Assembly: GCA_902806085.1 (NCBI GenBank)
Contig: CADCVH010000065.1
Coordinates: 1-32,297 of the forward strand
Direction of reading: 5' to 3'
From: an uncultured Rubrobacteraceae bacterium
Lineage (GTDB): Bacteria > Actinomycetota > Rubrobacteria > Rubrobacterales > Rubrobacteraceae
Length of the DNA stretch: 32,297 nt
The notes under the pieces were generated by a model. It was not told the origin of the DNA and searched no databases. It saw only the letters and a list, made by a program, of their open reading frames with translations. The position numbers and the translations under genes are program-made. Below, one piece after another: positions 1 through 32,297 of this stretch (position 1 is its first letter; the number at the start of each line of letters is the position of its first letter).

Positions 1-152
1 TCCTTATCGGGATCATAGGCTCCATGGCCGACCAGTACATCGGCGTGCGGTGGACGTCCATCGTGATCTTCGCCGTCCTGATCCTGGTCCTCGTCTTCAG
101 GCCGCGCGGCCTGCTCGGCGACCGCTCCGCGGTGCAGGGCGGGGGCGAGTAG
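1..152 (+). CDS. livH: Branched-chain amino acid ABC transporter permease LivH, C-terminal end (5' truncated by window)
   Basis: Frame 3 is open from the window edge to a TAG at 150-152. It encodes about 49 residues: a last transmembrane segment rich in I, L and V, then FRPRGLLG and a short polar tail. That ending is typical of LivH-type permeases of the HAAT family. It lies one base before livM, and livG and livF follow, which supports the assignment. LivH pairs with LivM to form the membrane channel. The rest of the gene, and probably the substrate-binding protein LivK, are outside the window to the left. Confidence 0.85.
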   Translation, partial: LIGIIGSMADQYIGVRWTSIVIFAVLILVLVFRPRGLLGDRSAVQGGGE

Positions 153-153
153 C

Positions 154-1320
154 TTGGCCCGCTACAGGAAATACCTGCTGCCGGCGGTGCTTATCCTGCT
201 AGCCGTCCTGCTCCCCTTTATAGACGCCGCGCTCGGCACGGACGCGCTGTTTACCGCGATCACGATCGCCATCTTCGTGATGCTGGCCCTGGGCCTGAAC
301 ATCGTGGTCGGCTTCGCGGGCCTTCTCGACCTCGGCTTCGTGGCGTTCTACGCGCTCGGGGCCTACGTGATCGGGTGGTTCGCCTCCAGCCACTTCAACG
401 GGGTGAGCTTCTCCTTCGGCTCGACGGCGACGTCTTTAAGCGGCGGGGCGCTGCCAGGGATACACGTCTCGTTCTGGGTATTACTCTTGCTTGCGGGGGC
501 CTTCTCCGCGCTCTGCGGCATGATCATCGGCTTCCCGACCCTGCGGCTGCGGGGGGACTACCTCGCCATAGTGACGCTCGGGTTCGGCGAGATCATCCCC
601 CGGTTCTTCCAGAACGGGGACGACCTCGGCGGCTTCAACCTCACGAACGGCACCATAGGCATCAAGGCCATAGACTCGCCCGGCTTCCCCTTCTTGCCTG
701 ACTCGCTCGACACGTGGCAGCGGTTCAGCACGCTCGATCTGAACCCCTGGTACTACACGATCCTCGCGATGGTCCTCGTCACGGTCTACGTCAACGTGCG
801 CCTGCAGAACTCCAGGCTCGGGCGCGCCTGGATCTCGGTGCGCGAGGATGAGACGGCCGCCGCGGCCATGGGCATAAACCCCGTGACGACGAAGCTGTGG
901 GCCTACGCCCTCGGCGCGCTCTTCGGCGGCTTCGCCGGCGCCTTCTACGGGGCGTTCATCAAGAACATCTTCCCCGACGCGTTCTCGTTCAACATCTCCA
1001 TACTGATACTTTGCATGGTCGTCCTCGGGGGGATGGGGAACATCTACGGGGTGATCCTGGGCGCCATCGTGCTTCAGGGCATCAACTTCTACGCCCTGCC
1101 GCAACTGAGCACCGTCGTGCACGGCATCGGCGACGCGATAGGCAGCGCCGCCATGAGCAACGTGGACCTTGCCCGCTACAACTTCTTTATCTTCGGCGTG
1201 GTCCTCGTGCTGATGATGCTGCTCCGCCCCGAGGGCATCATCCCGAACCGCCAGCGCCAGGAGGAGCTGCGCGACGACGACCCCGGCACCGGCGACGCGA
1301 TGGGGGGCGCCCGTGCCTGA
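154..1320 (+). CDS. livM: Branched-chain amino acid ABC transporter permease LivM
   Basis: The 388-residue polytopic membrane protein is the second permease of a HAAT-type ABC importer for Leu/Ile/Val or related substrates. Hydrophobic segments run through most of the chain. LTLGFGEIIPRFFQN near residue 145 and GGMGNIYGVILGA near residue 290 match conserved LivM blocks, including the EAA-like loop that contacts the ATPases. The C-terminus LLRPEGIIPNRQR is also typical. The start is a TTG at 154, one base after the livH stop, so translation is probably coupled. The end overlaps livG by 8 bp. The length is slightly above the usual 300-360 because of an extra loop around residues 80-105. Confidence 0.93.
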   Translation: MARYRKYLLPAVLILLAVLLPFIDAALGTDALFTAITIAIFVMLALGLNIVVGFAGLLDLGFVAFYALGAYVIGWFASSHFNGVSFSFGSTATSLSGGALPGIHVSFWVLLLLAGAFSALCGMIIGFPTLRLRGDYLAIVTLGFGEIIPRFFQNGDDLGGFNLTNGTIGIKAIDSPGFPFLPDSLDTWQRFSTLDLNPWYYTILAMVLVTVYVNVRLQNSRLGRAWISVREDETAAAAMGINPVTTKLWAYALGALFGGFAGAFYGAFIKNIFPDAFSFNISILILCMVVLGGMGNIYGVILGAIVLQGINFYALPQLSTVVHGIGDAIGSAAMSNVDLARYNFFIFGVVLVLMMLLRPEGIIPNRQRQEELRDDDPGTGDAMGGARA

Positions 1321-2107
1321 AGGGAACGGTGCGAACGAGACGCGCTTGCTGGAGGCGCGCGGCATAACGAAGGTGTTCGGCGGCCTCGTCGCCGTGAACT
1401 CCGTGGACTTCGACATCCCGGAGCGGTCCATAGTCAGCCTTATCGGGCCGAACGGCGCCGGCAAGACGACGTTCTTCAACATGGTCAGCGGCCTCTTCGA
1501 GCCGAGTTCGGGGGCCTTCGTCTTCAAAGACAAAAACATCACGCGCCTGAAGCCCCACCAGCGGGCGCAGATGGGGATCGGGCGCACCTTCCAGAACATC
1601 CGGCTCTTCGGTACGATGAGCGCGGTGGACAACGTGCTCTCCGGGATGCACACGCGCCTGAAGAGCTCGATCCTCGGCGCCATCTTGCGCACCCCGGGCA
1701 CCCGCCGCGAGGAGAAGGAGTCAGCCGAGCGGGCGGGCGACCTGCTCGACTTCGTCGGCATCAGCAACCGGCAGACCTTCGCGAAGAACCTCTCCTACGG
1801 GGACCAGCGGAGGCTCGAGATAGCGCGGGCTCTCGCTTCGGAGCCTACCCTCCTCCTGCTCGACGAGCCGACGGCGGGGATGAACCCGCAGGAGACGGCG
1901 CGGCTGACGGACCTTATCCGTAGGCTTCGGGAGGAGCGGGGGATCTCCATCCTCCTCATCGAGCACGAGATGCGCGTGGTCATGAGCATCTCGGACAGGG
2001 TGACGGTGCTCGACCACGGGGAGAAGATCTCGGAGGGGTTGCCCGCCGAGGTGCGTCAGGACCCGAGGGTGATCGAGGCCTACCTCGGCACGGCGAAGAC
2101 GGGTTAG
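1313..2107 (+). CDS. livG: Branched-chain amino acid ABC transporter ATP-binding protein LivG
   Basis: This 264-residue ATPase is one of two nucleotide-binding subunits that power LivHM import. Walker A is GPNGAGKTT at 45-53, the signature LSYGDQ is at 160-165, Walker B LLLLDEP is at 180-186, and the switch histidine lies in LLIEHEM. The long insert between Walker A and the signature, including GIGRTFQNIRLF, is characteristic of LivG. The start is GTG at 1313, inside the end of livM, which implies translational coupling. livF begins 9 bp after the stop. Confidence 0.95.
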   Translation: MPEGNGANETRLLEARGITKVFGGLVAVNSVDFDIPERSIVSLIGPNGAGKTTFFNMVSGLFEPSSGAFVFKDKNITRLKPHQRAQMGIGRTFQNIRLFGTMSAVDNVLSGMHTRLKSSILGAILRTPGTRREEKESAERAGDLLDFVGISNRQTFAKNLSYGDQRRLEIARALASEPTLLLLDEPTAGMNPQETARLTDLIRRLREERGISILLIEHEMRVVMSISDRVTVLDHGEKISEGLPAEVRQDPRVIEAYLGTAKTG

Positions 2108-2116
2108 GGCGAAGCT

Positions 2117-2830
2117 ATGGCGCTCCTAGAGGTCCGCGACATGCACAGCTACTACGGGAGCATCCACGCCCTGCGCGGCGTCTCCCTGACGGTCGAAGAG
2201 GGCGAGGTCGTCACCCTGATCGGCTCCAACGGCGCGGGCAAGACGACGACGCTGCGCTCCATAAACGGCGTCCTGCCGGCCCGGCAGGGGAAGGTGATCT
2301 TCGACGGAGAGGAGATCCAGGGGGTGCCAGCCCACGGCATGATAGAGAAGGGCATCGCCCAGAGCCCCGAGGGGCGCAAGATCTTCTCCCGCATGACGGT
2401 CCGCGAGAACCTGGAGATGGGCGCCTACCACCGCAACGACCGCGACGGCATCCGCCGGGACATGGACCGCGTCTTCGAGCTCTTCCCCCGCCTGCAAGAG
2501 CGCATCAAGCAGGAGGCCGGCACGATGAGCGGCGGCGAGCAGCAGATGCTCGCCATAGGCCGCGCCCTGATGAGCAGCCCGAAACTTCTCCTCCTGGACG
2601 AGCCCTCGATGGGCCTCGCTCCCGTGCTCGTGGAGCGCATCTTCGACATCATCAAGGAGATCAACCAGCAGGGCACGACGATCCTGCTCGTCGAGCAGAA
2701 CGCGAACGTCGCCCTGGAGATCGCCACCCGCGGCTACGTCCTGGAATCCGGCTCCATCGTCAACGCCGCCCCCGCCGAGAAACTGCGCCAAGACCCGAAG
2801 GTCCGCGAGGCGTACCTCGGTGAGATCTAA
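2117..2830 (+). CDS. livF: Branched-chain amino acid ABC transporter ATP-binding protein LivF
   Basis: This 237-residue ATPase is the LivG partner. Walker A GSNGAGKTT is at 36-44, signature MSGGEQ at 137-142 and Walker B LLLLDEP at 157-163, followed by SMGLAPVLVERIF. The Q-loop block QSPEGRKIFSRMTVRENLEMGA is LivF-specific, as is the EQNA switch region. The start is ATG 2117, nine bases after livG. It is the last gene of the liv operon. No strong intrinsic terminator follows; only a weak 5-bp hairpin is seen near 2832-2848. Confidence 0.95.
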   Translation: MALLEVRDMHSYYGSIHALRGVSLTVEEGEVVTLIGSNGAGKTTTLRSINGVLPARQGKVIFDGEEIQGVPAHGMIEKGIAQSPEGRKIFSRMTVRENLEMGAYHRNDRDGIRRDMDRVFELFPRLQERIKQEAGTMSGGEQQMLAIGRALMSSPKLLLLDEPSMGLAPVLVERIFDIIKEINQQGTTILLVEQNANVALEIATRGYVLESGSIVNAAPAEKLRQDPKVREAYLGEI

Positions 2831-2851
2831 CGGCTTTCTCCACAAGCCAAG

Positions 2852-2880
2852 TAGACTTTGTCGGGCCGAAAGCGTATAGT
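2852..2880 (+). promoter_or_regulatory. Predicted sigma70-type promoter downstream of livF
   Basis: TAGACT (2852-2857), a 17-bp spacer and TATAGT (2875-2880) form a plausible promoter. The expected transcription start, about 2886-2888, coincides with the GTG at 2887. The transcript would carry a roughly 217-nt leader ahead of the gene at 3104. Confidence 0.45.
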
Positions 2881-2886
2881 GGAAGC

Positions 2887-3078
2887 GTGTTCGGCATCCG
2901 GTCATTCGCCCTATCCCCGCCTTCGTTCTACGCGCCGTCCCACAGGTACAGGCGCCTGGCGTTCGGCTCTTACGGTTTCGGACACACGAACATGAGGCAG
3001 CCCGGTGACCTGCGCGGCACCGTTATCGGGCGTAAGGGAAGGTACCGGGTTCTCCATGCAAGAGGAGGTGACGCCTAG
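2887..3078 (+). CDS. Possible 63-residue leader ORF or non-coding 5' leader
   Basis: A GTG-started ORF of 63 residues sits in the 273-bp gap between livF and the gene at 3104. Its only support is position: the GTG lies where transcription from the predicted promoter should begin, so it could be read as a leaderless ORF. The protein has no recognisable domain, is basic and aromatic, and looks like translated leader. The DNA holds inverted repeats that suggest structure: GCCCG 3000-3004 with CGGGC 3027-3031, and alternatively CGGTG 3003-3007 with CACCG 3018-3022. The stop overlaps a second copy of the Shine-Dalgarno string used by the next gene. Non-coding leader is at least as likely. Confidence 0.2.
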   Translation: MFGIRSFALSPPSFYAPSHRYRRLAFGSYGFGHTNMRQPGDLRGTVIGRKGRYRVLHARGGDA

Positions 3079-3103
3079 AGAACAGAACCCAGAGAGGTGA
3101 CGC

Positions 3104-3556
3104 ATGACGATCGACCTTCGGGCTGGCCTGCAAGAGGCCGCCCAGAGAATCTCCCCCGTCCATCCGGACTACCAGAACCTACCGATAGAACAGGGCTTCG
3201 ACTGGCCCGCCCTCACCGACAGCCCCTTCGACCGGCTCTACCTGGTCGTCTTCCGCTCCGTACGCCGCCCCGACGCCGACCTCGACATGCTCCGCTGGTT
3301 CGACGACCTCGCCTACGCCGAGGCCCTGGGCTCCGGTGGCCTCCTCCGCTACTTCAAGGGCGATGCCGACGGGCGGGGACACTGCCTCTCTTTCTGCCTG
3401 TGGGAGAGCCGGGAGGCGGCCGTAAGGGCCGCAGGCGGCAAGAAACACGAGCAGGCGGCGGGCATCACGGCCAGGATGTACGTCTCCTACGATCTGGAGC
3501 GCTACGAGTTGACGGCCGGGGAGGCTGGCGGCAAGCCAGCCTTTCGTCGCCTCTAG
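3104..3556 (+). CDS. Uncharacterised 150-residue protein, possible dimeric alpha/beta-barrel fold
   Basis: I do not recognise a named family. The start ATG 3104 has a strong ribosome site, GAGGTGA at 3094-3100. No signal peptide or membrane segment is visible, so the protein should be cytoplasmic. The central part, LYLVVFRSVRR followed later by LLRYFKGDADGRGHCLSFCLWESREAAVRAA, alternates short strands with an amphipathic helix, as in small ferredoxin-like (ABM-type) proteins. The C-terminal ARMYVSYDLERYEL would supply a final strand. The fold is a pattern-based guess. Expression probably comes from the promoter at 2852-2880, and a GC-rich hairpin follows the stop. Confidence 0.7.
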   Translation: MTIDLRAGLQEAAQRISPVHPDYQNLPIEQGFDWPALTDSPFDRLYLVVFRSVRRPDADLDMLRWFDDLAYAEALGSGGLLRYFKGDADGRGHCLSFCLWESREAAVRAAGGKKHEQAAGITARMYVSYDLERYELTAGEAGGKPAFRRL

Positions 3557-3573
3557 ACGCCTTCCCCACTTTC

Positions 3574-3597
3574 GGGCCCGGGTTGCCGTCCGGGCCC
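3574..3597 (+). terminator. GC-rich hairpin after the 3104 gene
   Basis: GGGCCCGG (3574-3581) pairs with CCGGGCCC (3590-3597) around an 8-nt loop, 18 bp after the stop. There is no immediate T-run, so it is a weak intrinsic terminator or a transcript-end stem. Confidence 0.45.
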
Positions 3598-3697
3598 CGG
3601 TTGAACCTTTCCCCGTCCTCCCGGATATACAAGGCAGGGGCCCCATCGCGGAACCTACCGGAGAGGAAACGGATGGGGGAGCGGAGGGCGGTAGAGA

Positions 3698-4156
3698 GTG
3701 GCTCAAGGGGGTGACGTCGGCGGCCTGGAGCCGTTGGTGAGGGCGCACTACGCGCGGTGCGTGCGGGCTGCGTACCCTATCCTGCGCGACCGGGAAGCCG
3801 CAGAAGACACGGTTCAGGGCGCGTTCGCGCGGATACCCATTGGGATCAAGACGTTTGACGAGGCGCGGCCGTTCGGGCCGCGGTTCTCGAAGATGGTGGT
3901 CAACGACGCCGTGAAGGCCGCCTCCAAGCGCGAACGGACGGTCTCCCATTACCAGGGGGACGCCGAAGAGTTGATCTCGCGGATGGCCGACCCGGCGCGG
4001 GGCCCCCAAGAGGAGGCCGAAGATTCGGAGACGCGCCGGAGGGTGTGGCGCGCCCTGGAGCAGTTGCCGCCGGCCCAAGGGGCCGCGATCGTGCAGCGCT
4101 ACTACCTCGGCATCACGCTGCGCCGGGCATATTTTTGTGTCCGAGACCCGGTTTGA
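3698..4156 (+). CDS. ECF-type RNA polymerase sigma factor, truncated within region 4
   Basis: The 152-residue product has an intact-looking sigma region 2 (about residues 9-75): LEPLVRAHYARCVRAAYPILRDREAAEDTVQGAF, then FGPRFSKMVVNDAVKAASKRER. The linker is acidic. Region 4 begins properly with RRRVWRALEQLPPAQGAAIVQRYYLG at 113-138, then breaks off into RRAYFCVRDPV and a TGA. The helix-turn-helix that would bind the -35 element is therefore missing. The break point lies only about 50 bp before the polA start codon, which suggests a deletion joined decayed sigma-factor DNA to the polA promoter. The start is taken as GTG 3698 after a purine-rich stretch. It is probably a pseudogene, although a region-2-only protein cannot be excluded. 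Confidence 0.65.
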   Translation: MAQGGDVGGLEPLVRAHYARCVRAAYPILRDREAAEDTVQGAFARIPIGIKTFDEARPFGPRFSKMVVNDAVKAASKRERTVSHYQGDAEELISRMADPARGPQEEAEDSETRRRVWRALEQLPPAQGAAIVQRYYLGITLRRAYFCVRDPV

Positions 4157-4172
4157 TGGCGGCGTTCTCCGG

Positions 4173-4178
4173 TATAAT
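4173..4178 (+). promoter_or_regulatory. -10 element of a predicted leaderless polA promoter
   Basis: A perfect TATAAT is followed by only 8 nt before the polA ATG at 4187. Initiation about 7 nt downstream of the hexamer would give an mRNA with essentially no 5' leader. No ribosome-binding site precedes the ATG. A -35 match is poor; TTGATG at 4153-4158 is spaced only 14 bp away. Confidence 0.65.
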
Positions 4179-4186
4179 CTTCCCGA

Positions 4187-6688
4187 ATGCGCGTCTACCT
4201 CATCGACGGATTCTCCCTGCTCTACCGGGCGTTCTACGCGCTGCCGCAAAGCATCTCCACGAGCGGCGGGCTTCCCACGAACGCGCTGTACGGCTTCACC
4301 AGCATGATCCTCAAGCTCCTCGAGGCCGACGAACAGGTCGGCCTCGGCGTGGTCTGGGACAGCGGCAAGCCGGCGTTCAGGATGGAGGTCTTTCCCGAGT
4401 ACAAGGCCCAGCGCTCCGCGATGCCAGAAGAGCTCAAGGTCCAGCTCGACCACCTAGACGAGATCCTGGCGGCCATGAACATCCCCGCCGTGAGGGCGGA
4501 GGGCTTCGAGGCCGACGACGCCCTGGCGACGATGTCCCGCCAGATCCCGGACGACACGGAGCTGTTCATCGTCACCGGCGACCAGGACGCGATGCAACTG
4601 GTGGACGGCAACGTGAAGGTGCTCCGCACGACGCGCGGCGTCTCCGAGACCAAGACGTACGGGCGCGAGGAGGTGATCGAGGAGTACGGGGTGACGCCGG
4701 AGCAGATCCCGGACTACAAGGCACTCATCGGCGACCCTTCGGACAACATCCCCGGCGTCCGCGGCATCGGCCCTAAGGGCGCCTCGAACCTCCTGCAGCG
4801 CTTCGGCACGGTCGCGGAGATCTACGATAACCTGGACGCCATCTCCGCCAAGGGCACGCGCAAGAAGCTCGAAGAGGGCCGCGAGAGCGCCTTCATGTCC
4901 CTGGAGCTCGCCCGGATGCGTTTCGACGCGCCGGTCCGGTTCGATCCGGAGGCGCTTCTGTTCGAGGGCGTCTCCCCGGAGAGCCACGACGTCGTCCTGC
5001 GCCGCTACGAGTTTCGCAGCCTGCAACCGCGCTTCGCGGTCCTTCCCGTGGTCGGCGGCGAGGCGCCCCCGCCCCCGGAGCGGCTTGAGGTAAGCGTCTC
5101 CGAAGAGCCCGTCGAGCTGTCTTTCGAGCCGGTCGCGGCGGCGCCGGTGGGGGAGGGAGGGCGCTGGTGCGTGGCCGTCTCCGAGGAGGAGGTGCGGCTC
5201 GTGGACGGGGTGCCCGACGTTCCTTTGAAGGTCCACGACGCGAAGAAGCTCGGGGTGCGGGGGGCGGGGTTCGACACGTTCCTGGCGGCTTACCTCATCA
5301 AGCCGGGTCTCGGGAGCTACGAGCTTGAGGCGTTGGCCGGGGAGCGTGGGCTGGCCGAGGTCGAGGTGGGCCACCAGGACCGGGAGGTCGAGGCGGCGGC
5401 GCGGAGGGCGGCTTTGATCTTCGCGCTCTCGCCCCGGCTTCAGTCCGAGCTCGAGGAGATGGGGCTCGCCCGGCTCTACTACGACGTCGAGCTGCCCCTG
5501 GCGGACGTGCTCGGGGAGACCGAGGACACAGGTATGCCCGTGGACAGCGACACCCTCGAAGAGATCGGGGAGGACCTCGTGGGGCGGATAAGCGACCTCG
5601 AATCTCGCATCTACGAGGAAGTCGGCCACGAGTTCAACATCGGCTCGCCGAAGCAACTTGGCGAGATCCTCTTCGAGGAGATGTCCATACCGCCGATCCG
5701 CAAGACGAAGACCGGCTACTCCACCGACGCGAAGGTGCTCGAGCAGTTGCGCCTGCAGGGCCACACCATAGCCGAGCTTATAGTCGAGTACCGCGAGTAC
5801 GCGAAGCTAAAGGGCACCTACATAGACGGGCTGCGCGACCTCATAACCGAAGACGGCCGCATCCACACCACGCTCAACCAGACCACGACCGCCACGGGCC
5901 GCATCTCCAGCGACAAGCCGAACCTCCAGAACATCCCGATCCGTACCGAGACCGGCGCCCGGATCCGGGACGCGTTCACCGCCTCGCCGGGCCGCCGCCT
6001 CGTCATCGCCGACTACTCCCAGATAGAGCTCAGGATCCTTGCCCACATGACCGGCGAGCCGTCGCTTGTGGAGTCGTTCGAGAACGGCGAGGACATCCAC
6101 ACCCGCACGGCCTCCGAGGTCTTCGACACGCGGATGGAGAGCGTGACGCCGGAGCTCAGGCGGCGGGCTAAGATGGTCAACTTCGGCATCCTGTACGGGA
6201 TCTCCGGTTTCGGGCTGGCGACCCGGCTCGGGAACGTGCACCCGGCCGAAGCCGAGCGGTACATCAAGCGGTACTTCGACCGGTATCCGCGGGTGACGGA
6301 GTTTATGCGGGAGACGCTTGAGGAGGCGGAGGAGCTCGGGTACTCGACGACGCTCTTCGGGCGCAGAAGGTACGTGCCGGAGCTCAGGAACCCGAACAAG
6401 AACGTCAAGAAGCTCGGGGAGAGGATCGCCTTCAACGCCAGGGTCCAGGGGACGGCCGCCGATATTATGAAGGTCGCGATGGTGGACCTTCATGCGCGGC
6501 TGCGCTCCTTTGGCGCGGAGATGATCATGCAGGTCCACGACGAGCTGGTCTTCGACGTGGACCGGGGCCAGGAGGAGGTGGTCGCGGCATTGGCCATCGA
6601 CCGGATGGTCGCCGCCTACGACCTGCATCCGCCGCTCGAGGTGGAGGCGAAGGTCGGGGAGAGGTGGGGTAGGGTGAAACCTCTCTGA
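4187..6688 (+). CDS. polA: DNA polymerase I
   Basis: The 833-residue family A polymerase fills gaps after excision repair and removes RNA primers. The N-terminal 5'-nuclease domain (about 1-290) has LIDGFSLLYRAFYALP, ADDALAT, VTGDQDAMQLV and GDPSDNIPGVRGIGPKGA. The polymerase domain has motif A DYSQIELR at 609-616, motif B RRRAK with F666 and Y670, and motif C VHDE at 783-786. The middle domain (about 310-420) keeps the 3'-5' exonuclease outline (HDAKKL, FDTFLAAYLIKPG) but lacks the first DxE carboxylate motif, so proofreading is probably absent, as in Taq polymerase, which has almost the same length. F666 predicts normal discrimination against dideoxynucleotides. The ATG at 4187 appears to be leaderless. 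Confidence 0.97.
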   Translation: MRVYLIDGFSLLYRAFYALPQSISTSGGLPTNALYGFTSMILKLLEADEQVGLGVVWDSGKPAFRMEVFPEYKAQRSAMPEELKVQLDHLDEILAAMNIPAVRAEGFEADDALATMSRQIPDDTELFIVTGDQDAMQLVDGNVKVLRTTRGVSETKTYGREEVIEEYGVTPEQIPDYKALIGDPSDNIPGVRGIGPKGASNLLQRFGTVAEIYDNLDAISAKGTRKKLEEGRESAFMSLELARMRFDAPVRFDPEALLFEGVSPESHDVVLRRYEFRSLQPRFAVLPVVGGEAPPPPERLEVSVSEEPVELSFEPVAAAPVGEGGRWCVAVSEEEVRLVDGVPDVPLKVHDAKKLGVRGAGFDTFLAAYLIKPGLGSYELEALAGERGLAEVEVGHQDREVEAAARRAALIFALSPRLQSELEEMGLARLYYDVELPLADVLGETEDTGMPVDSDTLEEIGEDLVGRISDLESRIYEEVGHEFNIGSPKQLGEILFEEMSIPPIRKTKTGYSTDAKVLEQLRLQGHTIAELIVEYREYAKLKGTYIDGLRDLITEDGRIHTTLNQTTTATGRISSDKPNLQNIPIRTETGARIRDAFTASPGRRLVIADYSQIELRILAHMTGEPSLVESFENGEDIHTRTASEVFDTRMESVTPELRRRAKMVNFGILYGISGFGLATRLGNVHPAEAERYIKRYFDRYPRVTEFMRETLEEAEELGYSTTLFGRRRYVPELRNPNKNVKKLGERIAFNARVQGTAADIMKVAMVDLHARLRSFGAEMIMQVHDELVFDVDRGQEEVVAALAIDRMVAAYDLHPPLEVEAKVGERWGRVKPL

Positions 6689-6735
6689 GATACGGTAAAC
6701 TTACTAAGATTTCGCAACGATCCGGTAACGGTTCT

Positions 6736-6744
6736 TGTTATAAT
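6736..6744 (+). promoter_or_regulatory. Extended -10 promoter of rpsA
   Basis: TGTTATAAT contains a perfect TATAAT (6739-6744) with the TGn extension. The surrounding 6686-6780 segment is the most AT-rich gap in this part of the window. Transcription would start near 6751, giving a leader of about 35 nt that contains the ribosome site AAGGAAG (6768-6774). Confidence 0.7.
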
Positions 6745-6785
6745 CCCTGTTCGGCAAGCTAGGCAAAAAGGAAGCAACCGGTTAG

Positions 6786-8063
6786 ATGACTGACACCACC
6801 GAAAAGACCACCCGCGAGTTGACGATGAAGGACTTTTTCCGGGAGGAGAACGGAGAGGTCGTTCCCGTCGACGAGAGCGTCCTTATAGATTTCAAGGACG
6901 GCGACATAGTCGAGGGCGAGGTAGTCCGCATCGACCGGGACGAGGTTCTCGTTGATATCGGGTACAAGTCCGAAGGGCTGGTCCCGTCCAACGAGTTGAC
7001 CATCCGCAAGGGTGCCGACCCGCACGACGTGGTCGAGCTCGGCCAGCGCCTGGAGGCGCTGGTGCTCCAGAAAGAGGACGCCGACGGCAGGCTCATCCTC
7101 TCGGCCAAGCGGGCCGCCTTCGAGCGGGCGTGGAACCGCATCGAGGAGTCCTACAACGAGCAGCGCACCGTCGAGGGCCCGGTCATCGAGGTCGTCAAGG
7201 GCGGACTCATACTGGACATCGGCCTGCGCGGGTTCCTGCCGGCGAGCCTCGTGGACATCCGGCGCGTCAGGAACCTGGAGTCGTTCCTCGGGCAGAAGCT
7301 CGAGTGCAAGGTCATCGAGCTCAACCGGAGCCGCAACAACGTGGTGCTCTCGCGCCGGGCCGTGCTCGAGGAGGAGCGCAAGGAGGAGCGGGAGAAGATC
7401 CTCACGTCGCTCGAAGAGGGCCAGATCATCAAGGGCACCGTCTCGAACCTCGTGGACTTCGGCGCGTTCGTCGACCTCGAAGGCATCGACGGCCTGATCC
7501 ACATAAGCGAGCTCTCCTGGCAGCACGTCGACCACCCGAGCGAGGTCGTCGAGGTTGGGGAAGAGGTCGAGGTCAAGGTTCTCGAAGTGGATAGGGACCG
7601 CGAGAGGATCTCGCTAGGCCTCAAGCAGACGCGCAAGGACCCGTGGCAGGAGATCGTCGAGCAGGTCAACGTCGGCGAGCAGATCCAGGGCCGCGTTACG
7701 AAGCTCGTCTCCTTCGGCGCCTTCGTCGAGGTCGCGGAGGGGGTCGAGGGCCTGATCCACATAAGCGAGCTCGCCGAGCACCACGTCGAGACGCCGGACG
7801 AGATCGTGCGCTCCGGCGACGAGGTCGACGCCCGCATCATCGATGTGGACGCGAAGCGCCGCCGTCTCTCGCTCTCCCTGCGTCCGAAGCGTGAGGAGCG
7901 CGAGGAGAGGGCCGAGCGCCCGCCGCGCCAGAGGGACGACCGTCCCCCGCGCCGCGAGGACCGGGCCGACCGCGGTGACCGGGGCCGGGGCTCCTCCGAG
8001 GGCAGCGGCCTGCGCACCGGCGCCTTCGACGCGCTCTCCGACCTGGACCTCGAAGAGAAGTAA
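6786..8063 (+). CDS. rpsA: 30S ribosomal protein S1
   Basis: This 425-residue RNA-binding protein helps mRNA load on the 30S subunit. Four S1 (OB-fold) domains are visible: about 30-105, 120-190, 203-275 and 288-360. The last two carry the best consensus, with VDFGAFVDLEGIDGLIHISEL and SFGAFVEVAEGVEGLIHISEL type cores. A tail from about 362 to 425 is rich in R, E, D, P and G and resembles the disordered basic tails of actinobacterial S1. Four domains is the normal actinobacterial number, against six in E. coli. It has its own promoter and a ribosome site 11 bp before ATG 6786. Confidence 0.95.
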   Translation: MTDTTEKTTRELTMKDFFREENGEVVPVDESVLIDFKDGDIVEGEVVRIDRDEVLVDIGYKSEGLVPSNELTIRKGADPHDVVELGQRLEALVLQKEDADGRLILSAKRAAFERAWNRIEESYNEQRTVEGPVIEVVKGGLILDIGLRGFLPASLVDIRRVRNLESFLGQKLECKVIELNRSRNNVVLSRRAVLEEERKEEREKILTSLEEGQIIKGTVSNLVDFGAFVDLEGIDGLIHISELSWQHVDHPSEVVEVGEEVEVKVLEVDRDRERISLGLKQTRKDPWQEIVEQVNVGEQIQGRVTKLVSFGAFVEVAEGVEGLIHISELAEHHVETPDEIVRSGDEVDARIIDVDAKRRRLSLSLRPKREEREERAERPPRQRDDRPPRREDRADRGDRGRGSSEGSGLRTGAFDALSDLDLEEK

Positions 8064-8096
8064 TCGGTCGCCCGCAACACAGGGGCCCCGAAACGG

Positions 8097-8129
8097 AAGG
8101 GCCGGTGACCATTGCGGTCACCGGCCCTT
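8097..8129 (+). terminator. Strong hairpin between rpsA and coaE that contains the coaE start codon
   Basis: A perfect 14-bp stem, 8097-8110 with 8116-8129, has a 5-nt loop and ends in TTT. It begins 33 nt after the rpsA stop and looks like an intrinsic terminator with a short T-run. The coaE GTG (8105-8107) and its ribosome site are inside the left arm, and the P-loop codons follow directly. Confidence 0.7.
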
Positions 8130-8716
8130 TCGCGTCGGGCAAGAGCACCTTCGTCCGGATGCTCGCCGAACTCGGCGCCCAGACGGCCTCGGCCGACGAG
8201 ATCGTCCACGATCTGCTGCGGTGGAACGAGAACGCCATCTCCGACATCTCGGAGCGCTTCGGCGAAGGGGTCGTCGGCGAAGAGGGCGTGGACCGCAAGG
8301 CGCTGGGCCGGGTGGTCTTCGCCGATCCCGAGAAGCTCTCGGAACTGGAGGGAGTCCTCCACCCCCTGGTGCACGACGAGACGGATAGGCTCATTAGCTA
8401 CTGCTGCTGCGAGGTGTTCGCGGTCGAGATACCGCTCCTGTTCGAGGCGGGGAGGGGTGAGGACTTCGACCGCACCGTGGCCGTGGTCGTGCCGGAGGGG
8501 CGGCAGAAGGCCTGGGCCGAGGCGCGCGGGGTGGACGAGGGGACGCTCCGGGCCATAGAGGCGCGTCAGTTGCCGGCCGGGGAGAAGGCCCTAAGGGCAG
8601 ACGTCGTGGTAGAAAACGACGGAGGCCTGGATAGACTCAAGAGGCAGGCCGAAGAGTTGTGGGCTGACATTTCGCGGGAGCGGAGCTCTGAAGGCGGTGC
8701 CGAACAAGAGGCGTAG
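8105..8716 (+). CDS. coaE: Dephospho-CoA kinase
   Basis: The 203-residue enzyme phosphorylates dephospho-CoA at the ribose 3'-OH, the last step of coenzyme A synthesis. The P-loop GPFASGKST lies at 7-15, where the family usually has GGIGSGKST. SADEIVHDLL and EIPLLFEAG match the CoA-substrate and lid regions, and RADVVVENDGGLDRL is the usual C-terminal block. The length is normal. The GTG start at 8105 is the only in-frame start between the rpsA stop and the P-loop, so it must be right even though it lies inside the hairpin at 8097-8129. The next gene starts 20 bp before the end of this one. Confidence 0.93.
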   Translation: MTIAVTGPFASGKSTFVRMLAELGAQTASADEIVHDLLRWNENAISDISERFGEGVVGEEGVDRKALGRVVFADPEKLSELEGVLHPLVHDETDRLISYCCCEVFAVEIPLLFEAGRGEDFDRTVAVVVPEGRQKAWAEARGVDEGTLRAIEARQLPAGEKALRADVVVENDGGLDRLKRQAEELWADISRERSSEGGAEQEA

Positions 8717-9350
8717 GTACGGCAAGTCGCGGGTCCGCCGCCGGCGGGGTTTCCTGCTGCTGATAGCCGTCGCCGCCGGGCTGTTCGCGCTCCCGTTCGT
8801 GCTCGGGGCGCCGGAGGCCGTCAGGAAGGTCGTGTACCCCATGCGCTACGAGGAGACCATCCGGCAGGCCAGCCGGGAGAACGGCCTGGAGCCGGCCTTC
8901 GTGGCCGGCGTCATCTACACCGAGAGCCGGTTCCGGCCCGAGGCGGAATCCCCCCAGGCGGCGTACGGCCTAATGCAGATGCTCCCCGCTACGGCCGAGT
9001 TCGTCCAGCAGCGTAGCGGCATAGAGGGAGACTTCAGGGACCCGAGGACGAACATCAGGATGGGCACCTGGTATCTGGGCTACCTCGACGGCCGGTACAA
9101 CGGCGACGAGCGACTCATGCTCGCGGCGTACAACTCCGGGGAGGGCCGGGTGGACGGTTGGATCTCCGAAGAAGGCTTCGACATAGCGAGGGATATACCC
9201 TTCAAGGAGACCCGGGACTACGTGGAGAACTCTCTGGAAGCCAGGGAGACCTACGAGGGGCTGTACGGGAAAAACCTGTCCCGCGACACCGGGTGGTCGA
9301 TCCCGTTCGCGAACATCTACGACGAAACCCGCGGGCGCGCCGACTCGTAA
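8697..9350 (+). CDS. Membrane-anchored lytic murein transglycosylase (SLT family)
   Basis: The 217-residue enzyme would cleave peptidoglycan between MurNAc and GlcNAc. A basic N-terminus (KRRRYGKSRVRRRR) precedes one hydrophobic segment at about 19-38, giving an N-terminal anchor or uncleaved signal. The GH23 SLT domain spans about 50-200. E76 in YTESRF is the expected catalytic glutamate, followed by YGLMQMLPATA at 90-100 and AAYNSGEG at 143-150. The start is GTG 8697, inside the end of coaE, which indicates coupled translation. Similar coaE-slt pairs occur in other Gram-positive bacteria. Confidence 0.9.
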   Translation: MPNKRRRYGKSRVRRRRGFLLLIAVAAGLFALPFVLGAPEAVRKVVYPMRYEETIRQASRENGLEPAFVAGVIYTESRFRPEAESPQAAYGLMQMLPATAEFVQQRSGIEGDFRDPRTNIRMGTWYLGYLDGRYNGDERLMLAAYNSGEGRVDGWISEEGFDIARDIPFKETRDYVENSLEARETYEGLYGKNLSRDTGWSIPFANIYDETRGRADS

Positions 9351-9377
9351 CAGAGTGGGTCATCAGATAGGAGACAC

Positions 9378-9638
9378 GTGAGAAAAAGACTGGCAATTCT
9401 GTTGGCGGTGGCCCTGATGCCGCTGTCCGGCGCGGTCGCGTGCGGGCAGGCGATCGAGGACCGCGCGCGGGAGGAAGTCGACAAGCAGGTAGAGAAGGGC
9501 AAGCAACGGGTCAACGACGAGATCGACAAGGGCCAGAAGCGGATCGAAGATGAGGTAACGAACGCGCAGGATCGAGTAAGCCAGGGCGTAGACGACGCCC
9601 AGAAAGAGGCGGAAAAGCGGGCCGGCGGCGGCCAGTGA
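9378..9638 (+). CDS. Small secreted coiled-coil (apolipoprotein-like) lipoprotein
   Basis: This 86-residue protein starts at GTG 9378 with AGGAGA at 9370-9375. A signal peptide (residues 1-21) ends in SGAVAC; the lipobox is imperfect because Ala replaces the usual Leu or Val at -3. The rest is a continuous charged amphipathic helix with repeats such as EEVDKQVEKGKQRVNDEIDKGQKRIEDEV, like small apolipoprotein-type or LEA-like proteins. It probably coats or bridges membrane and cell wall. It follows the transglycosylase by 27 bp and may be co-transcribed. No family name can be given. Confidence 0.75.
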   Translation: MRKRLAILLAVALMPLSGAVACGQAIEDRAREEVDKQVEKGKQRVNDEIDKGQKRIEDEVTNAQDRVSQGVDDAQKEAEKRAGGGQ

Positions 9639-9721
9639 TGCGAGGCCCGGTCCAGCGCACGGCCCGTTAACGAAGTACGGTTTCGCGCCAGAAAACGGGA
9701 GGAAAAACCCGGTTCCTGCCG

Positions 9722-9727
9722 TATAAT
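9722..9727 (+). promoter_or_regulatory. -10 element of the uvrB promoter
   Basis: A perfect TATAAT is followed by 6 nt and a GTG at 9734, which lies at the expected transcription start but is out of frame with uvrB. No good -35 is visible. An imperfect CGAA-N7-TTCG palindrome at 9671-9685 could bind a regulator, but it does not fit the LexA spacing. Confidence 0.6.
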
Positions 9728-9750
9728 TTGGCCGTGGGTCGGGGCCGCCG

Positions 9751-11796
9751 GTGGCGTCCTCTTCGGGCCCGCGAAATCCGCGTAGGGGAGGGACCCGCAT
9801 CGAGACCCGCAGCAGCTTTCAGGTAAACAGCGAGTACAGGCCGACCGGGGATCAGCCCCAGGCCATAGAGAAGCTCTCCTCCGGCCTCGACGAGGGGTTG
9901 AGGGCGCAGACCCTGCTCGGCGTTACGGGCTCGGGCAAGACGCACACCATGGCCCGGGTCATCGAGAAGGTCGGGCGGCCTTCCCTCGTTATCGCGCACA
10001 ACAAGACGCTGGCCGCGCAGCTCGCGAGCGAGTTCGCCGACTTCTTCCCCAACAACGCGGTCGAGTACTTCGTCTCGTACTACGATTACTACCAGCCCGA
10101 GGCGTACGTGCCGCGCACCGACACGTTCATCGAGAAGGACGCCCAGATCAACGAGGACATCGACCGGCTCAGGCACTCGACGACGAGCAGCCTGTTCACG
10201 CGCAGGGACGTGATCGTGGTGGCGAGCGTCTCCGCGATCTACGGCCTCGGTAGCCCGGAGGAGTACCGCAACAAGATGGTGCTACTCGAGGGGGGCGGCT
10301 TCTACGACGTCGACGACATCCTGCGGGACCTCGTCAAGATCCAGTACACCCGAAACGACTTCCAGCTGAACCGCGGCACCTTCCGGGTGCGGGGCGACGC
10401 TTTAGAGGTCCACCCGGCATACCAGGACACGATCTACCGGGTAAGCTTCTTCGGTGACGAGGTCGAGAGCATGGTCGAGGCCGACCCTTTGACCGGCGAG
10501 GTCCTGCGCGAGCTCGACGTGCTGACCGTCTACCCGGCGACCCACTTCGTCACCGGCGAGGACCGGATGGCGACCGCGATCAAGAACATCGAGGCCGAGG
10601 CCGAGGAGCGGGTCGCTGAGCTCGAAGGCGAGGGCAAGGTGCTGGAGGCGTACCGGCTCAAGCAGCGCACCCAGTACGATCTCGAGATGATGCGCGAGCT
10701 CGGGTTCACGAGCGGCATCGAGAACTACTCCCGCCACCTCGACGGGCGCCCGCCCGGCTCGACGCCCTACACCCTGCTCGACTACTTCCCGGACGACTAC
10801 GTAACGTTCGTGGACGAGTCGCACATCACGCTGCCCCAGATCCGGGGCATGTACAAGGGCGACCGCAGCCGGAAGACCACGCTCGTGGACTTCGGCTTCC
10901 GGCTGCCCTCGGCGCTGGACAACAGGCCGCTCACCTTCGAGGAGTTCCTGCTCAAGACGGAGCAGATGGTCTTCGTGTCGGCCACACCGGGGCCGTACGA
11001 GCTCGAGAACTCCGGGCAGATAGTCGAGCAGATCATCCGCCCGACCGGCCTCGTGGACCCGGAGGTCGAGGTCCGACCGACGAAGAACCAGATCGACGAC
11101 TTGCTCAACGAGGTCGCCGTCCGCGTGGAGCACGGCGAGCGCGTCCTCATAACCACCCTGACCATAAAGATGTCCGAGGACCTGACGGACTACCTTCTGG
11201 AGCACAACGTCAAGGCCCGCTACATGCACGCCAACATAGAAACGCTCGACCGGATCCAGATAATAAGGGGCCTCAGAACCGGCGAGTTCGACGTCCTCGT
11301 CGGCATCAACCTCTTGCGGGAGGGGCTGGACTTGCCCGAGGTAACGCTCGTCGCCATCCTCGACGCGGACAAGGAGGGCTTCCTGCGCGGGGAGCGGGCC
11401 CTCATACAGACCATCGGGCGGGCGGCGCGCAACGTCAAGGGCCGGGTCATCATGTACGCCGACAGGGAGACGGACTCGATGCGGGTCGCGCTCGGGGAGA
11501 CGAACCGCAGGCGCGAGATCCAGACCGCCCACAACGAGCGCCACAACATCGAGCCGCGCACGATCTCCAAGGGCATCTCGGATATCCTTGTGGCCGCCGA
11601 GGCCAAGGGCCTCTACAAGGCGAACAAGAAGAGCAGCCGCGAGGCCCCCCGCGATCCCGACGAGCTGCGCACCCTCATCGCCGACCTCGAAGCAGAGATG
11701 CTCGAAGCCGCAGAAGAGCTCAAGTTCGAGTACGCCGCCAAGCTGCGCGACGAGGTCAAGGACCTGGAGCGGCAGCTACAAGAGATCGCCTCCTAG
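9751..11796 (+). CDS. uvrB: Excinuclease ABC subunit B
   Basis: UvrB is the damage-verifying helicase-like subunit that is loaded by UvrA and recruits UvrC. Numbered from GTG 9751 (681 residues), Walker A GVTGSGKT is at 57-64 and the damage-clamping beta-hairpin lies in [12 protein letters not shown]. The DEAD-box-like DESH is at 355-358. Helicase motifs V and VI follow in [15 protein letters not shown] and [11 protein letters not shown]-terminal UVR domain (about 645-680) contacts UvrC. The N-terminus is about 16 residues longer than usual and low in complexity. An in-frame ATC at 9799, seven bases after GGAGG, would give the normal length and may be the true start. Confidence 0.96.
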
Positions 11797-12009
11797 GGGC
11801 ACCGGCCGCCGGTTCTCGGCCCTGCCGCGACAGGGCCGCCGGGGCGGTCGGCCGATGCCCCGCGCGTCTCTCTGGGCGGCGTCGGGGACGCGCTCTCGTG
11901 CGAGGTTTTCGTCGGGCCCTTCGCGGGCCTCGTCGTCGGCGATCATGGCCCTGATGCGGTCGGACTCCCTGAGCATCAACGCGAAGCGGGCGATCTCCTG
12001 TTGTGTCAT
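11776..12009 (-). CDS. Small ORF antisense to the uvrB terminator region, function unknown
   Basis: A 77-residue ORF starts at ATG 12009 behind two good Shine-Dalgarno sequences (AGGAGG and AAGGAGG in the 25 bases upstream). The first 45 residues, beginning [20 protein letters not shown], look like a real helical, acidic protein. The last 30 ([16 protein letters not shown]) are translated from the uvrB hairpin and look unnatural. The ORF overlaps the 3' end of uvrB by 21 bp on the opposite strand. It may be a real small gene whose 3' end has been replaced by the terminator. Confidence 0.45.
11796..11861. terminator. Two-tier hairpin at the end of uvrB
   Basis: The outer stem 11796-11808 with 11849-11861 has 12 of 13 pairs. 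The inner stem CGGCCCTG (11817-11824) with CAGGGCCG (11831-11838) is perfect with a 6-nt loop. It starts at the last base of the uvrB stop codon. There is no T-run. It probably ends or protects uvrB mRNA and could act on both strands. Confidence 0.6.
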
Positions 12010-12125
12010 GGCTCCTCCTTGACCTCCTGCTCTTCCTGACGCAGTACCTCCGAAACGCTTGTGTGGTACGTGGCCTTTAGGGGTGATCTTTGGTTAGCCC
12101 TTTTGGGGGAGGCCCCGGTTTCGTG

Positions 12126-12938
12126 CTAACGCACCCGCGACGGCTTGGCTCCGGTAAGGCCGCCGTCTGCGCGGACCTGCCGGTTGCGGAGGAGGAAGAG
12201 GCCGTAGGCCACGAAGCCCAGGGTGCTGAGGAGCATCACTATCGGGTAGGTGACGGTGCCGAGGGTCGAGACGTCTATGGCGAAGGCGAAGGCCGCGTGG
12301 GCCAGGATGACCGGCCAGAGGGAGGCCGTCCGCCAGCGGAGGGCGGAGTAGACGAAGCCGCCGCAGAGGGCGAGGGCGGTGAGGCGCACGGTCTCGGGCC
12401 AGGGGCCTTCGGTCGCGTTCCTGCCGAGGACGAGGGCCCCGGCGAGGAGGGAGGTCAGGGCCGTGGCCCCCACGGGTCCCCACGGCGCGAGGACCCGCCA
12501 CAGTAGGCCGCGGAACAGAAGCTCCTCGGCGAAAACCGCGACGAGCACGACCAGGAACGTGGAGACGAGGGCGTCGAACCCCGCCACGAACACGCCCCCC
12601 GAGAAGGCGAGCGCGCCGACGAAGAGCGGGAACCACATCAGGCGAAGGTTCTTTACGATCGGCCGGTTGAAGCCCGCCTCACGCCACAGGCCCGTCCACA
12701 CCAGCAGGACGACCGCCAGCGCGATCGCGAGCCCCCAGAACAGCACCTCCGGGCTCTCGAGATCCGAGGCGATCCGGTCGAGCCCCGTCGGGGGTTCGAA
12801 GGCTTTCTGCGGCAGCTTCTTGATGTTGCCCACCGGCGCCCTCGGAAAGGAGACCCTGCTGAGGGCGGTGAGCACGAAGAGCGCCAGCGTCACGAGCAGG
12901 CAGAAAACCGCCGGGCGCCGGTGCGGCAATCGCCGCAT
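12126..12938 (-). CDS. CPBP-family intramembrane metalloprotease (CAAX protease-like)
   Basis: The 270-residue multi-pass membrane protein has the CPBP/Abi signature. EELLFRG at 138-144 supplies the paired glutamates and arginine, and H214 in ILAHAAFAFA supplies the second metal-ligand motif. About seven or eight hydrophobic segments are visible. Such proteins are intramembrane glutamic/metalloproteases or bacteriocin-immunity-type proteins; the substrate cannot be predicted. The gene lies 47 bp downstream of tetR on the same strand, so it is likely co-transcribed and autoregulated with it. The C-terminal tail is basic and cytoplasmic. Confidence 0.88.
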   Translation of the reverse strand: MRRLPHRRPAVFCLLVTLALFVLTALSRVSFPRAPVGNIKKLPQKAFEPPTGLDRIASDLESPEVLFWGLAIALAVVLLVWTGLWREAGFNRPIVKNLRLMWFPLFVGALAFSGGVFVAGFDALVSTFLVVLVAVFAEELLFRGLLWRVLAPWGPVGATALTSLLAGALVLGRNATEGPWPETVRLTALALCGGFVYSALRWRTASLWPVILAHAAFAFAIDVSTLGTVTYPIVMLLSTLGFVAYGLFLLRNRQVRADGGLTGAKPSRVR

Positions 12939-12985
12939 CTACTCGCAGCACCCCGGACGGCGGGCCCCCCCGCGCGCCACGGTTC

Positions 12986-13612
12986 TCAGAGCCTCTCCCG
13001 CAGGCCGCCCAGGATAAGGTCCAGGCCGAACTCGAACTCGGCGTCCCGGTCGACCTCCCCGAGCCTGCCCTCCAGCTCGGCTATGTGCGGAAACCGCTCC
13101 GCGGGGAGCGACCGGGCGCCGGCGCGGTCGCCCCCGGGCTCCATGGCGAAGCCCCGGATCTCCGCCATCGCGTACCCCATCGCGTACCCCGAGAGCGTCC
13201 GGAAAGCGTACAACGCGGTGGCCGCGTCGAAGCCGGCCTCCCGCATCGTTTTCAAGAACTCCTCCACGAGCCAGGCCCCGTCCATGGTGTTCGCCGGACG
13301 CACGACGAGCAGGGGAAAGACGTTGGGATGCTCGCGCGCGAGCCGCCGAAACCCCCTGTACGCCCCCCGGACCCGCTCCTCCCAACTCCCGCCCCCGGAA
13401 GGCACCTCCAGCTCGCCCAACAACACCTCGACCATCCCGTCGAGCAACGCGTCCTTGTTGGGGACGTGGTTGTACAGCGACATCGCCTCCACGCCCAGAT
13501 CCGCCCCCAACTTCCTCATGCTGAGCGCCTCCAGGCCCTCCCGGTCCACGAACCTTACCGCCGCCTCCAAAACCCGCCGACGGCTCAACGGCCCCTTCCT
13601 CACCTCTACCAC
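12986..13612 (-). CDS. TetR/AcrR family transcriptional regulator
   Basis: The 208-residue repressor has a TetR-type helix-turn-helix at about 10-58, with ALSMRKLGADLGVEAMSLYNHVPNKDALLDGM as its core. A larger helical ligand-binding domain follows, of the type seen in TetR itself (the C-terminal block RLAREHPNVFPLLVVRPAN). The start is GTG 13612, preceded by GGAGGTC at 13618-13624 on the complementary strand. It is divergent from the membrane protein at 13708. The intervening 95 bp hold overlapping promoters and a 31-bp palindrome, so it should repress both itself (with the CPBP gene) and the membrane protein. Confidence 0.92.
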   Translation of the reverse strand: MVEVRKGPLSRRRVLEAAVRFVDREGLEALSMRKLGADLGVEAMSLYNHVPNKDALLDGMVEVLLGELEVPSGGGSWEERVRGAYRGFRRLAREHPNVFPLLVVRPANTMDGAWLVEEFLKTMREAGFDAATALYAFRTLSGYAMGYAMAEIRGFAMEPGGDRAGARSLPAERFPHIAELEGRLGEVDRDAEFEFGLDLILGGLRERL

Positions 13613-13635
13613 CAGAAGACCTCCAGAGCCCTTTC

Positions 13636-13675
13636 TCGACAGCTTACAGTATAAGCGTTACACTTACACTGTAAA
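13636..13675. promoter_or_regulatory. Divergent tetR / membrane-protein promoters over a shared palindromic operator
   Basis: The operator is a 31-bp imperfect palindrome at 13644-13674 with perfect outer arms TTACAGT and ACTGTAA and inner TAAG / CTTA. The forward promoter is TCGACA (13636-13641), 17 bp, TACACT (13659-13664). The reverse promoter, on the minus strand, is TTTACA (13675-13670), 16 bp, TATACT (13653-13648). Both are covered by the palindrome, so one bound TetR dimer pair would block both. Confidence 0.8.
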
Positions 13676-13707
13676 TACACAGCGTAAGCAAACGGAGGGG
13701 GCACCGT

Positions 13708-14445
13708 GTGGGGGTCCGGCGTGTAGGGCGTGTGGGCGTGGGAGGTTTTCTCCGGTTTCTTGCGGCCGCGGCTGTCGCGGCGGCGCTGGGCCTGGCGTCG
13801 GGGTTGCCCGTGGTGGCGATGGGCCTGGTCGTGCCGATTCAGGTGGTGGGGCCGCTGGCGTCGGCCATGGGTGCGCTCTCGGCGGCCCTGGGCGCGGCTT
13901 GGGTCGCGAACCAGTTCGCGGGGGACCGCGGCCGCCTGCTCCCGGTGGTTGGCGTGGCGGGGGCCACGGCGGCCTCGCTGGTCCTTCTCGCGCTGTCTTT
14001 GTACCTCTTGCCGATTCCTGGCCTGGATCCCCTCTCCGGGTCCCTGCTCCGCACCGCGGTCCTCTGCGCCGGCGTGGTCGCGGTCAACGCGGGTTTGGCG
14101 GCGGTGCGCCTGCGCGGCCCGAGGGGGCGGCTAGGAGCGGATGGCACCGCGGCCCTCCTTCTGTCGGTGGCCGGCTTCGGTATCGGGCTCTCGGCGGGCG
14201 GGGTGCTTCCCTGGGTCCCGGACCGGGAGTTCACGAGGCTGGGGTACGGCGCCCTGGCCTGGATCGGCCTCGCCTTCACGATCTTGGGTGTGGTGGTGGC
14301 CGTTCTGCGGTCCCGCAGGGTGTCTTCGGGGCACGAGTTGGGGCGCGACGCCGCAACGACGCTCGCGCTGGTGGCCGCCATGCTGCCGGCCGTGGTCGGG
14401 TCGATCTCTTTCGCCTGCTCGAATCTCGTAGGCTGCGGGGCGTGA
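13708..14445 (+). CDS. Multi-pass membrane protein under TetR control, function unknown
   Basis: The 245-residue protein has about seven hydrophobic segments spread over the whole chain, with short polar loops and no recognised transporter motif. A late pair of cysteines (FACSNLVGCGA) closes the chain. The start is GTG 13708 behind GGAGGGGG (13694-13701); an out-of-frame GTG lies two bases earlier. Divergence from tetR across a shared operator suggests it responds to a small molecule sensed by that regulator, for example as an exporter or tolerance protein. That role is inferred only from context. Confidence 0.8.
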   Translation: MGVRRVGRVGVGGFLRFLAAAAVAAALGLASGLPVVAMGLVVPIQVVGPLASAMGALSAALGAAWVANQFAGDRGRLLPVVGVAGATAASLVLLALSLYLLPIPGLDPLSGSLLRTAVLCAGVVAVNAGLAAVRLRGPRGRLGADGTAALLLSVAGFGIGLSAGGVLPWVPDREFTRLGYGALAWIGLAFTILGVVVAVLRSRRVSSGHELGRDAATTLALVAAMLPAVVGSISFACSNLVGCGA

Positions 14446-14518
14446 AGAAGTAGGCGGCGCTCCAAGATTTCCACACGGCTGGTGTTCGGCGTCCGGTTTG
14501 GGGCTCCCGAAGGACGCG

Positions 14519-14800
14519 CTAGTCGTAGAGGCCGGCCAGGCGTTTCTGGGCTTCGATGGCCCGCTTGACCCTGCGGGCGTCCGGGGGGGCCATGCGGTTC
14601 AGCTGAAGGGCTCGTCCGGTGTTCGTCTCGAGCGTGAGCGTCGCGTTGACGAGGCCCCGGACCGCCACCGTCGCGACCTGCTTCAGGCCGAAGGATTCCA
14701 CGTTTTGCGACTGCCAGCCGCTCTTGACCTCGACGTGGTCCGCGAAGACGGCGACGATGGTGTTGTTGTGCGCCGTTGCCTGCGTTATGGGTGCCTCCAA
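14519..14800 (-). CDS. Small bacterial PH-domain-like protein
   Basis: A 93-residue protein starts at TTG 14800, five bases after GGAGG. Its sequence pattern, ITQATAHNNTIVAVFADHVEVKSGW, then VATVAVRGLVNATLTLETNTGRALQL, then an amphipathic helix PDARRVKRAIEAQKRL, is the seven-strand-plus-helix order of bacterial PH (YokE-like) domains. It has no signal peptide. It lies downstream of the amt terminator, so it is probably transcribed separately. A possible -10 TATGCT lies at 14844-14839. The role is unknown; related domains often sit in small stress-associated proteins. Confidence 0.75.
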   Translation of the reverse strand: MEAPITQATAHNNTIVAVFADHVEVKSGWQSQNVESFGLKQVATVAVRGLVNATLTLETNTGRALQLNRMAPPDARRVKRAIEAQKRLAGLYD

Positions 14801-14869
14801 ACTGCCCTCCGTGGCTCTTGCGGTTGGTCCCTGCCTCCAGCATACAGAACTCCGCCCCCGGGAGGGCGC

Positions 14870-14906
14870 AAAAAAGCACCGGCCGGGAGAGACCCCCGGC
14901 CGGTGC
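14870..14906 (-). terminator. Intrinsic terminator of amt
   Basis: A perfect 12-bp stem (14876-14887 with 14895-14906) with a 7-nt loop is followed on the minus strand by six T residues (complement of 14870-14875). It lies 13 bp after the amt stop and is the most canonical intrinsic terminator in the window. Confidence 0.93.
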
Positions 14907-14919
14907 CGAAACCCGATCC

Positions 14920-16347
14920 TTACGCGGTGCCCTCCGTGGTGGTGGCGCCCCTCACCGGCTCGCGGGACCTGCCGTGCCCGTTGCCGTTCTGGTAGTCCGT
15001 GGCGACGAGGTCGGGGTATCCGAAGACGCCGTGCTCGTGGATGTCCAGGCCGTCGAGCTCCTGGTCGGGCTTGACCCGGATGCCGATGGTGGCCTTCAGG
15101 GCGGCGAAGACGGCCAGCGAGGCGAGGAAGACGAAGCCGCCGCAGGCCACGATGCCGAGGGCCTGGATGCCGAGCTGGTAGAAGCCGCCGCCGTAGAAGA
15201 GGCCGGGCTGTCCGACCGCGGCCAGCGCCGGGGTCGTGAAGAGGCCGCAGGAGAGCGTGCCCCAGATGCCGCCCATGCCGTGGGCCGCGATGGCGCCCAG
15301 CGGGTCGTCGACCCCGATCCTGTCGACGAAGACGAGCGTCGCGTACATGATAACGCCCGCTATAAAGCCGATGACGATAGAGGCCCAGGGTGCTACGAAG
15401 GCGCACGGGGCGGTGATGGCGACCAGCGCCGCGATGGCGCCGTTGCCGCCCATGCCAACGTCGATGTTCTTGCGGTACACGTAGCTCATGCTCATCGCGC
15501 CGAGCACGCCGGCCGCCGCCGCGAGGGTCGTGGTCAGGGCGATGTCGGCGATCTGGGTGCTGGCCGCCATCGTGGAACCGGCGTTGAAGCCGTACCAGCC
15601 GACCCACAGGATCAGGACGCCGAGAACCGCGAGCGGCATGTTGTGGCCGGGGATGTTGACCGGCCGGCCCTCGTCGTCGTACTTGCCGAGCCTGGGACCG
15701 AGGAGCAGCGTCCCGGCCAGGGCGGCCATGGCGCCCGAGAGGTGGACGACCGTCGAGCCGGCGAAGTCCTGCATGCCGAGCTCGGTGAGCCAGCCGCCAC
15801 CCCAGATCCAGTGCCCCACCAGCGGGTAGAGCAAGCCCGCGAAGACGACCGCGAAGATCACGTACACGGCGAACTTCGTCCGCTCGAGCATCGTGCCCCA
15901 CACGATGGCCAAAGAGACCGCGCAGAACGCGACCTGGAAGAGGAACTTGGCCGAGAGCGGGACCTGCGTCCACGAGAGCCCGGCGTAGACCTCGTTGACC
16001 TGCCCCGCGGGCACGGCCAAAAACCAGCCCTGCGTCCCGAAGATGGCGTTGCCGGTGCCGAACGTGATGGCGAAGCCGACGGCCCAGAAGAGCAGGGCCG
16101 CTATGGAGAGGTTGACCAGGATCTTCGCGACCACGCTCCCGACGTTCTTCATGCTGGAGAACCCGACCTCCAGCATCGCGAACCCCGCCTGCATGAACAG
16201 CACCAACACCGCCGCTAATACGACCCACATCGTGTCCATGGCCAGCGACAGGTCCGCCGTCGAGGGAGCGTCCTGCGCGAACGCCAAAGCCGGCACCGCC
16301 AGGACGAGCATAGTCGTCGTGAGCATGAAAATCGTCAACCGCCGCAA
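14920..16347 (-). CDS. amt: Ammonium transporter (Amt/MEP/Rh family)
   Basis: The 475-residue channel protein conducts ammonium across the membrane. A cleavable signal peptide (about 1-24, ending AFAQ) precedes 11 predicted membrane helices. D194 and H202 are spaced as D160 and H168 in E. coli AmtB, and H356 in GAIAAHGMGGIWGTL is the second twin histidine. GGNGAIAALVAITAPCAFV and FGYPD near the C-terminus are family blocks. The start has TAAGGAGGGAT upstream. No glnK/glnB neighbour is present, which is unusual for amt; a PucR regulator lies upstream on the same strand. Overlapping palindromes at 16372-16398 probably hold its control site. Confidence 0.96.
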   Translation of the reverse strand: MRRLTIFMLTTTMLVLAVPALAFAQDAPSTADLSLAMDTMWVVLAAVLVLFMQAGFAMLEVGFSSMKNVGSVVAKILVNLSIAALLFWAVGFAITFGTGNAIFGTQGWFLAVPAGQVNEVYAGLSWTQVPLSAKFLFQVAFCAVSLAIVWGTMLERTKFAVYVIFAVVFAGLLYPLVGHWIWGGGWLTELGMQDFAGSTVVHLSGAMAALAGTLLLGPRLGKYDDEGRPVNIPGHNMPLAVLGVLILWVGWYGFNAGSTMAASTQIADIALTTTLAAAAGVLGAMSMSYVYRKNIDVGMGGNGAIAALVAITAPCAFVAPWASIVIGFIAGVIMYATLVFVDRIGVDDPLGAIAAHGMGGIWGTLSCGLFTTPALAAVGQPGLFYGGGFYQLGIQALGIVACGGFVFLASLAVFAALKATIGIRVKPDQELDGLDIHEHGVFGYPDLVATDYQNGNGHGRSREPVRGATTTEGTA

Positions 16348-16371
16348 GATCCCTCCTTAGGAAAACGGGAG

Positions 16372-16398
16372 TATGTTCTCTGAGAACATAGTCTATGT
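16372..16398. promoter_or_regulatory. Overlapping palindromic operators upstream of amt
   Basis: TATGTTCTC-T-GAGAACATA (16372-16390) is a perfect 19-bp palindrome. It overlaps a second perfect one, ACATAG-T-CTATGT (16386-16398), so the ACATA half-site is shared. They lie 25-51 bp upstream of the amt start, where an operator would be expected. The sequence does not match the GlnR or TnrA consensus. Confidence 0.65.
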
Positions 16399-16491
16399 CC
16401 CGCCCCGGGAGGGGTCTTTAGCCGGGTGTACAAAGATGCCGCGTCCGCCGGGGACGTTTGTTGTGGCGGATGTCCAGGTAGGCGGGCGGGT

Positions 16492-16510
16492 ACGCCGGCT
16501 TCGCCGGCGT
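16492..16510. terminator. Hairpin at the end of the PucR gene
   Basis: ACGCCGGC (16492-16499) pairs with GCCGGCGT (16503-16510) around a 3-nt loop, immediately after the PucR-family stop codon on the minus strand. It has no T-run. It separates this gene from amt and may act as a weak terminator. Confidence 0.5.
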
Positions 16511-18244
16511 CTACCGATCGGCGAAGCTTGTCGGTTTTTCGGGGACGCGGCCCAGGAGTTGCATGGCTTTTATGCCGAGGGTCAGGCGTTCGCGGTCTTC
16601 GCTCTTGTCCACGTCGAGGCCGGTGAGCTCGCCCACGCGGTCGAGACGGTAACGGATGGTGTGGCGGTGGGCGAAGAGGTCCGCGGCGGTCTTGACCGTG
16701 GAGGCGTCGTTGCCGAGGTAGGTCACGAGGGTCTGGACGAGCTCGGTGCTGTAGCGGGAGTCGTAGCGGACGACGGGCTCCAGGGTTTCCTCGTAGAAGG
16801 CCACGAGCTCTTCGGGGTTCTCCTGGAAGACGCGGAAGAGGAGCTTGTAGGTGCCGGTGCCCTCGAAGGTGGAGACCGACGAGGGGCCGTGGATGCGGTG
16901 CCCGATCTCCAGGGCTACCTCCGCCTCGGAGTAGGCGTCGGGCAGGAGCGCCGGGTCCCTCTTGTTGCGCCCGATGCCGACGGAGATGGTCAGGTCGGGG
17001 AGCAGGCCCTTGACGTAGCGCTGCACGCCCTTGGCCAGGAGCTGCGCCTTCTCCGGCAGGTCCTCCGGCGGGGTGTCCTCCGAGGAGCCGAGGAAGACTA
17101 TTACGTTGTCCGAGCGAGGCCCGAGGAGGAAGTTGGAGAAGAGCTGTCGGGTCTGCATCCGCACGGCCTCGGCGAGGCGGCGCTTCAGCTCCTGGATGGC
17201 CGGTTCCCTCGGTTTGCGGCGTTCCAGGTAGCGGGCAAAGTCGTCGATGTCCACGATCAGGACGAGCGCCCCGTTCGCGAGGTCCGCCCCGAGGTAGCCG
17301 GCGCGCTGCAGGAGCAGGTTGACGGACCCGTAGTGGCCGTTGGTCAGGTCGTCGACGAAGTCCCCGCGGACGCCGAGCTCGGTCTCCAGGCGCACGCGGT
17401 CTTTGGAGAGCTCGGACTCGAGGACGCGCCTTGCCCAGTACAGGTGGACGACGTCTTCGGGGCGCAGGGCCTCGCCTTCGAGGTCCACCCATAGGTACCC
17501 CGCGGGGGCACCGGTTCCTATCGGGGTCCAGAAGAACTCGCGGTCCTCGACCCGCCAGCGTTCGACGGGGACGGAGAGGTAGCCGTCGGGCAGCCTCGCG
17601 TAGCGGTCCCGGCGCTCGCGGCGCGTCTCGTCCACGCTCGAGGACCTGGAGGCCCGCAGCGCCAGGTCCTCGAGCAGGCCCCACAGGCGGTTCTCCTCCC
17701 TGGGCCCGGGGGCGCCGGAGATCAGGCGCCCGACCGGGTCCTCGACGACCACGGGGCGGCCGAGAAGCCCGGAGATGCGCGCGACCGTCTCCGCGACGGA
17801 GGTCTCGCCGCCGGTGCCCTCCAGCAGGGTTCTCCCGGCGCCGTGGGAGAGCAGGAGCAGGTCGTCCCCCCCCGAGAGCGCCGCCTGCAACCGGCGCAGC
17901 GGCACGTCCGGGGGCAGCACGAGGAGGGCGAGGCCGAGGGCGGACATCTTCTCCGTAACGGCCGGCGGAACCGCGGCGCCCGAGCGCCAGACCACCGCGG
18001 GGGAGCCCCCGGCGGCGACGGCCTCCAGAAAATCGTCGTCCAGGGTCTTCCTGCCGGTAACGGCCGCCTCGTCCGGGCCGAGCCAGCCCTTCAGCGGCTC
18101 CTCGACGGCGAGGCCGGCGACGGGGCGGGAAGGGTCGCCGGGGAGCGGGCAGTCCGCCTCCAGCTCTTCCAGGAGCACCCGGGATAAGTCTCTTAAGATC
18201 ACGGCCCTCCCCGTTCGCAACGCGATGTAACCGGCCCGTATCAT
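16511..18244 (-). CDS. PucR/CdaR family transcriptional regulator
   Basis: The 577-residue regulator (from ATG 18244) has an N-terminal sensory part of about 290 residues without a clear name. A GGDEF-like CdaR domain follows (LVLIVDIDDFARYLE to ISVGIGRNKRD, about 320-450). The C-terminal PucR helix-turn-helix is TVKTAADLFAHRHTIRYRLDRVGELTGLD. Family members respond to nitrogen or carbon compounds such as purines, GABA, proline or sugar acids. Lying directly upstream of amt on the same strand, and divergent from uvrA, it may control nitrogen uptake. An in-frame TTG at 18271 would add nine residues; neither start has a clear ribosome site. Confidence 0.85.
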   Translation of the reverse strand: MIRAGYIALRTGRAVILRDLSRVLLEELEADCPLPGDPSRPVAGLAVEEPLKGWLGPDEAAVTGRKTLDDDFLEAVAAGGSPAVVWRSGAAVPPAVTEKMSALGLALLVLPPDVPLRRLQAALSGGDDLLLLSHGAGRTLLEGTGGETSVAETVARISGLLGRPVVVEDPVGRLISGAPGPREENRLWGLLEDLALRASRSSSVDETRRERRDRYARLPDGYLSVPVERWRVEDREFFWTPIGTGAPAGYLWVDLEGEALRPEDVVHLYWARRVLESELSKDRVRLETELGVRGDFVDDLTNGHYGSVNLLLQRAGYLGADLANGALVLIVDIDDFARYLERRKPREPAIQELKRRLAEAVRMQTRQLFSNFLLGPRSDNVIVFLGSSEDTPPEDLPEKAQLLAKGVQRYVKGLLPDLTISVGIGRNKRDPALLPDAYSEAEVALEIGHRIHGPSSVSTFEGTGTYKLLFRVFQENPEELVAFYEETLEPVVRYDSRYSTELVQTLVTYLGNDASTVKTAADLFAHRHTIRYRLDRVGELTGLDVDKSEDRERLTLGIKAMQLLGRVPEKPTSFADR

Positions 18245-18331
18245 TGTGGCGGCAGCGCCCGAGAATGGCAAACCGGCCGGTCGAAAAGCGGGACGCGGGT
18301 GCTAAAATTCGTCGCAAAGTAATCTGGTTCT

Positions 18332-18359
18332 TTGGCCTCCCACGAGGGGGCCGTATACT
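18332..18359 (+). promoter_or_regulatory. Predicted uvrA promoter
   Basis: TTGGCC (18332-18337), a 16-bp spacer and TATACT (18354-18359) give a reasonable promoter with a start near 18366. The leader would be about 29 nt and include the extended ribosome site AAGGGGTGAT (18380-18389). An AT-rich TAAAAT at 18303-18308 could be a second -10 or part of the divergent PucR promoter. Confidence 0.55.
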
Positions 18360-18394
18360 TGCCGGTAGCGTTCCCAGAGAAGGGGTGATGGCCC

Positions 18395-21241
18395 ATCGCC
18401 GATAACCAGATCGTCGTGCGGGGAGCACGCGAGCACAACCTGAAGGACGTTACCGTCTCCCTGCCCCGCGACGTGATGGTCGTCGTGACAGGCCTCTCCG
18501 GGAGCGGCAAGTCCTCGCTGGCCTTCGACACGATCTACGCCGAGGGCCAACGCCGCTACGTCGAGAGCCTCTCCGCCTACGCCCGCCAGTTCCTCGGCCA
18601 GATGGACAAGCCCGACGTGGACCACATAGACGGGTTGTCGCCGGCGGTCTCCATCGACCAGAAGACGACGAGCAACAACCCCCGCTCGACGGTCGCCACG
18701 GTCACGGAGATCTACGATTACCTGAGGCTGCTCTACGCCCGCGCCGGGCGCCCGCACTGCCACGTCTGCGGCTTCCCGGTCGCCTCCTCGACCCCGCAGC
18801 AGATGGTCGAGAAGGTCCTGACGTTGCCGGAGAAGACCCGCTTCATGGTGCTAGCACCCGTCGTGCGAGGGCGCAAGGGCGAGTACGGGAAGATGTTCAA
18901 GGACCTGGCCGAGCAGGGGTACGCGAGGGTCCGCGTCGACGGGGAGACCCACGAGTTGCCGGTGGACTTAGGTCTGGACAAGAACTACAAGCACGACATC
19001 GAGGTCGTGGTCGACCGGCTCGTGATCCGGGACGGCATGGAGCGCCGCCTCACCGACTCCATCGAGACGGCCCTCAAGCTCGCCGAGGGGCTGGTGCAGA
19101 TAGAGACCGTCGAGCAGGACGGCGGCGGCGAGTCGCTGCTGTTCTCCGAGTCCTTTACCTGCACGAATTGCGGGGCCTCCATCGCCGAGATACAGCCGAG
19201 GACCTTCTCGTTCAACAGCCCCCACGGGGCCTGCGACCGGTGCGACGGCCTGGGGAGCCGCCTGGAGATAGACCCGGCGCTCGTGGTGCCCAACGAGGAC
19301 TTGAGCGTCAACGAGGGGGCGGTCGTCCCGTGGGCCAACTCCCAGACGGAGTACCACAGGAGCGTGCTCGGGGCGCTCTCCGAGAAGTACGACATCGACC
19401 TCGACGTAGCCTGGCGGGATCTCCCGGAGGAGCACAAAAAGCGCATCCTGTACGGGACGGACGGGGAGCGCATCTACGTCTCCTACAAGAACCGCTACAA
19501 CCGCCGGCGGCAGTACATGACCCAGTTCGACGGCGTGGTGAGCAACCTGGGTCGCCGGTACGTCGAGACGGACTCCGAGTACCGGCGGGAGAAGATCGAG
19601 GAGTTCATGAGCCACGTCCCCTGCCCGAAGTGCAAGGGCGCCCGCCTGCGCCCCGAGGCGCTCGCCGTCACGGTGGGGGAGAAGAGCATCTCCGAGTTCA
19701 CCGAGCTCTCCGTCTGGAACGCGCAAGACTTCTTTCAGGAGGTGGATTTCACCACCAGGGAGTGGCTTATCGGGGAGCGGGTGGTCAAGGAGATCCGCGA
19801 AAGGCTCGGGTTCCTCGTCGACGTGGGCCTGGGATACCTGACCCTCGCCCGCTCGGCGGGCACCCTCTCGGGCGGCGAGGCCCAGCGGATACGTCTGGCG
19901 TCTCAGGTGGGGAGCGGGCTCGTGGGCGTGCTCTACGTTCTCGACGAGCCGTCCATCGGGCTGCACCAGCGGGACAACCGCAGGCTTCTCGCGACGCTTG
20001 AGAGGCTCAGGGACCTCGGGAACACGCTCGTTGTGGTCGAGCACGACGAGGACACGATCCGGGCGGCCGACTACGTCGTCGACGTGGGGCCGGGTGCTGG
20101 GGTCCACGGCGGCGAGATCATCGCCGTGGGCTCCGTCGAGGACATAGAGGCCGAGAGGAGATCCGTCACCGGCGACTTCCTCTCCGGCCGCCGCAGGATA
20201 GAGCCCCCCGAAGAGCGGCGCGAGCCGACCGGTTCCATAGGGCTCCTGGGTGCTACCGAGCACAACCTCAAGGGCGTGGACGTGGAGTTCCCGCTCGGGG
20301 TGTTCACGTGCATAACGGGCGTCTCGGGGTCCGGGAAGAGCACGCTGGTCAACGAGATCCTGTACAAGGCCCTCGCCAACGCCGTGAGCCGGGGCAAGCA
20401 CCGGCCGGGCCGGCACGCGGGCCTCAAGGGCATCGACAAAGTGGACAAGGTCATAGACATCGACCAGAGCCCCATCGGCCGGACGCCCAGGTCCAACCCG
20501 GCGACCTACACCAAGGTCTTCGACCACATCCGCCAGCTCTTCGCCTCCACGGCGGAGGCCAAGATCAGGGGCTACAAGCCGGGGCGGTTCTCGTTCAACG
20601 TGAAGGGCGGGCGTTGCGAGGCCTGCAAGGGTGACGGCCAGATCCGGATAGAGATGCACTTCCTCCCGGACGTCTACGTCCCCTGCGAGGTCTGCAAGGG
20701 CCGCCGCTACAACACCGAGACCCTCCGCGCCACCTACAAGGGCAAGTCCATCTCCGACGTGCTCGACATGACCGTCGAGGAGGCCTGCGGCTTCTTCGCC
20801 CCCGTCCCGGCTATCGCGCGCCGCATGGACACCTTGCGCGACGTCGGCCTCGGGTACGTCAGGCTGGGCCAGCCGGCGACGACGCTCTCGGGCGGGGAGG
20901 CCCAGAGGGTCAAGCTGGCGAGCGAGCTCGGCAAGCGGGCGACCGGCAAGACCGTCTACATCCTCGACGAGCCGACGACGGGCCTGCACTTCGCCGACGT
21001 GGAGAAGCTGCTGCACATCCTGCACCGGCTCGTGGACGCCGGCAACACCGTCATCGTCATCGAGCACAACCTCGACGTGATCCGGTCTGGCGACCACGTC
21101 ATAGACCTCGGCCCCGAGGGCGGCGACGGGGGCGGCGAGATAGTGGCCACCGGCACCCCCGAAGACGTGGCCCGCGTCGAGAACTCCCACACGGGCCGCT
21201 TCCTCCGCGACCTCATGCCGGAGGTGATGGCCGCGAGCTGA
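18395..21241 (+). CDS. uvrA: Excinuclease ABC subunit A (apparent AUC start)
   Basis: UvrA is the damage-sensing dimeric ABC ATPase that loads UvrB. The first ATPase has [10 protein letters not shown], a zinc-binding block with CTNCGAS and [20 protein letters not shown] and [12 protein letters not shown]. The second has [10 protein letters not shown], the zinc finger CEACKGDG...[20 protein letters not shown] and [11 protein letters not shown]. The length is 948 residues, normal for the family. Conserved residues [18 protein letters not shown] begin right after an ATC at 18395; an in-frame TGA lies at 18386-18388. The first in-frame ATG/GTG/TTG is GTG 18416, inside the conserved strand. The ATC sits 6 nt after an extended Shine-Dalgarno sequence, so it is taken as the start. 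Confidence 0.93.
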
Positions 21242-21246
21242 CAGCC

Positions 21247-21432
21247 AGGCTTTGAGGCTTTAGGTTTTGAGGTATAGGGTTTCGGCTTCCTAGCGGTCAC
21301 GGATCTTTGGAATCGGGGCGCGGACCAGCTCAACGGCGGCAAATCGCGTATGCGACCCGATGCCTGTAGCCTCAAAACCTAATGCCCAGAACCTAGTGCC
21401 TAGAACCTAGTGCCTAGAACCTAAGAACCTTA
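21247..21432. repeat. Telomere-like heptamer repeat element with inverted arms
   Basis: This fills the 188-bp gap between convergent uvrA and the gene ending at 21430. The right arm (21366-21432), read on the minus strand, is a run of heptamers alternating CTAGGTT and CTAGGCA; a 14-bp unit is perfectly repeated at 21388-21401 and 21402-21415. The left arm (21247-21282) has the same kind of heptamers on the plus strand. The arms share a perfect 13-bp inverted repeat (21260-21272 with 21370-21382). Inside lie a 9-bp inverted pair with one mismatch (21312-21320, 21353-21361) and a short palindrome, TCGC-GTAT-GCGA. It can fold as one long hairpin. Confidence 0.8.
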
Positions 21433-21879
21433 TTGACCGTTCGCCGCCTCGACGAAGTCTTCAAGGACCGAACCGGTGACCATCCTTTCGAGGCCACGGA
21501 TGACGACCGCGGTGTCCTCGACGTAGTCTTCGTAGGTGTCGTCGGTGCGGGAGCGGCGGAAGAGGGATTCGAGGATCTTGCCGAGGCGGTTGATGCCCCA
21601 TTCCATGTGCTCTTCGCGGTAGAGGGCGACCTTCACGACGGCGTCCACGATGAGGGGGTCCAGGTTGCCGCGCTCAAGGGTGGTGAAGGCGTAATCGTAC
21701 TGCTCCAGGATGCCGTCCAGCACGGGACGGGCGTCCGGCATGTCTTCGCTTTCGAACATGAACACGTAGGAGCCGGCTATGACCTGGAGCGCCTTGTCCT
21801 GGTAGTGGTACTCCCTTCGCGCGTAATCCTCTATTACCCCGAACAGCTCGGAGAATATGCCGTTGTTCGTGGTGGACAA
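21430..21879 (-). CDS. Uncharacterised 149-residue helical protein
   Basis: No family is recognised. The protein is acidic and appears almost wholly alpha-helical, with no signal peptide or membrane span. It starts at TTG 21879 with a purine-rich site (GGGGGGAGA) directly upstream. Blocks such as EDYARREYHYQDKALQVIAGSYVFMFESEDMPD and VKVALYREEHMEWGINRLGKILESLFRR look like packed helices of a soluble cytoplasmic protein. Its TAA stop is formed by the last three bases of the heptamer-repeat element. It is convergent with uvrA and otherwise isolated. Confidence 0.75.
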   Translation of the reverse strand: MSTTNNGIFSELFGVIEDYARREYHYQDKALQVIAGSYVFMFESEDMPDARPVLDGILEQYDYAFTTLERGNLDPLIVDAVVKVALYREEHMEWGINRLGKILESLFRRSRTDDTYEDYVEDTAVVIRGLERMVTGSVLEDFVEAANGQ

Positions 21880-21989
21880 TCTCCCCCCTTCCCTAGTGGT
21901 CGCAGAACACGCGGATTCTAACCGCCAGTGGGCTCCTCACGCTACAGGAGACGCCCGGAAAGGGGGCCGACGTACACCGAAAATCGTCT

Positions 21990-22018
21990 TTGAAACCCTC
22001 CGGGCGGGCTGATAGATT
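21990..22018 (+). promoter_or_regulatory. Predicted leaderless promoter of the 22027 gene
   Basis: TTGAAA (21990-21995), exactly 17 bp and TAGATT (22013-22018) form a good sigma70-type promoter. The GTG at 22027 lies 8 nt after the -10, at the expected transcription start, and has no Shine-Dalgarno sequence. Confidence 0.7.
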
Positions 22019-22026
22019 CAGGTTCC

Positions 22027-22929
22027 GTGAGCACCAAGAGCGTAAACACCAACCTGGACACCAACCAGGTCATGGCCGCCGGGCTCGCCTCGACCGTCGC
22101 GGCTTTCGTGACCTCCCGCTTCGGCGTGGCGGGCACGCTGCTCGGCGCCGCCCTGACGGCCATGATCATCACGGGCGGCTCGGCCATCTTGAAGGCGTAC
22201 ATCGAGAACGCCGCCGGGCGGGTGCGCAGCGGCGCGACGAGGCTCCGCGAGCGCCAGGAGGCCCGCCCGACGGCCGCCCCGCCCGGACAGGCCGCCCCCA
22301 CGGCGCAGGCCAGCGCCCCGGGACGCCCGGACCTCAGGAACAACTTCGTCGGCCGCATGAGGGCCGCCGTGGACTGGTTCCGGGGCCTGCCGACGCCCGC
22401 GAGGCGTCCCATCCTGATAAAGGCCCTAGTCGCCGCCGGGGTGGCGTTCGCGATCTGCATGGTCGCCATCTGGGGGGTGGAGAAGGTCATAGGCAACAGC
22501 CTCTCGTGCGGCCTGTGGTCCTCGTGCCCCTACGGCGCCGCGCCCGGCATACACGTCGCCGGGTTCGACGGCTCGGGCGCGGGCTCCTCGCTCTCCGGCG
22601 GGGACGTGGACCTCGGCGGTGGCGGCGGGGGCGTGGACCTCGGCGGTGGCGGGGGTGTCCTGAACGGCGGGGGTGGGGGGGGCGGAGTCCTCGACCGCGT
22701 CCAGGAAGGGGTCCCCGGGGTGCCGGGCGGCGGGGATGCCGCCCCGTCCAGTGCGTCCCCGGCCGCCGAACCGGCTCCCGAAGAGTCTCCCTCCAGCGCG
22801 TCCCCGGCCGCCGAACCGGCTCCCGAAGAGGCGCCCGAAGAATCTCCCTCCAGCGCCTCGCCCGCGGCCGAGGAACAGGCCGTCCCGGAGGCCGAACCTG
22901 ACGCCAGCGCCTCCCCGGCCGCCGAGTAA
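22027..22929 (+). CDS. Membrane protein with Gly-rich and Ser/Pro/Ala/Glu repeat tail
   Basis: The 300-residue protein starts at GTG 22027. A hydrophobic segment at about 25-55 (VAAFVTSRFGVAGTLLGAAL) is followed by a charged, Pro/Ala-rich linker. A second membrane segment is at about 145-165 (ALVAAGVAFAICMVAIWGVEKV). After it come two cysteines (LSCGLWSSCPYG), several runs of five to seven glycines, and repeats of SSASPAAEPAPEE to the end. Two membrane spans with a long flexible, probably extracellular, tail suggest a surface or wall-spanning protein. No enzyme motif is seen. The downstream permease has its own -10 and ribosome site. Confidence 0.75.
   Translation: MSTKSVNTNLDTNQVMAAGLASTVAAFVTSRFGVAGTLLGAALTAMIITGGSAILKAYIENAAGRVRSGATRLRERQEARPTAAPPGQAAPTAQASAPGRPDLRNNFVGRMRAAVDWFRGLPTPARRPILIKALVAAGVAFAICMVAIWGVEKVIGNSLSCGLWSSCPYGAAPGIHVAGFDGSGAGSSLSGGDVDLGGGGGGVDLGGGGGVLNGGGGGGGVLDRVQEGVPGVPGGGDAAPSSASPAAEPAPEESPSSASPAAEPAPEEAPEESPSSASPAAEEQAVPEAEPDASASPAAE
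22747..22926 (+). repeat. In-frame coding repeats in the surface-protein tail
   Basis: Unit 1 (22747-22791, 45 bp) and unit 2 (22792-22848, 57 bp) are nearly identical over their first 39 bp. Unit 2 carries an extra 12 bp encoding a second APEE-type step. Two degenerate units follow. All are multiples of three and encode SSASPAAEPAPEE-like segments, consistent with in-frame slippage. Confidence 0.8.
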
Positions 22930-22966
22930 CGTCGCCGAGTCCGGGCGGAATGCCTCTCGGCCAGCG

Positions 22967-23002
22967 CACGATCCTGCAACCCTTTACAATGCGCGGATCG
23001 TG
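22967..23002 (+). promoter_or_regulatory. Inverted repeat flanking a -10 upstream of the permease
   Basis: CACGATCC (22967-22974) and GGATCGTG (22995-23002) are perfect inverted arms 20 bp apart. TACAAT (22985-22990), a likely -10, lies between them. This layout fits a repressor site or a small RNA hairpin, but the -35 is poor. Confidence 0.4.
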
Positions 23003-23034
23003 ACCGCGTAGAAGAATTCCGGAGGGAGGCCGCC

Positions 23035-24531
23035 GTGGGGATCATGCGCACCAAGTCTATCGAGCAATCGATCAAAGACACGGAAGAGCCCGAGTTCAAG
23101 CTAAACAAGTCGCTCGGTCCCCTCGACCTGACCGTCTTTGGCATAGGCGTCATCATCGGCACGGGGCTCTTCGTCCTTACCGGCGAGGCGGCGGCCGGGT
23201 ACGCCGGCCCCGCCATCGCGCTCTCCTACGTCGTGGCGGGGTTGGCCTGCGCGCTCGCGGCTCTTTGCTACGCGGAGTTCGCCTCGACGGTGCCGGTGGC
23301 CGGGAGCGCCTACACTTTTTCTTACGCGGCTTTAGGGGAGTTCGTGGCGTGGTTGATCGGGTGGGATCTGATCCTCGAGTTCACGCTCGGGGCGGCCACT
23401 GTGGCTAAGGGGTGGTCGGGCTACTTCGTGAACGTCTTCGAACTCCTCGGGATAGCGGTGCCACCGCAGCTTTACGCGTCGGCGGAAGGGGGCATCTCGC
23501 ACGACTGGATGGCGGTTCTGGTGATACTGGGCATGACGGTGATACTGGTCATCGGGATCAAGCTGAGCTCGCAATTCAACCAGGTGGTCACGGCGATAAA
23601 GATCCTGGTGACGCTCTTTATCATCGGCTTCGGGGTGTGGTTTATCGACGCGGCGAACCTCTCGCCGTTTATCCCGGCGCCCGCGCCGGGGGACGACGCC
23701 TACGGGAGCGCCCTGGACGCCTACCTGTTGCCGAGCATCCTCGGGATAGACACGATCTACGGCGTCACCGGCATCTTTACCGGGGCGGCGCTTGTCTTTT
23801 TCGCCTACATCGGCTTCGACATCGTCGCGACGACCTCAGAGGAGGCGCGCAACCCCCAGAGGGACATCCCCATCGGCATCTTCGCCTCTTTGGGCATCTG
23901 CACCGTCCTCTACATCCTGGCGTCCGTGGTGTTCACCGGGCTCAGGCCCTACCAGGAACTCGGCACCGCGGCCCCGGCGGCGACGGCGCTCGAGGCGACG
24001 CCCTTTCCGGCCGCCCAGTTGGTCGTCTCTTTGGCGATACTCATCGGGCTCACCGTGGTCGTCATGATCCTGATCCTCGGCCAGAGCCGGGTTGCTTTCG
24101 CGATGAGCCGCGACAGCCTGCTCCCGCCGTGGCTGGCCCGGGTGCATCCGAGCTTTCGCACCCCGTACAGGATCACCATAATCACGGGCGTCGCCGCCTC
24201 CGTTCTGGCCTTCTTCCTGCCGCTCACCACGCTCGGGGAGCTGGTCAACATCGGGACGCTCGCCGCCTTCGTGCTGGTCTCCTTAGGGGTGCTCGTCCTG
24301 AGGCGCACCCAGCCGGACCTCCCGCGCGCGTTCAGGACGCCCCTGGTCCCCTGGGTTCCCATCGCGGCGGTCGCCCTCTGCCTCTTCGTCATGGGCTTTC
24401 TGACCATCGGCACCTGGATCCGGTTCCTGGGTTGGATGGCCCTCGGCGTCGTCTTCTACTTCGCCTACAGCCGCGGCCACAGCCGGCTGGGGCGCACCCA
24501 GGCCGCCGAGGGGCCCACGGAAGGCTCCTGA
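23035..24531 (+). CDS. APC-superfamily amino acid permease (cationic amino acid transporter-like)
   Basis: The 498-residue protein has about 12 transmembrane segments. TM1 carries GIGVIIGTGLFVLTG, the Gly-rich unwound helix that binds the substrate amino group in APC transporters. TM6 contains FFAYIGFDIVATTSEEARNPQRDIP, the strongest block of the CAT/YfnA branch. SRVAFAMSRDSLLPPWLARVHP is the conserved loop before the later helices. It should import amino acids by proton symport; the exact substrate is unknown. The start is GTG 23035, with GGAGGGAGG at 23021-23029; an in-frame ATG at 23044 is a less well placed alternative. Confidence 0.92.
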   Translation: MGIMRTKSIEQSIKDTEEPEFKLNKSLGPLDLTVFGIGVIIGTGLFVLTGEAAAGYAGPAIALSYVVAGLACALAALCYAEFASTVPVAGSAYTFSYAALGEFVAWLIGWDLILEFTLGAATVAKGWSGYFVNVFELLGIAVPPQLYASAEGGISHDWMAVLVILGMTVILVIGIKLSSQFNQVVTAIKILVTLFIIGFGVWFIDAANLSPFIPAPAPGDDAYGSALDAYLLPSILGIDTIYGVTGIFTGAALVFFAYIGFDIVATTSEEARNPQRDIPIGIFASLGICTVLYILASVVFTGLRPYQELGTAAPAATALEATPFPAAQLVVSLAILIGLTVVVMILILGQSRVAFAMSRDSLLPPWLARVHPSFRTPYRITIITGVAASVLAFFLPLTTLGELVNIGTLAAFVLVSLGVLVLRRTQPDLPRAFRTPLVPWVPIAAVALCLFVMGFLTIGTWIRFLGWMALGVVFYFAYSRGHSRLGRTQAAEGPTEGS

Positions 24532-24570
24532 GCCCGAGAACGGGATCACGGGCCGCCCCGCGCTTCGCGT

Positions 24571-24576
24571 TAGAAT
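24571..24576 (+). promoter_or_regulatory. -10 element before the phosphodiesterase gene
   Basis: TAGAAT is followed by 9 nt and the TTG at 24586. There is no Shine-Dalgarno sequence, so the mRNA would be leaderless or nearly so. No -35 match is visible in the GC-rich DNA upstream. Confidence 0.5.
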
Positions 24577-24585
24577 AGGCGGGAA

Positions 24586-26088
24586 TTGACGACCCCCGAA
24601 CATAGCCCCCGGCCCAAACCCGTTCTCCTGCTCGTGCTCGACGGCATCAGGCCCGACGTGCTGCGCGCCGCCGTCGAGGCGGGCGAGGCCCCGAACCTGG
24701 GCGCGTTGGCGGAGAGGGGTGAGGCGGTGTGGGACGCGGTCTCCGTCTTCCCGAGCATCACGCCCGCCGCGACGGCGGCCATAGCGACCGGCGAGGCCCC
24801 GGCGAGGAGCGGCATCGTCGGCCACGCCTGGTACGACGAGCGCGAGCGGCGGGTCGTCGTCTACGGGGCCATGACGGAGACCGTGATGGCCACCGGTCCC
24901 ATAAAGGTCTTCCACAACAACGTCTGGCGGATGAACCGCGACGACCTGAAGGCGGCGACGCTCTTCGAGACGCTGCACGACCGGGGCTTCGACGGCGCGT
25001 GCGTTAACTTTCCGGTGAGGCGCGGGCCGCACACGCACCCGATCCGGATGAAGACCGTAGAGAACTACCGGAAGAACGGACGCTATCTCGGCCCCTCCGT
25101 CGAGGGCCCGAAGAGGTACTTCATGGGCGACCTGTTCTACAGCCAGGAGACGGGCTTCAACGGGCGCAAGGCGAGCGGGGGCATCTTCCGGTCCGCGGGC
25201 ATCAACGACGAGTACGCGGCCCGGATCGGGGCGATGCTCGTAAAGGAACGGTCCGCGCCGTTCAACCTCGTCTACTTCTTCAAGGGCGACTCGATAGCCC
25301 ACCACCACGGCCTCCAAGCGCAGCGGGAGTGGCTCCAAACGGCCGACGGGTACGTCGGCAGGATCTTCGCCGCCGCCGGCGGTGTCGACCGGCTGCTGGA
25401 AGAATACGCCGTCCTCGCCCTCTCCGACCACGGCCACGCCCCGCTGCTGCCGGGGCGTCGTCACGTGGACCTCCGACGCATACCCGACCTCAAGGTCTCC
25501 TCCGGCATCAGGGCCCGCTTCGGCCGGAACGTCGACGCCGTCGTGGTGCCAAACGGCCGCTCCGCGCTCCTCTACCTGCGCGACGGCATAGCGCAGGAGG
25601 GCGTCGCGCAGAGCCTCATCGGCCGACGCGGCGTGGACGTGGCCGCGTGGTCCGGGGACGGCTGGGCGAACGCGCTTGGCGGCGGTGGCCGGTTGCGGTT
25701 CCGTCCAGGCGAGGGTCCGCGGGACGCTTCCGGGCGCTCGTGGGAGTTGGAGGGGGATCCGCAGGCGCTCGACCTCGACGTCTCGGACGGGGAGTTGGGG
25801 TACGGCGACTACCCCGACGCGCTCGAGCGGTTGTGGGGGCTGTTGAGCACGCCCCGGTGCGGCGACGTGGTCCTCTCCGCCACGCCCGGCTACACCTTCG
25901 GCGAGATCTCCGGGGGGTACCACAAGGCGAGCGACCACGGCTCGTTACACGCTGAGGACTCGAACGTCTTCGTGCTGGCGGGCGGGTTCGAGGGGGGCGA
26001 GGCCGCGCCGCGCAGGATCACGGACGTGGCCCCGATGCTGCTGGGCCACTTCGGTGCCGGCCGGCCCGCGGAGGAACGTGTCCACTAG
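24586..26088 (+). CDS. Type I phosphodiesterase / nucleotide pyrophosphatase (alkaline phosphatase superfamily)
   Basis: The 500-residue enzyme would hydrolyse phosphodiester or pyrophosphate bonds with two zinc ions. Ligands and nucleophile are in place: D19 in VLDGIRPD, T59 in FPSITPAAT (nucleophile), D235 and H239 in GDSIAHHHG, D281 and H282 in SDHGHA, and H455 in HGSLHAEDSN. No signal peptide is present, so it should be cytoplasmic, unlike many secreted relatives. The TTG 24586 start is supported by a TAGAAT -10 ten bases upstream. The stop overlaps the GTG of the next gene by one base, inside a 10-bp tandem duplication. Confidence 0.9.
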   Translation: MTTPEHSPRPKPVLLLVLDGIRPDVLRAAVEAGEAPNLGALAERGEAVWDAVSVFPSITPAATAAIATGEAPARSGIVGHAWYDERERRVVVYGAMTETVMATGPIKVFHNNVWRMNRDDLKAATLFETLHDRGFDGACVNFPVRRGPHTHPIRMKTVENYRKNGRYLGPSVEGPKRYFMGDLFYSQETGFNGRKASGGIFRSAGINDEYAARIGAMLVKERSAPFNLVYFFKGDSIAHHHGLQAQREWLQTADGYVGRIFAAAGGVDRLLEEYAVLALSDHGHAPLLPGRRHVDLRRIPDLKVSSGIRARFGRNVDAVVVPNGRSALLYLRDGIAQEGVAQSLIGRRGVDVAAWSGDGWANALGGGGRLRFRPGEGPRDASGRSWELEGDPQALDLDVSDGELGYGDYPDALERLWGLLSTPRCGDVVLSATPGYTFGEISGGYHKASDHGSLHAEDSNVFVLAGGFEGGEAAPRRITDVAPMLLGHFGAGRPAEERVH

Positions 26089-26097
26089 TGTCCACTA
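26078..26097 (+). repeat. 10-bp tandem duplication at a gene junction
   Basis: GTGTCCACTA occurs twice in succession (26078-26087, 26088-26097). The copies contain the upstream gene's stop and two GTG codons, of which the second (26088) starts the downstream gene. The ribosome site GGAGGA is at 26070-26075. Confidence 0.85.
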
Positions 26098-26837
26098 ATC
26101 AGAACGGGCAGGCTGGCGAGGAGCAGGGCGGGCTGCGGCCCCGCTACCGGAGGGCGTTCGGGTGCGTGACCTGGGTGTACATGGGGATGCTGACCTTTCT
26201 CGCCGTCAACTTCTTTCTCTCGCTGCCTTTCCGGTACTTGGGGGAGGGCGAGATCTACAACTACGTCCCGCCGCGCCTCGCCTACCTCGGGACCATCCTC
26301 CTCGTGCCCGGCATGGTCTTCGCAGCGTTACTGGGGGCCCGCACCTACCGCGCGCCGGGCCGGGTGGCGGGGAGGGTCGGGGCCGGGGTGGGGGCCCTGA
26401 TCGGCCTCTCCGGCTTCTTCTCCCTGGCCTGGCTGGCCGCCGCGCTCGGCTTCGCCCAAAGAGACCAGGCCTTCAGGACCGAGACCTTCGCGGGGATCGG
26501 CGGCGTCGCCTTCTACCTCTTCCCGCCGCTGACCGTCTTGGCCACGGTCCTCGTCGTCTACGCGCTCTACTCCAAAGCGGCGGACGCGGACAGGAGGCGC
26601 CGCCTCGGCCTGATCGGGGGCGGCCTCGCCGTGCTCGCGGCTCTCGGGCTTCTCTTCTCCGACTTCGACCTCGTGGGCCTGGCCGCGACCCTCATCACCG
26701 TCGTTTCGGCGGCGGCGGCAGGCTGGGTCGGCGGCGCGGGGGGATACGCGCGGGCCGGGGGGGACGATATGATCCCGCCGGGGGCCACCATCCGCCGCCG
26801 CGAACCCCGCGCCAAGCCCCCCGGCAAGCCCCGCTAG
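26088..26837 (+). CDS. Uncharacterised multi-pass membrane protein
   Basis: The 249-residue protein has about six hydrophobic segments between residues 25 and 225, followed by a Pro/Arg/Lys-rich cytoplasmic tail ([14 protein letters not shown]). No transporter or enzyme motif is recognised. It overlaps the phosphodiesterase by one base, so the two are probably translated together and may work on the same process. The GTG at 26088 lies 12 bases after GGAGGA, longer than ideal because of the tandem duplication. It ends 40 bp before uvrC, whose promoter lies in that gap. Confidence 0.75.
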
Positions 26838-26864
26838 CCCCGCCGGGCCGGCACCGCGGCGCGG

Positions 26865-26870
26865 TATAAT
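26865..26870 (+). promoter_or_regulatory. -10 element of a predicted leaderless uvrC promoter
   Basis: A perfect TATAAT lies 7 nt before the uvrC ATG (26878), set in very GC-rich DNA with no -35 match and no Shine-Dalgarno sequence. The layout is nearly identical to that before polA. Confidence 0.65.
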
Positions 26871-26877
26871 TCGGGCG

Positions 26878-28716
26878 ATGTCCCGCAACGGTTATCCCGA
26901 CAGGTCCCACCTCCCGACCTCGCCCGGCGTCTACATCTTCAAGGACGACGGGGACAGGGTCGTCTACGTCGGCAAGGCCAAGAACATCCGCAGCCGGGTG
27001 GCGAACTACTTCACCAAAGGCGGGGACGGCAGGCCGAAGATAGCGGAGCTTCGGGAGCGGGTCTCGCGGATAGACTTCATCGCGACCCGCAGCGAGACCG
27101 AGGCGCTCGTCCTCGAAGCGAACCTCATAAAGCGCCACAGGCCGCGGTTCAACGCCTCCCTCAAAGACGACAAGAGCTACCCCTACATCGTGGTGACGAC
27201 GGGCGACGAGTACCCGAGGGTCTTCGCCACGCGCTCCTTGCACGATTCGCGGCACCGGTACTTCGGGCCGTTCCCGAGCGCGGGGTCGGTCCACTCGACG
27301 CTGGACGTCCTGAACAAGACGTTCCCGTTCCGCAAGTGCCGGGGGCCGGAACCCGGCCGCAGGAGCGGGGTGCCTTGCCTCAATTACCACATCGGGCGGT
27401 CGGCGGCGCCCTGCATCGGGGCGGTGACGAAGGAGGGGTACGACGCGATCATCGCCGACGTCATCCTGTTCCTCGAAGGGCGGGTGGACGGCCTGATCCG
27501 GACCCGCCAGGAGGCCATGAAGAAGGCCGCCCGCGAGATGGACTTCGAGCGGGCCGCGAAGCTGCGCGACGAGCTCGCCGGCCTGAACCACGTCCGCGAC
27601 CGCCAGCAGGCCACCATAACCTCCGAGGACTCCTTCGACGCCGTCGGGGCCTACGCCGAGAACGGCTCCGCCTGCGTCCAGGTCTTCGCCGTGCGCGACG
27701 GCCAGGTCGTCAACCGGGACTCGTTTCTCCTGGACAACTACGGCGAGGAGGGCCCCGAGAGCGTCGCCCTGAAGTTCATCCCCCAGTACTACGACAACGC
27801 CGCCGTGCCCCGCGAGGTCCTGGTCCAGTCGGACGCCCCCGAGGACGACCTCCGCCCGCTGCGCGAGCACCTCTCGCAGGTGCGCGGGACGGGAGTAGAC
27901 GTGCGCCGGCCCCAGCGCGGGGACAAGCGCCGGGTGCTAGAGAACGCCGTCCGCAACGCCGAGTTGGGCCTCGCCCACGAGAAGATGCTCGACGAGGCCC
28001 GCCGCAACCAGGTCGCCTCGACGCTCGACACCCTGAGCGAGGAGCTCGCGCTCCCGAAGCTGCCGATGCGCATAGAGTGCTACGACATCTCGAACACCAT
28101 GGGAACAAACTCCGTCGCCTCGATGGTCGTCTTCCAGGGCGGGAAGCCGGCGAAAGACCAGTACCGGCGGTTCAAGATCCGGACCGTCGAGGGCGCGGAC
28201 GACTTCGCCAGCATGTCCGAGGTCATAAGGCGCCGCCTGGAGCGCCTGAAAGAAGAGGACGAGAAGTTCCTGCCCGCCCCGGACCTGATCCTGCTGGACG
28301 GCGGCAAGGGCCAGCTCTCCGCCGTCGTGCCCGTCCTCTCGGAGATGGGCATCGCCGACGAACTCCCGGACATCCCCCTGCGCTCCCTCGCCAAGAGGGA
28401 CGAGGAGGTCTTCCAGCCGGGCCGCCCCGAGCCCGTCCTCCTCAGGCGCAACTCCCCGGAGCTGCACCTCCTCCAGCGGGTCCGCGACGAGGCCCACCGC
28501 TTCGCCAACACCTACCATCGCAAGGTCCGGAGCAGGTCCATGACCCAGTCCGTCCTCGACGACCTCCCCGGCATCGGACCGGCCCGCAAGAGGCAGATCC
28601 TGGACCACTTCGGCACCCCCGATGCCTTCCTCAACGCCTCCCTGGAAGACCTCGAAGCCGTCCCCGGTCTTCCGGGCCGCGTTGCCCGGGAAGTCTACGC
28701 CAGGGTACACAGGTAA
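26878..28716 (+). CDS. uvrC: Excinuclease ABC subunit C
   Basis: The 612-residue nuclease makes both cuts around the lesion. The GIY-YIG domain (about 10-95) has [26 protein letters not shown] Cys-containing region ([22 protein letters not shown]) follows, then a UVR domain [22 protein letters not shown] that pairs with UvrB. The RNase H-like 5' nuclease has D403 in CYDISN, D474 in LLDGGKGQL and H540 in DEAHRFAN, the expected triad. Two C-terminal helix-hairpin-helix motifs ([30 protein letters not shown]) bind DNA. Length and order are typical. The ATG at 26878 appears leaderless. Confidence 0.97.
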
Positions 28717-29091
28717 GCGTTAGGTCTTGCAGGATTGTCTTCGGTTTCCGGTCGAACCGTGGTTGCGGTAGAAAGCGTCCCGCGTCCGACAGACGGATGA
28801 AATACTAGGGCCGCGGCTGGCCCAGGGCTTCGGGCGCGGTTCGGCTCCCCCGGGCTACCCGGTAGAGGCCTTACCGGAACTTCGGGCTGAGGGGGTTCTC
28901 GGAAGCTTGCAAAGAAAACTCCGAAACCTGGCTCATTTGGGGGATGCGCCTTGGCGTCCGGGTCCTGTAGGGTCCGTGCCGTTACAGGCGAGCAGGGGTC
29001 CGGAACCGCCCCCCACCGATGGTGGGCACCCAGGGGGAGCGGGGAGCCAGTGGTGCAACCGACTGCCCGCGAGGACGAAGGGAGGTAGCGT
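28717..29091 (+). other. Intergenic region with likely structured leader of the 29092 gene
   Basis: These 375 bp hold no convincing ORF. Several perfect short hairpins are seen: CCTGTA with TACAGG (28967-28989 region), CCCACC (29012-29017) with GGTGGG (29021-29026), and a member of the dispersed intergenic repeat at 28863-28935. The GC-rich paired segments resemble a riboswitch or structured leader, but no known class (cobalamin, c-di-AMP, c-di-GMP, fluoride, SAM) could be matched by its conserved core. Confidence 0.4.
28863..28935 (+). repeat. Dispersed intergenic repeat, copy D
   Basis: A 23-nt core (28877-28899) matches copy B (30269-30291) at 21 of 23 positions, and TAGAGG precedes both. 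Downstream, 28899-28911 matches the stretch after copy C (30942-30954) at 11 of 13 positions. ACCTGGCTCA at 28926-28935 parallels ACCTGCTCA at 30959. D therefore links the B and C versions. Confidence 0.6.
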
Positions 29092-29355
29092 GTGAAGCGC
29101 TACGTTGTGTTGTTGGCGGTGATGGCGCTGTTGGTGGTGTCCCTGGCGGTGCCGGCATTTGCCGGGGAACAGGCCCTGGGCCGCGCCAACTCGATCTGCG
29201 CCGCCTCTGGGCAGAACGACAACCCCGACGAGGCCTTCCCCGACGATGGGCGCACCCAGTCCTACGGGCAGCTCGTCAAGAGGGGCGCGATGGTGCCGGG
29301 CGACGAGCCCGGACGGGCGGCGCCCGGGTTTGCCTGCAACGGCTCATCCCGTTGA
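29092..29355 (+). CDS. Small secreted protein of unknown function
   Basis: The 87-residue product starts at GTG 29092 with GGGAGG upstream. Residues 1-24 are a classic signal peptide (KRYVVLLAVMALLVVSLAVPAFA) cut before GEQALG. The mature part is about 63 residues, with two cysteines (ICAASG, FACNGS) that could form a disulfide, and is rich in D, G, N and P. No family is recognised. It has a long GC-rich leader with hairpins and is followed by a hairpin terminator, so it is a single-gene unit. Confidence 0.75.
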   Translation: MKRYVVLLAVMALLVVSLAVPAFAGEQALGRANSICAASGQNDNPDEAFPDDGRTQSYGQLVKRGAMVPGDEPGRAAPGFACNGSSR

Positions 29356-29385
29356 AGTAGCGGGATCAGCCTCAGAGCTGGCGTC

Positions 29386-29413
29386 GGGCCGGGTTTCTTC
29401 GGGATCCCGGCCC
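29386..29413 (+). terminator. Hairpin terminator of the 29092 gene
   Basis: GGGCCGGG (29386-29393) pairs with CCCGGCCC (29406-29413) over a 12-nt loop, followed by TACCTTTTG. A smaller hairpin, ATCCCG (29346-29351) with CGGGAT (29361-29366), surrounds the stop codon. Confidence 0.7.
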
Positions 29414-29421
29414 TACCTTTT

Positions 29422-29470
29422 GCCCTATTCACCGTACGTCCTAGAAGGAGCGTTCCCGGAACCTCGGGTG
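29422..29470 (+). repeat. Dispersed intergenic repeat, copy A
   Basis: GCCCTATTCACCG at the left edge and TAGAAGGAGCGTTC then GGAACCTCG align without gaps to copy B (30232-30280) across 49 nt, with about two thirds identity. It lies 65 bp before the coiled-coil protein gene. Confidence 0.7.
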
Positions 29471-29534
29471 TGGCGTCCGCGCCCCCGGGGTAGGAAGCTC
29501 CTAAAGCAAGCCCACTGGGGAAGGAGCACAAAGC

Positions 29535-30158
29535 GTGATGGATAGAGGGAAAGCCCGGGACGTCAACGAGGCGGCCGCGAGATTCGCCGAGACGCTCGCC
29601 GATTCCTACAGGCTCGTCTACGGGCGGGCAGCCGAGGCGGGCCAGCGCCAGCAGGAGCGCGCGCAGGAGTTCTCCGAGCTCGTGGCCCGGAACCTCAGGG
29701 AGCAGACCGAGGCCAACCGCGCGGGCGCCGAGGCGCTCTCCGAGCAGGCAACCAGGCAGCAGGAGGCCGGCCAAGCGCTGGCCCAAGAGTCCGTGGAGGC
29801 CTACGCCCGGTTCCTCGACGAAGCCTTCTCCCGCTACCGCTCCGGCACCGAGATGGCCGCCCAAAGCGCCCGCGAGGGGACCAGGACCCTCGCGGAGACG
29901 ACCACGGGGCTGGTGGGCACCGCGGCGGGGGCCGCAGGCGCCACGGCTGGAGCGGCCGCAGGCGCCGCGCGGGAGGCGTCGGACGCGGCCACCTTCCCGA
30001 TCCCCGGCTACGACTCGATGACCGTCGAGGAGATCGAGGAGAGGCTTGGCCCCCTCACGGATGACCAGGTGAGACGCGTGAGGGACCACGAGCGGCAGAA
30101 CCAGAACCGCAAGACCCTCATCGACCGCTACGACCAGAAGCTGAGGGCCTCCTCCTAA
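29535..30158 (+). CDS. Phasin-like coiled-coil protein with C-terminal conserved domain
   Basis: The 207-residue protein has no signal peptide. Residues 10-120 are a long Gln/Glu/Ala-rich amphipathic helix like phasins or other granule- and membrane-coating proteins. An Ala/Gly-rich hinge (GTAAGAAGATAGAAAGAA) follows. The C-terminal 50 residues, PGYDSMTVEEIEERLGPLTDDQVRRVRDHERQNQNRKTLIDRYDQ, form a separate helical domain that I recall from many actinobacterial proteins but cannot assign a function. AAGGAG at 29521-29526 suits GTG 29535, with ATG 29538 as the alternative. It may coat storage granules or membranes; that is inferred from the helix pattern only. Confidence 0.8.
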   Translation: MMDRGKARDVNEAAARFAETLADSYRLVYGRAAEAGQRQQERAQEFSELVARNLREQTEANRAGAEALSEQATRQQEAGQALAQESVEAYARFLDEAFSRYRSGTEMAAQSAREGTRTLAETTTGLVGTAAGAAGATAGAAAGAAREASDAATFPIPGYDSMTVEEIEERLGPLTDDQVRRVRDHERQNQNRKTLIDRYDQKLRASS

Positions 30159-30186
30159 GAGGACCCAACAAACCGCAGCCCACAGA

Positions 30187-30218
30187 GAAGGGGGGCGGGC
30201 CCCTAACCGCCCCCCTTC
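30187..30218 (+). terminator. Intrinsic terminator after the phasin-like gene
   Basis: A perfect 12-bp G/C-rich stem (30187-30198 with 30207-30218) has an 8-nt loop and lies 28 bp after the stop codon. The T-run is minimal. Confidence 0.75.
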
Positions 30219-30231
30219 GTGCGCCTCATCG

Positions 30232-30280
30232 GCCCTGTTCACCGGACGTTGTAGAGGTGGCGCTCTGCGAACTTCGCGCC
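30232..30280 (+). repeat. Dispersed intergenic repeat, copy B
   Basis: GCCCTGTTCACCGGACG, TAGAGG and GCGAACTTCGCGCC align to copies A and C. The match to copy D continues to 30291. It sits in the 167-bp gap between the convergent phasin-like and lipoprotein genes, so it is unlikely to be a promoter for either. Confidence 0.7.
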
Positions 30281-30325
30281 GAGGGGGTTCTGCGAGGTCC
30301 GGGCGGGCTCACCCCTCCGGGTTCG

Positions 30326-30868
30326 TCACCGCCTGACCACCCCCGATGAGACCCACAGCGGCCCCCGACACCGCTCCGGCACGCCCAGCTCCCCCCGCTT
30401 CTCTTCAAACGCCCGACGCGCAGCTCCCGGCGTGGGCCCGGCCTCCTCCTGGGTGATCTGGCCCCCGCCCATGCGCACCTCCTCCCCGACCTCCGCCACG
30501 GCTTCGCCACGCCCGTTTAGGACGAGGATCTCGTCTCCCTCCCTGCGCAGGGAGTAGCCGTGGGGCCACACGACCAACCCCCCGCGCCCGTCGGGGGCCA
30601 TGCGGATGCAGCGGTCCCTCACCACCAGCCTGCCGGAGCCGAGGGCCAGGGGGAAGTCGCTGGTGGGATCCAACCGGGGGAAGAAGAACCCGGCCTGCTT
30701 CTGGGGCGGACGGGCCGGGGGGGCATAGACGGTACGATCGTCGTGGGGGTCCGCCCCGTCGGGGGGCGGGGCGTCGCCCGACCCTGAGGCCTCGCCAGTT
30801 CCCGAGGCGCACCCGACCACCAGTGAGGCCAAGGCGATCACGCACGCAGCGATCCAGAAGCGACCCAT
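30326..30868 (-). CDS. Lipoprotein of unknown function
   Basis: The 180-residue protein has a type II signal peptide with lipobox LVVGC (cleavage before C20). A Gly/Ser/Pro/Asp-rich tether of about 40 residues follows, then a compact domain from about 60. RLVVRDRCIRMAPDGRGGLVVWPHGYSLRREGDEILVLNGRGEAVAEVGEEVRMGGG looks like a small all-beta fold with a Cys pair completed by VPERCRGPLW. The block resembles unnamed actinobacterial lipoproteins. It is anchored outside the membrane. The start is ATG 30868; copy C of the intergenic repeat lies just upstream. Confidence 0.82.
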   Translation of the reverse strand: MGRFWIAACVIALASLVVGCASGTGEASGSGDAPPPDGADPHDDRTVYAPPARPPQKQAGFFFPRLDPTSDFPLALGSGRLVVRDRCIRMAPDGRGGLVVWPHGYSLRREGDEILVLNGRGEAVAEVGEEVRMGGGQITQEEAGPTPGAARRAFEEKRGELGVPERCRGPLWVSSGVVRR

Positions 30869-30883
30869 ACCCGGCCATCCTAC

Positions 30884-30932
30884 CCTTATTCACCGGAGTG
30901 CGTGGAAGGTAGATTCTCCGAACTCCGCCTTA
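30884..30932 (+). repeat. Dispersed intergenic repeat, copy C
   Basis: ATTCACCGGAG, GTGGAAGGTAG and TTCTCCGAACTCCGCC align without gaps to copies A and B from TTCACCG onward. It lies between the divergent lipoprotein gene and the membrane-protein gene at 31025, next to the left 33-bp inverted repeat. Confidence 0.65.
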
Positions 30933-30958
30933 TTCGTTTTGTCGGAAGTTCGCATCAG

Positions 30959-30991
30959 ACCTGCTCACGAACCCTGCGAAGCATAGCTGGA
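30959..30991 (+). repeat. Left 33-bp inverted repeat flanking the 31025 gene
   Basis: The 33 nt starting ACCTGCTCACGA match the reverse complement of 31727-31759 at 30 of 33 positions. The repeat lies 33 bp before the start codon of the enclosed gene. Confidence 0.85.
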
Positions 30992-31024
30992 TCTGGACTG
31001 AAAGAGAACTGCTACCCTGGCTGG

Positions 31025-31660
31025 ATGGAATTCCGGAGCAGCGTGGTCGTCCTCGCGGTCGGAGGGGTATTCGGCGCGGCCACGTCTCTCGTCAACGACG
31101 TGTGCTCGCCCTACGGGACGATCGGGAGCCGGATTGTTGGCTCGGCTTGGGCGTGGGCCGCGGAGATCGCGGAGGTCGCAAGCCTATTGATCGGCCAAGG
31201 CTGGGCGTGGGCGGGGCTTGCGGTGGCCTTGGGGTGGCTGGCAGGAACCGGTGCTCGGGGGGCTGTCGCCGGCGTTCTGTCCCTGGTCGCTGCTACGACG
31301 GCTTACTACGGCATGGACTCGGTCCTCATAGAAGGAGGCCCGGAAGGAAGGTTCGCCGGATTTTGGCACGAGACGCGTTTCTGGTGGCTGGCGAGCGTGG
31401 CCTTCGGGCCGGCCCTCGGTGCGCTGGGCGCGGGTATCGGGCGCCCCGGTGCGATCGGTCTCCTAGCGGGCCTGACGGTGCCGGTCGGCGCGACCGTCCA
31501 GACGATCTGGCTACCGAGCGGCCCGATGGCGACCCCGGCCGAGCACTGGGCGCGGGCGATCGTACTGGTGGGCGCCGCGATGGTCACGAGTTGTGTCATC
31601 GCGCGGTTTGGTGCCTCTCTGAAGGGTAGAAGGATGTCGCGGGACGGCAGCCGTGACTAA
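31025..31660 (+). CDS. Small multi-pass membrane protein (resembles DUF6518-type proteins)
   Basis: From ATG 31025 the product is 211 residues with about five or six hydrophobic segments. FGAATSLVNDVCSPYGTIGSRIVGSAWAWA, then GAVAGVLSLVAATTAYYGMDSV, is a pattern I associate with DUF6518 membrane proteins; the family name is tentative. The open frame extends back to 30902, but that part runs through repeats C and the inverted repeat and looks non-coding. TACCCT ends 6 nt before the ATG, so the mRNA may be leaderless. The gene is enclosed by 33-bp inverted repeats. Function unknown. Confidence 0.78.
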   Translation: MEFRSSVVVLAVGGVFGAATSLVNDVCSPYGTIGSRIVGSAWAWAAEIAEVASLLIGQGWAWAGLAVALGWLAGTGARGAVAGVLSLVAATTAYYGMDSVLIEGGPEGRFAGFWHETRFWWLASVAFGPALGALGAGIGRPGAIGLLAGLTVPVGATVQTIWLPSGPMATPAEHWARAIVLVGAAMVTSCVIARFGASLKGRRMSRDGSRD

Positions 31661-31672
31661 TGATCGAGGCCA

Positions 31673-31702
31673 GCTCAAGGTCGGGAGTGACCGACCTTGA
31701 GC
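31673..31702. terminator. Bidirectional-type terminator hairpin
   Basis: GCTCAAGGTCGG (31673-31684) and CCGACCTTGAGC (31691-31702) form a perfect 12-bp stem with a 6-nt loop, 12 bp after the membrane-protein stop. ATTTT follows at 31709-31713. Confidence 0.8.
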
Positions 31703-31726
31703 CTATCGATTTTCCGTCAGCGGTGC

Positions 31727-31759
31727 TCCAGCCATGCGTCGCAGGGATCGTGAGCAGGT
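31727..31759 (-). repeat. Right 33-bp inverted repeat flanking the 31025 gene
   Basis: On the minus strand this reads ACCTGCTCACGA... and matches 30959-30991 at 30 of 33 positions. The three differences are single substitutions. It lies beyond the gene's terminator, in a 190-bp non-coding segment. Confidence 0.85.
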
Positions 31760-31847
31760 TTGGTTCGCATAGTCTCGGTCGTATCGCCTCGGGGTCCATC
31801 TTCGCATAATATCCCGCGAAGGTATTACGTCCCCTTGCTGGGGCTAT

Positions 31848-31881
31848 ACCGGACCACACGCCATATCTGCAGCGGTCCGGT
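31848..31881 (-). terminator. Hairpin downstream of the SnoaL-like gene
   Basis: ACCGGACC (31848-31855) pairs perfectly with GGTCCGGT (31874-31881) over an 18-nt loop, 15 bp after the minus-strand stop at 31897. A smaller CCCC/GGGG hairpin follows at 31831-31843. No T-run is present. Confidence 0.45.
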
Positions 31882-31896
31882 CGCTCCGGTCCGGCC

Positions 31897-32297
31897 TCAG
31901 GCGAACACCCGCGGGTTGCCCACGACGGAGAAGACTTGGATCGCGAGCGCCGCGATCTTCCACCCGTCCGGCGTCCTGACGAGGCGGTCCACGTACCGCG
32001 CCCGCAGGGTGGCGTCTTCGCCGCCCTCGAGGCCGGGGACGTGGTGATGGCCGACGAAATACGAGCTGCTCGTCGCCTCATCGCCCCGCACATCGATGAG
32101 GAAGTTGCCGTAGAGCTGCTGCGTGCCCATCTCCGACGCCGGCCTGCGGAAGGATTGCCCGAACACCTCCACCAGCTTGGCCTTGGGCACCGTGTCCCGC
32201 GGGACGCCCAGGGCGGGCAGGTCGGCGTCGACCTCGTCGGCAAAGAGCGAGCCGAACAGGTCCCAGTCCCTCGTGTCCAGGGCCAGCGCGAAGCGGT
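31897..32297 (-). CDS. SnoaL-like / nuclear transport factor 2 family protein (5' truncated by window)
   Basis: The frame is open from the window edge to a TGA at 31899-31897, giving about 133 residues. RFALALDTRDWDLFGSLFADEVDADL is the typical start of the second helix of an SnoaL-like cone-shaped alpha/beta barrel. TSSSYFVGHHHVPG and ARYVDRLVRTPDGWKIAALAIQVFSVVGN are the following strands. The internal starts seen at 32190 and 32243 are not needed, because homologous sequence continues upstream of them to the window end. Members include polyketide cyclases, hydratases and isomerases, but many have no known activity; here the catalytic residues cannot be judged. Confidence 0.85.
   Translation of the reverse strand, partial: RFALALDTRDWDLFGSLFADEVDADLPALGVPRDTVPKAKLVEVFGQSFRRPASEMGTQQLYGNFLIDVRGDEATSSSYFVGHHHVPGLEGGEDATLRARYVDRLVRTPDGWKIAALAIQVFSVVGNPRVFA

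What the first reader, a model, noticed from the sequence alone, without database searches (positions are those of the whole stretch)
28863..30991. Family of intergenic repeats in a 2-kb accessory stretch
Four related segments (D 28863-28935, A 29422-29470, B 30232-30280, C 30884-30932) lie in four successive gaps. A, B and C align without gaps over 43-49 nt around TTCACCG, TAGA-GG and GAACTTCG. B and D share a near-identical 23-nt core. C and D share a further downstream block leading into ACCTG-CTCA. They occur upstream, downstream and between divergent or convergent genes, so they are not just a promoter. They could be a REP/MITE-type element, a small RNA family or a regulator-binding array linking four small envelope-associated genes.
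Basis: seen in the sequence. Interest (0 to 1): 0.62.

Follow-up and report, generated by a model that had tools for sequence, protein, structure and literature searches.

The report
Integron-like gene cassettes without integrase
The four repeats are the joints of a chain of swappable single-gene cassettes, looking and behaving like the gene arrays of integrons but in a soil actinobacterial family where integrons are practically unknown, with an unrelated joint sequence and no known integron enzyme.

Summary
The repeats are real. A profile built only from other species' copies finds exactly A, B, C and D in the window (E 9e-15 to 7e-9); shuffles give nothing. The genome (a Rubrobacteraceae MAG) holds over 90 copies at E<=1e-4, and relatives up to 124. 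The element is about 69 nt: a left module, a 15-nt core ((A/G)TTCTssGAACTTCG) and a right module. Copies lie about 0.8 kb apart, 222:19 in the same orientation, usually with one gene between them. Near-identical cassettes recur in different genomes with different neighbours, and their homology starts and stops at the core. Each cassette therefore carries the right module at its start and the left module at its end. In the window the array splits uvrC from rapZ, which are adjacent in five relatives; D is a head half-site, and the matching tail half-site lies before rapZ on another contig. No RNA-type covariation, no IntI, no attC core, no Y1 transposase. Best reading: an integron-like mobile cassette array using a different, unidentified recombinase. 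The REP, MITE, small-RNA and operator ideas fail. The recombinase is the main gap; all evidence is from MAG sequence.

The parts
28855..28909 (+). copy D: array head half-site, core (28870-28884 CTTACCGGAACTTCG) plus right module, no left module
   Evidence: model 16-70, E 6.6e-9; first site after uvrC
29423..29471 (+). copy A: left module plus core (29452-29466), right module absent
   Evidence: model 2-50, E 1.9e-9
30233..30301 (+). copy B: complete site, left module + core (30262-30276) + right module
   Evidence: model 2-70, E 1.2e-12
30884..30952 (+). copy C: complete site, left module + core (30913-30927) + diverged right module
   Evidence: model 2-70, E 9.4e-15
28870..29466 (+). cassette 1 (D core to A core): promoter-like block, c-di-GMP-II riboswitch, 87-aa secreted protein gene
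28985..29073 (+). c-di-GMP-II riboswitch-like RNA inside cassette 1
   Evidence: RF01786, 44.6 bits, E 6.8e-8 (below gathering 53.5)
29092..29355 (+). 87-aa protein with signal peptide-like start, no Pfam family
29452..30276 (+). cassette 2 (A core to B core), carrying the 207-aa protein gene
   Evidence: homologue in G021:C13 at 86% nt identity over window 29488-30159; family also in arrays L188, L159, L220
29535..30158 (+). 207-aa protein, no Pfam family, recurrent cassette gene
30262..30927 (+). cassette 3 (B core to C core), gene on the opposite strand
30326..30868 (-). 180-aa lipoprotein-like protein, no Pfam family
30913..32297 (+). start of the next unit (membrane-protein-like ORF, likely start 31025, to 31660); no further site before the contig end
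26878..28716 (+). uvrC, left chromosomal flank of the array; followed directly by rapZ in five relatives

Best explanation
The repeats are recombination joints of an integron-like array of single-gene cassettes. Shown by sequence: (1) a cassette runs from core to core, with the right module at its 5' start and the left module at its 3' end; (2) cassettes sit head to tail in one direction, with half-sites at array edges; (3) the same cassette occurs next to different neighbours in different genomes, and homology breaks at the 15-nt core; (4) the window array lies between uvrC and rapZ, adjacent in five relatives. Inferred: a trans-acting site-specific recombinase exchanges strands within (A/G)TTCTssGAACTTCG between directly repeated sites, excising cassettes (probably as circles) and inserting them at other cores or at core-like chromosomal sequences. 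A full site then forms at each cassette-cassette joint, and right-only and left-only sites at the array ends. Because genes lie in both orientations and some bring their own riboswitch and promoter-like block, cassettes are probably self-contained transcription units rather than promoterless genes. The recombinase is not identified.
For: About 430 sites in 988 kb of non-redundant array DNA, and a consensus with sharp ends at -29 and +39. Neighbouring copies same:opposite orientation 222:19, median spacing 826 bp. 155 of 222 closed units hold exactly one ORF; 159 protein families among 225 proteins, 127 of them singletons. A 347-bp cassette is 99% identical between this genome and G021 while the flanks differ on both sides; homology starts exactly at core base 0 and ends at +14/+15, whereas uvrC of the two genomes is 89.3% identical. 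Of 114 homology end points, 18 lie within -10..+18 of a core in both sequences, although such windows cover 1.25% of the bases. Homologous cassettes: same neighbour 12, different neighbour 152. Right module at a unit's start and left module at its end co-occur (odds ratio 3.2, p 6e-4). uvrC-rapZ adjacent in G018, G019, G022, G023, G024 but split here, with head half-site D and a left-only tail half-site in the same orientation upstream of rapZ on contig C95.
Against: No recombinase fits. No IntI above the cut-off in nine genomes. A large serine recombinase (P0001) and a tyrosine recombinase (P0002) each sit beside an array edge in G021, but their families do not follow the array distribution. 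No circle or active excision can be seen in assemblies. All evidence is from MAGs (own genome 4.55% contamination). Many sites lack one module: 65 of 257 units have a left module at their end but no right module at their start. The 12:152 neighbour count includes one inflated cluster of 70 units joined by shared domains. Few cassette pairs exceed 90% identity, so the crossover is placed only to within about 15 nt. RecA-type recombination between 69-nt repeats could add to the shuffling.
Confidence: 0.75

Rival explanations
1. Insertion-type repeat (REP/MITE/BIME-like): the repeats are small non-autonomous elements that accumulated in gene-poor variable regions, and gene turnover there is independent of them.
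For: Dispersed, mostly intergenic, many copies, some partial.
Against: Orientation coherence 222:19; homology break points at the core; co-occurrence of right module and left module across the unit; no terminal inverted repeats in the consensus; no Y1 transposase in this genome.
Confidence: 0.1
2. Ancient or passive array: the joints once were recombination sites, but present shuffling is by homologous recombination between the repeats (an array that has lost its recombinase, as proposed for CALINs).
For: No recombinase follows the arrays; many degraded sites; a P0002-type tyrosine recombinase is a pseudogene in this genome.
Against: A 99% identical cassette in two species whose uvrC is 89% identical argues for recent movement; copies are only about 70% alike over 69 nt, poor substrates for RecA exchange (established knowledge).
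Confidence: 0.2
3. Structured RNA or attenuator family transcribed with the neighbouring genes.
For: Two possible hairpins can be drawn in the consensus; riboswitches occur inside some cassettes.
Against: Pairing frequency equals expectation for independent columns in both hairpins (0.821 vs 0.821 and 0.813 vs 0.808); genes in both orientations; no Rfam match to the repeat.
Confidence: 0.03
4. Mobilisation by an IS110-family (bridge-RNA) recombinase acting on the TTCTnnGAA repeats.
For: In three genomes an IS110-family element is inserted at the identical base of the right module, GTTCTCGG|CTCCTC...CAAG|TCGGAAGTTCG, which is a near copy of the core.
Against: Only three cases, each simply an IS that uses the repeat as target, as IS1111-attC elements use attC (own knowledge) and IS1202-family elements use pdif (PMC10132070); no IS110 at cassette joints generally; distribution not tested.
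Confidence: 0.06

Closest known systems
Integron / CALIN (clusters of attC sites lacking an integron integrase)
   Same: Long same-direction arrays of mostly single-gene units with very diverse, mostly unknown cargo, separated by a conserved 60-70-nt site; cassettes shared between genomes in different contexts; array inserted at a chromosomal position.
   Different: No IntI; core is (A/G)TTCTssGAACTTCG, not GTTRRRY; crossover lies inside the site with conserved arms on both sides, so each cassette carries a right arm and a left arm; no evidence for a folded single-strand site; genes in both orientations (121:104). [quoted passage not shown]
pdif/dif modules of Acinetobacter plasmids (XerC/XerD)
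   Same: Gene modules bounded by short recombination sites and shuffled between replicons (PMC6449649, PMC13141974 abstracts); also targeted by a site-specific IS (PMC10132070).
   Different: Here all sites face one way, the element is 69 nt, and no match was found in the plasmid collection.
REP/BIME elements with RAYT transposases; MITEs
   Same: Many short dispersed intergenic copies.
   Different: No Y1 transposase in this genome, no terminal inverted repeats, head-to-tail coherence and gene-unit boundaries.
attL/attR of phage-type (serine or tyrosine) integrases
   Same: Bipartite site with a short core and two dissimilar arms; array ends show one arm each, as attL and attR do.
   Different: Hundreds of sites per genome, no consistent integrase beside them.

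Membership tests
integron | integron integrase IntI (with its additional domain) | tested here: not met
   TIGR02249 over cut-off in 0 of 9 genus genomes; best hits are partial matches to XerD-like and phage-type recombinases
integron | attC core sites GTTRRRY and RYYYAAC | tested here: not met
   in the core the base after (A/G)TT is C in 94% of copies
integron | attC conserved as a folded strand rather than by sequence | tested here: not met
   conservation is by sequence; no covariation in the candidate hairpins
integron | array of mostly single-gene cassettes in one direction | tested here: met
   222:19 orientation; 155 of 222 closed units have one ORF
integron | cassette genes mostly in the direction of the site | tested here: not met
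   121 plus, 104 minus
integron | cassettes exchange precisely at the site | tested here: met
   homology ends at the core
dif module (XerCD) | 28-bp Xer sites in alternating orientation | tested here: not met
   sites in one orientation
dif module (XerCD) | XerC/XerD binding and dependence | not testable with these tools
   needs biochemistry; the chromosomal dif of this family was not located
REP element | partner RAYT/Y1 transposase in the genome | tested here: not met
   PF01797 absent from G000 despite over 90 copies
MITE | terminal inverted repeats | tested here: not met
   ends CCCTATTCACC and GGAAGTTCGC are not inverted repeats
MITE | target-site duplication at empty sites | not tested
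   the uvrC-rapZ spacer is too diverged between species to place the empty site
small RNA family | compensatory base changes | tested here: not met

The most novel reading that the evidence does not exclude
Rubrobacteraceae carry an independent, third kind of mobile gene-cassette array, neither IntI/attC nor Xer/dif: a double-strand bipartite site of about 69 nt and a recombinase of another or unknown family, possibly even an IS110-type RNA-guided one. Genomes accumulate around a hundred self-contained single-gene cassettes at several chromosomal positions.
Probability: 0.4. Interest if true: 0.92.

Novelty: new variant of a known kind. Interest (0 to 1): 0.78.

Why it matters
Mobile cassette arrays are a major way for bacteria to collect and reshuffle adaptive genes, yet they are taken to be practically absent from Actinobacteria (PMC9024848). 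A site-defined cassette system holding tens to more than a hundred units per genome in desert and soil Rubrobacteraceae, with an unrelated site and no IntI, would show that this architecture arose again. It gives a searchable site model, a large cargo of unknown genes (some under cyclic-dinucleotide riboswitches), and a direct test: find the recombinase.

Tried and rejected
Small RNA or attC-like folding: two hairpins drawn and rejected for lack of covariation. IntI: none. Tyrosine recombinases of the own genome: 17 PF00589 hits; array contigs carry about as many as expected by chance. Large serine recombinase P0001 directly before an array head in G021: its close family occurs only as fragments elsewhere. 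Tyrosine recombinase P0002 directly before a half-site in G021: absent from array-rich G020, G022 and G023, a pseudogene here. Serine recombinases in general: no match to the array distribution. Y1 transposases: absent here. Viral contigs, phages, plasmids: no copies. Placing the chromosomal insertion site by comparison at uvrC-rapZ failed because the spacer is diverged. Position alone (first or last in a run) was only weakly linked to missing arms; the unit-wise test was clearer. No paper in the held library links Rubrobacter with integrons or cassette arrays in a relevant way.

Full report
What was claimed and what is there. They are real: a profile HMM made only from copies in other genomes finds A, B, C and D and nothing else in the window, with E-values from 9e-15 to 7e-9, while shuffled windows give nothing. 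B and C are complete copies, A lacks the right end and D lacks the left end.

Genome-wide. One copy used as a DNA query already found many partial copies. A sequence-only model (R1) finds 141 matches at E<=1 in the own genome and 92 at E<=1e-4. Relatives carry up to 124. Copies occur in genus g1 and in g5, g6 and part of g12, but not in g2, g3, g7-g11 or g13 of the same family. An exact motif scan of 84,980 species genomes returned 103 stretches; those listed are nearly all named as Rubrobacteraceae or Rubrobacter MAGs, the rest as unclassified actinobacterial MAGs. There is none in viral contigs, plasmids or phages. The window therefore comes from a Rubrobacteraceae genome.

Anatomy of the site. 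From 390 copies the consensus is CCCTATTCACCsGAGTGCGTGGAAGGgnn-(A/G)TTCTssGAACTTCG-nnntgAGGGGGTTCTnnGAAGTTCG, with information falling to zero outside -29..+39. The left module has a few subtypes, which explain the strongest column correlations. The right module is itself a degenerate second copy of the core, about 25 nt downstream. Two hairpins can be drawn, but observed pairing equals that expected from independent columns (0.821 vs 0.821 and 0.813 vs 0.808), so there is no evidence that RNA or single-strand folding is what is conserved.

Anatomy of the arrays. Neighbouring copies face the same way in 222 of 241 cases, with a median spacing of 826 bp. Of 222 closed units 155 hold exactly one ORF; genes lie in either direction (121:104); the 225 proteins fall in 159 families, 127 of them singletons. 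In the window: an 87-aa secreted protein under a c-di-GMP-II riboswitch, a 207-aa protein, and a 180-aa lipoprotein-like protein on the other strand, none with a Pfam family.

The units move as units. The 207-aa cassette of the window recurs in G021 at 86% identity and its family in three further arrays. A 347-bp cassette of the own genome (contig C82) is 99% identical in G021 with different flanks on both sides; identity starts at the first base of the core and stops at its last, although uvrC of the two genomes is 89.3% identical. Over all pairs with at least 85% identity, 18 of 114 homology end points lie at a core in both sequences, where 1.25% of the bases lie. Homologous cassettes have a different neighbour in 152 and the same in 12 cases (inflated by one large cluster). 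A right module at the start of a unit predicts a left module at its end (odds ratio 3.2, p 6e-4). The anticorrelation of the two modules within one site is partly a detection effect and is not used.

The window array as an insertion. In G018, G019, G022, G023 and G024 uvrC is followed by rapZ. Here uvrC is followed by D, a head half-site without left module; rapZ is on contig C95, and about 424 bp before it stands a site in the same orientation with left module and core but no right module. Head and tail half-sites are what insertion of cassettes by recombination at the core would leave. The sequence between contig C65 and C95 is not known, and some sites on C95 face the other way.

Mechanism. 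Shown: modular single-gene units bounded at a conserved core, shuffled between genomes. Inferred: a site-specific recombinase acting in trans on directly repeated cores. Not found: the enzyme. IntI is absent above cut-off, Y1 transposases are absent from this genome, and two recombinases seen beside array edges in G021, serine (P0001) and tyrosine (P0002), do not follow the array distribution.

Comparison with known systems. It works like an integron cassette array, but the tested integron-defining features (IntI, attC core, folded attC, gene direction) are not met, so it is not filed as an integron. IntegronFinder 2.0 reports no complete integron in Actinobacteria (PMC9024848). Acinetobacter dif modules are the other known site-bounded gene modules, but there the sites alternate in orientation.

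A supporting curiosity. In G021, G017 and G022 an IS110-family element (PF01548/PF02371) is inserted at exactly the same base of the right module; in the two cases where the far end is present the site resumes as TCGGAAGT. Dedicated IS targeting of recombination sites is known for pdif (PMC10132070) and, from my own knowledge, for attC. It also leaves open a bridge-RNA recombinase as mobiliser, which is a speculation.

Limits. All genomes are MAGs, mostly fragmented at these arrays; contigs were chosen because they hold sites; gene calls came from a simple codon-bias script; the neighbour statistics include multi-domain clusters.

Noticed in passing
window 28985-29073: c-di-GMP-II riboswitch-like RNA (44.6 bits, below gathering) before the 87-aa secreted protein; c-di-GMP-II-GAG riboswitches above gathering in other arrays of this genome (L061, L062), and c-di-GMP-I and c-di-AMP riboswitches on array contigs of a relative (L117, L118, L119, L120).
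   Followed up: partly
window 28934-28950; also L062, L072, L111, L124, L125 and others: A second conserved block, ...CATTTGGGGGATGCGCC, typically 40-130 nt downstream of a core in the same direction (33 of 89 loose matches, 39 matches in shuffled DNA); looks like a promoter or operator of cassette genes.
   Followed up: partly
L336 4487-5792, L297 1773-3090, L293 5802-6569: IS110-family elements inserted at the identical base in the right module of the site in three genomes; a site-targeting IS.
   Followed up: yes
L292 5155-7035 (-) and site 7263-7302: Large serine recombinase gene directly before an array head, divergent from the array (an integron-like layout), but the family is not general.
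   Followed up: yes
L336 3340-4398 and site 4436-4486; own genome C106:61086-62075: Tyrosine recombinase (P0002) ending 38 nt before a half-site in G021; its relative in the own genome is a pseudogene with stops.
   Followed up: yes
L268 (G020), downstream of uvrC: In G020 uvrC is followed by other genes rather than rapZ, suggesting that the uvrC-rapZ spacer is a repeated insertion point.
   Followed up: no
L062 10790-11365, 13072-13635 and L074, L110, L111: The most frequent cassette protein family (12 members) looks like a secreted RTX-type Ca-binding repeat protein.
   Followed up: no
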